64,000 nucleotides of DNA from an uncultured archaeon. Its GTDB lineage: Archaea; Halobacteriota; Methanosarcinia; Methanosarcinales; Methanoperedenaceae. Position numbers and translations under genes: made by a program. The stretch is from the NCBI GenBank assembly GCA_902384525.1, contig CABMCA010000097.1:1-64000 (forward strand). The letters are read 5' to 3'. Of this stretch, positions 1-64,000 are shown piece after piece; position 1 is the stretch's first letter, and the number at the start of each line of letters is the position of its first letter. Below the pieces are notes generated by a model that was not told the origin of the DNA, did not search any database, and saw only the letters and a program-made list of their open reading frames with translations.

Positions 1-489
1 CCCGGGCAAATGGAAGGTGAACGGTACAAGAAATCCCCCGAACTTGTAAAGGAACTGATGAATAAGCAGCCTGTTTTCAAGGCGCCTGCAAAGTATATTG
101 TTTTTAAAAGATGGGATATGCTTGAAGAATCGGATAATCCGGCTGTGGTGATCTTTTTTGCCAGACCTGATGTCATGTCAGGACTTTTCACTCTATGCGG
201 ATTTGATGAATCCGGGCCCAACGGGGTCATTGCGCCATTTGGCTCAGGATGCGCTTCTATTGTCCAGAATCCTTATCTTGAAAAGGATTCGGACAGCCCG
301 AAAGGAATTATCGGGATGTTCGATGTTTCAGCACGCCCCTATGTTTCCGCGGATGAACTGACATTTGCGGCTCCCATGAATAAGTTTGAGAGAATGGTCG
401 GGAATATGGAGGAAAGTTTCCTGATAACGGAGTCATGGAAAAATGTACAGAAGAGGATTGGTTCTACCGGGAAAAAATATTATACATGA
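1..489 (+). CDS. DUF169 family protein, 5'-truncated by window edge
   Basis: The reading frame is open from base 1; the first ATG is at 10, but the frame continues upstream, so the true start probably lies outside the window. About 160 residues are visible, shorter than full DUF169 proteins (usually above 200). The family-like stretch GCASIVQNPYLE and the following GMFDVSARPYVSADELTFA support DUF169, a family found in methanogens and anaerobes whose function is not established. It ends in TGA. No membrane segment or signal peptide is visible in the part present. The next 330 bases hold no clear gene. Confidence 0.82.
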   Translation, partial: PGQMEGERYKKSPELVKELMNKQPVFKAPAKYIVFKRWDMLEESDNPAVVIFFARPDVMSGLFTLCGFDESGPNGVIAPFGSGCASIVQNPYLEKDSDSPKGIIGMFDVSARPYVSADELTFAAPMNKFERMVGNMEESFLITESWKNVQKRIGSTGKKYYT

Positions 490-503
490 GAATTGCAGCT
501 CAA

Positions 504-690
504 TTATTTAGTACCATAATCTAACTGAGTTGAATTCGAAAATTCAACATGCGCACCGAGGTTTTCAAGAACAAATGATTTCTCCTCAAGTATCTGGTCT
601 CCACTGATAATCTGTGCTTTTATTGAGAATTGATTTTGATTGCACCATCGGACTCTAAAATATAATACTTTATATATAAACTATTTGTTT
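504..690 (-). pseudogene. possible short gene remnant in the 490-819 gap
   Basis: The 330 bases between the DUF169 gene and the CBS gene contain one minus-strand open stretch of about 60 codons with no ATG, GTG or TTG near its upstream end. It ends with the peptide GDQILEEKSFVLENLGAHVE followed by a short tail and TAA at 504-506. The residue pattern looks protein-like (alternating hydrophobic residues), so it may be the 3' end of a decayed gene. It could equally be chance. The rest of the gap is AT-rich and probably holds the CBS gene promoter. Confidence 0.22.
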
Positions 691-819
691 TTCAGGGATA
701 TCATCATTTTTCCTGATCCTTAAATGAAATAATTATTAATCATTAATTATTATTAATCATATCAATTAATTATATATCAAAGGAACGATAAGAGTTAAAT
801 GTCGAAGAAGGAATAAAAA

Positions 820-1224
820 ATGAGAATTCAAAATAGATTATCAAGAGATATAATGACACGGGATGTTGTAACAGTCCCGATGAATGCCCCCGTAAAGCAT
901 ATTGCAGATTTGATTAGCCGAAAAAGAATCTCATCTGTCGTAGTCATAGATAATGTTGGTGAAGCTATGGGTGTCATATCGGATACGGATATATTGAAAA
1001 TCATTGGAAAAGGTAACTGGGAGAAAATGAATGCTGAAAATATCATGACCCACAATCTGGAATTCGTAAAACCGACATCCACATTGACCGAAGCGGCAGG
1101 TATCATGGGAAAAAAGCATATTCACAGGTTACTTGTCTTTTCAGAGGGTGGAGTAGGAGCATCCCACAGGCCTATCGGGATACTGAGCGCGAGTGATATA
1201 GTAAGAGAAGCTGCCAGAGAATGA
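820..1224 (+). CDS. two-CBS-domain protein
   Basis: A 134-residue protein made of a tandem CBS pair (Bateman module) and little else. The first CBS is at about residues 10-65 (DIMTRDVVTV through GVISDTDILKI) and the second at about 70-132 (NIMTHNLEFV through GILSASDIVR). Such modules usually bind adenine nucleotides or SAM and act as energy or ligand sensors; the target here is unknown. The start at 820 follows a good ribosome binding site, AAGAAGGA, at 804-811. It converges with the pst operon, its stop lying 5 bases from the pstB stop. A pst link is suggested only by adjacency. Confidence 0.85.
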   Translation: MRIQNRLSRDIMTRDVVTVPMNAPVKHIADLISRKRISSVVVIDNVGEAMGVISDTDILKIIGKGNWEKMNAENIMTHNLEFVKPTSTLTEAAGIMGKKHIHRLLVFSEGGVGASHRPIGILSASDIVREAARE

Positions 1225-1229
1225 TCTAA

Positions 1230-2225
1230 TCATTCTTTTTTCTGTATCACTACCTCCCAATCAGTTTTATTTATCTGTTTCACGCTCATTACCTTATGCC
1301 CGTCAGCTTCCATACCTCTTGGGACCTCTGTGACCGCCAGGGGATCATCCACGACCAGCTTAAGGACCTTTCCCTTTGAAAGCTCATGCAGCGCCTGTTT
1401 TGCCAGGACAAAATTATATGGGCATATATTTCCTTTAAGATCGACCTCTTTATCAATTTTCAGGTCAGAAAACATAGTCCCGTTAATATAAGCCCGGGTC
1501 CTTTCTTCCTTCGGGTTCTCAAACACATCGTTTGCAGGTCCATGTTCCACAAGCTCCCCGAGATAAAGATGAATTACATAATCAGCAAGCCTCATTGCCT
1601 GGTGGATATTGTGGGTTACTATCACGATAGTATAATCCTTCCTGAGTTTCAAAAGCTGCTGCTCAATATGCTGCGATGAGACCGGGTCAAGGGCAGATGT
1701 AGGCTCATCGCAAAGAATAATTTCAGGCTCAACAGCAAGGCCGCGCGCAAGGCACAACCTTTGCTGCTGGCCAATAGAGAGTTGAGAGGCTGGGGAATTC
1801 AACCTGTCCTTCACTTCTTCCCACAGACCTGTAATTGCCAGGCACTTTTGCACAGTCTCATCAAGCACAAGCTTTTTCTTTACCCCATGAATTCTCGGGC
1901 CGAAAGCCACGTTCTCATATATTGACATTGGAAGAGGTGTTGGTTTCTGGGCCAGCAGACCAAGTTTTTTCCTGATGTTAATGATATCTGTTTTTTTATC
2001 AAAGACATCCTCGTTATCGATAATGATCTTTCCTGAAAAAGTAACATTATCTGTCATATCTATGAGCCTGTTCATGCACTTTAGCATCGTGGATTTACCG
2101 CAACCTGAGGGGCCAATGATGGCAGTTATCTGCTTTTTTGGTATTTCCACGGAAATGTTCTTTAGTGCGTGATTCCCGTTGTAAGTTACGTTAAGATTCT
2201 GAATACTGATCTGGGTTTCTGTCAT
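1230..2225 (-). CDS. pstB: PstB phosphate ABC transporter ATPase with C-terminal TusA-like domain
   Basis: Residues 1-255 are a standard PstB: Walker A GPSGCGKST at about 38-46, ABC signature LSIGQQQR near 160, and Walker B IILCDEPTSALDP. It energises phosphate import through PstC/PstA. The protein is 331 residues, about 75 longer than usual PstB. The extra part, from about residue 261, reads DLKGNICPYN and continues for 70 residues, matching a full-length TusA/SirA fold with its catalytic-type Cys (C268-P269); the second proline of the usual CPxP is Asn. The pstA stop TAG lies 9 bases upstream and in frame with this ATG. Last gene of pstSCAB; no phoU follows. Confidence 0.93.
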   Translation of the reverse strand: MTETQISIQNLNVTYNGNHALKNISVEIPKKQITAIIGPSGCGKSTMLKCMNRLIDMTDNVTFSGKIIIDNEDVFDKKTDIINIRKKLGLLAQKPTPLPMSIYENVAFGPRIHGVKKKLVLDETVQKCLAITGLWEEVKDRLNSPASQLSIGQQQRLCLARGLAVEPEIILCDEPTSALDPVSSQHIEQQLLKLRKDYTIVIVTHNIHQAMRLADYVIHLYLGELVEHGPANDVFENPKEERTRAYINGTMFSDLKIDKEVDLKGNICPYNFVLAKQALHELSKGKVLKLVVDDPLAVTEVPRGMEADGHKVMSVKQINKTDWEVVIQKKE

Positions 2226-2234
2226 TTTGTCTAC

Positions 2235-3086
2235 CTATTTTATTATGAACCTGGTATATTTTTTTGCAAGAAGTCTTGTAATTATGCTGATGACAAGGAC
2301 GATGACCAGAAGTATTACTGCTGATGCGTATGCTTTCTGCTGCACCTGTGGTAAAGGTGTACTGAGCTGGGAAAATATTGCTATGGGCAAAGATGCAGTG
2401 GCATCGAATAGAGTTCCCGGAATGCGATCCGTATATCCTGCCGTGAAGAGTATCGATGCTGCATCCCCGATCCCTCTTCCGAAAGCCATCAGTACGCCTG
2501 TCAATAATCCTGGAAGGGCCTGTTTTCCCACAACTTTCAATGTGGTCTCAAACCTTGTGGCTCCAAGTGAATATGCCGTCTCTTTCAGGTCACCTGGCAC
2601 CATCTTTAGAACCTCTTCCATTGCCCTTGTCATTATGGGGATTTCCAGAAGTGCAAGAACAATTATACCTCCAAGAAGGGATGCCCTGATATGAAAATAT
2701 ATCAAAACAATGTATCCGAATGCCCCGTAGACAATAGAGGGTGTGCCCCAGAGGATATCCAGTGAGAGCCTTGTCAGGCCCGATAGTCTTGTACCTCCGG
2801 AATACTCTTTCTGGAGATAGAAGGCGATTGCGATACTGAGGAAAAATGCCAGTATAGTACCGCCAGCCGCAAGATAAAGCGAACCAACGATGGCATTCAG
2901 GATCCCTCCGCCTTTCCCCAGTAAATATCCTCCCTCACCGGTCTTTGTGATCATATCAAAACTCAACACTGGCAGCCCTCTCCACAGGATCACACCGACA
3001 ACAAAAAGAAGACTTCCAATCACAAATACAAGAGATAAGATCATCAATGCCTTGAAAATCGACTCTTCGATCCTTCTAAATTCCAT
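2235..3086 (-). CDS. pstA: PstA phosphate ABC transporter permease
   Basis: Membrane permease with about six transmembrane segments and the EAA-type loop AYSLGATRFETTLKVV of binding-protein-dependent importers. With PstC it forms the phosphate channel. An upstream in-frame extension to 3140 exists, but the start at 3086 (MEFRRIEES) is preferred because it overlaps the pstC stop as TAATG, the usual translational coupling. About 283 residues, normal for PstA. It ends in TAG, followed by GTA GAC AAA and then the pstB ATG in the same frame, so TAG must act as a stop here unless PstA and PstB are fused by readthrough. Confidence 0.93.
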   Translation of the reverse strand: MEFRRIEESIFKALMILSLVFVIGSLLFVVGVILWRGLPVLSFDMITKTGEGGYLLGKGGGILNAIVGSLYLAAGGTILAFFLSIAIAFYLQKEYSGGTRLSGLTRLSLDILWGTPSIVYGAFGYIVLIYFHIRASLLGGIIVLALLEIPIMTRAMEEVLKMVPGDLKETAYSLGATRFETTLKVVGKQALPGLLTGVLMAFGRGIGDAASILFTAGYTDRIPGTLFDATASLPIAIFSQLSTPLPQVQQKAYASAVILLVIVLVISIITRLLAKKYTRFIIK

Positions 3087-3994
3087 TATATAATACCCCG
3101 TTCTATTCTCACAAGAATAATTCTTGCAATTACATTGCATATCAGGACTACAAGCAGAAGTATGAGAGCTGCAAGAAGGATGGCAGAATCGTAGAGATCA
3201 ATTGACATCATTTCGCCATAGGTATTGGCTATCAGGGCAGGCAAAGGATAGGCGGGATCAAAAATTGATGATGGTACTTTTGCCACGTTCCCCACGACCA
3301 TCAGTACTGCCATGGTTTCCCCGAATGCCCGTGAAAAACCCAGAACGATAGCTGCGATGATCCCGGGTCTTGCTTTCCGGAGGACCACGTGTTTTATGGT
3401 CTGCCATTTCGTAGCTCCAAGAGACAGGGAAACTTCCCTTAGTTCCCCGGATACTCTTCTCATGACCTCGCCTGTAACCGATATGATGATGGGGAAAACC
3501 ATAATGGAAAGCACGATCCCTCCTGCAAGGATACTGTATCCCCCTATTGTTTCCGCGCCCATGGCAGGAGCAAGGGTATCATTAATGAAAGGTACGACTG
3601 CAAGGACGCCAAAGAGGCCATATACCACAGAGGGTATGCCTGCGAGCAGGTCTACAAGCGGCATAACCATTTCCCTGAGACCATTACTTGCGTATTCTGA
3701 AAGGTATATGGAACTTAAGAGGCTGACGGGAATCGCTATTACAGTCGCAAGAACTGTTACCCATAATGTTCCCATGATAAATGGGTAGAACCCGAATTTT
3801 CCTGAAAACGGGCTCCATTCTATTGAGAACAATAGATCGGATATGGGAACTGTTATCAATATCGGACTTGCCCTGAAAAAAAGACCGGCTGCCATGAAAA
3901 ATAATAACAGGAAGGCAAATACAGTTGCAGCAAGCATTAGCCTGCTTGAAAGTACGTCTTTTAATCTTCTTGTGTTCATGCTGCTGTTAATCAA
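3086..3994 (-). CDS. pstC: PstC phosphate ABC transporter permease
   Basis: A 302-residue integral membrane protein with about six hydrophobic spans, the PstC-type stretch PLVDLLAGIPSVVYGLFG, and the cytoplasmic coupling loop SLSLGATKWQTIKHVVL. It pairs with PstA as the transmembrane part of the high-affinity phosphate importer. The start at 3994 overlaps the pstS stop by 8 bases; an alternative start is MNTRRLKDV a few codons in. Gene order pstS-pstC-pstA-pstB is the common archaeal and bacterial order. Nothing unusual in the sequence. Confidence 0.93.
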   Translation of the reverse strand: MINSSMNTRRLKDVLSSRLMLAATVFAFLLLFFMAAGLFFRASPILITVPISDLLFSIEWSPFSGKFGFYPFIMGTLWVTVLATVIAIPVSLLSSIYLSEYASNGLREMVMPLVDLLAGIPSVVYGLFGVLAVVPFINDTLAPAMGAETIGGYSILAGGIVLSIMVFPIIISVTGEVMRRVSGELREVSLSLGATKWQTIKHVVLRKARPGIIAAIVLGFSRAFGETMAVLMVVGNVAKVPSSIFDPAYPLPALIANTYGEMMSIDLYDSAILLAALILLLVVLICNVIARIILVRIERGII

Positions 3995-5021
3995 CTTTCT
4001 TCAGACCTGCCTCGATCTTTTCCCCTGATAATGTTATATATCCTGATTCAGGAATGTACTTCTGTCCGTCAGTAAGGGTCCATTTGATGAAATCCTGCAC
4101 AATACCTGTGGGCTTGCCTCTTGTGACATAGTGAAGGTCTTTTGCAGGTGGTTCCGGGTACTTGCCAGTACTGATCGCATTGGTGAGTTCATCCAGTGTC
4201 CCGTAGAAGTTCTCTTCAGGATCTATCATGCCATTCCAGTTCACATCAATAGGTATTATTTCAATACCATCTACAGGCTTCCTGGTATTTACGTCGTATG
4301 CGAAATTTATGTTGTTATAACCGATCCCAAGTTTGTCCTTCCTCACTGCTTCGGCAATTCCGGGGTCACCGTTCACGCCCAACCCTTTGAGTTTTTCCTG
4401 CCTGTAATTACCCAGGTAAAGTGCCCAGGCTTCGCCTGCACCGCAAGCATCCGACCGCGTGTACACGTTTAGCTTATCGGCTGCGCCTGTTCCTGTTGCC
4501 TGACCCCATGTTGATATGGATGCATTGATGAATATCTTTTCAAATATCTCTCTTTTTATTCCGTTTGTTTTGAGTGTTGTAAGCACAGGATTGTTTTTAT
4601 TGGCTGTGGGTACCATAGCATCTTTGGTCACAGCTACCCAGTATGCGCCTTTTTCCTCTTCGACAGGTGTGATCGCTCTTGAGACCATGCCAATATCAAC
4701 AAGACCTCCAAGAGCATCGGTCATGCCCTTGCCTGCGCCTCCGGAGCCTATGTCAAAGTTCACTTTTGGATGCAGTTTCTTGTATTCATCGCTCCATTTA
4801 ACAACCATGGGATATAGTGCAAATGCCCCGGAAATGCGGATTGTCCCTTCAGGTTCCTTTGTGCTTACTGCTGTCTGGACAACTGTGGATGATGCTGGTG
4901 CTGTAGTGACAGCGGCAGTAGGCGTGGTCTGACCCCCAGTCTCTGGATTATCGACGCAGCCTGATAATAATGCGCCTGTTAATATTGTAATTAAAATTAT
5001 TATTATAAATTTTGTTTTCAT
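3987..5021 (-). CDS. pstS: PstS phosphate-binding lipoprotein
   Basis: Extracytoplasmic phosphate-binding protein of about 345 residues. The N-terminus has a hydrophobic segment and a lipobox, LLSGC, so it should be lipid-anchored on the outer face of the membrane. A Thr/Ala/Pro-rich linker follows, then the phosphate-binding core: GAFALYPMVVKW near 65-75, GSGGAGKGMTDALGGLVDIG, and a late SGYITLSGEK. The ATG at 5021 is chosen over an upstream GTG (5030) because GAGGTG at 5028-5033 is the ribosome binding site for the ATG and overlaps the GTG. First gene of the pst operon. Confidence 0.92.
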   Translation of the reverse strand: MKTKFIIIILITILTGALLSGCVDNPETGGQTTPTAAVTTAPASSTVVQTAVSTKEPEGTIRISGAFALYPMVVKWSDEYKKLHPKVNFDIGSGGAGKGMTDALGGLVDIGMVSRAITPVEEEKGAYWVAVTKDAMVPTANKNNPVLTTLKTNGIKREIFEKIFINASISTWGQATGTGAADKLNVYTRSDACGAGEAWALYLGNYRQEKLKGLGVNGDPGIAEAVRKDKLGIGYNNINFAYDVNTRKPVDGIEIIPIDVNWNGMIDPEENFYGTLDELTNAISTGKYPEPPAKDLHYVTRGKPTGIVQDFIKWTLTDGQKYIPESGYITLSGEKIEAGLKKVD

Positions 5022-5030
5022 TAGTTCCAC

Positions 5031-5365
5031 CTCGAATTGTTCAAAATTATTTTCTGTTTATGCAGGAAATGCCGGATAAGTAGAAATTCCGCAGTATTTT
5101 TTTAGATCGATCCATTAAATTACTGTCATCATATCCGATAACAGCAAAGACGATTCCTTCTTAGATTCATGTTTGATTCACCTGCTTAAGACAAATAAGC
5201 AACTGCAAATAAGCAGGAACATATAAGAATGCACAGAAACAGGCGATAATTGTTGGGATGATTACAAGAGCAGAATGATTGCGGCAAAAAATATTATGTT
5301 TTTATCGAAACGTTTATCTGACACATCAAATATACATACTAATAATACTTCAATTAAGGTGTATA
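5031..5365. other. pst upstream region with repeat copies
   Basis: The 335 bases between pstS and the antitoxin gene contain no credible intact gene. They hold the pst promoter region (no clear TATA box picked out), a copy of the recurring AAGAAGGAATCGTCTTTGC-like sequence on the minus strand (5143-5164, with an ATG at 5168-5170), and the left copy of a 19-bp direct repeat (5273-5291) that recurs beyond the toxin gene. Confidence 0.5.
5273..5291 (+). repeat. 19-bp direct repeat, left copy
   Basis: GAATGATTGCGGCAAAAAA, identical to 6032-6050. Similarity extends imperfectly about 15 bases upstream. The two copies bracket the toxin-antitoxin pair. Confidence 0.75.
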
Positions 5366-5593
5366 ATGAATACAGTCAGGATGAATATTACTTTACCTCT
5401 GGAAATCGCAGAAATACTAAAAAATGTGAAAAACAAATCCAGCTTTATTGCTGAAGCGATCAGGGAGCGATTTGAGAGAGAAGAAAAAGACAATCTTATA
5501 AAAGAATTGAGTGAAGGATATAAGGTTAGAAAAAAGGAGGACACAGAAATTTCTCTTGAATGGGATACAACATCAGGAGATGGAATTGATTAA
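5366..5593 (+). CDS. ribbon-helix-helix antitoxin (MazE-like)
   Basis: A 75-residue protein starting MNTVRMNITLPLEIAEILKN, a typical ribbon-helix-helix DNA-binding N-terminus (beta strand RMNITLP, then two helices with SSFIAEAIRERFER), followed by an acidic tail (DTEISLEWDTTSGDGID) of the type that wraps and neutralises a toxin. The frame is open upstream to 5279, but the ATG at 5366 has an AAGGTG ribosome binding site at 5356-5361. It overlaps the toxin gene by 14 bases. RHH antitoxins usually repress their own operon; no operator is obvious. Confidence 0.85.
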   Translation: MNTVRMNITLPLEIAEILKNVKNKSSFIAEAIRERFEREEKDNLIKELSEGYKVRKKEDTEISLEWDTTSGDGID

Positions 5594-5924
5594 AAGAGGC
5601 GATGTCTATTGGATCAGACTTGACCCGATAGAGGGTTCAGAGATAGGAAAAACAAGACCTGCTGTCGTGATCTCAAATAACATTAACAATGAATTTGCAG
5701 ATACTGTTACAGTTCTTCCTGTTACTTCAAGCGTGGGGAAGGTGTATCCTTTTGAAGTCCTCCTGAAGAAAGGCATCGCAAATATGCCCGCTGATTCCAG
5801 AGTAAAGGCAAATCAGATAAGAACTGTGGATAAAAAAAGGCTTCGGGAGCTAATCGGGACAATACCTGAGGCGATCTTGAAAGAGATCGAGAAAGCTGTG
5901 AAGATACACCTTGAGTTAAAGTAA
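5580..5924 (+). CDS. MazF/PemK-type toxin, mRNA interferase
   Basis: A 114-residue PemK/MazF fold protein. It starts MELIKRGDVYWIRLDPIEGSE and has the conserved KTRPAVVISNN strand and loop and the TVTVLPVTS strand, all characteristic of this ribonuclease toxin family; the late ANQIRTVDKKRL segment also matches. MazF enzymes cut RNA in a sequence-specific way and are silenced by binding the antitoxin tail. The start at 5580 lies inside the antitoxin gene, giving the usual antitoxin-first overlapping order. Length is normal. The pair sits between 19-bp direct repeats. Confidence 0.9.
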   Translation: MELIKRGDVYWIRLDPIEGSEIGKTRPAVVISNNINNEFADTVTVLPVTSSVGKVYPFEVLLKKGIANMPADSRVKANQIRTVDKKRLRELIGTIPEAILKEIEKAVKIHLELK

Positions 5925-6031
5925 AATTTATGGGAGAATGCGATAAAATCCTAAATTTCCGAAAAATTAGGCACTATATTATATAAAAATTGAAGCTGAG
6001 GACTGGAATTGCCCCGATGGTTCAAAAAACT

Positions 6032-6050
6032 GAATGATTGCGGCAAAAAA
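6032..6050 (+). repeat. 19-bp direct repeat, right copy
   Basis: Second copy of GAATGATTGCGGCAAAAAA, downstream of the toxin gene. The surrounding 5925-6334 stretch contains no convincing gene; short overlapping open frames on both strands there look like chance. Confidence 0.75.
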
Positions 6051-6334
6051 AATCTTGATCTGGTTAATTCAAGCCTGCATGATCCATTACTGCCTTCTGA
6101 GCATTCAGGAATTTGACTATCTGGTCAAATTCAATGTCATTTTCCTGTTTTTTGTTCCCGGTTTTCATCCTGGGAGGAATATTTCTTCGGCTGCATATTT
6201 CTTCAATCATATTAATCGCCATAAAAAGAATATACTGGTGAATATTTATAATCACATAAAGAGGCAGAAATTGACGCGAATATTCCGGCGGTAGTAAAAA
6301 TAATAGGATAATTGGAAATTTCCAATACTAAAAG

Positions 6335-6625
6335 TTACAACCCTATTAAGACAAGTTCGAACTTGATACCCATGCAGGATTGACAAAAGCCAAGGAAATC
6401 TTTTGCATTGACCGACATTTCTTCATACAGGGATTTTGATATATAGAACACAATATGGACCTTTCCCTCATTAATTCTCTTCTTAATCTCACCGTGCAGT
6501 TCTTCGAAAAGGGAAGCAAGGGTCTTGAAATTGATCCTTTTCAGGATACGGATGCGCCCGATCCCGGTCTCATCTATCCAGATCCTGTAATTAGTGGTTT
6601 TTCGAATAAATACATCTTCATTCAT
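6335..6625 (-). CDS. hypothetical protein, 96 aa
   Basis: Not recognised. A soluble 96-residue protein (MNEDVFIRKTTNYRIWIDET...), with alternating strands and an amphipathic helix around FKTLASLFEELHGEIKKRI; no membrane segment, two Cys near the end. Its ATG overlaps the stop of the upstream minus-strand frame as TAATG, suggesting the two were translated together. That upstream frame lacks a usable start, so this gene may be the downstream survivor of a decaying operon. Confidence 0.5.
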   Translation of the reverse strand: MNEDVFIRKTTNYRIWIDETGIGRIRILKRINFKTLASLFEELHGEIKKRINEGKVHIVFYISKSLYEEMSVNAKDFLGFCQSCMGIKFELVLIGL

Positions 6626-6990
6626 TATATTTCCTTACTGCCCGCCTCAATTTCCCATTTGACTTCTTCATGCTGCCTTTTCAGTATATTTTCAAGTTCA
6701 TATAACGTGTTGCGCCTGTTCGTACGCTGCCAGCTGCCTTCTATTAATGCGAGAGAACGATTTAATCTCTCAAGCCCGATCCTTATTTTCTGGTGTTCTT
6801 GTTGTCTTAATTTTCCCTTTGCGTATTGTTCATATGAAGGTACTGATATTTTCTCTGTGTCTTCACCTTCAGCTATACCTTGCGAACCATCCAGGTCCTG
6901 CAGTTCATTATTAAGGTTTTTACCAGTAAAGGCAAAAACGATCCCTTCTTTGGTTTGACATATTATATCACTTCCTATTTTATTTGTATA
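6625..6990 (-). pseudogene. small gene with damaged start, opening KEGIVFAFTG
   Basis: An open frame of about 120 codons between stops, with no in-frame ATG, GTG or TTG in its first part. The ATG at 6959-6961 is one base out of frame with the body, which reads CQTKEGIVFAFTGKNL, then an acidic stretch, then a basic helical region (KLRQQEHQKIRIGLERLNRS) likely to form a coiled coil. It ends at TAA 6625-6627, coupled to the 96-aa gene. Either a single-base insertion broke the start or a recoding event is needed. Function unknown. Confidence 0.45.
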
Positions 6991-7262
6991 TTATATGGCA
7001 CAATCCTAAAATCCAGTTATCCCAGTAATTATCTTGGACGCAGATTTCACTAATTTACGCATCTACTGCCTTAAATTCTGCATTAGCCCGTGTCAATCTG
7101 GTCTTAAAAATCACTGGAAAATGGAACAGTGCCATATTATATATTCATGTATAAACAGGAGATATTTGCCTTATTCCTTCTGAAAACAATATTGATCAAC
7201 CAAATATGGCCTGATTACAAGATTTAAATATATATGACAATTATTGAACTCAATGTGATAAA
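6991..7262. other. AT-rich intergenic stretch
   Basis: No gene is supported. It contains a CGCAGATTT-like fragment (near 7040) resembling the tandem 10-mers at 37099, and an AT-rich segment at about 7223-7235 (TTAAATATATATG) that could be a TATA box for the small gene beginning at 7263. Confidence 0.4.
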
Positions 7263-7476
7263 ATGACACAACACGAAAGAAGGGATTTACTTTGTCCCTG
7301 ATAAAGAAAACATAAAACGGTATAAATGCCCTAATTGCAAACATCCAATACAGTTAAAAAGCGCTGATTTCATTCGCGGGATTGCGATGGTTTCATGCGT
7401 GGACTTGCGGTACGGGTTCATTTACGATCGAGGAGACTTTGTTGAGATAATGAAAATGGAAAAGGTAAAAACATGA
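7263..7476 (+). pseudogene. small zinc-ribbon-like protein with out-of-frame start
   Basis: The body is a 68-codon frame beginning TKEGIYFVPDKENIKRYKCP at 7273 and ending TGA at 7474-7476. It has a CPNC pair and a later single Cys (MVSCVDL), so a full four-ligand zinc ribbon is not present, but a metal site is possible. The ATG at 7263 has good position but is in the +1 frame and terminates after 12 codons; the in-frame codon upstream of the body is TGA. The gene overlaps the next small gene as ATGA. Broken by one base, or recoded. Confidence 0.45.
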
Positions 7477-7568
7477 AAACTAATGAAGAGATAACAAACA
7501 AAAAGCAGGAGAATGACGAGGACGAAGACCTGCAAAGGTTCCTTCGCGGCGGATTTGGGGCAAAATAA
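7473..7568 (+). CDS. 31-residue acidic small protein
   Basis: A very short frame, MKTNEEITNKKQENDEDEDL..., ending FLRGGFGAK before TAA. It starts as ATGA overlap with the preceding zinc-ribbon-like frame, which argues for co-translation. Highly charged, no membrane segment or known motif. Too short to assign; could be a chance frame, but the exact overlap and the biased composition make it plausible. Confidence 0.35.
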   Translation: MKTNEEITNKKQENDEDEDLQRFLRGGFGAK

Positions 7569-7740
7569 AGGCTTATGCTAACTGGTTATTTTGGGATAAC
7601 CATAATTGAGTGGGCGATGTGTTCAGATAAGGGGGTTATCTCCACATCCTATTCAACTCTATAAAAAAGTAGTAGAATATGGACAATACTTGCTTGAATG
7701 AATAGCCTTATATTATATTAATTCGAATTTAAGATTGGTG

Positions 7741-8028
7741 ATGAACCAATGAGGAATCGTCTTTGCCAACAATGGCCAACAAATTGAACAATCGAAGATA
7801 GAACATTTACCACCTTCAGCAAAACTTGTTTTTAAGGTGCTTGAATCCAGTGGATTCATAACACAGAAAGATATTGCGAAGCAAACCTATCTTCCGGCAA
7901 GAACAGTAAGATATGCCCTTAACAGACTAAAAGAAGAAAAAGTTCTTCAAGAACGCTTTTATTTTCAGGATGCTCGACAGAGCCTGTATGGGTTGAATAT
8001 TATAAAGCCGGAGGTGGTGGGTAAATAA
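7741..8028 (+). pseudogene. winged-helix regulator with in-frame TGA at codon 4
   Basis: From ATG 7741 the frame reads M-N-Q, then TGA (7750-7752), then GIVFANNGQQIEQSKIEHLP and on without interruption to 8028. The body (PPSAKLVFKVLESSGFITQK ... LPARTVRYALNRLKEE ... QDARQSLYGL) matches a common archaeal MarR-like winged-helix family of about 80-90 residues. The only later usual start (GTG 7837) would remove the first helix. A GGTG ribosome binding site lies just before 7741. Either a nonsense mutation or readthrough; the opening GIVFA is shared with neighbouring broken genes. Confidence 0.6.
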
Positions 8029-8106
8029 TTTTTTAATGTAATTAAAATATCATTTTCAGGAGTTCTCTTTAGTCCCAGAAAAAATGTATTTTTTTATTGT
8101 TTAAAT

Positions 8107-8355
8107 TTATTTTTTATTTGATTCTTTCAATACCGAATCTAAGAAGCTCTGATCTACCCATGAGTCCCAATTCACTTTTCCATCCAGTAGATTATTATCA
8201 TTCATGAATTCCTCTTCGTCTTTAAAACTCCGGATCGCTTTATCTGTAAGTTCCGGATTCACATAGAATTACTGAAAATAACAAAGTCAATATCCTCAGA
8301 CTTTTCTTTGAGTGGCCAAATGTTCACCTTTGTTCCAAATTTGAACGGTGGTACC
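8107..8355 (-). pseudogene. frameshifted gene remnant
   Basis: On the minus strand a fragment reads KFGTKVNIWPLKEKSEDIDF then VIFSNSM and a stop; one base later a second frame continues PELTDKAIRSFKDEEEFMND ... WDSWVDQSFLDSVL ... to TAA at 8107-8109. The two parts look like one protein broken by a frameshift, and the upstream end is cut by a stop near 8355, beyond which no frame continues. Family not recognised. The 8029-8362 gap contains nothing else. Confidence 0.45.
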
Positions 8356-8362
8356 TATTTCC

Positions 8363-9109
8363 TTATACCCTCACCCTCTCCCCACACTCATTTCTCCTGT
8401 AAACCCCGAACTCGCTGTTCTTTAAAACCTCCCCTCCGAACACAGGCCCATCCTTGCATACACGCAGGCCATCCACACAGCATGCCCCACAAATCCCGAT
8501 GCCGCATTTGATATAGCGGTGGAGGCTGAATTGTGCTTTTCCAGGCTCGACTTTATCAAGGACTTTTTTCATCATGATTTCAGGGCCGCAGCAATATATC
8601 CGGTCATAACTTTCCTGCTCCGGGATCAATTGGGTCACATATCCATGTATTCCTTCTGATCCGTCATCTGTCGCGATCATCACCGATCCTGCGGCTTCAA
8701 AGCGTTCCCTGAATACCAGTTCTTCCTTTGTTTTTGCGCCAAGTAGCGTTGTGACTTTTATTCCCTGTGAACTTGCTTTTTCAGCAAGAGGCGAAAGCGG
8801 TGCAGCCCCAACCCCGCCTGCAATCAGCAAAATATGATCTCCCTTTAATTCAAAGCCGTTACCAGAAGGTCCGCGGATGCCAATTGAGTCGCCTTCACCA
8901 AGTTTGAACAATGCTGATGTTGCAGTCCCTACTTTCTGGACAGTTATCGCATTATTATATGAGAGCGCCATCGGGATTTCATCCACACCGCGTATCCACG
9001 CCATCACGAACTGGCCAGGCTCCGGTTTAAAAGAAGTGTCAAAGAAAAAAGTCCTTACCGTTGGCGTTTCTTCCACTACCTTTGTTATCACGGCATTCAC
9101 AGGTTTCAT
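8363..9109 (-). CDS. pyrK: dihydroorotate dehydrogenase electron-transfer subunit
   Basis: A 248-residue ferredoxin-reductase-like protein that passes electrons from PyrD-bound FMN to NAD via FAD and a [2Fe-2S] cluster. Visible: an N-terminal FAD-binding barrel with a [11 protein letters not shown] motif, nucleotide-binding [15 protein letters not shown] near residue 96, CCGPEIM, and the cluster ligands in [17 protein letters not shown] towards the C-terminus. Its ATG overlaps the pyrD stop (ATGA), so the pair is one unit, as is usual for class 1B DHODH. Length normal. Confidence 0.93.
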
Positions 9110-9996
9110 ATTTTATGCGCCATCCCATAGATTTCATTGAATGTCCATTCTTTTTCCGCCAGGAATGCTTCCATATCCTTTGATATATATTTGAAAATAT
9201 TGATGTTATTCCCGACAGCAGAGCCAATTTCGACTGCAAGGGCTCCTGCCATTATGAATTCCACTGCATCCTTCCAGTCAGATATCCCGCCAACGCCAAT
9301 CACGGGTATATCAAGAGCATCATAAAGATCATAAACACACTTTATTGCAGCTGGCTTTATTGCGCGCCCGGAAAGTCCCCCGAACCTGTTTCCCAGTACA
9401 GGATAACCACTTTCGATATCTATTGCCATCCCCCTCACAGTATTTATCGCAACAACTGCATCAGCCCCCCCTCTCTGGGCTGCCAGTCCAATAATTTTTA
9501 TATCTGTGACATTGGGCGTTAATTTTACCCAGACCGGCGCATCAGTTGCAGTTTTTACTGCCGCCGTGATATCTTCCACAAGAGCCGGGTCCGTACCGAT
9601 ATCGGCGCCAAACCCGTGAGCATGCGGACAGCTTACGTTCAGCTCAAACGCATCAGCATCCAGTGTTCCTGCTATTTCTAAAAAATCAAGAGCGCATCCC
9701 CCGAAAATACTTGCGATTACGGGCACACCCGAATCCTGCGCAATATCAATTTCCTGCTGGAAATTCTTATAAGAAGGATTTGGAAGACCCATTGCGTTCA
9801 GGTAACCGCAATCAACTTCAACCATGCTCGGATTAGCGTGCCCGGTTTTTGGCTCGACCCCCAGGGATTTTGTGACGACTGCGGCTGCTCCATTATCCGC
9901 GATCCGCTTTAGTGAGCTGCCTGTTGTCCCCATGACCCCTGCTGCAAGAAGTAGCGGATTTTTTAGTTTCAGTCCTGTTAGAGTTAGTGAGAGCAT
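9106..9996 (-). CDS. pyrD: dihydroorotate dehydrogenase class 1B catalytic subunit
   Basis: A 296-residue FMN TIM-barrel enzyme oxidising dihydroorotate to orotate in pyrimidine synthesis. Family marks: the early [31 protein letters not shown] carrying the active-site Cys typical of class 1[23 protein letters not shown], and the phosphate-binding [19 protein letters not shown]. It precedes pyrK with a 4-base overlap. The start at 9996 begins [20 protein letters not shown], the normal family N-terminus. Confidence 0.95.
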
Positions 9997-10097
9997 CAGG
10001 GCTATCCATGTTAAGACCGTACTTAGCTTTTTTTATTTGACTCACACATATTTTAAGGCCATGAAATTGATATCTATGTTCATTAAAATTATATAAT

Positions 10098-10889
10098 GTG
10101 AAAAACAATATCAAATACATAATAATTTTAGTCATATTAACATTTATCATTAACCAGGTATCTGCCGCTGAAGTAAAGATCAGTCCAGTGAACCAGACAG
10201 TAATTCAAGGTGACATATTTAATTTGAATGTATCTATTGACCCTTCTGGTGCAGAAATTGCCGGTTGGCAGTTAAATGTCGAATTTAACAATTCCATGCT
10301 TTCCTTAAATAATGTCATAGAAGGAGAGTTTTTTAAACAAACCGGAGCCGGTACATTATTCAACAAGGTTATATTAAATAATTCAGATGTTACATCAATA
10401 AATGTTTACAGCGCTATTCTTGGTCCTTATAAAGTATCCACTCCCGGAACATTTATGATTATCAACTTTACTACTATAGGTTCGCAAGAACAGACCGGAA
10501 TATATCTTTCCAATGTACAGATTGTTGATCAGGCCGGGAATTACGTACCTGTTAATGTAATTAATGGAAGTGTAAATATCAACAGATTTTCTAATATACT
10601 TCCATTGGTGAGATATATCAATGGTACAGTACTTGACAGCGTCACTAAAGCAGGTATCATCGGTGTGAACATATTCACCAACACCAGCATTTCAACAACT
10701 ACTGATGCATCAGGATTCTATTCGCTTGCTGTTCCTGATGGTACATATGATCTTACGGTTGAATCCGGTCCGAAATATTATTCGAATAGTACCACAATCT
10801 CAACAACTTCAAGCGCTGTTGTTATGCAGGATATTGAACTTGTTAAGAAGCCGACAGGAACTATAACCGGAGTTGTTACACATAATTAA
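10098..10889 (+). CDS. secreted cohesin-domain protein
   Basis: GTG start (the overlapping ATG at 10096 reads straight into a stop). Signal peptide of about 23 residues (KYIIILVILTFIINQVSAAE), then a cohesin-like domain at about 25-160: VKISPVNQTVIQGDIFNLNV, GWQLNVEFNNSMLSL, and IYLSNVQIVDQAGNYVPV match the cohesin beta-sandwich. Residues about 175-245 form a carboxypeptidase-regulatory-like fold (GTVLDSVTKAGIIGVNIFTN). The end, GTITGVVTHN, looks like the beginning of another such repeat and stops abruptly, so the protein may be truncated. Cohesins bind dockerins; a dockerin protein is encoded at 34239-35552. Confidence 0.8.
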   Translation: MKNNIKYIIILVILTFIINQVSAAEVKISPVNQTVIQGDIFNLNVSIDPSGAEIAGWQLNVEFNNSMLSLNNVIEGEFFKQTGAGTLFNKVILNNSDVTSINVYSAILGPYKVSTPGTFMIINFTTIGSQEQTGIYLSNVQIVDQAGNYVPVNVINGSVNINRFSNILPLVRYINGTVLDSVTKAGIIGVNIFTNTSISTTTDASGFYSLAVPDGTYDLTVESGPKYYSNSTTISTTSSAVVMQDIELVKKPTGTITGVVTHN

Positions 10890-10933
10890 CGATGGAACGG
10901 AACAAGAGCCTGGGCGCGATTTGATGTTGATGT

Positions 10934-11140
10934 TTACCATCCTCGCTCAAGCTGGATCGCCTTTGGCATGCAGTATGTTATGCATGTTGTGCATCCGATA
11001 CAGAAACTTTTATCCACGACTTCTGCCACAGTTTTACCATTTTTCTCAACAAGCCTGTAAATCCTTGGCCCTTTCGGGCAAACCCTTATACATTCCCCGC
11101 ATCCTGTGCATTTTTCATCATCAATGAATATATCTATCAT
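10934..11140 (-). CDS. 2[4Fe-4S] ferredoxin
   Basis: A 68-residue bacterial-type ferredoxin with two cluster motifs, [12 protein letters not shown] and [13 protein letters not shown], separated by about 25 residues. It carries low-potential electrons in the cytoplasm. The frame is open to 11155 (MCLENM...), but the start [10 protein letters not shown] at 11140 is favoured, preceded by GGAA and matching the usual ferredoxin N-terminus. It is divergent from aroC across a short AT-rich promoter region. The partner enzyme is not evident here. Confidence 0.88.
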
Positions 11141-11151
11141 GTTTTCCAAAC

Positions 11152-11162
11152 ACATATATAAA
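11152..11162 (+). promoter_or_regulatory. aroC TATA box
   Basis: CATATATAAAC, centred about 28 bases before the aroC ATG, consistent with an archaeal TATA box and a nearly leaderless transcript. Confidence 0.5.
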
Positions 11163-11184
11163 CAATAATACTAAATTAAAGCGC

Positions 11185-12291
11185 ATGTCTGGAAATACTT
11201 TTGGTACACTTTTTCGGATGACAACATGGGGTGAGAGCCACGGCCCTGCCGTAGGTGTTGTCGTTGACGGCTGCCCCGCCGGCCTTTTACTTGATGAGTC
11301 TGATATCCAGAAGGAATTAAACCGCAGGCGTCCAGGGCAAAGCGGTATAACAACCCCGCGCAAAGAAGATGATAAAGCAGAGATATTATCAGGAATATTT
11401 CTGGGGCATACCACAGGGGCGCCGATATCGATACTTGTGCGAAATAATGATGTCGATTCAAGCAAATATGAGGCTCTTCGTGATACTCCGCGGCCGGGAC
11501 ATGCGGATCTTACTTATGAATTAAAGTATGGATCCCGCGATTGGCGAGGAGGAGGAAGGTCATCAGCGCGTGAAACAATAGGACGTGTTGCAGCCGGCGC
11601 CATTGCAAAGAAAATCCTTGGTATGAATGGCGTTGAAGTGTTAGGTCATGTAGTTGAAATCGGGGGTATTCGCGCAAAGACTGTGGATGTTGAACAAATC
11701 CGTGAAAATACGGAGAAAAACCCTGTCAGGTGTGCGGATATGGATGCTGCATTGCAAATGGAAGCAATGATCCATGCCGCCAGAAGCGAAGGCGATAGTG
11801 TAGGCGGGATCGTTGAAATTATTGGCCTTGGAGTCCCTTCTGGCGTGGGTGAGTCGGTATTTGATAAGCTCAGCGCTGAACTTGCAAAGGGATTAATGAG
11901 CATAGGCGCTGTGAAAGGCATAGAAATAGGCATGGGATTTAAGAGTTCAATTATGAGAGGCAGCCAGATGAATGATCCGATCGGAATGCAGGATGGTAAA
12001 CCAAAGCCTCTTACAAATAATGCAGGCGGTATCCTTGGAGGCATCAGCAATGGTGAACCAATAATTTGCAGGATCGCAGTAAAGCCCACGCCATCGATCT
12101 CAAAAGAACAGTGCACAGTAGACCTTAAGGCTATGAAGGATACCCGGATAAAGATAACAGGCCGCCATGACCCATCCATCCCGCCGCGCATAGTGCCAGT
12201 CGCTGAGGCGATGATGGCGCTTGTGCTTGTTGATATGATGATGAGAGGCGGGTTCATAAGAACATCAATTGTAGGAGATATCTATTCATGA
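11185..12291 (+). CDS. aroC: chorismate synthase
   Basis: A 368-residue FMN-dependent enzyme converting EPSP to chorismate, the last step of the shikimate pathway. Clear signatures: [18 protein letters not shown] near the N-terminus, [37 protein letters not shown], and the late [19 protein letters not shown]. First gene of an overlapping operon: its TGA overlaps the sepS ATG (ATGA). A TATA box lies about 28 bases upstream. Confidence 0.97.
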
Positions 12292-13904
12292 AATTCAATC
12301 CCGATGAGATAAAAGAAGCAACAAAAAGAGATTTTGACGCAGCCTGGAACGAAGGAAAAAAATACGTTCCAACCCTTGGCATCAATGAAAAATACCCGCG
12401 CATGTCCCTGAAATACGGTAAACCGCATCCTGTTTTTGACACCATCCAGCGCCTTCGCGATGCCTATATGAGAATGGGTTTTGAAGAATTCATGAACCCT
12501 ATCATAGTGGAAGACAGGGATATCCATAAACAGTTCGGATACGAAGCTCTTGCAGTTCTTGACCGCTGCTTTTACATCGGTGGCCTCCCAAGACCAAACG
12601 TGGGAATATCCGATGAAAGAATAATCCAGATAAAAAATATCCTGGGAGACATTGGTGATGAGGGCGTTGAAAAGATAAGGCTGATCCTTCATTCCTACAA
12701 GAAAGGTGAAATTGAAGGTGATGACCTTGTTCCCGAAATGGCCTCAGGATTAAAAGTTGCGGATTCCAAAGTTGCCGTAATGATAGACCATGTATTCCCT
12801 GAATTCAAGTCACTTGTTCCCGTATCTTCACAGAATACACTTCGAAGCCATATGACGTCAGGCTGGTTCATAAGTCTTGGCGAAATGTATGAGTACCGGA
12901 AAGTGCCGCTCCGGCTTTTTTCCGTGGACAGGGTATTCAGGCGCGAGCAGGCCGAAGATGCCACACGACTTATGGCATATTATTCGGCATCATGTGTCAT
13001 TATGGATGAGAATGTCAGCGTAGAGGATGGAAAGGCTGTGGCTGCGGGGCTTCTGTCTCAATTTGGTTTTTCTAATTTCACTTTCAGGCCCGATGAGAAG
13101 CGGAGTAAATATTATGTGCCTGATACCCAGACCGAAGTTTTTGCCTATCATCCGAAGCTTGTGGGTTCAAAGACAAAATACAAGGACGGCTGGGTTGAAG
13201 TCGCAACATTCGGGATTTATTCGCCATCTGCCCTCTCACAGTACAATATACCATATCCTGTGATGAACCTGGGGATGGGGGTTGAGCGCCTCGCAATGAT
13301 ACTGCATGATTCTACGGATGTCCGCGCTTTGACATATCCGCAGTTCCAGTACAAGACCAATTGGGTCATGTCAGATAGCGAAATAGCATCAATGATATTT
13401 GTCGAAGATGTGCCTGTTACTGAAACAGGAAAAGAGATACAGGCTGCGATCGTCAGGACTTGTGAGCAGTATGGGAATACCGTAAGCCCCTGTGAACTCA
13501 CGGCATGGGAAGGGGAGTTGTCAGGGAAGAATATCCTGGTCAAGGTCATTGAGCCCGAGGAAAATACAAAGCTGTGTGGACCTGCTGCGATGAACGAGGT
13601 CATTTCTTACAGGAACGACATACTTGGACTGCCCAGGACTTCAAAGTGGAGTGAGGCATTCAAGAACGGTGTCAGTTCCGGCATAAGATATATTGATGCA
13701 TTCGCGGCACGCTGCGCAAAAGAGATAGAGGAAGCTGCAAAGAATGGAAGCGGCTGCGAAATAAGAGCCAGGATCATCAAAGTGCCCTCGGAGATCAATA
13801 TCATGATAGATCCCATAGTACAGCGGTATATCACAGGATTACAGAAAAAAATAGATACAAGAGGACCTGTATTTACAACTGTCAGGATGGAGATCGTATC
13901 TTGA
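12288..13904 (+). CDS. sepS: O-phosphoserine--tRNA(Cys) ligase (SepRS)
   Basis: A 538-residue class II synthetase that charges tRNA-Cys with O-phosphoserine, later converted to Cys by SepCysS; found in methanogens and relatives. Visible: N-terminal [20 protein letters not shown], typical of SepRS; class II motif 2 around [20 protein letters not shown]; motif 3 around [16 protein letters not shown]. Length matches the family. Coupled by ATGA to aroC and by TTGA to the next gene. Its place among aromatic biosynthesis genes is unexpected. SepCysS is not in the window. Confidence 0.96.
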
Positions 13905-14461
13905 AATTAAGAGCTGAACCTTATACTTTAGAGTTACGTCATGATATGAAGGATTCAGAACAGGATTTGCGGCGCAATTTAAATCTTGATTGGTGCGATG
14001 CAGTATTATTTAATGTTGTTGCGATGGAGAATAAACAACTAAAAGAATATGATGCTATTCTATGGAACGAGAAAGAAAAAGCTATTTTATTCATAGAATA
14101 TAAAAACACGATTTCAAGTTACCAAGATTTAAGAAAACGGGATGCACAGCAGAAAAAAGCTTATGCTCACAACATAGCAAGAGCATTCGGTTTTTCAAAA
14201 TATAATTTTGTCATTACAGTCAATGGTATCGAACCGAACCTAGAAAAAGAAAAGGGGGAGGCTGATGTTATTTCGATTAAAAAACTAAGAGAATATATGA
14301 TTGACCCAGAATCATTCGAATCCACTCTAATCGAACTTGATTATGTAAATAGGCTATTAAATAAATATGATCGCGAAGAAAATATTGTTGATTTAAAGAA
14401 AGAACAAGTTATTATAGAATTAAAAGATTTACGTAGCATGATTGAGCAGGTGAATAAATGA
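13901..14461 (+). CDS. putative PD-(D/E)xK nuclease-like protein
   Basis: Not a recognised family. A 186-residue protein with TTG start overlapping the sepS stop (TTGA) and ending in ATGA overlap with aroK. Around residues 50-72, EYDAILWNEKEKAILFIEYK has the spacing of a PD-(D/E)xK nuclease core (D, then E-x-K on the next strand), followed by a Lys/Arg/Gln-rich helix (RKRDAQQKKAYAHNIARAFG). The C-terminal 50 residues are charged and helical. Base composition is more AT-rich than its neighbours, suggesting insertion into the aro operon. The nuclease assignment is inference from motif spacing. Confidence 0.6.
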   Translation: MKLRAEPYTLELRHDMKDSEQDLRRNLNLDWCDAVLFNVVAMENKQLKEYDAILWNEKEKAILFIEYKNTISSYQDLRKRDAQQKKAYAHNIARAFGFSKYNFVITVNGIEPNLEKEKGEADVISIKKLREYMIDPESFESTLIELDYVNRLLNKYDREENIVDLKKEQVIIELKDLRSMIEQVNK

Positions 14462-15309
14462 AGCAAGCTGGATATGCTTACGCATATGGAGCAGGAACAA
14501 TAATCAACGCTATTTCCACATGGAAAGGCGCTGCATTTGGTATTGACTTAAAAACCGAAGCTGAGGTAATACTTACCGATGGTAAGAAAATAACCGGCTA
14601 CATGGAAGAAGGCGGGGACACAACCCTTATCGAGCGCAGTGTTGAACTTACACTTTCGCGCTTTGGTTCTAAAACCGGTGCCAAAGTGGCAACAAAATCC
14701 CAGATACCCATAGCAAGCGGGCTTAAGAGCTCAAGTGCAGCCGCAAATGCAACTGTTCTTGCCACTCTTGATGCGCTTGGCGAAAAGCTTGAACCTCTCG
14801 AAGTGATCAAAATTGGTGTGCAGGCCGCGCTTGATGCCAAAGTCACCATAACAGGGGCTTTTGACGATGCCTGCGCCTCTATGCTTGGTGGATTCGTGAT
14901 AACCGACAATAAGAAGAAAGAGCTCATCAAAAGAGAAGAGCGGGATTCACAGGTGCTGATACTGGCCCCCGAAAAAAAAGTGTTAAGCTCCGGGACAAAT
15001 GTATTGCGTTCACGGCTTATTGTCTAGTGGGTGGAAATGGCATATAAGGAAGCAATTGCGGGAAATTACGAGAAGGCCATGACCCTGAACGGTTTCCTGT
15101 ACTGCGCAGCCCTGGGATTTAGCACTGATCCCATGATGATGGCGCTTGAATTGGGTATTGATGGAGTAAGCTTATCAGGGACAGGACCTGCCTACACCGC
15201 ACTTGGAAGTCCTGAGTTGCTTGATAAGCTTGAACCCGTATGGGAGCGATTTGGCGGAAAAGTGATAAGGACTAAAGTCAATAATAGCGGTGGAAAAGCA
15301 TGCTGCTAA
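14458..15309 (+). CDS. aroK: archaeal shikimate kinase, interrupted by in-frame amber codon
   Basis: GHMP-family shikimate kinase converting shikimate to shikimate 3-phosphate. The first part (189 codons) has GAGTIINAISTWKGAAFGID and the ATP loop PIASGLKSSSAAANA at about 83-97. A TAG at 15025-15027 follows LRSRLIV; TGG GTG GAA ATG then continues in the same frame with the second half, including ALNGFLYC-like TLNGFLYCAALGF and GVSLSGTGPAYTALG. Read through, the protein is about 283 residues, normal for the family. Possibilities: nonsense mutation or sequencing error, reinitiation at GTG 15031, or pyrrolysine insertion. TAG is an ordinary stop in at least five other genes here. Confidence 0.88.
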
Positions 15310-15584
15310 TAGAAATAAGGGCAAAGATAGAAAAAATCGATGCACAGATATTGAGTCTTATCGACCAGCGAACTGCCCTTGCAAAGGATGTGCTTGATGC
15401 AAAAAAGGCAGAGTGTAAGCCGATCAATGATGTTGATCAAAACAAAGTGGTGCTGGAAAGGGTAGCGAACCTGGCGACTGAGAGGGGATTGGATGGGGAA
15501 GAAGTAAAAAAGATATTTGAGATATTGATCCGTATGAATATCGAGCGCCAGCATGGGATGAGAGGGGAAGGGAATTTGCCGTGA
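15300..15584 (+). CDS. aroQ: chorismate mutase, AroQ type
   Basis: A 94-residue all-helical chorismate mutase converting chorismate to prephenate. The N-terminal helix IRAKIEKIDAQILSLIDQRT carries the conserved Arg and the LIDQR pattern, and RTALAKDVLDAKK holds the next Arg/Lys pair; the C-terminal IERQHGMRGEGNLP is also typical. The ATG at 15300 lies 10 bases inside the end of aroK, so it is the last gene of the aroC-sepS-aroK-aroQ operon. Confidence 0.9.
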   Translation: MLLIEIRAKIEKIDAQILSLIDQRTALAKDVLDAKKAECKPINDVDQNKVVLERVANLATERGLDGEEVKKIFEILIRMNIERQHGMRGEGNLP

Positions 15585-15615
15585 TTATCCATGCACTATA
15601 AAATCAAACTCTTTC

Positions 15616-16974
15616 CTAATTCCTCATGCTCGTAACAGGGCTTGGCATCCTTCCGCCTCGCAGGATAAAATCATGCGAACTGAAAGTGCTAATGTTCATC
15701 ACATAGGTCTCACCCAGAAGACCGCCAAAATTTACATAATCTCCTGCCTTCTTTCCCGGAACCGGAATTAACCTTACCCCGGTCGTCTTGTTATTGACCA
15801 CTCCTATCGCATGTTCATCTGCAATAATTGCTGATATTGTCTCTGCCTTTGTATCCCCGGGAATTGCGATCATATCAAGCCCGACAGAGCAAACTGCTGT
15901 CAGCGCCTCAAGCTTCTCGATTGAAAGCGCGCCAACCTTTACCGCCTCGTTCATGCAGGAATCCTCACTGACCGGGATGAAAGTGCCGCTTAAACCGCCA
16001 ACGTTCCCTGAGGCCATAGCGCCGCCTTTTTTCACTGCATCGATAAGAAGAGCAAGTGCAGCAGTGCTTCCCGGCGCTCCCATTTTCTCAACACCCATCA
16101 TTTCCACTATTCCTGCCACCGAATCTCCTACCTTTGTAGTTGAGGCAAGCGAGATATCCACGATCCCGAAAGGTACAGAAAGATTTTGCGCAAGTTCTCT
16201 TCCAATCAGCTCCCCGGCTCTTGTTATTTTAAATGTTGTCCGCTTTATGATCTCAGAAAGCTCGGTAAGGTCGCAGTCCCTGTTCTTTTCGACAACGCTT
16301 CGGACAACGCCAGGGCCGCTTATCCCGATATTTAGCGAAAAATCAGGTTCGCCCACACCATGGAAAGCCCCTGCCATGAATGGATTATCCTCAGGCGCAT
16401 TTGCAAAAACCACGAATTTGGCGCATCCGATGCCGTTCTCAGTTCTTTTTGCTGTTTCTTTTAAGATTTTCCCCAGCCTTATCACAGCATCCATATTCAT
16501 ACCCGAAACAGTTGAAGCCACGTTCAGGAAAGCACATACCCTATCCGTACTTGAGAGGACTTCAGGGAGCGAGTTTATGAGCCGCTCATCCGCCCGTGTC
16601 ATGCCTTTCTGGACAAGCGCGCCGAAGCCTCCGATAAAATCAATTCCCACATCCTTTGATGCTTTATCAAGGGTCTTTGCGATCTGATGAGGAGCATCAG
16701 ACTCGGCGCATGCTTCAATGATAAGTGAGACTGGAGTTACTGATATCCTTTTATTGATAATGGGAATACCGTATTTATCTTCAAGTTCCTGTGCTTCAAG
16801 GATAAGTCTTCGTCCATAGCCAGACACCCTGTCATATACGTTTTCCTTGAAAATATCAAGATCTGAATTGATACAATCCTTAAGGTTTATCCCCAGGGTC
16901 ACAGTCCTTATGTCAAAATTATGATAAAGGGTCATCTGGACTGTTTCCATTACTTCATCAAGAGAATATTCCAT
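15616..16974 (-). CDS. DUF711 / UPF0210 family protein
   Basis: A 452-residue member of UPF0210 (DUF711), a soluble family distantly like glycyl-radical enzyme folds, with no proven activity. Family-like segments include RTVTLGINLKDC, GFGALVQKGMT, LNIGISGPGVVRSVVE, GGAMASGNVGGLSGTFIPVSED and GLDMIAIPGDT. Length is right for the family. It follows an ACT-domain gene with a 3-base gap, the usual conserved pairing of UPF0210 and UPF0237, which suggests amino-acid-responsive control or a shared complex. Confidence 0.92.
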   Translation of the reverse strand: MEYSLDEVMETVQMTLYHNFDIRTVTLGINLKDCINSDLDIFKENVYDRVSGYGRRLILEAQELEDKYGIPIINKRISVTPVSLIIEACAESDAPHQIAKTLDKASKDVGIDFIGGFGALVQKGMTRADERLINSLPEVLSSTDRVCAFLNVASTVSGMNMDAVIRLGKILKETAKRTENGIGCAKFVVFANAPEDNPFMAGAFHGVGEPDFSLNIGISGPGVVRSVVEKNRDCDLTELSEIIKRTTFKITRAGELIGRELAQNLSVPFGIVDISLASTTKVGDSVAGIVEMMGVEKMGAPGSTAALALLIDAVKKGGAMASGNVGGLSGTFIPVSEDSCMNEAVKVGALSIEKLEALTAVCSVGLDMIAIPGDTKAETISAIIADEHAIGVVNNKTTGVRLIPVPGKKAGDYVNFGGLLGETYVMNISTFSSHDFILRGGRMPSPVTSMRN

Positions 16975-16977
16975 GTA

Positions 16978-17256
16978 CTACACCCTGTGCATGGTTTTGA
17001 AGATGTTCTCATGCTGGACCTGGATCTTTAAGTCCATCTCATCTTCTATTACTGAAAGTTCTTTTTTCAACTGGGTTATAGTGATAGGAGAATCAGTGAT
17101 ATCGGCAAGCAGTGTCATGACAAAATAGCCGCCCATTATTTTCTGATTTAAGTCTTCGATATTTATATTATGTGCAAAAACAGCATTTGAGATCCTCGCG
17201 ATTATTCCTTTCTGGTCTTTTCCGATCACTGTTATGAATACCTGTTCTTTTGTCAT
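16978..17256 (-). CDS. ACT-domain protein, UPF0237 family
   Basis: A 92-residue protein consisting of one ACT-like domain with a second half-domain: VFITVIGKDQKGIIARISNA opens the fold with the usual GIIARIS turn, followed by NINIEDLNQKIMGGYFVMTL. ACT domains bind amino acids and regulate enzymes. Placed directly upstream of the UPF0210 gene and presumably co-transcribed with it. No other domain. Confidence 0.9.
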   Translation of the reverse strand: MTKEQVFITVIGKDQKGIIARISNAVFAHNINIEDLNQKIMGGYFVMTLLADITDSPITITQLKKELSVIEDEMDLKIQVQHENIFKTMHRV

Positions 17257-17394
17257 TGAGCCCCTCTAAGATTTAACTTCAATACTAATGATCTTTTTGT
17301 CTGTCCCCCTCAGAAAAAACTATATAACATGAGGAATATCCATATATATCATGATCATAATTATTAGTTCATAATTATCATACGAGGGCTGTTT

Positions 17395-18696
17395 ATGAAA
17401 ACAAAAGAGCTAAAAAAGTTGGATAGGTCAGGGGGGATTCAAGGATCTAATGAGAGTAAAAATATAATAAAGCTAATTCCACATATCGAAAAAATTATTG
17501 GTGATCGTGATTACGAATTGATGATCTCTGAGAGACCTCTACCTAAAGACACAAACAGGAAAGAATTAGCAGACAACGACCTTATCAAAGTCATAAACAT
17601 CACCAAAAGATTTGGTCAACCCTGTATCATAGTGGAGAAATTAAAAGAGCCTGATATAGAGTACGATATTGACATTGAAGATATCCTGGAACCAAAACCA
17701 ACGTCTCAAATTAGCAGATACGATCATATAAAGGGTGAAATAGAGAAAGAAAAACCGATTAAAATAGCGATCACAATCCCTGCCTACAATGAAGAGGACT
17801 GCATTGGAAAGGTCATCAGTGAAATACCCAGAAAAATAGAAGGGATAGATGAGATAGAGATAATCGTTATCAATGATGGCTCAAAAGACAGGACAGTTGA
17901 GGTGGCAAAGGAAGCAGGGGCTAATAAGATCGTCCATTTCTCCAGAAACAAAGGTCTTGCGATGGCCTTCAAGGAGGGATTGAATACTGCAATCGATAGC
18001 GGTGCCGACATTATCGTAAACATCGACGCGGACGGGCAGTACAACTCAACTGAGATACAAAAGCTGATCAAACCCATACTGGACGGAAAGGCCGAGATGG
18101 TGCTGGGCTCAAGATTTGCAGGCACGATAGAGCATATGGTGCCACAGAAGAGATGGGGGAACAGGCTTGCCACCTTTGTGGTCGGCTGGGCTGCGGGAAT
18201 GAATGTCTCAGACGCCCAGACAGGCTTTCGGGCTTTCTCAAGAGAAGCTGCGATGCGACTGTTCATCCATACCGGTTATACCTATACCCAGGAGATGATC
18301 ATCCAGGCAGTCCATAAAAGATTGAGTATTGTTGAGGTACCTGTTGAGTTCAGGAAAAGGAAGAACGGAGGATCAAGGCTGATCTCCACAGTATTCAAAT
18401 ATGCAACGCACTCGGCTTCTACGCTGATAAGGACTTATACTTATTACAACCCGCTGGGGACATTTTCTATGATAGGCGGTAGTTTATTCCTGCTTGGATT
18501 ATTATCCGGATTTCGTGTCCTGATACATTTCATTACTACCGGCATGGTCACTCCCTATCTGCCCACGGCGGTTCTGTCGTCTGTGCTTCTTATAATCGGG
18601 TTCCAGATCATAGTGATAGGATTGATAGCTGATATATCTCACCAGAACAGGCATATCATGGAGGAGATTTTATACAGGATGAGAAAAGGGGAGTAA
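17395..18696 (+). CDS. GT2 glycosyltransferase (polyprenyl-phosphate sugar type) with N-terminal extension
   Basis: A 433-residue protein. Residues about 122-340 are a GT2 catalytic domain: IAITIPAYNEEDCIGKVISE, VINDGSKDRT, NKGLAMAFKEG, the metal-binding NIDADGQYN and GSRFAGTIEH, most like dolichyl- or undecaprenyl-phosphate sugar transferases. Two C-terminal transmembrane segments (about 350-410) anchor it. The first 120 residues are a charged extension without a recognised domain, unusual for the family. It opens the envelope-glycan island. Upstream AACTATATAAC at about 17318-17328 could be a promoter. Confidence 0.9.
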   Translation: MKTKELKKLDRSGGIQGSNESKNIIKLIPHIEKIIGDRDYELMISERPLPKDTNRKELADNDLIKVINITKRFGQPCIIVEKLKEPDIEYDIDIEDILEPKPTSQISRYDHIKGEIEKEKPIKIAITIPAYNEEDCIGKVISEIPRKIEGIDEIEIIVINDGSKDRTVEVAKEAGANKIVHFSRNKGLAMAFKEGLNTAIDSGADIIVNIDADGQYNSTEIQKLIKPILDGKAEMVLGSRFAGTIEHMVPQKRWGNRLATFVVGWAAGMNVSDAQTGFRAFSREAAMRLFIHTGYTYTQEMIIQAVHKRLSIVEVPVEFRKRKNGGSRLISTVFKYATHSASTLIRTYTYYNPLGTFSMIGGSLFLLGLLSGFRVLIHFITTGMVTPYLPTAVLSSVLLIIGFQIIVIGLIADISHQNRHIMEEILYRMRKGE

Positions 18697-18699
18697 ACG

Positions 18700-18747
18700 G
18701 TGAAGACACTTGTACTAAGCGGCGGCAAAGGAACCAGATTAATTTGA
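18700..18747 (+). pseudogene. truncated start of an RmlA-type sugar-1-phosphate nucleotidylyltransferase
   Basis: GTG at 18700, with a GGGGAG ribosome binding site just before it, gives KTLVLSGGKGTRL followed by I and TGA. This is the nucleotide-binding N-terminus of glucose-1-phosphate thymidylyltransferase-like enzymes (LxGGxGTRL). The rest of the gene is absent and the sequence turns AT-rich at once, so a recombination breakpoint lies near 18738-18745. Confidence 0.65.
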
Positions 18748-18798
18748 ATATTGAATATTTTTACAAGTATTCACATACTTTTATCGAGAGGTTTTATT

Positions 18799-20256
18799 TT
18801 GAGTAATGGCAGATCAATCGGTAGAAATATAAGTGTAATTTTTTTCGGCGACATAATCACAACCCTTTTGGGTTTTTTTTATTTTGCATATGCAGCAAGA
18901 TATTTTGGGGCTAAAGATTTTGGAATACTTTCCTTTGCTCTCGCAATTACATCATTATTGTCAATTCTTATTGATTTTGGAACTAACTTGTTGATCATAA
19001 GAGAGGTAGCAAGGGACAAATCCAAAATCGCTAAAATAATCGGGAATTCATTCTTTATTAAAATTGCTTTTGGGTTACTGGCTTTTGGAATTCTTAGTGT
19101 ATATTTAAAAATTTTAAGGTATAACGAAAATATAGTTATTATTGCGTATATAATTTTAAGTTCAATATTCATAGGTTCTATAAAAGGTGTTTTTGATTCA
19201 TTATTTCAAGCTCTCGAGAAACCAGTATATTTAAGCATTGGAAAGATAGCAAATATTTTATTATTATTATCTGGGTTATATATTACAATTGTAAACGAAT
19301 TGAGTATTATTCAGTTCTCTTTTATATATTTATTTATTAATTTAATATTATTGATATATTTTGTATTTTCGATAAGAAAATACATTAATATCTCTTTTGA
19401 TATCGATCTCAATTATTTGAAATATATGTTAAAAGAATCATGGCCTTTCGCAATAACCTATGCTTTTGTTAGCATTTATGTGTGGACGGATTCAATCATG
19501 CTTTCTATTTTTAAAGGAGAGACTGAAGTAGGATATTATAATGTTGCTTATCGCCTTGTATTAGCTCTTTTAATAATTCCAGTAGGTTTCAATATAGCTG
19601 TATATCCTGTTCTTTCAAGAAATTATTTAGTAAAAAATCTTAGGAATCTTATGAATAGTATAGTTAATAAATATTTTATGTTTATGTTATTATTAGCTTT
19701 TCCAATTGCCGTAGGCACAACTTTGTTAGCTAACAGGATAATATCTTCAATTTTTGGAGCAGAGTATTTTCCATCAGTAATAATCTTGCAAATTTTAATC
19801 TGGTCAATGTTTTTTACTTTTATGAATGCGCCTTTTGTCAAATTATTTGAATCAATAAATATGCAGGTCTTAGTTATGAAAATAACTGGAATTTCAGCAT
19901 TAATTAATGTAATACTTAATTATTTTTTAATACCAAAATATTCTATGATAGGGGCAAGCATAGCAACTCTGATAACTGAAGCAATAGTTTCTATCGCTGT
20001 AATGTATATGGGATTAAGATTTGGATATTTTAATGCAGATAAAATATTGAGATTAAAAATAATAAAAATAATAGCAGGATGTTTAACAATGGGATTAATA
20101 TTAGTTTACCTGGATAGCTTAAATTTAATAGCATTAATCATGTTATGCATGTTCATTTATATAGTATTACTTTATTTTTTAAATTTTTTTGAAAAAGACG
20201 ATATATTACTTTTTAAATCCATATTCAAAAAGGAAGATAATAATGTCACAGGCTGA
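18799..20256 (+). CDS. polysaccharide flippase (Wzx/MATE-like)
   Basis: A membrane protein of about 485 residues with roughly 12-14 transmembrane helices. The opening GRSIGRNISVIFFGDIITTL and AYAARYFGAKDFGILSFALA match oligosaccharide flippases, which move lipid-linked glycans across the membrane. The frame is open to a TTG at 18751, but the TTG at 18799 has a GAGAGG ribosome binding site at 18785-18790 and a family-like N-terminus, so it is preferred. Very AT-rich compared with the flanking gene, which suggests acquisition. It overlaps the methyltransferase gene by 14 bases. Confidence 0.88.
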   Translation: MSNGRSIGRNISVIFFGDIITTLLGFFYFAYAARYFGAKDFGILSFALAITSLLSILIDFGTNLLIIREVARDKSKIAKIIGNSFFIKIAFGLLAFGILSVYLKILRYNENIVIIAYIILSSIFIGSIKGVFDSLFQALEKPVYLSIGKIANILLLLSGLYITIVNELSIIQFSFIYLFINLILLIYFVFSIRKYINISFDIDLNYLKYMLKESWPFAITYAFVSIYVWTDSIMLSIFKGETEVGYYNVAYRLVLALLIIPVGFNIAVYPVLSRNYLVKNLRNLMNSIVNKYFMFMLLLAFPIAVGTTLLANRIISSIFGAEYFPSVIILQILIWSMFFTFMNAPFVKLFESINMQVLVMKITGISALINVILNYFLIPKYSMIGASIATLITEAIVSIAVMYMGLRFGYFNADKILRLKIIKIIAGCLTMGLILVYLDSLNLIALIMLCMFIYIVLLYFLNFFEKDDILLFKSIFKKEDNNVTG

Positions 20257-20899
20257 GCTTTATTACGAGAAAAAGAGACAATATTTTTCATATATTCGCG
20301 GAGATATTATCGATTTAATCCAAAATGGGAAACACAGGATTCTTGATGTAGGATGTGGGGAAGGAAGAACATTAAGAAAACTGAAGGAGCTTGGAAAAGC
20401 AAGTGAAACAATTGGAATTGAAATAAATGAAAATATAGCAAACAGTTTGGCTCACAATGTTGATAAAATGATAATTGGAGACGTTGAAAGTCTCGAATTA
20501 GATTTTGAGAAAGAATTTTTTGATTATATTATTTTTGGAGATATTTTGGAGCATATCAGAAATCCGACGAAAATCTTAAAAGAATATTCAGGATATTTAA
20601 AAAATGATGGGTTTATAATAGCGAGTATTCCAAATTTAAATTATTATGGAGTTATCATTCCTTTAGTTTTTTTTGATAAATTTGAATATAAAATAGAAGG
20701 AATTTTAGATAAGACTCATTTGAGGTTTTTTACTAGAAAATCTTTAATAAAATTATTTAATTCCAGTGGTTTTGAAATAATTATTATTAAATCGAATAAA
20801 AAATCAAATTTTATAGCAATATTAAATTTTATCACATTCGGAATTTTTAATAGATTTTTTGTATTTCAATATTTCATAAAAGCGAGAAAAAAAATATGA
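20243..20899 (+). CDS. SAM-dependent methyltransferase, class I
   Basis: A 218-residue class I methyltransferase. Motif I is ILDVGCGEGRTLRKLKELGK at about residues 34-53, followed by the acidic-loop IGIEINENIA and a later DYIIFGDILEHIRNP and KNDGFIIASIPN. The substrate is probably a sugar or glycan intermediate, judging only from its place among glycan genes. The ATG at 20243 has an AAGGA ribosome binding site and is preferred over an upstream start at 20189. The last 40 residues are basic and hydrophobic. AT-rich. Confidence 0.85.
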   Translation: MSQAELYYEKKRQYFSYIRGDIIDLIQNGKHRILDVGCGEGRTLRKLKELGKASETIGIEINENIANSLAHNVDKMIIGDVESLELDFEKEFFDYIIFGDILEHIRNPTKILKEYSGYLKNDGFIIASIPNLNYYGVIIPLVFFDKFEYKIEGILDKTHLRFFTRKSLIKLFNSSGFEIIIIKSNKKSNFIAILNFITFGIFNRFFVFQYFIKARKKI

Positions 20900-21804
20900 C
20901 TTACCCTGCAGTAACCATCATCATCCTCAACTGGAACGGCAAGGAAGACACCATCGAATGCCTCGAATCCTTAAAGCAGATAACATACCCCAATTATGAG
21001 ATACTGCTGGTGGACAATGGTTCGACTGATGGGTCTGTGGAATGCTTCATGAAGCAGTATCCGGAGATAGAGATTATTGAGACTGGGAAGAATCTGGGAT
21101 TTGCTGAAGGGAATAATGTTGCGATCAGGAGGGCGATGGATGAGGGGGTGGATTATGTGCTGCTGTTGAATAATGATACTGTGGTGGACCCCGAGTTTTT
21201 GGGGGAGCTGGTTAAGGTGGCAGAGGGGGATGAGAGGATTGGGATTGTGGGGCCGAAGATTTATTATTACGATTATAAGGGGAGAAAAGATGTTATCTGG
21301 TTTGCTGGGGGTACTATTAACATGTGGACAGGGACAACACTTCATGAAGGAGAAAATATGCCAGATTCACAAAATTACGGCAGATTAAAAGAGATCGAAT
21401 ATGCGACTGGTTGTGCAATGTTGATTAAACGAGGTGTAATAGGTAGTATTGGAATGCTGGAATCGGCGTTTTTCACATATTATGAAGATGTGGAGATAAG
21501 TTTTAGAGCTAGAACGGACGGATGGAATATAAAATATATACCGGCGGCAAGAGTATGGCATAAAGTTTCGCAGAGTTCAGGCGGGGCGTTTTCATCAAAT
21601 ACGGTATATTACAAGGCAAGAAATAGGATATGGTTTATGAGAATGTATAAGTCAAAAATTGGTTATTTTATAACTATCTTACATTTATTAATTTTCAAAC
21701 AAATTACAAGATTTATACATTTTGCAGTGATAAGGAGAGATTATGTATTACTAAAAAACTATTATAGGGGGATTTATGATGGTATTACAAAAAAGCACCA
21801 TTAG
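20896..21804 (+). CDS. GT2 glycosyltransferase, rhamnosyltransferase-like
   Basis: A 302-residue GT2 enzyme: TIIILNWNGKEDTIECLESL, VDNGSTDGSVE, NLGFAEGNNVAIR, the DxD-like LLLNNDTVVDPEF, and the late FFTYYEDVEISFRAR and WHKVSQSSGG typical of rhamnosyltransferase-like members. It probably adds a sugar to a lipid-linked glycan. ATG overlaps the methyltransferase stop. Codon use changes inside the gene: to about 21300 it is G-rich (GTG, CTG, GGG codons), afterwards it is AT-rich like its neighbours, so it may be a chimera. Confidence 0.9.
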   Translation: MTYPAVTIIILNWNGKEDTIECLESLKQITYPNYEILLVDNGSTDGSVECFMKQYPEIEIIETGKNLGFAEGNNVAIRRAMDEGVDYVLLLNNDTVVDPEFLGELVKVAEGDERIGIVGPKIYYYDYKGRKDVIWFAGGTINMWTGTTLHEGENMPDSQNYGRLKEIEYATGCAMLIKRGVIGSIGMLESAFFTYYEDVEISFRARTDGWNIKYIPAARVWHKVSQSSGGAFSSNTVYYKARNRIWFMRMYKSKIGYFITILHLLIFKQITRFIHFAVIRRDYVLLKNYYRGIYDGITKKHH

Positions 21805-21823
21805 TGCTCTTGGAACATCAAGA

Positions 21824-23731
21824 TTATGAACTCCCGTTGTGTATCGTCTTTGTATATTTGATTGACGGTAAAGATGTCAAACGATAAACCATAAACGTTC
21901 CGTTGACTAATATTCTTTCCTTTGGAACTTCAATCATTTCCATTACCTCTGAGTATGGTGCAGTATAATATATTATTGATCCAGTGCCGTATTTATGATG
22001 TATATCGACAGTTTCTATTAGATCTTCAAATGAATAATAATGATCGAATGTGAATTGGAGAGACGATTGATTTATCCTGCCAAAAATCCATGAATTATTA
22101 TATGTTATAAGATAAATATTTTTATGTCCTGAATATGACATTTCTTCAATTATTTCATTAAATGTCGTGGGATTAACCAATCTAGTTTCAATGCCATATA
22201 CAAAAAACATGGGATCTGCAATTTTATAAGATGAAGAATACTGATCAACAATTACCATATCGTTGCCAGTGAATTTTGAAGATATGTCTCCGACGTGTTT
22301 GATCATGCCAGCATTTTCAGATAAGGTTATAATCGGGCTGGCAGTTACAATATTCAAAATTAGTATCATGCCAAAAATTAAATATTGGACTTGTTTTTGT
22401 CGGATCATAAAGTGGATAAAAACTACCGTTGACATTATTGCTAGTGGTATGACTGCGACGATGTATCTTCTTAAGAACCAGGGTTGGAATAATGTTATTG
22501 AGGGATGAACCAAATAAATAAAGGATGGAGATGATAAAATAAATATGAATATAAAGTTAATTGCCATGCTCTTACCAAATTTTCTTAAAACTAAAAAAGT
22601 CAATGGGATGAATATAATAAACAGATAAAGGTTGTATTCTGCCAACATATGAAAAACAAACTCAGGGTAGTGACTCGATATAGGGTCACCGGGTAATTGA
22701 ATATCCTGTTGAACGTGTTGCGCAGGAGATATTATTATCGATGGATCTTTTAAAAATGAGAGCATTGTAGAAAAATATCGCATATTTATTAAATATGTGT
22801 AAATAAAGAACGGTAAGACTGCTATCACTAAACAAACTGTAATTTTTTTATTTATAATCCATTTTTCATTTTTTATATAAAATAAAAAAAATAGTATGCA
22901 TATAGCTAATATATATGTTGGTATGAACTCTGGTCTGGTAAGAAGGCCAAAGGACATAGACAATATTGCTGGATATAGATATAAATTATTCTTTCGTTGA
23001 TATGCGAAAAGGAATGATAAAATTCCAAACCATAATAAACCAAAAGCTAAAGCCTCTGTCAAGGTCACACGTGTAATCCAGAACATGGGGTAAGTTGTTG
23101 CAATCAAAATAACACTAAAAATTCCCACTTTAGAATTAAAAGAGTGTTTACCAATAAAATAGATACTAAGTGTACCAATCAGTATCGGAAGAAAATTGCT
23201 TAATTGGATTCCAGATAATCCAAATATACTATAATTAATGGCTAACCACGTAGGATAACCATAGTCAAAATCAAGCCGATGTAAATTATCAATTTCAACC
23301 CATCCCGGAAAATTTATGTTCTCGACAACAGTAAAACTATGACGTGAAGCTAGAAGGCTTGCAGCGTTCGGATATACTCCAGTATCCAATCCACCTGAGA
23401 ACACATCGTAAAAATAATATGTATTGAGAGCGCCAAACAAAACAACGATACTTAATGCGATCCAATCATGCATTATAAGTTTTTCAATCCTTATTTTTTG
23501 TTTTAATAAAAAAAAGATAAGAACAAAAAATATCGTGATGATTACTGCATAAACTAAGGCCGAATAAAAAAATTTCAGTGTTGCCAATATAGTACTAATT
23601 TCGGCGATCAGAATGATTAATGAGGATAGAATAATGAATAAAACTTCGAATGTTAAAACATTTTGTGACCCCATAGGAAAATATTTTGTTACATATGCCC
23701 GGATGCTATTATTCATTGAAAACTTCTTCAT
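21824..23731 (-). CDS. GT-C-like multi-spanning membrane protein
   Basis: A 635-residue protein with about 11-12 hydrophobic segments in the first 470 residues and a soluble C-terminal region. The loop after the second or third span has FSGGLDTGVYPNAASLL and a later RVTLTEALAFGLLWFGI, resembling GT-C (PMT/ArnT-like) transferases that use lipid-linked sugars. Start may be here or at the ATG at 23716; both overlap the next gene. Part of a minus-strand block of four AT-rich genes. Exact reaction unknown. Confidence 0.72.
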   Translation of the reverse strand: MKKFSMNNSIRAYVTKYFPMGSQNVLTFEVLFIILSSLIILIAEISTILATLKFFYSALVYAVIITIFFVLIFFLLKQKIRIEKLIMHDWIALSIVVLFGALNTYYFYDVFSGGLDTGVYPNAASLLASRHSFTVVENINFPGWVEIDNLHRLDFDYGYPTWLAINYSIFGLSGIQLSNFLPILIGTLSIYFIGKHSFNSKVGIFSVILIATTYPMFWITRVTLTEALAFGLLWFGILSFLFAYQRKNNLYLYPAILSMSFGLLTRPEFIPTYILAICILFFLFYIKNEKWIINKKITVCLVIAVLPFFIYTYLINMRYFSTMLSFLKDPSIIISPAQHVQQDIQLPGDPISSHYPEFVFHMLAEYNLYLFIIFIPLTFLVLRKFGKSMAINFIFIFILSSPSFIYLVHPSITLFQPWFLRRYIVAVIPLAIMSTVVFIHFMIRQKQVQYLIFGMILILNIVTASPIITLSENAGMIKHVGDISSKFTGNDMVIVDQYSSSYKIADPMFFVYGIETRLVNPTTFNEIIEEMSYSGHKNIYLITYNNSWIFGRINQSSLQFTFDHYYSFEDLIETVDIHHKYGTGSIIYYTAPYSEVMEMIEVPKERILVNGTFMVYRLTSLPSIKYTKTIHNGSS

Positions 23732-24833
23732 AGACCTCTAATGTCTCCTCTGCCGTTTTTTTCCATGAGAACATTTCTGCCCTTTCTAAACCTTTTTTTA
23801 TCATATCTTTCCGATCCATTTCATTAATCAAAACACTATACATTGCTTCAGATAGTTCATCAATATTGTAGGGATCAATCATAATTCCAGCATCACCTAC
23901 AACTTCAGGCAAAGAAGATGTATTTGATGCTATAACAGGACAACCACATGCCATGGCCTCCAAAGGTGGTAATCCAAAACCTTCATAGAATGATGGATAA
24001 ACGAAAAGATCAGACATGCTATACATGGCAGGAAGATCTTCAGTTGGTACATACCCAAGAAAGATAACATCTTTCTGGAGATTTAATTTTTTCACACATT
24101 CAAATATTTCAATATATCCCCATCCCTTTCTACCAACAATAACCAGTTTATGTTCCAGACCCAAGTTTTTTAAAATATGAAATGATTTAATTAATCCAAC
24201 AACGTTTTTTCTTGGCTCTAATGTTCCTATATATAAAATAATTTTCGAATTTAATCCATATTTTTTTTTAATCGGTATTATTTCATCATTTGTTCTTCGA
24301 TAGTATATTTTATCGGCTGCCAGATAAATAACCTTAATTTTATCACCTGGAATAGAAAAACACTTTATCAAATCAGTTTTTGTGTTGTTTGAGACTGTAA
24401 TTATCTTATCAACATGCTTCAAAATCAAATACATTATAATTTTATGATATGCAATACTTAATTTTTGATGATATCCGCTTAATATAATTGGAGTAATATC
24501 ATGTACTGTAACTATTTTTTTGTATTTTGCCGGAAATAGAAATGGTCCAAAATGGTACGTATCATGAACTATATCAATCTTTTTTTTCTGTAAAATTAAT
24601 GGGAGAACAAAAAATTTTCTAATAATTTTCCCTAATGGTGTACCATTTCTATGAACAATAACCTCTTCAAAATTTTGGAAAGTTTTGTGAACTGGATTTT
24701 TTTTAAAATGGACTGAGTAAAATAATTTATCTTTATTTTTATTAACTGCGATAATTTTTAGTATATTGGTTATGTAAGTGTTAATACCTCCGGTATAATC
24801 ATCTATATAATCAGTTATGATTGCTATTTTCAT
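23709..24833 (-). CDS. GT4 glycosyltransferase
   Basis: A 374-residue GT-B enzyme of the GT4 group. N-terminal [20 protein letters not shown], then [12 protein letters not shown], and in the C-terminal half [31 protein letters not shown], and the donor-binding [20 protein letters not shown] with its E-x7-E pattern, most like mannosyltransferases. Cytoplasmic, probably building a surface glycan. The ATG at 24833 overlaps the upstream gene by 23 bases. AT-rich. Confidence 0.92.
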
Positions 24834-26055
24834 TTCTTATTCCAATATATTCTTTTTCATAAATCCTATTCATTATTTTACCAATTTCATTCCACCTATA
24901 TTTTTTTTCAACAAATTCGTGTGCATTAACTGCAATTTTGATCTGAAGCTTATTATCATTTAGAAGTTCAAGAGTTTTATTAGCAAATACCTCAGTTGAA
25001 TCAGCAAGAACAATATTTTCACCGTCCTCTATATCAATACCTTCTGCCCCAATGGATGTTGAAATTACTGGAATCCCTGCGGCCATTGCTTCCAGTATCT
25101 TAAGTCGCGTACCTCCACCTATACGTAACGGGCTAATAAAAACAGTACATTTATGCAATACCGAGAGAATATCTTCAATATATCCACAATAAATTATATT
25201 ATCCTGATATTTAATCTTGTTATTAATATCGTCTGGTAGAAACATACCAGCTATGTATAATTTCACATTTTGATTTTTAAGTAAGATTTTTGGAAATATT
25301 TCTTTAATAAAGAATCTCATAGCATCCCCATTTGGATAATGTTTCATCCATCCCATAAACAACAAACTATTACTTCCTCTATTTCCCAATTTAAAAGATA
25401 TTTTTTCAGTATCTACACCATTGGGAACGACATTTACATGAAGCGTTTCATCAAGCTCTAACAATCGATTCATATCTATTTCAGACATTGTAATAATTTC
25501 ATCAAACTTTAACAGATTTTCATGCTCATATTTTTTCATTTTTTTATATTCATTATATATTAGAAACTTTAACGGTTTTTTTTCGATGAGATATCGTCTG
25601 TACCAGGGTACAAATGATACATCATGTTCCACCAAAATTAACCTGCCTCTAAATTGTTTTTTGTTTAGATAATCGAAAGGTACATAATGTGCCATTTGAA
25701 TCCATTCAGCCTGGATTATATCAAAATCATGGTTTTTAATAATCTCATAAACTTTATCAGCCATCAACTGACTTTCCTTAGCAGCTATTTCAACTGGTGT
25801 CTTTGTAAACAAATTATAAACTATTCGTCCCCATCGAACTGATTTAGAGAGAAAATTATTTTCAACAGGAATCGTTTCAACTATCTTGCAGTATTTTAAT
25901 AATTCCGGGATGTAAGGTTTTTCATCATATCTAATGAAACTGATTAGTGTTATTTCATGATATTTTGATATTTGTTTTATTAAATTGTATACTCGAGCTT
26001 TCCCACCGGATTTTGGCGGATATGGAAATGACATAGAAATAATCAATATATTCAT
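24811..26055 (-). CDS. GT4 glycosyltransferase
   Basis: About 414 residues. It starts MNILIISMSFPYPPKSGGKA (an upstream in-frame extension to 26109 is rejected because the ATG at 26055 overlaps the next gene's stop as ATGA). C-terminal GT-B features: LLFMGWMKHYPNGDAMRFFI, and RIGGGTRLKILEAMAAGIPV with the conserved Glu of the donor site. Similar proteins are sugar transferases acting with WcaI-like or Wbx-type systems. The middle of a three-gene GT4 block. Confidence 0.9.
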   Translation of the reverse strand: MNILIISMSFPYPPKSGGKARVYNLIKQISKYHEITLISFIRYDEKPYIPELLKYCKIVETIPVENNFLSKSVRWGRIVYNLFTKTPVEIAAKESQLMADKVYEIIKNHDFDIIQAEWIQMAHYVPFDYLNKKQFRGRLILVEHDVSFVPWYRRYLIEKKPLKFLIYNEYKKMKKYEHENLLKFDEIITMSEIDMNRLLELDETLHVNVVPNGVDTEKISFKLGNRGSNSLLFMGWMKHYPNGDAMRFFIKEIFPKILLKNQNVKLYIAGMFLPDDINNKIKYQDNIIYCGYIEDILSVLHKCTVFISPLRIGGGTRLKILEAMAAGIPVISTSIGAEGIDIEDGENIVLADSTEVFANKTLELLNDNKLQIKIAVNAHEFVEKKYRWNEIGKIMNRIYEKEYIGIRNENSNHN

Positions 26056-27110
26056 AAATATGCTTCTATAGACTTTTTGATAGAGTTTCCAATGATATGT
26101 GTCGTACAATTCTGTAAAAAAGTTGAGTAACCACCATTAGCAATCCGCATTCTAAGGCCTTCATTATTTTTTAATTCCATTATCGCATCCGCCAGAGCAT
26201 CAGCATTCGCCATCTCAACCAGCATCGCATTATTCCTATTTTCAAACAATTCTCTGTTTGCAGGGTTATCTCCGATTATCACTGGCTTTTCCATTGCAAT
26301 GAACTGATATGTTTTTCCGGATATGACTCTTTTTGCTTTATCTATGTTAGAGAAATGACCGCCAAGACATATGTCTGCTTTTGTAATTTCCAAAGGCAGC
26401 TCGTTGTAAGGTAGCCAATCTATGAATTTTATGTTTTTAATACTCAAATCTTCCACAAGGTTCATGATTTTATTATATTCGATACCTTTGCCAACGATTT
26501 TAAACTCTATATCCTCATGTGCTTCTAGTTTTTTGGCTGCTTTAATAATATATTCTATTCCTTGTAATGGTAGGTAGGTTCCGTAATAGAAGACAATAAA
26601 CTTAGGATTTTCTTTATCGAAATCCACAGGATAAAAAATAGAGTCATCTGCACCAACAAAAATTCTTTGAAATTTATTTTTATTCAGGTTAAATGTATTT
26701 GCAAAATAATCTATATGTGCATTAGTGTCCAGTAACAGCTTATCGGCAAGTTCACATGAATCTTTATCTAACCAATACAACATTTTCCCTATTACCGATT
26801 CAGGTTTTATTTTATTTCGATCAAAACACATTGTATCGTAAATTGATAAAAAGGTATCAAATATAATTGGTTTTTTAGACAATTTTCTTATTATTGGAAC
26901 TAATGGTTGACCTAAAAATCCTACAAAAATTAAATCAAAATCTTTCGTATTTAAAATAAATTTTGATAAAACCTTTGGATACCGGACAAAATACGAACTT
27001 GAAATATCAGTACATTCAATTATTTCTACACCGTTTTGTTTCAGTCCCTTTAAAATTACCGAGTTTCGTGTATAAGCTGCTTCACGCCCGGAGATGAAAA
27101 GGATCTTCAA
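26052..27110 (-). CDS. GT4-like glycosyltransferase
   Basis: A 352-residue GT-B protein, more divergent than the two downstream. N-terminal MKILFISGREAAYTRNSVIL, middle FYYGTYLPLQGIEYIIKAAK, FKIVGKGIEYNKIM, and the C-terminal AKRVISGKTYQFIAMEKPVI where a Gly-rich donor loop would be. First gene of the minus-strand block and divergent from the GT-C-like gene at 27270; the 159-base gap between them should contain both promoters. Acceptor unknown. Confidence 0.88.
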   Translation of the reverse strand: MKILFISGREAAYTRNSVILKGLKQNGVEIIECTDISSSYFVRYPKVLSKFILNTKDFDLIFVGFLGQPLVPIIRKLSKKPIIFDTFLSIYDTMCFDRNKIKPESVIGKMLYWLDKDSCELADKLLLDTNAHIDYFANTFNLNKNKFQRIFVGADDSIFYPVDFDKENPKFIVFYYGTYLPLQGIEYIIKAAKKLEAHEDIEFKIVGKGIEYNKIMNLVEDLSIKNIKFIDWLPYNELPLEITKADICLGGHFSNIDKAKRVISGKTYQFIAMEKPVIIGDNPANRELFENRNNAMLVEMANADALADAIMELKNNEGLRMRIANGGYSTFLQNCTTHIIGNSIKKSIEAYL

Positions 27111-27269
27111 ATTATGACACCTTGTTTTTCATATTGTTATTATAACTATAATAATCTATATGTTCGTCTGAAAATCTTGCACCTGTAGAAGTAACTTTAT
27201 TAATAATTGGCTTAGTTATGATTAATATATTTCTGAAAAGACGAGGAAAATTAATTATGGATTTATGAT

Positions 27270-28940
27270 ATGAAAAAGAAAAACGTGGTCGATGCCATTA
27301 ATCGGATCAAAGGTATTGATTATCTATACCTCAAGAAAATATTTATATACCCTTTCATCCAGTTATCCATATTATTCGTTATCGCTGTGTTCCTGAAGGA
27401 AATGGGATTCTTGCCTTCGTATCTTTTGGATTTTATTTTATTCGGATTGCTGCTGCCTCTATTCGCTCTTCCAATTCTTATGGATTTAAATGAACCGTCT
27501 TATGATATTCGAATAAAATCCTTTTATCTGTACATCGGAATTATTATCATTTTTATTTTTGTCATACTGGTCCGCTTGATACCGTATTCTACAAATTCTA
27601 TTCCTCTGGGCTATGACCCTGGTTATTATAAGTATGCTATGGATACCTATCTGAATGCTCTCCCCGGCATTCCTGAAGCTGCGCTTCCACTGTGGATGAA
27701 ACAAATGCATGAACAGGGGTTTTTCGTATTGTTCGATGAACTGCATTTATTTACAGGCATCGATTCGATGAAGGCTCTCATTTATCTTCTTCCGTTCTTC
27801 TCTGCCCTTCTCATTCTGCCGATCTTCATTTTAACAAGAAAGATATTTGATGATAAGGCAGCTTTGATCGCCTGCGCCCTTTATGCAGTTTCATATACAC
27901 AGTTCACTGCGTTCACTTTTATGTATCTGAGGAATATCCTGGGCATATTCTTTTTATTGCTTGCCCTTTATGCCCTTGAAAAAAAGAATTATGTATTCAT
28001 TGCGATCATGTTCGCTGCCCTTGGAATATACCACAGGCCTGAATTTTTGATATTCTCTCTTATTCTAATATGCTACTACCTGAAAACCCGTGACAGATAT
28101 CTGATATACTCCATCATTCTGGCAGCTTTCCTGATTTTTCCGTTCTGGCTTCCAAGAATTGAAACGGTTTTTCCTTTAATTTCAGGGTTATCAAATACTA
28201 TGATCCAGAATATACAGGCTGAACCTACAGGCGGCGGTACTTTCTTTGACATTGGGAAATATGAATGGTTATCCCTTGTTTATCTGCCCTTTGGTTTTAT
28301 AGGTGCCTTTTATATGATTTCCAAAAAAATGTGGAATTCATTATTTTTCTATTTCGTGATCAATGGAGTTATTATTGCATTCAGGCTTTTCTTCTATAAT
28401 CGTTTGCTTATAGACTTTGATATTGCCTTGCTGATTCTGGCATCTGCTGGAATAACCTGCACTTTTTTAGCCGGGCATAAAATATCCAGGGTGACAGGAA
28501 CTGCTTTCATTATTCTGCTTTTATTCTCAGGCGGAACTGCAACTCTCCAGAATGCGCATGATATAAAGCCGCTGATGAATGAAGACCAGATAAAAGCCAT
28601 TGAATGGATTGCTAATAATACGGATGAGAATGCATATATTCTTGCAACAAGCTATGATGCCCCCTGGGTGCTGGCGTGGGGTAAAAGGAAAATCCTGGCG
28701 CCGGGGCTGTTTGAATGGGATGGGAATGGAAAGGGAAAATGGCTGGAATTTCTAGGAACTGGTAATTCCACGGTAGCGCAGAAATTCCTGAAAAAATATA
28801 ATAATGATGTTTACATTTATTATTCATTCAATAAGTTCAATCGGATGAATCTTGAAAAATTCAATAATACAGCCTTTACCAAAAACTTAATGAAGGATTC
28901 AGTCATCTATCACTATGTGAATGATGATGATGGAAGTTAG
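27270..28940 (+). CDS. GT-C-like multi-spanning membrane protein
   Basis: A 556-residue membrane protein with about 12 spans up to residue 430 and a soluble C-terminal end. The first large loop has IPLGYDPGYYKYAMDTYLNA, with the Asp expected near the catalytic site of GT-C transferases, and further on NILGIFFLLLALYALEKKNY and GIYHRPEFLIFSLIL. Probably transfers a lipid-linked sugar on the outer face. It ends in TAG and overlaps the next gene by 20 bases. Base composition is less AT-rich than the minus-strand block. Confidence 0.72.
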   Translation: MKKKNVVDAINRIKGIDYLYLKKIFIYPFIQLSILFVIAVFLKEMGFLPSYLLDFILFGLLLPLFALPILMDLNEPSYDIRIKSFYLYIGIIIIFIFVILVRLIPYSTNSIPLGYDPGYYKYAMDTYLNALPGIPEAALPLWMKQMHEQGFFVLFDELHLFTGIDSMKALIYLLPFFSALLILPIFILTRKIFDDKAALIACALYAVSYTQFTAFTFMYLRNILGIFFLLLALYALEKKNYVFIAIMFAALGIYHRPEFLIFSLILICYYLKTRDRYLIYSIILAAFLIFPFWLPRIETVFPLISGLSNTMIQNIQAEPTGGGTFFDIGKYEWLSLVYLPFGFIGAFYMISKKMWNSLFFYFVINGVIIAFRLFFYNRLLIDFDIALLILASAGITCTFLAGHKISRVTGTAFIILLLFSGGTATLQNAHDIKPLMNEDQIKAIEWIANNTDENAYILATSYDAPWVLAWGKRKILAPGLFEWDGNGKGKWLEFLGTGNSTVAQKFLKKYNNDVYIYYSFNKFNRMNLEKFNNTAFTKNLMKDSVIYHYVNDDDGS

Positions 28941-30381
28941 GCTGGTTTATATAATTCCTTTGATTGCAATAATATATCTTGCTTATGTTAACCATGCAGG
29001 CCTCACAGGACTTAATAACTCCTCAATTTCTGCAGGATCAGATTCAAATGTTTATTTTATAGATGTGGGAGCTCAGGATACTTCAGGGTATGCAACATTC
29101 CAGGGACCTTTTGAGAAAGTCTCGGAACCTTTTAACAGGAGTAATGTTACATACAGGCTTATAGAAAAAGACCTGGTTTACTTTAGTACTAAAGTTAAAC
29201 AAAATGTAAGCAGAGTAAAAGTCGAATTAAAATTCATAGATACGATACCGGAAGGATATGAGCTGAAAGTTGGTCTGAAAAATAAAAAGGAATGGAGCTA
29301 TATATGGAACACAATATATAATCCTTTTTTCGGATCTCTTGATATTTTCAATCTTACTGGAGAGGACAGCAATTTCAGGATATATTCCCTGAACAATAAT
29401 CTTACTATGCCGGTATCCTCTTTCATAGATTCGCCTCCTGACGCCGTAATAGCAACTGGTATTTCTGAAGAAGTGAATAAGAGGCCGAGTGTTACATATG
29501 GGGCATCAAATTTCAGCATAAAAGAATTAAGAGGAGATCACACATTCTATATTTACACCAAAGGAAACCTGAGCCTATCTGTGGAAAAACAGGATATGAA
29601 TTGGTATAATGGGTCAGACGCTTTTGAAATCAGGCTTTATTCACAAGCAAACACTCTTATAAAAAATATTACTGTCCCGGATGATGGAAATGCTGATAAA
29701 AATACAGTTAGAGGAAATTTACAAAAAGGAGTACTTGAGGCCATTCTGGATGAAGGGGTCTATAAAGTCACTATGAAAGGCGGGAGCGACATACTGATCC
29801 GGAGCATTGAACTCAACCAAGGTAACATTCTGGTCCAGGATCCGTTCCTTGCAGGAGTGCTTTACACAAGTGCCACAAGGTACAACCTGTACATTCATAC
29901 TCCAAATGGTGATAGGCTGGGGTTTTTTACATACCATAATGAGGGACTTCAGACTGTGAATATAAGTAGTGGCAACTATACCAGATCGCTCAATATTACT
30001 GCCATTAATACATGGCATTACATTGACCTGCCTCCTGGTAAGGAACTTTATCGAATAGAAATTCCCGCCGGCGACATCATCGTAAATGCGAAAAATTATT
30101 TCTCTTTCACTAACGATTCTTATTTTACCAGTTCATCAGTCAAAACTCTTAGATTGCAGAACAGTATGAAATGGCTTAAAGAAAACATGGTGGATTATGT
30201 GATCGTTCCCAATCAAAAGATCATTGAAGAGGGTAACTGGACTATAGCAAGTGCTGAATTCAATCTAACTGATGCCTATATTGAAAAGGATACATTGAAC
30301 TTTGTCATAAGCGCTTCGCATCTTCAAAATTCCAATTATTCAATACCCCTTGACTGGATCAAGATCTACATGGAGAAATAG
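28921..30381 (+). CDS. membrane-anchored surface protein, paralogue of the next gene
   Basis: A 486-residue protein with one N-terminal hydrophobic segment (LVYIIPLIAIIYLAYVNHAG) and an extracellular region with many N-glycosylation sequons. From about residue 150, starting NFRIYSLNNNLTMP, it is clearly similar to the first half of the following gene product, with shared blocks such as KQDMNWYNGSDA and TVPDDGNA/TIPDDGDM and FSFTNDSYF. Family not named. Four ATG codons in a row at 28921 leave the exact start open. It ends in TAG, one base before the next ATG. Confidence 0.78.
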   Translation: MMMMEVRLVYIIPLIAIIYLAYVNHAGLTGLNNSSISAGSDSNVYFIDVGAQDTSGYATFQGPFEKVSEPFNRSNVTYRLIEKDLVYFSTKVKQNVSRVKVELKFIDTIPEGYELKVGLKNKKEWSYIWNTIYNPFFGSLDIFNLTGEDSNFRIYSLNNNLTMPVSSFIDSPPDAVIATGISEEVNKRPSVTYGASNFSIKELRGDHTFYIYTKGNLSLSVEKQDMNWYNGSDAFEIRLYSQANTLIKNITVPDDGNADKNTVRGNLQKGVLEAILDEGVYKVTMKGGSDILIRSIELNQGNILVQDPFLAGVLYTSATRYNLYIHTPNGDRLGFFTYHNEGLQTVNISSGNYTRSLNITAINTWHYIDLPPGKELYRIEIPAGDIIVNAKNYFSFTNDSYFTSSSVKTLRLQNSMKWLKENMVDYVIVPNQKIIEEGNWTIASAEFNLTDAYIEKDTLNFVISASHLQNSNYSIPLDWIKIYMEK

Positions 30382-30382
30382 T

Positions 30383-33300
30383 ATGTTTTTCCGGATCATG
30401 ATACTATTGGTTTTATTGATATTAACTGGGGCATCTGCGGCAGAGGAAGTCAGGTCTCCGGTTTGCCCTATAAGCTTCGGAAATTCGCCATGTGTCCTGA
30501 CAGGAACAAATTCTCCGGGTGTTCTGAGCGACTATGAGCAAGTTTACCTGAATATTTCTAATGGTTATTACATAGACGGCGCTAATTTTTATTATGCAGG
30601 AATGAACTACAAAAATAGTGAGATCGATCTATTCTCAAAGCGCTATAATATTGTTTCAATAGATACCTCAGATGCTGTATTAACTTATGATCTATATAAA
30701 TATGAAAATAATCTGCAGCTTCATACTGGAAAAGAACTTGCTTTAATGGATGGTTATGCCCTGGAATTGATTGACTCGGGAGAGAACAATGCGCTTTTTT
30801 ATTTGAAAAAAAATAATGAAATACTCGAAAAAGGATCGGTGGAAAGGGATCAAATTTTCTCCCATAAGATAACTGTAAATGGAAAAGAAGTCGAAATATT
30901 TCGAACAAAACTTTCAGGCATATTTGGGAACAGTACGACTATTAAAGATACATATCTCAGAGACATTTTAGTGATCAAGAATGGTGAATCTTCAGGGAAT
31001 TATGAAATAAATTTAAAAGATATTGATGGGGATAAGGATATCGATATAGTATATTCTCTGAAAAATAATTATCTGGACCTTCCTGATAACGGAAAAACTT
31101 CTATACTTGATACCTTTACCCTGAGAACATATCCTCTTTACGTTCCATTCTATCTATCATTTAAAAACATCAATCTGACAGGAAGTGATGATAAATTCCG
31201 GATATATTCCCTGAATAATAATCTCACTATGACGGTTCCATTATTTTTTAGTTTTCCTCCTGAAGGCTCAATAATAGCGTCTTCTGTGCCTGTCAGTATC
31301 AATACAAAGCCCAATATTACCTACAAGGGATCAAATTCAGCTATAAGCGAACTTAGAGAAGATCACACATTGTATACATTCTATATTTACACCAAAGGAA
31401 AAGTGGACTTGTCTGTGCAAAAGCAGGACATGAACTGGTACAACGGCTCGGATGCGCTTGAAATTAAACTTTACTCCGGGGAAAACAAATTGATAAAAAA
31501 TATTACTATCCCGGATGATGGGGACATGGGAAATAGACGCAGCCGTGGTATCGTCCAGAACGGTACTCTTAGATACACTCTCGAAGAGGGAATTTATAAA
31601 GTCACCATGAGTGGGGGCAATGATATCTTGATCCGGAGCATTAAACTAAATAGCGGTAGTATTGTGGTTCAAAATCCTTTCCTTGCAGGAGCACTTTACA
31701 CAAAAAATACAGGGTTTGATCTGTATACAAAGGCGGTCAAAGGCGATAGATTGGGATTTACTACCTACCATGAACAGGGCCTCCAGAAAGTGAACATATC
31801 CGGTGCCAGCTTTAATGGATCAGTTAATGTTGATATTGTCAACAAATGGTTTTACATTGACCTTCCCCCGGATAATGAACTTTATCATATTAAGGTTCCA
31901 AAAGGCGATCTCATAATAAACGCAAACAGCTACTTCTCTTTCTCAAATGATTCCTATTTTAGCACTTCATCTGTCGAATTAATGCCCTTAAAAAATAGCA
32001 TGGAATTGCTTCAAAAGAACAAAGTGGATTACGCAATCGTTCCATCAACCAATCCTTTTACTGGCTTATATCTCTATAAGATCAATACAGCAGCCAGTTT
32101 TAGTGTCCGCTCACCCAAGAGTCCGTGGACAGATTATACTATAGATACATGGTCTGCCCCAAATATATTTTATTTCGATCCTGATAAAAATAACACATGG
32201 GAATATTTGATCATCAATAACTCCGGAACGAATACTCTTAACAAAAATCGTTTAAAATACATAACTATGCAGAGCCAGGAAAATATTGGGTATCGTGGAA
32301 ATCTGTATAAAGTACTGTATGAGACTTCTTCTGAGATGATATTATCAAAAAAAATATCAGACCTTGAAAACAAAACATTGTATATTAATAAAGAATGGCA
32401 GGTAGGTGGAACATATACCCTTACTTTAAAAGACATTGATGAAGAAGAAAAACATGCTGTTATAGAACTCAAGAATTCAAATAAGCCAGTTAGCAGGCAG
32501 ATCGTTGCGAAGGGTAGTAAATTATATTACAATATATCCTTTAAAGAAAACGAGGTCATAATTTTCCAGAGTAAATTAGATGAAATCTTCCAGGGAGCAA
32601 ATAAAAGTTTTGTGAAACTTTCAGATGTAGAGCTTTATGATGAAAATATGACTGTAATAAAGAGCGGTGTATCTAAAGGCAATGAAACTGAACGCTTATA
32701 CGATTTTAATGGCGACGGGTATCAAGATATCGAAGTTACGCGGAATAGCAATTTTAATATTGATAAAAATTCAAGGAAAACATTATTTGATTCGTATTTG
32801 GATATGGTGGTTGAGTCGAACGGAAAGTTCTATCTTGAACGTAAGATTGTTTCAGCTCTGGCAGAAATCGGAACATTGAATATTGAGAAGAAATTGGATT
32901 ACACATTTGCATCCTTCTTCCCGGGGAACAATATGACAATCATTTTTCCTGATTTTGACATAACGGCTGTCATGATCAACGCTTCTATATTCATTGATCA
33001 GGTTGATATCTCCCTGAAAGAACTTAAAAATAGGCCGGATAACATAATAATTAACCCTGAAGGGATTGTTTATAAATACTTTTCAATGTCGCTGAATCCG
33101 GATAACCTTAAAAACGGAATTGTTGATTTTAGAGTAAATAGTTCATGGATGGCAAAAGAAAATATAAGCAATAACTCAATTTCATTGTATGTGTTTACTG
33201 AAGGTGAATGGGATGCTCTTCCTACTTATATCGTTGGAAGTGATGAGAAGTATGTATATTATTCATCAAATAGTTATGATTTTTCGGCTATATTTGCTAT

Positions 33301-33757
33301 TTCAGGCGGTGAAGCGTTAACACAAGATGCACTATTGCAGCTTCAACCTTCAATTGAACAAAATGATTTGAAAACTGATCTAAAAACAAAAAATCAATTT
33401 GAATATTACCAGCAAAATACAACAGAAACGACATCAACATCGAGCTATGATAACGATGGGAATAGTAATACAAGAGGTTTATCTCCAATTCTTTTGTTAG
33501 TTTCGACTGTTTTATCAGGATATTTTGTATTTAAGAAATTTGGATATCTAATAAATCGAAAAATTGTACTTTTTCTTTCAGAAGTAAGTTTTGAAGTTTT
33601 CAATTCACTGTTTATAACGTATTTACTACTGCTGCTAATAGAAACCATATGGGATAATTCCGTAGTTAAATATATAGATCTAAATTATTTAATGATGATT
33701 GTGTTTTTTATCGGGATCGTATCTTTATTCGGCAATAGAGATGTAAACAAAGCATAA
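30383..33757 (+). CDS. large S-layer-like secreted protein with C-terminal membrane anchor
   Basis: About 1124 residues. Signal peptide (FFRIMILLVLLILTGASA), then an S-layer-like segment at about 95-240 (MDGYALELIDSGENNALFYL; similar in pattern to Methanosarcina S-layer DUF1608 domains), a region paralogous to the previous gene (about 260-570), a second S-layer-like segment at about 660-800 (GGTYTLTLKDIDEEEKHAVI), a PGF-pre-PGF-like domain at about 890-980 (DFRVNSSWMAKENISNNSIS), and two C-terminal transmembrane spans. The start at 30383 excludes an upstream extension and lies one base after the previous stop. Likely a cell-surface structural protein. Confidence 0.8.
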   Translation: MFFRIMILLVLLILTGASAAEEVRSPVCPISFGNSPCVLTGTNSPGVLSDYEQVYLNISNGYYIDGANFYYAGMNYKNSEIDLFSKRYNIVSIDTSDAVLTYDLYKYENNLQLHTGKELALMDGYALELIDSGENNALFYLKKNNEILEKGSVERDQIFSHKITVNGKEVEIFRTKLSGIFGNSTTIKDTYLRDILVIKNGESSGNYEINLKDIDGDKDIDIVYSLKNNYLDLPDNGKTSILDTFTLRTYPLYVPFYLSFKNINLTGSDDKFRIYSLNNNLTMTVPLFFSFPPEGSIIASSVPVSINTKPNITYKGSNSAISELREDHTLYTFYIYTKGKVDLSVQKQDMNWYNGSDALEIKLYSGENKLIKNITIPDDGDMGNRRSRGIVQNGTLRYTLEEGIYKVTMSGGNDILIRSIKLNSGSIVVQNPFLAGALYTKNTGFDLYTKAVKGDRLGFTTYHEQGLQKVNISGASFNGSVNVDIVNKWFYIDLPPDNELYHIKVPKGDLIINANSYFSFSNDSYFSTSSVELMPLKNSMELLQKNKVDYAIVPSTNPFTGLYLYKINTAASFSVRSPKSPWTDYTIDTWSAPNIFYFDPDKNNTWEYLIINNSGTNTLNKNRLKYITMQSQENIGYRGNLYKVLYETSSEMILSKKISDLENKTLYINKEWQVGGTYTLTLKDIDEEEKHAVIELKNSNKPVSRQIVAKGSKLYYNISFKENEVIIFQSKLDEIFQGANKSFVKLSDVELYDENMTVIKSGVSKGNETERLYDFNGDGYQDIEVTRNSNFNIDKNSRKTLFDSYLDMVVESNGKFYLERKIVSALAEIGTLNIEKKLDYTFASFFPGNNMTIIFPDFDITAVMINASIFIDQVDISLKELKNRPDNIIINPEGIVYKYFSMSLNPDNLKNGIVDFRVNSSWMAKENISNNSISLYVFTEGEWDALPTYIVGSDEKYVYYSSNSYDFSAIFAISGGEALTQDALLQLQPSIEQNDLKTDLKTKNQFEYYQQNTTETTSTSSYDNDGNSNTRGLSPILLLVSTVLSGYFVFKKFGYLINRKIVLFLSEVSFEVFNSLFITYLLLLLIETIWDNSVVKYIDLNYLMMIVFFIGIVSLFGNRDVNKA

Positions 33758-33797
33758 ACTCCGGGGCAACAAAAAAAGATTAATAAGCGGAATATTA

Positions 33798-34100
33798 ATG
33801 GAAATAATAGAAATATTGCGGATAATTGCGGGTTCAATTTTTGTATTATTCATACCTGGCTTAGCCTGGAGCTTTATATTTTTTGGCAGGGATGAAATTG
33901 ATGTAATCGAACGAATCGCCCTTTCTTTTGGTCTGTCAATCGCTATTTTACCTCTCGTTGTTTTTTATCTCAGCTACTTGTTGGGGATCAGGATTACTCT
34001 TATTAACTCAACAATAATAATTCTGCTAATCACTTTAATACCTGCGGCCCTCTATATTGCAAAAAATTTGGGCGTGATTCCGGATAAACTGACCAGATGA
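33798..34100 (+). CDS. DUF1616-like small membrane protein
   Basis: A 100-residue protein with three hydrophobic segments. IAGSIFVLFIPGLAWSFIFF followed by DEIDVIERIALSFGLSIAIL is the characteristic N-terminal part of DUF1616 membrane proteins, which in archaea often sit among S-layer and glycosylation genes. Full DUF1616 proteins are about 300 residues, so this is either a short form or a truncation. Function unknown. Confidence 0.7.
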   Translation: MEIIEILRIIAGSIFVLFIPGLAWSFIFFGRDEIDVIERIALSFGLSIAILPLVVFYLSYLLGIRITLINSTIIILLITLIPAALYIAKNLGVIPDKLTR

Positions 34101-34238
34101 TCATTGGGATGGATTAGATCAAAATAAATAGGATTTTTTAACTGTATGGTAATGAGTTTATTTTATGATAATAACGATGATTATATATATGATGAGCATA
34201 AATCAATGATATCAATGATCTTTAAGGAGAAAAAAATA

Positions 34239-35552
34239 ATGGAATCATCAAAAAATCATAAAAAACAATTTTTTGAGAAGACCCTGATTACATTATTCAT
34301 TGTATCAATACTGATCATTTCCGGACCTGGACAGGCCATTTCTGTTTTTATTTCCGGTCTTGATCCTTCCTATTCCCAGGGCAACTCTGTCAATTTCACG
34401 ATGTTAATTACTATCAATGACCGGGATAAATTTGTCCCGATGAAAGACATTACTCTTAATATTACAGGAGCTAGAAGCTTCAATGGTACTTTTAGACTTG
34501 ACGGGACTCCGATATCCGGTGACCCCATTATCAGCATGATGCCAGTATCAACTCCTCAGCCATATCATTATGGATACGGCTATGGTTATGGATACGGCTA
34601 TGGTTATGGATACGGCTATGGTTATGGATACGGCTATGGATACGGATACGGCTATGGATACGGATACGGAGCCGGGGGCAGCGACGTCATATATAAATAT
34701 AATTTCTCAATAAATACAACTTCCCTGCCATTGGGCAGCTATACCGCAGTCGCAAGTCTTAACACCGGAAAGGCTGACACGAAGAAATCATTTGATTCGG
34801 CACCTGCAACTTTTGAGATCATACCTGTATTAGAAATACCTGCATTCGAAGTTGGTATTGATATTTTGGAGAACAAAATTAATCCCGGAAGCAATGGAGA
34901 GATCATAATAGCAATCTTATCAAATGCAACATTTAATGCCAGTGCTGAGGTAGATCCTTCAAGCGTCATAGTCACATTTGGTCAATCAGATGCAAAATTG
35001 AAAACGCCTTATTCTCAATTTAAAGATGTGAACAAAGATGGTTACCTCGATCTCCTTCTCCATTTCAAGATAAAGGAGACTGGAATTCAATGTGGAGATA
35101 CACAGGCAACCCTGATAGGAAAAACCATAACTGGATTGAATTTTATGGGTAATGATAGTTTTGTAACTATTGGTTGCGATAAACTCTACGCCAGCAACTG
35201 CGCAAACTGCCATGGGGTTCTGGCCAATTCGACCAAGCTCAATAGAACAGCGTTGAAGATCAATACTGCTATTAGTACAGTCCCTGCCATGAGTAATCTC
35301 TCGTCCCTTAGCCAGGCACAGATACAGGCGATTGCCGATGCGCTAGCAACACCAGACTCATCCTCCTGTACACTTTCGAACGGTAAGGCAGTGGATCTCA
35401 ATGGAGATGGTATCGTTGACATCTTGGATGCATCAAAATTGATCCTTAAATGGGGAACAAGCGACAGTGCATCGGATCTCAATGGTGATGGTATTGTTGA
35501 CTTCTCGGATGTATCAAAATTGATCCTTAAATGGGGCAAGGTGTGCACATAA
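34239..35552 (+). CDS. secreted protein with Tyr-Gly repeat, c-type heme site and dockerin
   Basis: A 437-residue protein starting MESSKNHKKQ; the ATG at 34239 has a strong AAGGAG ribosome binding site (34224-34229), so the upstream frame to 34146 is not used. Order: signal segment (ending near GPGQA, residue 30); beta-sandwich-like region; a Tyr-Gly repeat at about 110-145; a second beta region; a small cytochrome-c-like domain at about 313-375 with heme motif CANCH (C321, C324, H325) and a possible Met351 ligand; and two dockerin repeats, DLNGDGIVDILDASKLILKW and DLNGDGIVDFSDVSKLILKW. The dockerin should dock to a cohesin; one is encoded at 10098. Possible extracellular electron carrier. 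Confidence 0.85.
   Translation: MESSKNHKKQFFEKTLITLFIVSILIISGPGQAISVFISGLDPSYSQGNSVNFTMLITINDRDKFVPMKDITLNITGARSFNGTFRLDGTPISGDPIISMMPVSTPQPYHYGYGYGYGYGYGYGYGYGYGYGYGYGYGYGYGYGAGGSDVIYKYNFSINTTSLPLGSYTAVASLNTGKADTKKSFDSAPATFEIIPVLEIPAFEVGIDILENKINPGSNGEIIIAILSNATFNASAEVDPSSVIVTFGQSDAKLKTPYSQFKDVNKDGYLDLLLHFKIKETGIQCGDTQATLIGKTITGLNFMGNDSFVTIGCDKLYASNCANCHGVLANSTKLNRTALKINTAISTVPAMSNLSSLSQAQIQAIADALATPDSSSCTLSNGKAVDLNGDGIVDILDASKLILKWGTSDSASDLNGDGIVDFSDVSKLILKWGKVCT
34572..34673 (+). repeat. 18-bp tandem repeat encoding Gly-Tyr units
   Basis: Three exact copies of GGATACGGCTATGGTTAT (34572-34625), two copies of the variant GGATACGGCTATGGATAC (34626-34661), then a partial unit. All keep the reading frame and encode alternating Gly and Tyr. 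Confidence 0.92.
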
Positions 35553-35602
35553 CGCATCAAATATCAAAGTTGGTGAAAAAATAGGAATTTATCCTTATTT
35601 TG

Positions 35603-37027
35603 TCATCTGCAAAACTCCACGAACGCTCCTGCAAAACCCGTATAAGAAGCCGCATGCAGGTGCGCATAGGCTGCCATTGTATTGTTGACAAGTATCCCAT
35701 CATACTCACCTTTTATTCCAATCCCGCGCTCAAGCTTAATTGCAAATTCAGTATCATCCGGCAGGTCAATTATCTCAGAATGGTGGAATTCATGACCGAT
35801 AAAAGAAGCTCCGGTTTTTCCTATCAAATTATCTTTAATGAAACTGCCGATATTATAACTTACAACCCTTTTATGCCCCATCAATGTCTTTCCGGGGAGT
35901 GCGCCTACCATTTTGAAAGTCCCGCTATTCATTTCTGCCATAGTATAATTTCCGCTTCCCGAAACATTTGTTGTGATCTCCCGGGTCAGGTACATCAGTC
36001 CGCCGCATTCTGCATAAATCGGAAGACCATCATTGGAAACCTGTTTTATTGCTTCACGCATGGAAATATTATTTTCGAGTTCATTTGTGAATAGTTCCGG
36101 ATAACCGCCCCCGATATACAACCCATCCACTTTTGGAAGGGTGCTGTCATTCACAGGACTGAAATATACAAGTTCGGCTCCTGCAAGTTCAAGCAATTCA
36201 AGGTTATCACGATAATAAAAATTAAATGCTTCATCAAGCGCCACACCGATCTTTATTTTGTTTTTTTGGGGATGCGCCCTGAATATTTTCTCCTCTGGTT
36301 TTTCAAGTTGTTCCGCAGAATTAGCGATCGAAATAAATCTATCGATGTCGATTCCTTCTTTTATGATCTCTTTTATCCGTCCCAGGTTTGCATCAAAATC
36401 CGCTACTCTTCGCCGTCCTTCCATAGCAGGGATCAAACCAAGATGCCTCATAGAGATCTTCATCGAGTCATTGCGGGGTATTACTCCGATGACCGGGGTA
36501 TTCGTATAAGTCTCAATCGCGATCTTTGCTTTCTCGGCATGTCGCTGGCTTCCGATGTTATTCAGGATCACACCAACAATATCAACTTCAGGGTCAAACG
36601 ACTTATAACCCGATACAAGCGCTGCGGTACTACGTGTAATGCTTCTTGCATTGATCGTAAGAATTACAGGGCATTTTAATATTTTGGCGATCTGTGCTGT
36701 GCTTCCGATGTCGCTTGTTGCTTCAAGCCCTTCAAAAAGACCACGTACACCTTCAATAACAGCAATATCAGCCCCCCTGGTTGCATGGGAAAAAACCTCA
36801 CAAACGGCTTCCTCTGACATTAAATAACCATCAAGGTTTCTTGAGAACCTGCCTGTAACTTCCGTATGGTAGCTGGGGTCTATGAAATCAAGACCGACTT
36901 TATAAGGCTGGACATTATAGCCCATATCCTTAAGAACCGACATTATGCCGATCGATATTGTTGTTTTTCCTGCGGATGAGCGGTCACCGGCGATAAGAAT
37001 TCGGGGGATATCTAATTTGTCGGTCAT
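35603..37027 (-). CDS. cfbB: Ni-sirohydrochlorin a,c-diamide synthase (CbiA-like)
   Basis: A 474-residue ATP- and glutamine-dependent amidase of the CobB/CbiA family that, in F430 makers, amidates the a and c side chains of Ni-sirohydrochlorin. P-loop-like IAGDRSSAGKTT at residues 12-23, VGLDFIDPSYH, VIEGVRGLFEG, and the class I amidotransferase site YIGGGYPELF and IYAECGGLMYL with its Cys. Assignment as cfbB rather than cobyrinate synthase rests on the nearby cfbC and cfbD. AAAGGAT precedes the ATG. Separated from cfbC by the McrBC cassette. Confidence 0.88.
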   Translation of the reverse strand: MTDKLDIPRILIAGDRSSAGKTTISIGIMSVLKDMGYNVQPYKVGLDFIDPSYHTEVTGRFSRNLDGYLMSEEAVCEVFSHATRGADIAVIEGVRGLFEGLEATSDIGSTAQIAKILKCPVILTINARSITRSTAALVSGYKSFDPEVDIVGVILNNIGSQRHAEKAKIAIETYTNTPVIGVIPRNDSMKISMRHLGLIPAMEGRRRVADFDANLGRIKEIIKEGIDIDRFISIANSAEQLEKPEEKIFRAHPQKNKIKIGVALDEAFNFYYRDNLELLELAGAELVYFSPVNDSTLPKVDGLYIGGGYPELFTNELENNISMREAIKQVSNDGLPIYAECGGLMYLTREITTNVSGSGNYTMAEMNSGTFKMVGALPGKTLMGHKRVVSYNIGSFIKDNLIGKTGASFIGHEFHHSEIIDLPDDTEFAIKLERGIGIKGEYDGILVNNTMAAYAHLHAASYTGFAGAFVEFCR

Positions 37028-37098
37028 TTTTTTTATCCTTTATATGGTCGTATCTTCTGTATATTCAAATAATGGTTGATGAACTCGAAAATTTAACC

Positions 37099-37128
37099 GC
37101 AGATGAACGCAGATAAACGCAGATTTGT
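37099..37128. repeat. tandem CGCAGAT 10-mers
   Basis: Three consecutive units, CGCAGATGAA, CGCAGATAAA and CGCAGATTTG, in the short gap between mcrB and cfbB. Similar short tandem elements are scattered in many genomes; a lone related fragment occurs near 7040. Confidence 0.7.
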
Positions 37129-37139
37129 TGTGTGGTTTA

Positions 37140-39176
37140 TTACATTGAATTTTCTTCATTGTCTTCTTGTGCCTCTCCCATTATGGATTCTAAACTGTGT
37201 TTAAAATCCTCCCATTGGTCATATGGTTTGATTTCATAAATATAGTTGCATGAGTAATTTCCTGTCAATTGATTTTCTTCCTTCAGTATGAATCCTTCAT
37301 TCAAAACCAAAGATAAGCGCTCCCAGTCATTATAAAAATACTCTTGCAAGAGCGGTATAATTTTTTTATACCAAATTGAAACCAAATTCTTTTTTGCATC
37401 TTCAGTTGTCAGTCCTTTGAGATTCAAAAAGTAACTGTGACCAATTTGGTGATCTCGATCTATTAGCGCTGTTATGCGATAATTGAGTTTTTCAAGTAAT
37501 TCTGCTAAATTAATCCCATCGATTGAGATTTCATCAAGTAACTCTAGGTTAGGCATCATTTCTTCGAAAGTGAATCTGCGGCGCAAAGCGATATCCAAGA
37601 GAGCAATGGAGCGATCAGCAGTGTTCATTGTGCCGATAATGTAGAGATTAGACGGAACACTGAATATCTCTTTGGAGTAAGGAAGTGTAGTTTTTAACCA
37701 ATTCTCAGCCCCGAATCTCTTGTCTTCTTCTACCAGCGTGATAAGCTCGCCAAATATTTTGGAGATGTTTCCTCGGTTGATTTCGTCAATTATAAGAACA
37801 TACGTCTTAGCAGTTTCTATCTTAAAGTTATTGGAATATATCTTGTTCAAAACATGTTCTTTCTTGGCTTCGTATCCAATATCCAAGTCATCAGCGCTCT
37901 CTATTTTGCTACTCAGATCTTTAAGATAAGCAACTATTGCATAAACATAACTTTCAACCCCACCTCCAACTCCCAGTTTTGTCCAGACATCATCAACTTT
38001 TTCTATTTGATCCCATTTCTCAAAAGTTTCTTTTAGGGGTTTTATAGATACTGGGTATTCGCTACCATTTTCAAGCCTTATTCTAATGTTCTTGTCAACT
38101 GAAAGTATTTCAAATGGTTTACCTATTTTTGTTTTTAATAAAAGCTCTTGATCATTAAATTTGTCAGTAAATTGTTTGAATGCTAATTCAAAGGTCCTAT
38201 CTACTTTTTCAATTTGATCCTTAATTAATTCATAAGCTGCCTCAAAACACATTTGTTTGAAAATACCATCTTTAACAGGATATTCAATTGAACCGTTTAA
38301 TTTACTTTCTGGCCTAATACCTTCAATAAAATCCTCATATGAATATGATTGATGAAACGTTATGAACCTGATTTGTTTTTTTTCGAGAAGTTTATTAAAT
38401 TCTTCCACAAGTTCTCGCCTTTCTTTACCGGAGCAATAATTAGTATCTTTATGATTAGTATCTTTATGGATAATTTCAAGTGCTTTGTTTATGGTTTCAT
38501 ATGTTTTCCCTGTTCCGGGTGGCCCGTAGAGAATTAAATTCAGATTTTTCCAGATCATACCTTCTACTTCCTTTTCTTCGATTATTTCGATCTCCGATTG
38601 ATGATGATATCTTTCCGAAGGATGCCTATATGTCTTACCAGCAAATTCCGGAAGTTTTCCTGTTTCATAAAAATTTATGATTTGTTTAACTTTTTCATCT
38701 TTTATCTTTAAGTAATAGTCTTTTAATATTCTCAGAGCATAGCTATTTTCAATGAATTTCGCCACTCTATAATACCCCTCCCAACGGACAATTTTTGGCT
38801 CAAATGGAATGGGCTCCCCTAACACATACGAAGTATTTTCATAATCCTCTACATCTGAAATAAAAATTAACCCTGAAAAATACAGTTCATTATCATCAGG
38901 GTGTCTTGTAACTAAAAAGAAGCATCTGTTTCTTACTACATTTTCTGAGTTAATAATACGGATGTAATGGTAACCATCCTCTAAGGAAAATGAACTACAA
39001 CACCCAGTTTCCCATTCATTTTCAAAACATTCTGAATGCTCGGGACAAATCTTGTTTGCATCCCTTTGTTCCATCGTACATGGTTTACGATGCTGATTAG
39101 GGCTGTAATTTATTCCACTAGTTACAATATTCTCTTTCTTTTCAGGTGATGGTATATTTTCACTATTCATAGACAT
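37140..39176 (-). CDS. mcrB: McrB-type AAA+ GTPase of a McrBC modification-dependent restriction system
   Basis: A 678-residue AAA+ protein. The N-terminal 200 residues are a separate DNA-recognition-type region with a Cys cluster (CPEHSECFE ... GCC) and no clear family. The motor has Walker A YGPPGTGKT at about 217-225, FITFHQSYSYEDFIEGIRPE, Walker B LIIDEINRGNISKIFGELIT, and the GTP-specific MNTADRSIALLDIALRRRF, which marks McrB. With McrC it cuts modified DNA. The start at 39176 overlaps a 29-codon frame. Sits inside the F430 gene cluster in the same orientation. Confidence 0.9.
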   Translation of the reverse strand: MSMNSENIPSPEKKENIVTSGINYSPNQHRKPCTMEQRDANKICPEHSECFENEWETGCCSSFSLEDGYHYIRIINSENVVRNRCFFLVTRHPDDNELYFSGLIFISDVEDYENTSYVLGEPIPFEPKIVRWEGYYRVAKFIENSYALRILKDYYLKIKDEKVKQIINFYETGKLPEFAGKTYRHPSERYHHQSEIEIIEEKEVEGMIWKNLNLILYGPPGTGKTYETINKALEIIHKDTNHKDTNYCSGKERRELVEEFNKLLEKKQIRFITFHQSYSYEDFIEGIRPESKLNGSIEYPVKDGIFKQMCFEAAYELIKDQIEKVDRTFELAFKQFTDKFNDQELLLKTKIGKPFEILSVDKNIRIRLENGSEYPVSIKPLKETFEKWDQIEKVDDVWTKLGVGGGVESYVYAIVAYLKDLSSKIESADDLDIGYEAKKEHVLNKIYSNNFKIETAKTYVLIIDEINRGNISKIFGELITLVEEDKRFGAENWLKTTLPYSKEIFSVPSNLYIIGTMNTADRSIALLDIALRRRFTFEEMMPNLELLDEISIDGINLAELLEKLNYRITALIDRDHQIGHSYFLNLKGLTTEDAKKNLVSIWYKKIIPLLQEYFYNDWERLSLVLNEGFILKEENQLTGNYSCNYIYEIKPYDQWEDFKHSLESIMGEAQEDNEENSM

Positions 39177-39252
39177 TTTCCGCTAGTATATCTTTCAAGC
39201 ATTTCTGAATATCATATTCATTCTTGCTCAAATCCCTCATATAATCATACAT
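39163..39252 (-). CDS. 29-residue frame linking mcrC and mcrB
   Basis: MYDYMRDLSKNEYDIQKCLK and nine more residues, ending TAG. Its ATG overlaps the end of mcrC by 8 bases and its end overlaps the mcrB start by 14 bases. The tight overlap on both sides suggests it may be translated, if only to couple mcrC to mcrB. No known motif; chance is possible. Confidence 0.3.
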   Translation of the reverse strand: MYDYMRDLSKNEYDIQKCLKDILAENVYE

Positions 39253-40624
39253 TTATTCCATTATTATGGGATTTTCTTCCAACTATTATTCTATTTAGCT
39301 CATTAATAATTTTTAATACTTCTTTGGGCAAGTCTATACTTAAATTCACTGTTCTTACCTCAACTTCGGCATCTAACACATTCAATTTAAAGTTCTTTTG
39401 TATTGGTGTAATATTATTCACTTGTGGATATATCAAAACAACTCTCTGACATTTGTAAATCTGTGCATAGACCGCGGCCTGATACATATCTTCTTCTTTA
39501 ATTCCCTTTTTTCTCTCCTTGTCATTGAGGATTTTATATTTAGTATCAATAATTAAAGGCACTGTTCCATCCTTATTCTTAAAAATAATATCTGGCTCCA
39601 GCCTAAAAATGTCCTTTCCTTTATCATCTTTCGCAAGATATTTATGGCTCCCTCGCGCCTTCTCCAGAATATCGCAAAGTTCATATCCAGTTCCTCCCAA
39701 TATTCTCCCTCTATGTTCTTGAATGAACTTCGCAATAAATTTCTCAAACAATTTATTCATATCAAAAGTATAGGCAAAGGCATTAGTAGCACCCGCTTGA
39801 GTCTCAATGGCTTGATTTTCCAGAAAAAGCTTTGCCATATTGAAAAGAGGGCGGAATCTCTCGTTCAACCTTGTAAAGATTATCTGCTCTAAAACAGCAT
39901 TATTCAGAGCAGGAGGAAGGATAACTTCATCCATCCAGTCAGAGAGAATGGCTAATTGCTGGCGGTTGCTGGCATCCATTGATTGACATCTTATTTGAAT
40001 TGTTGCAAACTTCAAAACTTGATTCAAAAGATTATCCGGGCTGAATTCATCATATTGAACATAAAACCGATGCTTTTGGAAAGGATTAATATTAAGATGC
40101 TGTGAAATCAGCCACTTCCCTTTAAGGACTCCCAAATTTTCTTCATGGGTTATGTAGTTTCGAAAGATTCCACGTTTTAACGCTTCTTGAAGGTTTTTTG
40201 CATACAGAAAAGTCAGAATTTCAAACCAGTCGGCAGGCTTTTTATGCATTGCTGCGATATCATTTTCGTATGGTTTTAAATCAAATGCATATCTCAGTAG
40301 GAAAAGCAGATTTGTTCGCGCCGAATACACAGATTCTGCATCTTTGGCATCTGCCTTACCTGTTATATCAATCTTAGGAAGAATTTCGATTGAAAAATCT
40401 CCAATACGGACTATCCCAATCAGGTTAGTAGCTTTCAAGGCGCCATCTAAAAAATGAAATATTTTTGGCTTCTTATCCCCATAAAGTCTTTTCAGGATAA
40501 TCTGATGATCTTTTTGAAATCCACATTTTCTATCTTCCAAGTCTTTATACGTGCATTCTTGGTGTTCAAAAAGAGTTATTGTCCTTGGCGTATTTAAGAG
40601 CATCTTCACAATCCCTTTTATCAC
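39245..40624 (-). CDS. mcrC: McrC-type nuclease subunit
   Basis: A 459-residue McrC: IVRIGDFSIEILPKIDI in the N-terminal half and a PD-(D/E)xK nuclease core in the C-terminal half, LEPDIIFKNKDGTVPLIIDT then KYK, followed by EEDMYQAAVYAQIYKCQRVV. It delivers DNA cleavage driven by McrB. GTG at 40624 or ATG at 40603 could be the start; AAGGG lies before the latter. It begins 23 or 44 bases after the cfbC stop, so it is probably transcribed with cfbC and cfbD. Note that this is restriction McrC, not methyl-coenzyme M reductase. Confidence 0.88.
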   Translation of the reverse strand: MIKGIVKMLLNTPRTITLFEHQECTYKDLEDRKCGFQKDHQIILKRLYGDKKPKIFHFLDGALKATNLIGIVRIGDFSIEILPKIDITGKADAKDAESVYSARTNLLFLLRYAFDLKPYENDIAAMHKKPADWFEILTFLYAKNLQEALKRGIFRNYITHEENLGVLKGKWLISQHLNINPFQKHRFYVQYDEFSPDNLLNQVLKFATIQIRCQSMDASNRQQLAILSDWMDEVILPPALNNAVLEQIIFTRLNERFRPLFNMAKLFLENQAIETQAGATNAFAYTFDMNKLFEKFIAKFIQEHRGRILGGTGYELCDILEKARGSHKYLAKDDKGKDIFRLEPDIIFKNKDGTVPLIIDTKYKILNDKERKKGIKEEDMYQAAVYAQIYKCQRVVLIYPQVNNITPIQKNFKLNVLDAEVEVRTVNLSIDLPKEVLKIINELNRIIVGRKSHNNGINV

Positions 40625-40647
40625 TCTACATCCAATATCTCTGGCTC

Positions 40648-41439
40648 TTAAATCCTTGTCAATTCCCTCAACCTGGCATCATCAAGAGGCACAGGGATTT
40701 TTCCATCCCTTTTACCCATAATGCTTTTTGCAAGCTTACGGTACACAGCCGCAATCTGCGAATCGGGAGCTTTCTCAATAACTGAATAACCATCTCTTTC
40801 GCAGGTCTGCACCAGAACATCTTTTGGAATAAAAGCAAGAAGCTGGCTTCCGACCTCTTTTGCAAACTCGCTGACGATCTTTTCCTCATTTAAAGCGCCG
40901 CGCGAGTTGCATATTACACCATTAAGCGTCATTTCAAGGCGTGAAAGACCTTTACAGATATTGTTTGCAGCATACAGCGGCATGTATTCGCCTGAAGTGA
41001 GCACATACGCCTCGTTCACAAGCCCTTTCTTGACAGGCGCAACAAAACCACCGCATACAATATCGCCGGGCACATCATAAATAACAAGGTCCGTATCCTC
41101 GATGGCGCGTGAGATTTTCTTAAGAAGGCTGATAGCAACGATAATTCCCCTTCCTGCGCATCCGATGCCGGGTTCAGGGCCTCCGATCTCAAGACATTTT
41201 ACCCCTTTATACCCATTGAAAACGATATCCTCTTCCTTTATGTCTATTCCTTCCCTCATAAGGTCCATTATTGTGGGGATGCGTCGGCCCTGCAATAATG
41301 TAATGGAGGAGTCACTCTTTGGGTCGCATCCGATTATAGTAACGCGGTATCCCTCATCAGCACAAGCTGCGGCAACATTTGAAGCAGTGCTTGATTTGCC
41401 GATCCCGCCTTTTCCGTAGATAGCTATCTGCTTAGGCAT
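40648..41439 (-). CDS. cfbC: Ni-sirohydrochlorin a,c-diamide reductive cyclase, NifH-like reductase
   Basis: A 263-residue NifH/BchL-type iron protein. P-loop [20 protein letters not shown] at about residues 8-27, [17 protein letters not shown], cluster ligands in the GIGCAGRGI region and in [14 protein letters not shown]. It hands electrons with ATP hydrolysis to CfbD, which reduces and cyclises the Ni-sirohydrochlorin ring in coenzyme F430 synthesis. Shorter than nitrogenase NifH and paired with a cfbD gene, so not nitrogenase. Overlaps cfbD by 8 bases. Confidence 0.93.
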
Positions 41440-42553
41440 CTTTGACCATCTCCCTGAGCGTTGCCCCGAATTCAGACTCCACGATGTGGGATACTCCCAG
41501 CGTCTTGGGATGAAGGTCGATTTCTACCACGACATGAGTATGCCCCATCTCTTTTAAGGGAACGACCTGGCGCGGCCCGTTTGTTACAGAGAATAATTCC
41601 ATATTGTTTATATTATTCATGGGAAGCGCATGAGGAACACCTGATATTACTGCAAAATCATAATCGCTATATTTCTCACCGATTATCCTGTCTGCGGTAT
41701 TTCCTGCCACAGGATACTCATCCAATCCTCCGATAATATGGTGTATTTCAAATCCTTTTTCTTTCAGGTCGTCCTTTATTTCCCGGGCATTTCTCCTGTT
41801 CTTGGGAAGTCCCACATTATCATCAAGGTTCACCATGTTCACGATATTGGAGCCATATCCCAGCTTTTGCGCAACCTGCGCGACTGCAAGGTTAATATCC
41901 GCGAACATGAAGGCGGTTTCTTTCTTGGCATTGAGAATATTGAGTCCTTTTTTACCCTGCTTTATTAATTCAAGCAATCTTCCTGCAACCTTGTATTTAA
42001 GATCGCCGCGGTTAGGCTCAAGATATTCCTTGCTGGCCGCACCGTGACGCTTTTCGACCAGCGTAGCTTCTTTAAGAAGCGCTTTTTGTCTCTCAAATTC
42101 AGCTTCGCTGATAATTCCACTGGCAAGCGCGGATTCAAGAGCCATAACAACTCCTTTTGTGTTATCCCTGTAGCCGGCGTGCACATCCACTTCAATTACG
42201 GGAACATCAGGCTGGACCTGGGTCACTGCCTCATGCAGTTCCTCTCCGATTATCATGCTTGCACATGTACCCACGATCCCTATGCGTCTGGGATTAAAGC
42301 GCTCTATTACTTTTTCAAGCACCTCAACAAGGGCATCATGCCCCCCGAAAACAAACCCGGTCTCATCAAGCGATGTGGTGACTACTCTCATGCCATCTTC
42401 TTCCAGAAGCCGGGCATGCTTGAAACTGCATCCAGGAGGGCCGTGAAGTATGACAACATCGGTATCAAGGTCTCTTAACGTGTACAATGCGGCTACGATC
42501 GAACTGGGCCGCGGGTGCATTATAAGTGGTTCTTTTTCTTTTTTAACAGGCAT
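41432..42553 (-). CDS. cfbD: Ni-sirohydrochlorin a,c-diamide reductive cyclase, NifD-like subunit
   Basis: A 373-residue NifD-like protein acting as a homodimeric catalytic subunit with CfbC. Marks: [20 protein letters not shown] and [20 protein letters not shown] with a cluster-ligating Cys, [16 protein letters not shown], and [20 protein letters not shown] near the end. Length matches CfbD, shorter than NifD. The ATG has GGAG 8 bases upstream. First gene of the F430 cluster here; cfbA and cfbE are not in the window. Presence of cfbBCD implies methyl-coenzyme M reductase use. Confidence 0.93.
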
Positions 42554-42698
42554 CCTTTTTCTCCGAATTTAATAGAATTATGAATTATTATGAAAACGGT
42601 GGTTTTTATAGGGCACTTTATTGGATAATACTTTCGTATGAGGTAATGGAAAAATAGTAAGATAAGTTTTGCTATGATTTAGAAGAATTTCTGCAAAA

Positions 42699-43058
42699 CT
42701 AAAAATGTCTATTCTTCAATATTTTATTCCAGTCAAACAAAAAGAGAACTAACCCTAAAAGTGCTATGAGTTCAAAAAATTCATACGTTGTAGAATCTGA
42801 ATTTTCTTTAAGACCTTCAAGAAATTCATGGGATAACATAAAAAAGCCTCCGATGAATATAAAAAATAAACTTTTGTAAAAACTTCTTTTATTTGAAATT
42901 ACTTTATCTGAAGTCACTTCTTCCTTTTGCATAAATTTCCATGCCAGTGTTACTTGAATAACAAGATAAATCACTGCCAAAATAAGTATAAAATTAATTA
43001 CTGCGATAATTCTAAAAAGAGTAAAATCATCAATTAAACTCCCTAATACTGAGTCCAT
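42699..43058 (-). CDS. hypothetical small membrane protein
   Basis: 119 residues with three hydrophobic segments (about 17-40, 63-78, 93-110) and short charged loops; topology suggests one long N-terminal helix, LFRIIAVINFILILAVIYLV, then two spans. Not assigned to a family. It is AT-rich, stands alone between the F430 cluster and a divergent MutS-like gene, and could be a lineage-specific gene. Confidence 0.6.
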   Translation of the reverse strand: MDSVLGSLIDDFTLFRIIAVINFILILAVIYLVIQVTLAWKFMQKEEVTSDKVISNKRSFYKSLFFIFIGGFFMLSHEFLEGLKENSDSTTYEFFELIALLGLVLFLFDWNKILKNRHF

Positions 43059-43197
43059 AACAAGTGGTTATGTTTTTCATATATATAATAATTATGTATG
43101 ATTATATGATAATGCATGACACATCTTGAAGGCTGTCTGAAATATATATCAAAAAGTCCGCATACCAACTTTTTTATAATCCACATACAATTAAGAT

Positions 43198-43210
43198 TAA
43201 ATATATAAAT
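43198..43210 (+). promoter_or_regulatory. TATA box of the MutS-like gene
   Basis: TAAATATATAAAT lies about 22-25 bases before ATG 43226, with no ribosome binding site in between, consistent with a leaderless transcript. Confidence 0.5.
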
Positions 43211-43225
43211 TCAAATTGAATTCCA

Positions 43226-45295
43226 ATGATAACCACCCTGAAATCCATCCCACGCATTGGCGAAAAAACCGCGCGCCGCCTTGTTGAGCATTTCGGCTCT
43301 GAAAAACAGGCAATTGATGCCATAATAAGTCAGGATATAGCTGCCATTAGCGAACTTGAGGGAATGACCGAAAAATCCGCGATATCACTTGTTCTGGAGG
43401 CTGTTGCAATAAATGAGGGCGCAGGTGTCAGGGATTTCCTTAAAACAAATGAGGCTTTTGATTTTTATGAAAAGCTCTTAGAACTCATCAAGGGTTTTGC
43501 GCATACGGATCATGCAAGAAGCAAACTGAGCCTGTATTTCCCTTATCCTTCGCGAAAGAAGGAAAAGATACTCCATATCCAGAAAGAGATCCGGGGAATT
43601 CTGGAGATTGCGGGTAAACTCGATGAAAAAGAACTCTCCTCCCTGTTATCAAAAATAAAACCCCTGAAGACGAATTTAAATATACCTGTGATCAGGGACA
43701 GGGTAATCATTGCAACAAATACTGAGGAATTTGAAGCTGCCAAAAAATTCCCTGTTTCAGTCCAGCTTGTTTCTGATAGAAGGGAAATTGCCGATGTAGC
43801 CCGCGGTTATTCATATGTGATATTGGGAACAAACCTGGCCGGCCTTGATTTTCCAGAAGATATTGAAGTTGATTTTCTTGATATCAAAAAATTAGAGACC
43901 TGGCAGGTCGCTCCTGAAAAAGAACTGGCATTTTTTACAAAAAACCTTGAGGCCATCATTTGCTCAATTGGTGTCTTTAATAAGATCAGGCAGCACGCAC
44001 CTTTTTTTTGTGAAAAAATAAAACCAGGGGATATCCAGCAATTATCTTCGGGTATAATGAAACTCTCCGGGGAAACTGATGTAAAAAGCGGGCTTGATAA
44101 TGAAATAGACAGATGTAAATCAATTATCGACAGGCTAAGCGATACAGTTACAAATTCGCAACAACAGGCAAATCTCGAATTCGGGGCTCTTATCGAAAAA
44201 AGCTCAATTACAGTCAAAGGCTTTGACATGCTCACTGCAATGGATGGGAGCATTAACCGGCTGCTTGAAAAAGAGATCAGGGAAAAATACAACACAGTGA
44301 CTGCCAATACACTGCGAGGCATTGTGGCTGAACTCGATCTAAACCCGACAGAGTCACAGTATGTCAATACTTTTTTCAATGAGGAAATATCTCACCCGAT
44401 CAAAATAAACATGCGCGGTGTTGAAGGATTGAAAAACCATCTGCTTCGAAGCATAGCGTCACGAAAGATCGTAATCCTGAGAAATAATGCCCGTTTTCTT
44501 TCAAACTTAAAAGAAACCGCATCCCTTCTTGTCCGCGAGGTTCTTGATTTTGATGTCGGATATACGATCGCCTGTTTTTCAAAGAAATTTGCCCTTAACA
44601 TACCGCATCTCCAGAGTAATAACGGGATAGGCATAAAAGGAGGATCGAACCTCTTCCTGGCAAATGCAGTCCCGATAGATTACATAATCGGAAGGTGCAG
44701 CATGAATTCCGGCATCGGTAAACTCAAAGATGCGCGTGTGGTCCTGTTAAGCGGCGTAAACTCCGGCGGCAAAACATCAACACTTGATCTTCTTGCCCAG
44801 GTTGCCATACTTGCCCATATGGGATATCCTGTTCCTGCAAAAGAATGTGAACTGGGTCTTGTTGAAGAATTCTATTATTTCGGCAAATCCAAAGGCACAA
44901 TGGATGCCGGGGCTTTTGAAAGTACTGTCAAGGATTTCTCTGCCGTTTTGAACAATAAAACCAAGATCGTCCTTACTGATGAGATGGAATCTATCACTGA
45001 GCCCGGCGCTTCCGCCAAGATCATTTCAGGGATTCTTGAGGAACTTGACGATAATAATGGGATTGGAGTATTTGTTAGCCACCTGGCAGAATCGATACTG
45101 AAAAATACAACCCATAATATCCGGGTTGATGGTATTGAAGCAAAAGGTCTTGATGAAAACCTGAACCTTATAGTTGACAGGAATCCGAGATACAATTATC
45201 TTGCCCGCAGCACGCCTGAGCTTATTGTAGAAAGGCTTGCGCGAAAGTATACGGATATCGAATTCTATGGAAAATTGCTAAAGAAATTCAGGTAA
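43226..45295 (+). CDS. MutS-family ATPase with N-terminal helix-hairpin-helix
   Basis: A 689-residue protein. The first 60 residues are a helix-hairpin-helix pair (LKSIPRIGEKTARRLVEHFG). The C-terminal part is a MutS ABC-type ATPase: Walker A VLLSGVNSGGKTSTLDLLAQ at about 510-529, then ECELGLVEEFYYFG, FESTVKDFSAVL, Walker B IVLTDEMESITEPGASAKII and GVFVSHLAESI. No MutS mismatch-recognition N-domain is present, nor a Smr domain, so it is closer to the archaeal MutS2-like group of uncertain role, perhaps in recombination. Preceded by a TATA box; leaderless. Confidence 0.88.
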   Translation: MITTLKSIPRIGEKTARRLVEHFGSEKQAIDAIISQDIAAISELEGMTEKSAISLVLEAVAINEGAGVRDFLKTNEAFDFYEKLLELIKGFAHTDHARSKLSLYFPYPSRKKEKILHIQKEIRGILEIAGKLDEKELSSLLSKIKPLKTNLNIPVIRDRVIIATNTEEFEAAKKFPVSVQLVSDRREIADVARGYSYVILGTNLAGLDFPEDIEVDFLDIKKLETWQVAPEKELAFFTKNLEAIICSIGVFNKIRQHAPFFCEKIKPGDIQQLSSGIMKLSGETDVKSGLDNEIDRCKSIIDRLSDTVTNSQQQANLEFGALIEKSSITVKGFDMLTAMDGSINRLLEKEIREKYNTVTANTLRGIVAELDLNPTESQYVNTFFNEEISHPIKINMRGVEGLKNHLLRSIASRKIVILRNNARFLSNLKETASLLVREVLDFDVGYTIACFSKKFALNIPHLQSNNGIGIKGGSNLFLANAVPIDYIIGRCSMNSGIGKLKDARVVLLSGVNSGGKTSTLDLLAQVAILAHMGYPVPAKECELGLVEEFYYFGKSKGTMDAGAFESTVKDFSAVLNNKTKIVLTDEMESITEPGASAKIISGILEELDDNNGIGVFVSHLAESILKNTTHNIRVDGIEAKGLDENLNLIVDRNPRYNYLARSTPELIVERLARKYTDIEFYGKLLKKFR

Positions 45296-45412
45296 ATGCT
45301 CATTTTGGTTTGAGATTGTCTTTATTTGTCTTGAAAACAATCTATTAATTATTATGACTATGATACTCATAGTAGCTTATGCGGCAGTTAATATCGCTTT
45401 TATGGTGAAGAA

Positions 45413-45955
45413 ATGATTGAAAATAAAGAAGAATCTGAATTTGGTTTTATCAAACTTCTTTTCGGATATATATACCGCAGATTAAATTTCCAGCATTTTC
45501 TTTACTTTTGCGTTTTCATTACATTCGATATTGGAGACACAGTTACAGCTGCTATTATGATAGATTCAAAAGGATTGGGGGTTGAATATAACCCGATAAT
45601 CCAATATATCTATTTGAATTACGGACTCTCCGGGCTTATTGCAGCCAAGCTATGGCTGATAATCGTTCCTCTTATGATCGCTTCAACAAAGGTCAAAGAC
45701 AGCTTCTGGTTCATAAATGGAGTGCTGGGATCATTGATAGTATTAGGGATATTGGCCATCCAGGCAAATATCCAGGAAATATCCGGTATTCCGCACATGA
45801 GTCCTATGGAGATCAATACAATTTACGTGGTGGTTTTATTATTATTCACATTTGCGGGTAGTATCATAGATAATTATACAAAAACGAAAGCACAAAATTC
45901 TTTTTCCAACCGGATTAAGGGATTGAATAAAAAATATTCATCTACTTTCAAGTGA
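45413..45955 (+). CDS. hypothetical membrane protein, DUF5658-like
   Basis: 180 residues with about four hydrophobic segments. The pattern DIGDTVTAAIMIDSKGLGVE followed by YNPIIQYIYLNYG and AAKLWLIIVPLMIA (a D-x-x-T helix, E-x-N-P turn, and a Lys in the third span) is seen in DUF5658-type small membrane proteins. Function unknown. A Lys/Ser-rich tail ends the protein. It is close to the next gene (10 bases) and could be co-transcribed. Confidence 0.62.
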   Translation: MIENKEESEFGFIKLLFGYIYRRLNFQHFLYFCVFITFDIGDTVTAAIMIDSKGLGVEYNPIIQYIYLNYGLSGLIAAKLWLIIVPLMIASTKVKDSFWFINGVLGSLIVLGILAIQANIQEISGIPHMSPMEINTIYVVVLLLFTFAGSIIDNYTKTKAQNSFSNRIKGLNKKYSSTFK

Positions 45956-45965
45956 ATTATCCTTT

Positions 45966-46871
45966 GTGATTCTTGAACTATCTTATCCGGTTGATTGCTT
46001 ATGCGATTTCACATATGATTTTTTCTGGCAGCACAGGGGCAGCAGGCTTTCTCCATCCTCTGTGATACCGCACCAGACCGGTACATTATATACATATCAA
46101 GACCTTGTTTTTGTATTAAAGAATGGAGAAGATGTGAATATAAAAGGCAATGCAGGCAAAAGGCTTGGAAGCAGCCTCGGAGTTGATCTTAAGTTTTTCG
46201 GGGGCACAGGAAAAGCCATTAAGTCCGGCTCAATAATCGTTGATGGGGATGTTGATACGCGGATGGGTATCAGTATGATCTCCGGGGCGATATATGTAAA
46301 AGGTATTGTCAAACAACCGGTGGGAAACATTGTGGAGGTTGTATCTGACCGCCTGGGCTATCGAAAATTCATATCTATTACAGATATCCTTTCAGAAGTG
46401 CCAGATGAAAAAATACTTCCCCCGAATGTTATGGAAAATGGCTGCTTATACGTTAGAGATGGGATTATGCGTGATACGATCGCGGCCCGCCTTGATGCTG
46501 ACAGGAAGGTCGTTGTGGAAGGCGATGCGGGGATGAGCACAGGGATCCTGATGAAGCGCGGATTTGTCAGAATAGAAGGGGATGCAGGTTTGAACACTGC
46601 TGTACTTCTGCGTGGAGGAATGATCGTTGTAGGGAATACGGGAGAGTTCGCTGGTGCATATATGAATGATGGCGTGCTTATAATAAGTGGGAAATCTCAG
46701 GGTTATGTTGGTGCAAATATGAAAAGAGGGACGATTTTTTTTAAAGGGGACGCCATGGTCCCGGGTGTTCCGGTTGATGAAAAGGATATAAAGATGCTTA
46801 TCAGGGTGCTTGATATCAGCAAGGTGGTAGCAATGATGTTTAAGAGATACAGGATTAATAGAATTCTATGA
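45966..46871 (+). CDS. GXGXG beta-helix protein (FwdC / glutamate synthase C-domain-like)
   Basis: A 301-residue protein dominated by a right-handed beta-helix of the GXGXG type: repeats GNAGKRLGSSL, GDVDTRMGISM, GDAGMSTGILM, GDAGLNTAVLL, GNTGEFAGAYM and SQGYVGANM. This fold is found in formylmethanofuran dehydrogenase subunit C and the glutamate synthase C-terminal domain. No other Fwd or GltB subunits are adjacent, so it is a stand-alone relative rather than a proven FwdC. GTG start; the N-terminal 40 residues, with two Cys, are unusual. Confidence 0.78.
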   Translation: MILELSYPVDCLCDFTYDFFWQHRGSRLSPSSVIPHQTGTLYTYQDLVFVLKNGEDVNIKGNAGKRLGSSLGVDLKFFGGTGKAIKSGSIIVDGDVDTRMGISMISGAIYVKGIVKQPVGNIVEVVSDRLGYRKFISITDILSEVPDEKILPPNVMENGCLYVRDGIMRDTIAARLDADRKVVVEGDAGMSTGILMKRGFVRIEGDAGLNTAVLLRGGMIVVGNTGEFAGAYMNDGVLIISGKSQGYVGANMKRGTIFFKGDAMVPGVPVDEKDIKMLIRVLDISKVVAMMFKRYRINRIL

Positions 46872-46918
46872 AATTCATAACAATACTTGCATTTGTGCTA
46901 AGATAAAAGTAACATGGA

Positions 46919-48037
46919 TTGAAGATGGAAAGCCCACAACCTTTGAAAGTTAATTTCAGGTTCTTCAAGAAGAACATGCAAAGCATTGCTGTCCTGATGC
47001 CTCTTGTTCCGGGATCAGATACAAAAGAAAACCCCTGCGACGGCATAATGGTCTACAGCTTTGCAACACAGCAGGCGCCTTCAATATTCAGGGAAGTGTC
47101 ACAGACAGCAACAAGCTCAGTATTCATTGCCGGAGGACCTCACCCTTCTGCCCGGCCAGAAGAAACGCTTCGGTTTTTTGACTATGTAGTAATAGGCGAA
47201 GGTGAAGAAACATTGCCTGAATTGATCGATGTAATTCAAAATAAAGGAGATATTTCATCAGTAAAAGGTATAGCTTATAAAAATGAGTGGGATGATATTG
47301 TTTTCACCGAAAAGAGAAGCCATGTTGATCTAGATAAATATCCGCCTTTTGACCCCGGTATCATGCACAATACAATTGAGATCACTCGCGGCTGCCCATA
47401 TAATTGCACTTACTGCGGAAGTCCGCAATTATTCGGCCACAGTATGAGACACAGAAGCATTGATGTTATCTCAAAATATTCGAAGTTCCTCAGAGATATC
47501 AGATTCACGTCCCCGAATGCCTTTGCCTATGGTTCGGATGGCATACATCCGCGCATTGAAAAAATTGAATCGCTTCTTCGTTCATTGCCCGGAAGGATTT
47601 TTTTCGGGACATTTCCTTCAGAGGTGAGGCCGGAATTCATAGACGACAGTATCCTTGAACTTGTGTCGAAATATTGTGAAAATACCACAATCAGCATGGG
47701 GGGACAATCAGGAAGCCAGAGGATGCTTGAAAGCATAAAGCGAAAACATACCGTTGAAGATATTATCATAGGGGCTGAGAAATGCCTGGAACATGGTTTT
47801 ACTCCGATCGTTGATTTCATATTCGGGCTTCCTGGTGAAACTGAATCTGACCAGCTTGAAACTCTAAATGTGATAAAATGGCTGACAGGTAAAGGAGGAA
47901 ATGTTCATTCCCATTATTTCATGCCACTTCCAGGTACAGAGTTTGAAAATTCAACGCCTGCTCCGTTATCCAAAGAAGTGAAAAAGGTAATGGGGGAGCT
48001 GGCGCTAAAAGGAAAAACTACGGGTGTGTGGTCTTAA
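46919..48037 (+). CDS. B12-binding-type radical SAM protein (MJ_1487-like)
   Basis: About 370 residues. The N-terminal part (SIAVLMPLVPGSDTKENPCD ... FIAGGPHPSARPEETL ... VVIGEGEETLPELI) is a B12-binding-like Rossmann domain without the usual DxHxxG; the core has the radical SAM cluster motif CPYNCTYC within ITRGCPYNCTYCGSPQLFGH, then GGQSGSQRML and DFIFGLPGETESD. Length and order match an archaeal MJ_1487-type family of unknown substrate. The first codon is TTG (46919); ATG 46925 is an equally possible start. Convergent with the coiled-coil gene, ends overlapping by 20 bases. Confidence 0.88.
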   Translation: MKMESPQPLKVNFRFFKKNMQSIAVLMPLVPGSDTKENPCDGIMVYSFATQQAPSIFREVSQTATSSVFIAGGPHPSARPEETLRFFDYVVIGEGEETLPELIDVIQNKGDISSVKGIAYKNEWDDIVFTEKRSHVDLDKYPPFDPGIMHNTIEITRGCPYNCTYCGSPQLFGHSMRHRSIDVISKYSKFLRDIRFTSPNAFAYGSDGIHPRIEKIESLLRSLPGRIFFGTFPSEVRPEFIDDSILELVSKYCENTTISMGGQSGSQRMLESIKRKHTVEDIIIGAEKCLEHGFTPIVDFIFGLPGETESDQLETLNVIKWLTGKGGNVHSHYFMPLPGTEFENSTPAPLSKEVKKVMGELALKGKTTGVWS

Positions 48038-49199
48038 GCTTGATATCCTCATTCTCAACAAGCAGCCTGAACTCATCAAGGCTCAAACGTCCGTCTTTCT
48101 TGAACTTCTCTTTGGCTTGCTCACGTTTTCCAACATTTTTCTGCTGATCGCGGCCAAGCTGGTATTCTTTCATCTGCTCAAGATAAACTCCAAGTTCATC
48201 ACGGAGCTTCGGAATTTCCGTCTTCAGTACGCTTATTTTCTTTCGAAGAGGCGCAATGCCTTTGAATTTTTCATTCAATTGGGCATGATAAGAGTCAGCT
48301 TCCTTACGCAGCGTGTCTATTTCATTGTAAAGCTTTATCATTTCTTCATGGGACTTCTGGGATTCCTGGGCAAGCGTCTGGATCTTAGCATGCAAAGTAT
48401 CCATATCCGTGTAGATTTCTTTGCCCTTTGTATATTCAAGTGTGATCACAGAATGTATCTCATTTGCTTTCTGCGTGGCTTTCAATCTCTCGTTTAACTC
48501 ATTTAAACGGTTGAAAATATTGATCTCATGCTCAAGCGGAATGTCTGCCGTCAAAAAAAGGTTTAACTCCTCTTGATAAGCCTTTTCAAGGGTTTCAAAT
48601 CTTCCCCTGGCTGTAAGGTTCAATTCATCGCGTGATTTCTTAAGTTCCGCTATTCTCTCACTGAATTCTTTCCCCTTACCCCTCATCTGGTCTCGCTGTG
48701 CTTTTAATTCCGCGATCCTTGCGTTTGTTTCATCCCTTTTTTTTCTAAGCTCAGCAGCTTTTGGTGACAGTTCCTTGACTCTTGCATTTAAGCCGTCGCG
48801 TTTGGCTTTAAGGTCATTTCCTCCCTGGCTGTGAAGGGAAATATCCCTGAATATTGTTTTTAATTCCCTTTCCTCCTGCTCAATCCGCTGCCGCAGGAGA
48901 TTGATCTTCTCTTTCAGATCACGTTCTGATAATTTTGGATAAACTTTTGGCGTTTCAACCTGTACCTGTGTCTTAACTTCTTCGGGTTTTTGTTCAACAG
49001 GTAAATTTGATGTGTTTTCATTATTACTTTCAGTAATAACTTCAGGATGGCTTTGAGGTTGGACTTCACTGGTATCTACATGGGTCTCAATCTGCGATTC
49101 CACTGGATTTTCGATCCGGGTATTTTCCGGTTTATTTTCCGGATCATTCGTCGGAATATTTTCCGTTTGCATGATTTGCTTTTCCTCTGGTTCACTCAA
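48018..49199 (-). CDS. COG1340-type coiled-coil protein
   Basis: 393 residues. The first 90 are acidic and rich in Glu, Asn, Pro and Thr (disordered); the remaining 300 form long heptad helices, for example LKEKINLLRQRIEQEERELK and RKKRDETNARIAELKAQRDQ, in the style of COG1340 archaeal coiled-coil proteins. The function of that family is not known. The apparent start is TTG at 49199, overlapping the upstream gene by 8 bases; ATG 49172 is an alternative. Last gene of the mcm operon. Confidence 0.78.
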   Translation of the reverse strand: MSEPEEKQIMQTENIPTNDPENKPENTRIENPVESQIETHVDTSEVQPQSHPEVITESNNENTSNLPVEQKPEEVKTQVQVETPKVYPKLSERDLKEKINLLRQRIEQEERELKTIFRDISLHSQGGNDLKAKRDGLNARVKELSPKAAELRKKRDETNARIAELKAQRDQMRGKGKEFSERIAELKKSRDELNLTARGRFETLEKAYQEELNLFLTADIPLEHEINIFNRLNELNERLKATQKANEIHSVITLEYTKGKEIYTDMDTLHAKIQTLAQESQKSHEEMIKLYNEIDTLRKEADSYHAQLNEKFKGIAPLRKKISVLKTEIPKLRDELGVYLEQMKEYQLGRDQQKNVGKREQAKEKFKKDGRLSLDEFRLLVENEDIKLKTTHP

Positions 49200-49851
49200 C
49201 TTTTATCCCCCCTTTTTGTTTCTCCCAGTAACCTAAAGCATTGGTATGGCTTTCGATCCTTCTTTTTAACCAGTTATGCCTTCCCTCTAATTCTTCCGCC
49301 TGTTTATTAAAATCCTTTGCAGTTCCTATGTCCTGTTTTGGTTTATTCTGGATCGATAAAAGTTCCTTATGCGATTCATTCGCTTCATTCAATTTATCGA
49401 TTATTGCTTTTGAGGTTATGGAAATTCCAGCTTTTCTGGCCTCGGTTTCAAAATCATAAAGAAGTTTCTTGACTTCAACTATCGATTTTTCTTCATCATC
49501 AATATTTCTTGAATTCTGGAGTTTTTTCTCGTGTTCTTCAATCCTGGCCGAAAGACGTGTTACTTCATGTACATGGGGTGATTTGGCCTGTTGCATCTTC
49601 TCGATCACATCTTTAAAAAGATCTTCCCTTTGTTTTTTCGCCTGGTGGAAATAGAGGAAATATTTTTCATTTAGAACAATTATTTTCGTTTCATTGGTCT
49701 CTATTTCCTTTTTAAGATCATCGGTTTGCTTCTTAACAGCGTCGAGCTTATTTTCAAGCTCGGAAAATTCACTTTTAAAGGCTCCAAGGAACTTATTATG
49801 TTTTTCAATAACAAGATCCATTAATGTATTATTGTCAATTATTTCAGTCAT
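49192..49851 (-). CDS. coiled-coil protein
   Basis: 219 residues, nearly all helical with heptads (ELENKLDAVKKQTDDLKKEI and LEGRHNWLKRRIESHTNALG). No enzymatic motif. Its ATG overlaps the DUF424 stop as ATGA and its end overlaps the next coiled-coil gene, so the four genes mcm, DUF424 and the two coiled-coil genes form one unit. It resembles the core of COG1340 proteins and may pair with its neighbour. Confidence 0.75.
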   Translation of the reverse strand: MTEIIDNNTLMDLVIEKHNKFLGAFKSEFSELENKLDAVKKQTDDLKKEIETNETKIIVLNEKYFLYFHQAKKQREDLFKDVIEKMQQAKSPHVHEVTRLSARIEEHEKKLQNSRNIDDEEKSIVEVKKLLYDFETEARKAGISITSKAIIDKLNEANESHKELLSIQNKPKQDIGTAKDFNKQAEELEGRHNWLKRRIESHTNALGYWEKQKGGIKVE

Positions 49852-50138
49852 ATTTCTACCATCTGTGCATGGGGTACCCCATCGATAAAGATAACGACAT
49901 CAGGGTCGATACATCCGCACTCTACAGCGCATGCAACGGATCTTTCACCTGTGATATTCGCGATATTTGCGCATAAGAGTGCTTCCTTTACCTCATTTTC
50001 GCAAACTTCTTCACCTTTATAGAAGCTTTCTTCAATTTTAAGAACAAGTTTTCCTTCTTTGAATTTCTTACCAAGAATATCCGTATCACAGACTGCAACT
50101 ATCAATTTGCCGTCCGTATCATATTTTTTCATATACAT
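49848..50138 (-). CDS. DUF424 protein
   Basis: A 96-residue conserved archaeal protein (DUF424, COG2412): VAVCDTDILGKKFKEGKLVL, NIANITGERSVACAVECGCI and DPDVVIFIDGVPHAQMV are diagnostic. Function unknown; it is frequently near replication or translation genes. ATG 50138 is chosen over a TTG six bases upstream; it lies 2 bases after the mcm stop. Confidence 0.92.
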   Translation of the reverse strand: MYMKKYDTDGKLIVAVCDTDILGKKFKEGKLVLKIEESFYKGEEVCENEVKEALLCANIANITGERSVACAVECGCIDPDVVIFIDGVPHAQMVEI

Positions 50139-50140
50139 GT

Positions 50141-52222
50141 TCAAACAACCCTGAACCTTTCATTACTAGACTCAATTATCTCTCCAGCGCTCTTTAACTT
50201 TTGTATCATATCCTCAACTGTTTCTTTTTTGATACCTGATTCTTCAGCCCTTGATATAATCTCTTCTATTGGTGCAGCACCCATTTCTTTCTGGAGATCC
50301 CTGATTATTTCCCTGAGTACCTTGATCCTGTCCCTCTGGCTTTTACCCATCCCTACATTAACGATATCAGCATCAAGCCTTCCCGTTTCCGGATCTGTCA
50401 TGACCTGTTTTAAGCTTGCCATCACAATCCGGATGATCCTGCTTGTGTCATCTGTGGTTATGACATTACTCAAGCGTACTCGCGCGCTTGCTTCAGCCAG
50501 GCGTATCAGGGCTTCAAGCTGGCGGGCCGTAACAGGAACAGGAGAATCCGGGGCCTCACCCTGTTTCCTCAGTCCAAGATAAAAGTCGATCAAATGTTTC
50601 CTTGCATCATCCTGGATAATCGGGAATATATTCCTCTTTGTATATGCAATATATTTCCTGAGCTTCTCTGCTTCCAACACCGGGCGGATGATCTCCATGG
50701 CTTTCGTAATATCATCCGTGCTGATACCCGAATTTACTATATTTTTTCTCCTGGTTGAAAGTTCACCTGCATAATGAGCTTTCAGTATATGTTCTGCGAT
50801 CGCAGTATCCCTGTTTACCGAGGGCTCATCAGTAAGTATAAAGATCAGGTCAAAACGGGAAAGCAGAGCTGGCGGCATGTTTATTTGTTTTGCAATAGGT
50901 TCATACCTGTCAAACCTTCCGAATTTCGGGTTAGCGGCACCAAGAAGAGCGCAGCGTGATTTCAATGTAGCCATGATCCCTGCTTTTGCTATGCTTATGG
51001 TCTGCTGTTCCATTGCTTCGTGCATGGAACTCCTGTCATCCGCTTCCATCTTGTCAAGTTCGTCAACGCATGCAAGACCCATATCAGCAAGCACAAGTGC
51101 GCCAGCTTCAAGCGTCCAGCGGCCGTCCCCGAACTCATCCTTGACAGCTGTGGCAGTAAGACCAGCCGATGTTGAGCTTTTACCGCTGGTGTAGATGCCG
51201 CGCGGCGCAAGTTTTACGGCGTAACGCAGCAACTGGGATTTGGCCACGCCTGGGTCACCTACAAGGAGAATATGCATATCCCCGCGAATACGTGCGCCAT
51301 CAGGCAAGTGCTTTGCCATGCCAGAAAAAAGCTGAAGCGCCATGGCTTCCTTCACTTCCTCATAACCATAGATCGAAGGAGCGATGGAGCCGATTATCTT
51401 TTTATAAATCTCCGGGTCTTCCCCAAGGGCTATGATTTCCTCGATATCTTCTTTTGATATCTCGATATCCTCGAATTCCTTGTCTTCTATATCGATCGAA
51501 TTCCCGTCAAGCAAGAGATCAAAAAAAGTGCTTTTCCCTTCCCGGTTACTCCTCTGGAATGAACGCAATACCCCTGATATGACAACGCGGTCGCCCGGTG
51601 AAACAAGGCCAGCCAGGTCATCATCAACATCCACATCAAGGGTCTGGGGCTGCTCACCGCCCCGAAGATCGTCAGGGGATTCCTGTATCCTCAGTTTTTG
51701 CGCATCAATGAATTCGGACTGGTCATGGACAAGCTTAAAAGCGCCTTTTCGTCCGCATACATCATTCTCGCACTCAAAAGGCTCAACGAACTTTCCTTCA
51801 CCCTGGGGCATGAATGTTATTTCACCGCATTTCTGGCATTTAAAAGCGCCATTTATGATCTTTGGTCTTACTTCTGTTGCTTTCCTGATAAGACCGGATA
51901 CAGCTATGAATTTGTTAATATTCTCGCTTCGAAGCTCCCTTATCTGGATACGCTCGGGGATTTTGATGATCCTTACGTGCGTTTCTGTAAAAACAACGTC
52001 AGCCGGAAGATCAATACTACTGAGAGCTTCGTTTGAATGTTTAATCACAAGGTCGGGATGCTCAAGCAATTCCCGGGCAAGTTCCATATCGAATCGTTCA
52101 ATATCCGGAAATTGAACAACAAGACTTCGTTTTTCCGGAAAATTCTTTGCCAATTCAAGGATGTTCTCCCAGTAATATCGTTTGAAGAAGTCTTCCCAGA
52201 CCTGGATAGATGATTGTACCAT
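50141..52222 (-). CDS. mcm: MCM replicative helicase
   Basis: A 693-residue MCM. N-terminal domain with a zinc site (CQKCGEITFM and CENDVCGRKG; four Cys) and beta-hairpins; AAA+ core with Walker A LVGDPGVAKSQLLRYAVKLA, Walker B VLADMGLACVDELDKM, and the arginine-finger motif ALLSRFDLIFILTDEP; a C-terminal winged helix (IKVLREIIRDLQKEMGAAPI). It unwinds DNA ahead of the fork as a hexamer. Divergent from the CYTH gene; first gene of the operon with DUF424 and coiled-coil proteins. Confidence 0.97.
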   Translation of the reverse strand: MVQSSIQVWEDFFKRYYWENILELAKNFPEKRSLVVQFPDIERFDMELARELLEHPDLVIKHSNEALSSIDLPADVVFTETHVRIIKIPERIQIRELRSENINKFIAVSGLIRKATEVRPKIINGAFKCQKCGEITFMPQGEGKFVEPFECENDVCGRKGAFKLVHDQSEFIDAQKLRIQESPDDLRGGEQPQTLDVDVDDDLAGLVSPGDRVVISGVLRSFQRSNREGKSTFFDLLLDGNSIDIEDKEFEDIEISKEDIEEIIALGEDPEIYKKIIGSIAPSIYGYEEVKEAMALQLFSGMAKHLPDGARIRGDMHILLVGDPGVAKSQLLRYAVKLAPRGIYTSGKSSTSAGLTATAVKDEFGDGRWTLEAGALVLADMGLACVDELDKMEADDRSSMHEAMEQQTISIAKAGIMATLKSRCALLGAANPKFGRFDRYEPIAKQINMPPALLSRFDLIFILTDEPSVNRDTAIAEHILKAHYAGELSTRRKNIVNSGISTDDITKAMEIIRPVLEAEKLRKYIAYTKRNIFPIIQDDARKHLIDFYLGLRKQGEAPDSPVPVTARQLEALIRLAEASARVRLSNVITTDDTSRIIRIVMASLKQVMTDPETGRLDADIVNVGMGKSQRDRIKVLREIIRDLQKEMGAAPIEEIISRAEESGIKKETVEDMIQKLKSAGEIIESSNERFRVV

Positions 52223-52310
52223 TTTTTACTACTTAAGCCCGGGGGTATTTCAATGTTTCGAACCTGATTAAACAAACAATCTAATATAACGGGGAGATAA
52301 ATTAACATGC

Positions 52311-52871
52311 ATGATAGAGATAGAAGTGAAAGCACCTGTTGAAGATCCAAAACTAATGGAAAGATCAATAATTGAGCTGGGGGCTACGCCAATCGGGATA
52401 GAAGCGCAGACAGATACATATTATAATGCGCCGTACCGTGATTTCGGAAAAACCGATGAGGCTTTGAGGATCAGGGTAGAAGATGGGAAATCCACTTTAA
52501 CATATAAGGGGCCTAAAATGGATATGGTCTCTAAAACAAGAAAAGAGGTGCAAACTGAAATAAAGGATCTGGATAGCATGGGTAATATACTTTCATCTCT
52601 TGGTTTTTTTCCTGTTGCTACCGTATCAAAGAAACGAAAAAATTTCAGGATAGGGGATTTTTATATTTCCCTGGATGAAGTTCGAAACCTTGGAAATTTT
52701 ATAGAAGTCGAGATCACTGTAAAAGATCCAAGGAATTACCAGGAAAAGGTTGAAAGCATTTTTAAATTCATCGCCAAATTAGGGATAAAGAGAGAATCAA
52801 CTATTCGCAAATCATATCTGGAAATGATCCTTGATCTGGATAATAATATTTGTTCGTCTGTAGTAGAATAG
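52311..52871 (+). CDS. CYTH-domain protein, class IV adenylate cyclase-like
   Basis: A 186-residue CYTH enzyme: the opening MIEIEVKAPVEDP has the E-x-E-x-K signature, followed by QTDTYYNAPYRDF, ALRIRVEDGKSTLTYKGPK, and the late IEVEITVKDPRNYQ. The family comprises triphosphate tunnel enzymes such as CyaB adenylate cyclase and thiamine triphosphatase; the actual substrate here is open. The stop TAG precedes the helicase gene by 32 bases. Confidence 0.88.
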   Translation: MIEIEVKAPVEDPKLMERSIIELGATPIGIEAQTDTYYNAPYRDFGKTDEALRIRVEDGKSTLTYKGPKMDMVSKTRKEVQTEIKDLDSMGNILSSLGFFPVATVSKKRKNFRIGDFYISLDEVRNLGNFIEVEITVKDPRNYQEKVESIFKFIAKLGIKRESTIRKSYLEMILDLDNNICSSVVE

Positions 52872-52872
52872 A

Positions 52873-52882
52873 TTTATATATT
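52873..52882 (+). promoter_or_regulatory. TATA box of the Lhr helicase gene
   Basis: TTTATATATT, centred about 26 bases before ATG 52904, with no ribosome binding site, consistent with a leaderless mRNA and supporting that start. Confidence 0.55.
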
Positions 52883-52903
52883 GAATCCTCTTTTTTAAGC
52901 AGT

Positions 52904-55735
52904 ATGAGCGTGTTCCGTTTACTTGATCCCCGGATCCAGGAAGCCCTGGCAAAGCAGGGATTTAATTTCCCGACCGAGCCGCAGGTACAAACGATACCAT
53001 CCGTAATGGCAGGTGAACATGTTCTTCTGATAGCACCCACTGGTTCAGGGAAAACCGAATCAGTCATACTTCCGGTGTTTCACAGGATAATGCAAAATAA
53101 AGACGGGGAAAGAACAGAAGTAAAACGCGGTATTTCTGTCATTTATATCACGCCTCTTCGCGCTCTTAACAGGGATATGCTAACGCGTCTTGAGTGGTGG
53201 GGAAAGGAACTGGGATTAAAGGTTGCTGTGAGGCACGGGGATACTACCACATACGAGAGACAGAAACAATCATTAAAACCCCCGGATTTTCTTGTCACTA
53301 CGCCTGAAACCTTACAGATAATGCTTACCGGAAAGAGGCTCAGGAATAACCTCAAAACAGTTACGCATGTGATAATTGATGAAGTGCATGAGCTTGCTTC
53401 CTCAAAAAGAGGCGCGCAGCTATCCATCGCTCTTGAGCGGCTTGTGGAAGTCGCAGGTGAATTCCAGAGGCTTGGTCTTTCTGCAACTGTGGGAAAACCT
53501 GACCAGATCGCTCATTTTCTTGCAGGAACGGATCGGATCGCCAGAATTGTTGAAGTTTCGCTTTTAAAGCGGCTTGAGTTCAATGTGGTATGTCCAAAAC
53601 CCTCAAAGGAAGACCATGAATCTTCCAGAAAACTGATGTGTACGCCTGAGATGGCATCGCATCTTCGGATCATTTCCGGAATTGTGGAAAAACACAAATC
53701 CACCCTCATATTTGTTAATACCAGGGAATCCGCTGAAATGCTTGGTTCAAGATTCAAGATGCTTGGACAATTGATAGGCGTGCATCACGGCTCTTTATCA
53801 AAAGAGACGCGCATCGAGGCTGAGACTAATTTTAAGAATGGCAGTCTCAGGGGGCTTATCTGCACATCCTCTATGGAACTCGGTATCGATATTGGTGATG
53901 TTGACAATGTTATACAATATATGTCACCGCGTGAGGTTACCCGCTTGATACAGAGAGTGGGAAGAGCAGGTCACTGGGTTGGCGAGAAGTCAAGCGGGAC
54001 AATAATAACAACAGGCGCGGATGATGCCGCAGAATCATCAGCCATCACGCGCAGGGCAAAATCGGGCGAGATAGAAATAATCGACATACATGAGAACAGC
54101 ACTGACACGCTTGCAAACCAGATATGCGGCCTTGTGCTTGATTTCGGGAAGATATCTGTTGACAGTATTTTTTCAATTGTGACAAGGGCATATCCTTTCC
54201 GGACACTTAAGATCGAACTTTTAAGGGCAGTAATTAAACAAATAAACGACACCCGCCTGATCTGGTTCGAGAACGATATGGTCGGCAAAAAAATGAGGAG
54301 CTGGCAGTATTATTACGAAAATCTCTCCATGATCCCGGATGAAAGACGCTTTGAGATCTTTGATATCGTAAGCGGCCAAATCGTGGGTGCGCTTGATGAG
54401 GCTTTCGTTGTTGATTTTGCAGAAGCCGGAGCAGTATTTATAACTAAAGGTGAAATCTGGCGCATTATTGAGGTGATCAGTGAAAAAAGCATGATCAAAG
54501 TTGAACCTATAAGCGATCCCGGTGCTGATGTCCCCAACTGGGTCGGGGAGGAGATACCTGTTCCTTATGCGGTTTCCCAGGAAGTGGGGGCAATAAGAAA
54601 GCGTATAATGGAAAAAATCAAGAGTAAGGAATCCGACCAGGAAATAATCGAGGGTTACAGGAAAGATTACCCGGCCGATAATGGGGCAGCAAATGAGATC
54701 CTGGAATTGGTGAAGAAACAGGTCAAAAAAGGTCTCACAGTGCCTTGTGATGATATCGTGGTCATAGAACAGGAAGGAACGTCGATCATTATAAACATGT
54801 GCTGCGGGCATAAAGTGAATGAGACTCTGGGCCGTGTTATCACATCGCTTCTTACCGCAAGGTTCGGGGCAAGCGTTGCAATGGAGATAGACCCATACAG
54901 GATAAAACTTGAACTTCCTAAATTGTTCAATGCCGAAAAGATCAGGGAATTACTCCTTGCAATAAATCCTGACCACATTGAGCCCATCATCGAGATGACG
55001 CTTAAGAATTCGATGCTCCTTAAATGGAAAATGGTGCATGTTGCCCGCAAGTTCGGGGCCATCAGCAGGGATGTGGATTACGAGCGTATAAGCATGAAGA
55101 AACTGCTTGATGTTTTTGAGCATACACCGATGTATGATGAAGCAGTGCGTGAAATATTCCATGATAAGCTTGATATTGCCCGTTCCATAGATGTCCTGAA
55201 AAGTTTACAGGGCAACAGCCTGAAGCTTGTAATCCAGCCTGTAAGCCCGATAGGCGAGGCGGGTTTCATGGGAGGGCGGGAATTGATGGCGCCTGAGAGG
55301 GCTGACAGTTCCATAATCATGGCCTTAAAGAGCAGGATTATGGAAGACAGGGTCATACTTTTCTGCGTCAACTGCAAGAAATGGCGCTCGACAAGGGTTG
55401 TGAAAAGCGTTCCGGAGCGCCCGGAATGTCCATTGTGCGGCAGCAGGATGATTGCAGCGCTTAAGCCATGGGAAGAAGAGGAAATAAAGATTGCGAAAAA
55501 GCATGAGAAGGACAAATCAAAAGAGGAAAGAAAAAGAACGGCGCGGGTTTTTAAGAACGCGAACCTTGTTCTGTCGCATGGGAAAACTGCGGCGATAGCG
55601 CTTGCCTCAAGGGGCATCGGGCCTGAAACTGCTTCCAGGGTTATCGGGAAACTGAGGGAGGATGAGGAGGAGTTTTACATGGATATTTTGATCGCGGAGA
55701 GGAATTATGCGAAGACGAAGAGATTCTGGGAGTAA
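52904..55735 (+). CDS. Lhr-type superfamily 2 helicase
   Basis: About 943 residues. Motif I IAPTGSGKTESVILPVFHRI, motif Ia YITPLRALNRDM, motif II IIDEVHELASSKRGAQL, motif III LGLSATVGK, motif V/VI region TSSMELGIDIGDVDNVIQY and LIQRVGRAGH. A central winged-helix region and a C-terminal Cys motif (CVNCKKWRST ... CPLCGSRM, a zinc ribbon) follow, as in archaeal Lhr enzymes that act on RNA:DNA hybrids. The start at 52904 (MSVFRLLDPRIQEAL) is preferred over 52850 because of the TATA position. Confidence 0.9.
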   Translation: MSVFRLLDPRIQEALAKQGFNFPTEPQVQTIPSVMAGEHVLLIAPTGSGKTESVILPVFHRIMQNKDGERTEVKRGISVIYITPLRALNRDMLTRLEWWGKELGLKVAVRHGDTTTYERQKQSLKPPDFLVTTPETLQIMLTGKRLRNNLKTVTHVIIDEVHELASSKRGAQLSIALERLVEVAGEFQRLGLSATVGKPDQIAHFLAGTDRIARIVEVSLLKRLEFNVVCPKPSKEDHESSRKLMCTPEMASHLRIISGIVEKHKSTLIFVNTRESAEMLGSRFKMLGQLIGVHHGSLSKETRIEAETNFKNGSLRGLICTSSMELGIDIGDVDNVIQYMSPREVTRLIQRVGRAGHWVGEKSSGTIITTGADDAAESSAITRRAKSGEIEIIDIHENSTDTLANQICGLVLDFGKISVDSIFSIVTRAYPFRTLKIELLRAVIKQINDTRLIWFENDMVGKKMRSWQYYYENLSMIPDERRFEIFDIVSGQIVGALDEAFVVDFAEAGAVFITKGEIWRIIEVISEKSMIKVEPISDPGADVPNWVGEEIPVPYAVSQEVGAIRKRIMEKIKSKESDQEIIEGYRKDYPADNGAANEILELVKKQVKKGLTVPCDDIVVIEQEGTSIIINMCCGHKVNETLGRVITSLLTARFGASVAMEIDPYRIKLELPKLFNAEKIRELLLAINPDHIEPIIEMTLKNSMLLKWKMVHVARKFGAISRDVDYERISMKKLLDVFEHTPMYDEAVREIFHDKLDIARSIDVLKSLQGNSLKLVIQPVSPIGEAGFMGGRELMAPERADSSIIMALKSRIMEDRVILFCVNCKKWRSTRVVKSVPERPECPLCGSRMIAALKPWEEEEIKIAKKHEKDKSKEERKRTARVFKNANLVLSHGKTAAIALASRGIGPETASRVIGKLREDEEEFYMDILIAERNYAKTKRFWE

Positions 55736-55853
55736 ATCACATAGAAATCATTTTATTTCACCTGAGCTTATAGGGATTGACTTAGACTTCTATAAGTAGC
55801 TACTATACAAATATCATAGCCCTAAAACAATATTAGCACAACCGGTGACACCC

Positions 55854-57308
55854 ATGGCAAAAACAAAAGATAAAGCATTACAGGAGAAAAAACCTGTTCT
55901 TCCCACAAAATCAAATTTCAGTGAATGGTATAATGAACTACTTCTAATGGCAGAAATAATGGATGTCAGGTATCCTGTTAAAGGGCTTTATGTCTGGTTC
56001 CCGTTCGGGTTCGATGTGCGAAAACGAACTTATGCAATAATCCGTGAGCTTCTTGATAAAGACCATAAGGAGGCTCTTTTTCCACTTCTTATTCCTGAGA
56101 ACGAATTCATGAAGGAAGCAGAACACATTAAAGGTTTTGAAAATGAAGTTTACTGGGTCACGCATGGCGGAAAGAATGAACTCGATGTAAAACTTGCCCT
56201 TCGCCCGACAAGTGAAACTGCTATTTATCCAATGTATAAAGTATGGGTGCGCTCACATGCGGATCTTCCCATAAAGATTTACCAGATCGTAAATACCTTC
56301 AGGTATGAAACAAAACACACGCGCCCGCTTATTCGCCTTCGTGAGATAACATCTTTTAAAGAAGCCCACACTGTTCATGCAACATGGGATGAGGCGGCAG
56401 ACCAGGTAAAGGAAGCCACAAGGATATATCAGGAATTCTACAGGAGACTTGCGGTCCCGACCATCGTCTCAAAACGCCCTGACTGGGATAAATTCCCTGG
56501 CGCTGATTATACAATGGCAGTGGATACCCTTATGCCAGATAATAAAACCCTGCAGATCGGGACAGCACATCACCTCGGAAGCAATTTCGCAAAAACATTT
56601 GATATCAAATACGAGGATATAAACGGCGAACAGGTACTTGCGCACCAGACATGCTACGGGATCTCGGAGCGAAGTATCGCAGCGTTGATATCATTACACG
56701 GGGACGACAAAGGATTGGTGTTCCCGCCAGAGATAGCGCCCATCCAGGTCGTCATTATCCCGATATTATTCGGGAAGAGCGATGAGACATTGAATGCATG
56801 CCGCAGTGTAGCACAGCGGCTAAAAATGAAAAATATAAGGGTCATCCTTGATGAAACCGATGAGCGCCCCGGGGCAAAATATTACAAATGGGAAATGAAA
56901 GGCGTCCCGCTAAGAGTTGAGATCGGCCCGCGCGACCTTAAGAATAATGCAGCCACAGTTGTGAGAAGGGACACCGGGAACAAGGAAAATGTACCCTTGA
57001 TAGATATCGAAAGTGAAATCGAAAAACGATTTGTGGCGATCCATGAAAGCCTGTTCAAGAAGGCGCAGGAATCCCTGGAAGGACGTTTGATCACATGTAC
57101 GACCATTGAAGAAGTAAAAGAGAATATCTCTAACGGCATAGCTAAGATACCGTGGTGCGGTGTCCGTGAATGCGGCCTTGCTATGGAAGAAGCAGTTGGC
57201 GCAGGGATATTAGGGATACCTGAGGGCGAACTTGGGAAAGGAACCGGTATCTGTCCTGTGTGTAAGAAAGAGACGGAAAATATTGCTATAATGGCAAAAA
57301 CATATTAG
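55854..57308 (+). CDS. proS: prolyl-tRNA synthetase, archaeal/eukaryotic type
   Basis: A class II synthetase of about 484 residues without a bacterial editing insert. Motif 1 area [20 protein letters not shown], motif 2 [16 protein letters not shown] and [16 protein letters not shown] with [10 protein letters not shown], motif 3 [15 protein letters not shown], anticodon domain [17 protein letters not shown], and a zinc-type C-terminal domain with [11 protein letters not shown] and CPVCKKE. ATG 55854 is preferred over the GTG at 55845, as GGTGA lies a few bases before it. It ends in TAG. Confidence 0.96.
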
Positions 57309-57353
57309 AGTGAGGGCGCAAGCCCCACTTTTCCTGGCAGAAGAGAAATGCTT

Positions 57354-58697
57354 CTATTTTTTCACCCATAAGAAGTACATTGTAACTATAATTATATTGA
57401 TAATTAATATGATCACTATTATAGACCAATTCGAGATTCCCGACGATGCGATCCGTGTGATGATCGGTGTCTCTGCAGGCTGTTTTTCATTAGTATCCCA
57501 TATTGTGACTCCGGGCTTTTGTGGGATTTCAAGACCGCGTACTTTGTCAGAAGATTTTACTCCATCCGTCTTCACAGTAATAGCAAACGGTGAGAATGCG
57601 TTTGTCTTTCCTTCAAAAAATGTGTTAGTGTCATCTTTTGATAAATCCCTTGTTTCAAGTTCTATCCAGCTATCTCCGTTCCATTTCACCAGAATGATAT
57701 CGCTGCTTGTAACACTGTTGGCGCTCATCCAGGCATTATCTACCCTGAATTTGATGGAAGCTTCCTTTATGTTCTTTGGTGTAGCAAATCCCGATGTTCC
57801 CACCCAGATGTTGATGTTCTTATAAACAAGACCTCCAGGCAGGGTCTTTACGAGAGTTGAGGTACTTTTCAATACTTCCTCCGAGGCTGTGATTACACCC
57901 AGGGTGGTGTTCCCGGTTATATTGACGAACATTATGGGATTCTTCATGTGTGTAAACCTGTAGGATGTTATCATATCCTTTGATATCTGGAGGTCATATT
58001 TTTCTATTAACTCGATATTGGATGCGTTCTCTCCTGATGAACCGCCACCTCCTCCTCCCCCGCCGCCTCCGCCGGAGCTGGTGAGGGAATTTGTTGGCAC
58101 TGGATTCGTATAGCCCCTGGGATGTATCTTGAATGGAACGGATGTTGAGGAAAAACTATGTGGTTGTTTCTTGCTATCTTCCGCATAAACATCGGTTTGT
58201 GCATTATAATCCCCTTCAGACATATTGGATGTATTAAGAGTTATAACATAGGACATGTTAAATGGAGGCATATAACCTGATGTTTTTCCAAAATCATAAT
58301 TTGAACCATCATTAAAATCATATCCAATACCTGGTCCGAAACCATAGTATTCTGTTAGAGAACCTTCACCTCTTATTACCGTCATTTCTCCATTTACATC
58401 ACCAAGAATATTACTTCCATTCAAATCGAATGAGAATTTTCTCGAAGAATTTCCGGTCAAATTCAGATAGATCCGCTGCAAAGGAACATTTTCATCAGGG
58501 TAGGATAAATTCACCAATATTGTGAATTTAATTTGGTTCTCAGTAAAATCACCTGCTATAACCTCGGTTTTATCTGCATTTAAGGTAATTTTTACTGCTT
58601 CTGCTATCTGCCCTGAAAAAACCAGGAAAGCAACGACTATAATTGTAATTACTGCACTTTTAATAAACGATTTATTCATTTCTTTATTATAAACCAT
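57354..58697 (-). CDS. secreted PGF-pre-PGF-like surface protein with C-terminal anchor
   Basis: About 447 residues. Signal peptide (SAVITIIVVAFLVFSGQIAE), beta-sandwich with LYLNLTG-like sequons, a poly-glycine linker of 11 residues near 222-232, then a PGF-pre-PGF-like domain at about 240-380 (KNIKEASIKFRVDNAWMSAN, WNGDSWIELET, FFEGKTNAFSPFAI), and a C-terminal transmembrane helix with a basic end (FLWVKK). Similar domain to the end of the large protein at 30383, and an N-terminal arrangement like that at 34239. Start may be at 58679. Role probably in the cell surface. Confidence 0.78.
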   Translation of the reverse strand: MVYNKEMNKSFIKSAVITIIVVAFLVFSGQIAEAVKITLNADKTEVIAGDFTENQIKFTILVNLSYPDENVPLQRIYLNLTGNSSRKFSFDLNGSNILGDVNGEMTVIRGEGSLTEYYGFGPGIGYDFNDGSNYDFGKTSGYMPPFNMSYVITLNTSNMSEGDYNAQTDVYAEDSKKQPHSFSSTSVPFKIHPRGYTNPVPTNSLTSSGGGGGGGGGGGSSGENASNIELIEKYDLQISKDMITSYRFTHMKNPIMFVNITGNTTLGVITASEEVLKSTSTLVKTLPGGLVYKNINIWVGTSGFATPKNIKEASIKFRVDNAWMSANSVTSSDIILVKWNGDSWIELETRDLSKDDTNTFFEGKTNAFSPFAITVKTDGVKSSDKVRGLEIPQKPGVTIWDTNEKQPAETPIITRIASSGISNWSIIVIILIINIIIVTMYFLWVKK

Positions 58698-58827
58698 AAT
58701 ATTTTGCTTTTTTAACCTAACTAACCGAATGGTATTTAAACATTTTACCTGTTTTTCTATATAATATTTATAATTTAATAATTCTCTGGACTTTCTTAAC
58801 CAACATTTAAGCGTGGAACAGGAATTT

Positions 58828-60063
58828 ATGTATCATTTTATGAATTTCATTAAGCTTTTTAAAGGCAACGATCTTTTAAAACACAGCAGTATCCTGTTTG
58901 CAGCTTCTGTTATAGCAGGATTATTGAATTATTTATTCCAGCTTTATGTGGGAAGAATGCTTGGGCCATCTGATTATGGTATTTACAGTTCTCTTGTAGC
59001 GCTGCTCTATATAATGTCCGTCCCTTCGTCCACGATCCAGACATCTGTTGCAAAACTGGTATCGGATCACAGCTCTGAGCCTGAAAAGATAAAATACCTG
59101 TTGAAGTATGTATTCCGGAAACTGACCCTTATATCATTACCGGTATCGGTCATATTTTTTATTTTGAGTTTCTTCATAGAGGATTTCCTGAAGATAAATT
59201 CAAAGATGTATTTTTTCATATTATCTGTTTTATTGTTTATTTCCTTTCTCGCACCAGTATTGATCGGCACTTTACAGGGTATGCAAATGTTCGTACATAT
59301 GGGAATTAACAGTGTTGCCGGCACTTTTTTCAAGTTGCTTTCCGGTGTTATTTTAGTTTATTTCGGCTTTGGGGTAAACGGCGCATTACTTGCATTGTTC
59401 ATTGGGTCGCTTCTGGCGCTCTTACTTGCTTTTATGCCATTACACTTTTTAAAAGAAAGTAAAGAAGTGAATGGCAATATCAGGTTATTAAATTACTCGA
59501 TGGTAGTACTTCTGGCAACTATCGGGCTTACTTTTGTGACGAATGCGGATATGCTCATCGTAAAACACTATTTGAGCGATAAAGAAGCGGGATACTATGC
59601 CGCGGCAGGCCTTCTGGGGAAAATTGTATTATTTGCCACCGCGCCTATCGCAATGGTCATGTTCCCAAAAGCAACCGTGATGAATCAAAAAAATCATAAT
59701 GGAAGTAATCTACTCAGGAATAGTCTATTGTACACAGGCGGCATATCATTTTTTATCGTTGCATTATTCATACTTGTCCCGGATTTCATTGTGAAACTAT
59801 TATTTGGTCCTGAATTCGTGGAGATCAACAGTCTTCTTGTTTATTTTACAGCGGGCACGGCTTTTTTCTCGCTTGCGAACACCTTTGTTTTCTATGACCT
59901 CGCAACACGCAAATACAGGTTTTTGTATGTTCTGGGCGCTGTTTCTGTCCTGGAAGTTGTATTGATTTCCCTGTTTCATGATAGTTCATTAACTGTTGTC
60001 AGGATACTTTTTGCCTTGATGGGAATATTGTTCCTCGGTGTATGGTTCTCTGAAAAAAGATAA
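58828..60063 (+). CDS. polysaccharide flippase (MATE/Wzx-like)
   Basis: About 411 residues with roughly 12 transmembrane helices. Early LYVGRMLGPSDYGIYSSLVA is the hallmark of oligosaccharide flippases and resembles the one at 18799; also PSSTIQTSVAKLVSD and NADMLIVKHYLSDKEAGYYA. Probably exports a lipid-linked glycan. ATG 58828 is preceded by AGGA; a GTG at 58813 is possible. It converges with the large membrane protein, with stops 2 bases apart. Confidence 0.86.
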   Translation: MYHFMNFIKLFKGNDLLKHSSILFAASVIAGLLNYLFQLYVGRMLGPSDYGIYSSLVALLYIMSVPSSTIQTSVAKLVSDHSSEPEKIKYLLKYVFRKLTLISLPVSVIFFILSFFIEDFLKINSKMYFFILSVLLFISFLAPVLIGTLQGMQMFVHMGINSVAGTFFKLLSGVILVYFGFGVNGALLALFIGSLLALLLAFMPLHFLKESKEVNGNIRLLNYSMVVLLATIGLTFVTNADMLIVKHYLSDKEAGYYAAAGLLGKIVLFATAPIAMVMFPKATVMNQKNHNGSNLLRNSLLYTGGISFFIVALFILVPDFIVKLLFGPEFVEINSLLVYFTAGTAFFSLANTFVFYDLATRKYRFLYVLGAVSVLEVVLISLFHDSSLTVVRILFALMGILFLGVWFSEKR

Positions 60064-60064
60064 G

Positions 60065-62212
60065 CTATAAACCAATTCTTGTACGGATTTTTTCATTAAA
60101 ATATAAGATAATCAAAAATATGAATGCAATTCCTGAAATGACATATCCAATTAAATAAATATTAAATCGTTCATAGTATAATGTATTTCCTTTAATGTCG
60201 GAAGTATCATAAGCGTTCGTTACTCCAAAGTTCGCAAAAGGAGTCTTTCCTTCAAGCTTCCAGTCTTCTGAATACCTCCGGGAAAAAACAATATAGCGTT
60301 TTGAAGGCTGACCGAGTAAATACTTAACAGGAGACTCAATAGTATAATTAAGAGTCTGTCCCTTCGATGCCTGTATATGTGTATTTGTATTGGTCTCATT
60401 CCCGGCTGCAATGGCGAAGGAAGTTAAGTCCCGGGTCTTGCTAATCTCAAGCAAATCCTCCCAATCTTTTATGGTGATCACCCCGTCAGCCTCGTAAAAC
60501 CTTGAGACAGGATGCATGTTCCTGAAAACTACAAGATTTTCAGTGTCCTTTACCAGCTCCAGATCTCTTTGTTTATAAAGAAAATCATATTGTCCATAAT
60601 CAACTTCTTTTGTAAGAATTATATATTTCACATTGAGCGGCACAACAAGTTCGCCAAAATTCTCTATTTTATCTTTCTTCCCTAACAGGAACTCAATGTA
60701 CCCTGCAACCGGATTCGAAGAAGAACTATAGATCGGCCCAGCTTCCATATTTTCCCCCTGTATCACAGGTTTATCAAAAAAGGTGCTTGCCGGATTTGCA
60801 ATGCGTATCTGGGGCGTTGGAAGCCACTTGAAGTCCATATAAAGGTGCCATGGCATGAACAATATATTAAAGTCCTGTTTATCCTCGTTAAGATAATCGT
60901 TCACAGCGTACCAGTCCTTCGGATAATCAGTGGTTTTAAGCTGGCCCTGGAAGCCATCGAATATAGTGAAGGAATAGATGAAAGGAGTTGAAATTGCAAG
61001 AGCGATCAAGAGCAACGCTGCGAATTTATTATATGCGTTGCTTCCTGAATGTTTTGTTTTTGCGATCTTTTCCAGTTCTGCAACTCCGAGACCCCCGAGA
61101 TATGCATAAGCCATTACAAGAAGCGCTACAAATTTCTGGGGTTCCCTGAATCCTTTAAAGAAGAATACGTTGTTAAAGAGAAATTCGAATGCGCTTCCGA
61201 ATGGACCAGAAATACCAGCGGCAATCAAGGCCGACAGGACAGCAACTATTCCGAATGCTCTGACATAGACCCCATGCTCCGGATGCCTGTAGTTTAAAGT
61301 GAAACCATGAACTGCAAGAAATAATATGAAGATGAAAAAGAGGTACCAGTACGGCAGCAGGTCTTTTGTATACAGGTAGCCGCCGCGCCAGAAACCGTAC
61401 ATGGAGGCTGTTGTAAAGAGAGTGTTGAAATTGAGATCCTGCTTGGTTGTAAAGGTATAAAGATCAGAACTTGTGATCTCACCCAGCAAAGTGTTATTTC
61501 CTGTAAAACTCGGGACAAGCCAGTACGAATTAAGCAATAGCAGGAATAAACCGATCAAAAGCAATCTTTTTGATATACTAATGACCCTTTGCGCATTTTT
61601 TCCGGATTCCAGAATTTTTACAATATAAAAAATACCAAAAACTATCAACAAAAGGAATGGCGTATGGGTCTCAATAAAAAATACAACCGTTATAAGAAAT
61701 GCTGCATATAATGATTTATTAGTGGAAGGGGACTCGAAAAAATCCATGAAAGATTTAATAACTATTGGTGAGACAGCATAAGCAAGCAGGATCAGCCAGT
61801 GCCCTGCCAGGAACCTGATATAGATAAAAGGATTGATCATGTACAAAAAGCCGGCAAAATATCTTCCTATCCCCCATTCTTCAGGACAGAGTTTGTACAT
61901 CGAGACGCCTGAAACAAAAAAAACAAGGAAAAAAAGCAATTTCTGGATTATTTCATTTGAGAAAAAAATACCGAGGAAATCAAGAAATGCATATAGAGGC
62001 AAAGTAGAATATTGATTGCCCAATCCGTAAAATGAATCAGATATCCGAAAAGTATCAGGGGTAAATATCATATCCAGGGTTAAAATATAACCCGGAGAAA
62101 AAAAGTTCATGACCAGCACAAGAGAAAGTATTGAAAAGACAAAATAATAAAAACAGTGTTTAGAGAATAAAATTTGCTTTTTCTCTAAGATAGAATCTAT
62201 CCAGCCTGACAT
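60065..62212 (-). CDS. large multi-spanning membrane protein, possible GT-C-like
   Basis: 715 residues with about 13 hydrophobic spans in the first 400, then an extracellular region of about 270 residues and a final transmembrane helix (GYVISGIAFIFLIILYFNEK). N-terminal FFSPGYILTLDMIFTPDTFR carries an Asp in the first loop, as in GT-C enzymes, and the middle has GFREPQKFVALLVMAYAYLG, seen in archaeal membrane proteins near glycosylation genes. The family is not certain; could be a glycosyltransferase or a structural transporter. Confidence 0.65.
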   Translation of the reverse strand: MSGWIDSILEKKQILFSKHCFYYFVFSILSLVLVMNFFSPGYILTLDMIFTPDTFRISDSFYGLGNQYSTLPLYAFLDFLGIFFSNEIIQKLLFFLVFFVSGVSMYKLCPEEWGIGRYFAGFLYMINPFIYIRFLAGHWLILLAYAVSPIVIKSFMDFFESPSTNKSLYAAFLITVVFFIETHTPFLLLIVFGIFYIVKILESGKNAQRVISISKRLLLIGLFLLLLNSYWLVPSFTGNNTLLGEITSSDLYTFTTKQDLNFNTLFTTASMYGFWRGGYLYTKDLLPYWYLFFIFILFLAVHGFTLNYRHPEHGVYVRAFGIVAVLSALIAAGISGPFGSAFEFLFNNVFFFKGFREPQKFVALLVMAYAYLGGLGVAELEKIAKTKHSGSNAYNKFAALLLIALAISTPFIYSFTIFDGFQGQLKTTDYPKDWYAVNDYLNEDKQDFNILFMPWHLYMDFKWLPTPQIRIANPASTFFDKPVIQGENMEAGPIYSSSSNPVAGYIEFLLGKKDKIENFGELVVPLNVKYIILTKEVDYGQYDFLYKQRDLELVKDTENLVVFRNMHPVSRFYEADGVITIKDWEDLLEISKTRDLTSFAIAAGNETNTNTHIQASKGQTLNYTIESPVKYLLGQPSKRYIVFSRRYSEDWKLEGKTPFANFGVTNAYDTSDIKGNTLYYERFNIYLIGYVISGIAFIFLIILYFNEKIRTRIGL

Positions 62213-62284
62213 TCCATTAAAACTGCTCTACAATAATGATATAGTTAACGCCTGTATTTCAATCCGGTTTGAAAACCTTTTTCT

Positions 62285-62749
62285 TAAAAAATTTTCAAAA
62301 GGTATCACTTCACCTACAACGAAGTCTCTGACCTGGCAAACACAGGCCAGTTCAACCTTTTTGCAGGCTCTGACGCAATTGTGCTGGGTAAATACAGCGG
62401 CAGCACCATAACTTCTGATGTTGCAGCGACCACACGAACTGGAAGCAGAAATTTCAAGTATACAAGGATAAAAAATATGATGGACAGGATTGATGTGGAA
62501 GGAGAAACCGATACGCTGGTATCAGCAATAACGAATATTTCCCTGGAATTCAAGTTCATAACACCCTATACCTCGCTTTTCGTTGAGGTACCCAGAAATC
62601 TAACAAATACAACGACAAATGCCATTGATACAAAACCTGAAACAATCACTGCTGCAGCCGCTGCACCCGTAGACGCTGCTGCTAAACCAGTCACAACTTC
62701 ACCTCCTCTGGCAAAACCTCCAACATATAGTAAAACTTTCCAACGATGA
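62285..62749 (+). pseudogene. C-terminal remnant of a VWA-domain protein
   Basis: An open frame from just after a stop near 62285 to TGA-free end at 62749, without an ATG at its beginning. TYNEVSDLANTGQFNLFAGS ... and RIKNMMDRIDVEGETDTLVS followed by EFKFITPYTSLFVEVP match the segment after the VWA domain of inter-alpha-trypsin-like proteins. A low-complexity Ala/Pro/Thr tail ends the frame. The VIT/VWA part is missing, so this is a 5'-deleted fragment. GTG 62381 could start a shortened product. Confidence 0.55.
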
Positions 62750-62809
62750 GCGTGAAGACCTTCGAGCAATCACTTCAAAAGGCAAACATAAATCACAGAA
62801 AATACTCAA

Positions 62810-62920
62810 TGCCCAGGACGGGATCCGAACCCGTGACCTCCAGATTTCTCAGGAGACTTTAAGCGCCTCTTCAAATTTACCCTATGAGTCTGGCGCCCTA
62901 ACCAACTAGGCCACCTGGGC
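62810..62920 (-). tRNA. tRNA-Met (CAT), elongator, with intron
   Basis: Acceptor stem GCCCAGG/CCTGGGC with discriminator A, a T arm CACGGGTTCGGATCCCGT, anticodon stem CCAGA/TCTGG and, after splicing, loop CTCATAA. The mature length is 74 with a G1:C72 pair, so this is the elongator form. A 37-base intron lies at the canonical position 37/38 (62846-62882). CTCA in the loop can pair with TGAG near the intron end, leaving three-base bulges TAG and AAA, which is a bulge-helix-bulge for the archaeal splicing endonuclease. CCA is not encoded. Confidence 0.93.
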
Positions 62921-62992
62921 ATATCCCTCCCCTACATGCAAAGATGTATTAAAATATATCGTCTTTGGGTTAGATCATCTAAATGTAATTAT

Positions 62993-64000
62993 CTATTTTT
63001 CCGGAAAATCAACAATCGCACCGTTCTTTCTTAAATCCTCAAAGAATCCCGGGTATGAAATGCTGATGGATTCTATTGTATCGATGGTAGTTTCACCTGC
63101 CACCATTCCTGCGACAGCAAGCGCCATGACGATCCTGTGGTCATCCCAGCCATGCACTGTTGCTCCCTTTAACTTACCGCCTTTGATTATCAACCTGTCT
63201 TTTTCCTCTGTAATGTCCACACCCATTTTTTTAAGTTCAACTGTCATTGCATGGAGCCGGTCAGTTTCCTTGTATCTTACGTGTTCAGCGTTCTCGATGA
63301 CCATTTGTCCGCTGGAAGCAGCCCCCAGCACAGCAAGCGTAGGAACCAGATCCGGCGTCTTGCCAACATCCACTTTGATGCCGCAAAGCTCGCTTTTGGA
63401 TACTTTGACTTCTCCTTTTTTCTGGTCCCATAAGATTTGCGCTCCCATTTTTTCAAGTATCCCTATCAATGCAGAATCACCCTGTTCCGAAGGGAACAGG
63501 TTTTTAATAGTGACGTCACCGCAAAGCGCTCCTGCTGCCATCATATAGGAAGCTGAGGAAAAATCTCCCGGAACATTATATGACCTCATATCATATTTCT
63601 GATCTGGGGGTATGGTGAATGAACTGGCTATTTCATCGGCGTTTATGCTGGCTCCTGCATCTTTTAGCATGTCAATTGTGATATTAACATACGGCCGTGA
63701 TTTCAATTCACCTTTTATCATTATGGTGGTCTCATTTTCTGCAAATGGGCATGCGATCAGAAGTGCGGAAATGAACTGCGAGCTTATTGAACCATCTATA
63801 TGGACTTTTCCTCCCTTCATTTTGCCCCTGACAACTATTGGTGCTAAACCATTATTGCGCGTAGAAAATGCTATTGCTCCAAGATCATTGAGAGCATTCA
63901 GAAGCGGCGTATTTGGTCTTGTCCTGATGCTTGCATCCCCGGTAAGTACAGTAGCTCCATCAACAAGAGAGGATACCGCAGTCATTATCCGGAGTGTCGT
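62993..64000 (-). CDS. aroA: EPSP synthase (3-phosphoshikimate 1-carboxyvinyltransferase), 5' end outside the window
   Basis: The C-terminal 335 residues of EPSP synthase, which joins shikimate 3-phosphate and PEP. The frame runs to the window edge, reading TTLRIMTAVSSLVDG; the N-terminal quarter is missing. Marks: LTGDASIRTRPNTPLLNALN (RP loop), GSISSQFISALLIACPF, VPGDFSSASYMMAAGAL, ETDRLHAMTVELKKMGVDI and the end GWDDHRIVMALAVAGMVAGE. The other late shikimate genes are at 11-15.6 kb, so the pathway is split within the window. Confidence 0.95.
   Translation of the reverse strand, partial: TTLRIMTAVSSLVDGATVLTGDASIRTRPNTPLLNALNDLGAIAFSTRNNGLAPIVVRGKMKGGKVHIDGSISSQFISALLIACPFAENETTIMIKGELKSRPYVNITIDMLKDAGASINADEIASSFTIPPDQKYDMRSYNVPGDFSSASYMMAAGALCGDVTIKNLFPSEQGDSALIGILEKMGAQILWDQKKGEVKVSKSELCGIKVDVGKTPDLVPTLAVLGAASSGQMVIENAEHVRYKETDRLHAMTVELKKMGVDITEEKDRLIIKGGKLKGATVHGWDDHRIVMALAVAGMVAGETTIDTIESISISYPGFFEDLRKNGAIVDFPEK

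What the first reader, a model, noticed from the sequence alone, without database searches (positions are those of the whole stretch)
34239..35552. Secreted protein joining a Tyr-Gly repeat, a single c-type heme domain and a dockerin
Residues 321-325 are CANCH in a small cytochrome-c-like domain with a plausible Met ligand, followed by two clear dockerin repeats and preceded by a signal segment and a long Tyr-Gly stretch. Dockerins plug into cohesins, so a heme carrier could be attached to a surface scaffold. This combination would suit extracellular electron transfer in an anaerobic methanotroph; the role is inference, while the domains are read directly from the sequence.
Basis: partly seen in the sequence, partly recalled or inferred. 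Interest (0 to 1): 0.78.

Follow-up and report, generated by a model that had tools for sequence, protein, structure and literature searches.

The report
Docking heme protein of methane-eating archaeon
A secreted protein of a methane-oxidising archaeon ends in a small heme domain related to one that the metal-reducing bacterium Geobacter uses outside the cell, followed by a plug-in (dockerin) domain whose likely socket protein is encoded elsewhere in the same genome, so these archaea may clip exchangeable electron carriers onto their surface.

Summary
Gene 34239-35552 (+) encodes a 437-aa secreted protein: signal segment, Tyr-Gly stretch, beta domain, one c-type heme domain (CANCH 321-325, Met351) and a dockerin. 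The genus is Candidatus Methanoperedens. The heme domain belongs to a defined family: the His-Met 'tethered' monoheme domains of Geobacter PgcA (PDB 8QJ6; profile E=4e-19), whose Met ligand is invariant in all 27 Methanoperedens copies examined. The dockerin passes Pfam's cut-off, folds confidently and matches only dockerins in the PDB. Its best socket candidate is a two-cohesin protein on contig C51. That gene lies directly downstream of a second gene ending in the same heme-dockerin cassette (92% DNA identity to the window). In four genomes this dockerin-cohesin gene pair exists in two types; dockerin and cohesin types change together while the proteins carrying them do not, which is good evidence that they bind. 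YG paralogs end in PGF-pre-PGF plus a membrane helix; here that anchor is replaced by heme plus dockerin. Best reading: an exchangeable, docked monoheme electron carrier on the cell surface. Heme loading, binding and electron transfer are inferred. Such fusions are rare (three proteins in 2 of 31 species) and undescribed in papers I could search.

The parts
34239..35552 (+). Whole gene, 437 aa: signal segment - YG surface module - 'IQCGDT' beta domain - monoheme c-type domain - dockerin
34239..34340 (+). Signal segment, residues 1-34 (...TLITLFIVSILIISGPGQA)
   Evidence: read from sequence; the same segment recurs in paralogs. No signal-peptide program was run
34341..34823 (+). N-terminal beta-rich surface module (residues 35-195; beta content inferred, not modelled) interrupted by the Tyr-Gly stretch
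   Evidence: 42-58% identical N-terminal stretches of the best-matching Methanoperedens surface proteins
34568..34670 (+). Tyr-Gly stretch (residues 111-144), encoded by an 18-bp DNA tandem repeat, 5.7 copies, 97% match
34836..35171 (+). Second domain (residues 200-311, ...ETGIQCGDTQATLIGKT...VTIGC), probably beta, shared with YG paralogs
35172..35354 (+). PgcA-type monoheme c-type cytochrome domain (residues 312-372)
35199..35213 (+). Heme attachment motif CANCH (residues 321-325)
35289..35291 (+). Met351, predicted distal heme ligand (His325+26); invariant in 27 of 27 copies and aligned with the Met ligand of 8QJ6
   Evidence: PMC11520253
35394..35546 (+). Dockerin (residues 386-436), two calcium loops at 386 and 413
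35184..35552 (+). Heme-dockerin cassette 92% identical in DNA to contig C51 of the same genome; identity starts at the heme domain and ends at the stop codon
57354..58697 (-). Paralog in the window with a related N-terminal surface module (31% identity over residues 4-196) ending in PGF-pre-PGF plus a membrane helix, with no heme and no dockerin
10098..10889 (+). Secreted single-cohesin protein (cohesin plus CarboxypepD_reg) of a different cohesin type; not the expected partner

Best explanation
The protein is a docked monoheme electron carrier of the Methanoperedens cell surface. It is exported, receives one covalent heme with His325 and Met351 as ligands, and is held outside the cell by its C-terminal dockerin. 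The likely socket is the two-cohesin protein encoded on contig C51, which can hold two dockerin-bearing proteins at once, for example this one and the large secreted heme-dockerin protein encoded just upstream of it. Small mobile heme domains brought close together would pass electrons by tethered diffusion, as proposed for Geobacter PgcA, with the cohesin-dockerin clasp doing between polypeptides what PgcA's (PT)x linkers do within one. The Tyr-Gly module is probably structural or adhesive. Shown: domains, homology, ligand conservation, cassette identity, gene pairing, co-segregating dockerin/cohesin types. Inferred: heme loading, binding, electron transfer.
For: Heme domain homologous to PgcA domain I/II (8QJ6 E=4e-19, 8QJG E=6e-17), whose solved structures show His-Met ligation and which act in extracellular iron-oxide reduction (PMC11520253). 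Met invariant in 27/27 copies. The same domain forms tandem arrays with PT linkers, in proteins with 13 and 9 CxxCH motifs, in sister species, beside a hexa-CxxCH cytochrome gene. Dockerin by Pfam, calcium loops, AF2 and PDB fold. In the same genome, C51 carries a large-protein-heme-dockerin gene 26 bp upstream of a two-cohesin gene. That gene pair recurs in G023, G004 and G030. Type swap: the large protein of G030 is 80-82% identical to G000/G023 but its dockerin only 27-50%; the G004 partner's C-terminal domain is 81-84% identical to G000/G023 but its cohesin only 31-33%; the dockerin and cohesin types agree in all four. The window dockerin is 84-88% identical to type 1 and at most 48% to others among its 12 best matches. 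The G030 cohesin partner itself carries a cupredoxin and a CxxCH. Heme-attachment machinery is present: four Cytochrom_C_asm matches above cut-off.
Against: No binding, heme or expression data. Only one dockerin repeat is present in the C51 copy. The acidic residue that hydrogen-bonds the proximal His in PgcA (His+7) is not conserved here. The window fusion lacks the PT linker, so its heme may be less mobile. Heme is absent from the G023 and G004 versions of the large dockerin protein, so docking does not require it. The C51 cohesin protein shows no membrane anchor; the large partner's role as surface lattice is assumed. AlphaFold2 from one sequence did not fold the heme domain confidently.
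Confidence: 0.66

Rival explanations
1. Recent recombination relic: the 3' end of a C51-like gene was pasted onto a YG surface-protein gene, replacing its membrane anchor, and the hybrid has no selected function yet.
For: 92% DNA identity confined to the cassette, starting inside the heme domain and stopping at the stop codon; dS only 0.14. No other species has this exact architecture.
Against: dN/dS 0.45 with heme ligands, Met and both calcium loops intact; signal segment and reading frame intact; the two-repeat dockerin is complete.
Confidence: 0.18
2. Structural or adhesive docking protein in which the heme domain is incidental: the dockerin and Tyr-Gly module build a matrix or aid cell contact.
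For: Dockerins and cohesins in these archaea are mostly on non-redox proteins (about 37 of 40 dockerin proteins in the genus lack the heme domain); literature proposes adhesion (PMC5244752, PMC10553843).
Against: Heme occurs at the same position in both dockerin types (C51, G030), with near-identical junctions (AQN[DN]TSITPEPT), and the G030 cohesin partner carries two further redox motifs, which is unexpected if redox were incidental.
Confidence: 0.12
3. Heme acts as a sensor, peroxidase-like centre or Tyr cross-linking catalyst rather than a relay.
For: Tyr-rich stretch in the same chain as a heme.
Against: Conserved His-Met six-coordination does not favour ligand binding; relatives are electron carriers (PMC11520253); the organism is anaerobic.
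Confidence: 0.04

Closest known systems
PgcA of Geobacter sulfurreducens (domains I and II, PDB 8QJ6 and 8QJG)
   Same: Homologous small monoheme domain, CxxCH plus Met ligand, extracellular; PT-type linkers in the C51 and G030 relatives and in the Methanoperedens arrays
   Different: One heme domain instead of three; no domain III and no lipoprotein anchor; no acidic residue at His+7; attached through a dockerin
Type I dockerin-cohesin pairs (cellulosome and archaeal forms)
   Same: Two calcium-loop repeats, dockerin fold (best PDB hit 2y3n_B), cohesin genes in the same genome
   Different: Cargo is a heme carrier, not a hydrolase; the candidate socket protein has only two cohesins plus an ISVPY domain
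Dockerin/cohesin proteins of ANME archaea (PMC9012536, PMC5244752)
   Same: Same lineage and same docking modules; attachment to S-layer-type proteins was proposed
   Different: Reported cargo is ABC substrate-binding proteins and S-layer domains; heme-dockerin fusions are not described in the passages on dockerins that I read
ANME S-layer multiheme cytochromes MHC-A/MHC-B (PMC9012536)
   Same: Proposed electron passage at the archaeal surface layer
   Different: Those carry 20-80 hemes and an S-layer domain in one chain; here one heme, non-covalently docked

Membership tests
Type I dockerin (PF00404) | Profile match above curated cut-off | tested here: met
   26.2 against 22.9 bits
Type I dockerin (PF00404) | Two calcium loops with D/N at 1, 3, 5, 9, 12 | tested here: met
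   DLNGDGIVDILD and DLNGDGIVDFSD
Type I dockerin (PF00404) | Dockerin fold | tested here: met
   pLDDT above 90 in that part; PDB 2y3n_B E=5e-4, TM 0.80 by target
Type I dockerin (PF00404) | Binds a cohesin | not testable with these tools
   indirect only: co-segregating types in four gene pairs
PgcA-type monoheme domain | Sequence homology to solved domains | tested here: met
PgcA-type monoheme domain | CxxCH with distal Met ligand | tested here: met
   His325/Met351, Met in 27/27 copies
PgcA-type monoheme domain | Acidic residue at His+7 (Glu281/Asp372) | tested here: not met
   Thr in the window copy; mostly Thr or Ser in relatives
PgcA-type monoheme domain | Low-spin c-type heme near -50 to -110 mV | not testable with these tools
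   needs purified protein
PgcA protein (whole architecture) | Three heme domains tethered by (PT)x linkers, lipid anchor | tested here: not met
   one heme, no PT linker, signal segment without a cysteine lipobox
Cellulosome | Dockerin on glycoside hydrolases, scaffoldin with cellulose-binding module | tested here: not met
   no hydrolase or CBM in this protein or in the C51 partner
ANME S-layer multiheme cytochrome | S-layer domain and many hemes in one chain | tested here: not met
   one CxxCH, no PF07752 match

The most novel reading that the evidence does not exclude
Methanoperedens builds a modular redox coat on the cellulosome principle: two-cohesin connectors clip together surface proteins carrying PgcA-type hemes (and, in one species, a blue-copper domain), so that electron carriers outside the cell can be exchanged or added by docking rather than fixed in one giant multiheme protein.
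Probability: 0.35. Interest if true: 0.87.

Novelty: new variant of a known kind. Interest (0 to 1): 0.64.

Why it matters
How anaerobic methanotrophs pass electrons through and beyond their protein coat is open. Dockerins and cohesins in these archaea have had no assigned role; one review only speculated about 'MHC adhesion' (PMC5244752). This locus gives a specific, testable case: a defined heme domain with a solved bacterial homologue, a defined dockerin type, and a named candidate cohesin partner in the same genome. It also extends PgcA-type tethered heme domains, described in bacteria, to archaea, including arrays in proteins with 9 and 13 CxxCH motifs.

Tried and rejected
Generic Pfam/NCBIfam cytochrome models alone: too weak for this copy; replaced by a family profile and PDB search. 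The cohesin in the window (10098-10889) as partner: rejected, it is of the C123 type and only 29-35% identical to C51-type cohesins. Viral and plasmid collections: no relatives. Structure prediction of the heme domain from one sequence: low confidence, not used. The large C51/C111 protein as a classical S-layer protein: apart from a DUF7507 match in the G030 homologue, no informative Pfam or PDB match outside its heme and dockerin, so it is called only a large secreted protein. The two contigs share a 28-bp end overlap, but a repeat boundary lies there, so its full length is uncertain.

Full report
Observation. The gene at 34239-35552 (+) is real and as described: 437 aa, signal segment, Tyr-Gly run, CANCH at 321-325 and two dockerin loops. 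Pfam gives Dockerin_1 above its cut-off and two cytochrome c models below theirs. The window is contig C97 of a 2.9-Mb genome.

Heme domain. Homologous domains were collected from the genus. In 27 aligned copies the two Cys, the His, a Met 26 residues after the His (in the window copy) and several helix positions are invariant. A profile of 19 of them finds the crystal structures of PgcA domains I and II of Geobacter sulfurreducens (E=4e-19, 6e-17), and the window protein alone finds domain I at E=5e-10 with the Met aligned. PgcA is an extracellular triheme protein needed for iron-oxide reduction. Its domains I and II have His-Met ligands (Met at His+27), potentials near -50 to -110 mV, and are joined by flexible (PT)x linkers; electron transfer is proposed to occur by tethered diffusion (PMC11520253). 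The acidic residue near the proximal His in PgcA is not kept here. In sister species the same domain forms tandem arrays with PT linkers, in proteins with 13 (G018) and 9 (G020) CxxCH motifs, each followed by a hexa-CxxCH cytochrome gene. In an even sample of 392 genomes of the phylum the domain was found only in this genome (few Methanoperedens were in that sample).

Dockerin and socket. The dockerin region is modelled at pLDDT above 90 and the 20 best PDB hits are dockerins or their complexes with cohesins. The own genome holds nine dockerin matches and six cohesins above cut-off. Contig C51 ends with a second heme-dockerin gene, 92% identical in DNA to the window over 35184-35552, with the identity starting inside the heme domain and ending at the stop codon. 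26 bp downstream lies a secreted protein with two cohesins. The C51 gene has only one dockerin repeat. Its upstream part is a large secreted protein continued on contig C111, which shares a 28-bp end overlap.

Evidence that they pair. The same gene pair occurs in G023, G004 and G030. Cohesins fall into two well-supported types, G000+G023 and G004+G030, and so do the dockerins. The carriers disagree with this split: the large protein of G030 is 80-82% identical to G000/G023, yet its dockerin is only 27-50% identical; the C-terminal domain of the G004 cohesin protein is 81-84% identical to G000/G023, yet its cohesin is only 31-33%. Dockerin and cohesin types have therefore been exchanged together while the rest stayed, as expected of a binding pair. 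The window dockerin is type 1 (84-88% to C51/G023, at most 48% to the other best matches), so the C51 cohesins are its best candidate partner. The number of independent swaps is small (four gene pairs), and no binding was measured.

Architecture. Paralogs of the window protein end in a PGF-pre-PGF domain and a membrane helix. Here that anchor is replaced by heme plus dockerin, so a membrane-anchored surface protein appears to have become a docked, redox-active one. The cassette has dN 0.064 and dS 0.143: recent, with ligands and calcium loops intact. Among about 40 dockerin proteins in the genus, three carry the heme domain: window, C51 and G030. In G030 the neighbouring cohesin protein also has a cupredoxin domain and a CxxCH. 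Heme sits at the same place in C51 and G030, with nearly the same junction (AQN[DN]TSITPEPT). A profile search of 237 genomes of the class gave matches spanning heme and dockerin only in G000 (two) and G030. That search would miss fusions of dockerins with unrelated heme domains.

Mechanism. Best reading (0.66): export, heme attachment (four Cytochrom_C_asm matches in the genome), docking on the two-cohesin protein, and electron exchange between neighbouring mobile heme domains at the surface. The docking clasp would do between chains what PT linkers do within PgcA. Heme loading, docking and electron transfer are inference. Rivals: a recent recombination product without selected function (0.18), a structural or adhesive protein with incidental heme (0.12), a sensor or peroxidase (0.04).

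Known work. Dockerins and cohesins are reported as abundant in marine ANME; cargo named in the text is ABC substrate-binding proteins and S-layer domains (PMC9012536). A review speculated on cell contact or 'MHC adhesion' (PMC5244752). No paper in the searched library joined PgcA with Methanoperedens, and the one paper holding PgcA, cytochrome and dockerin together is a soil-microbiome expression study. Subscription papers and supplementary tables were not searched, so an earlier listing of such a fusion is possible.

Noticed in passing
L055:1727-4894 (G018) and L056:1564-3579 (G020): Archaeal proteins with 13 and 9 CxxCH motifs, mostly tandem PgcA-type monoheme domains joined by PT linkers, each followed by a hexa-CxxCH cytochrome gene.
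   Followed up: partly
L143:1-1941 (G030): One secreted protein carries a CxxCH motif, a cupredoxin (plastocyanin-like) domain and two cohesins.
   Followed up: partly
L143:2057-7102 (G030): The heme site of the dockerin protein reads CASASCH, a CX4CH motif instead of CxxCH.
   Followed up: no
L052:7000-7743 (C51): Heme protein with a single dockerin repeat where the window copy has two; real loss or assembly collapse not decided.
   Followed up: no
window 34568-34669: The Tyr-Gly stretch is an 18-bp DNA tandem repeat (5.7 copies, 97%), so its length probably varies between strains.
   Followed up: no
L053 (C123): 820-3878 and 5846-7590: A two-cohesin-plus-dockerin scaffold and a membrane-anchored cohesin (PGF-pre-PGF) lie near a six-CxxCH NapC/NirT-type cytochrome and a cytochrome b561 gene.
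   Followed up: no
L265 (C13) and L139:4947-6221 (G006): Distant relatives of the heme domain at the N-terminus of secreted Ig-like proteins; no dockerin seen.
   Followed up: no
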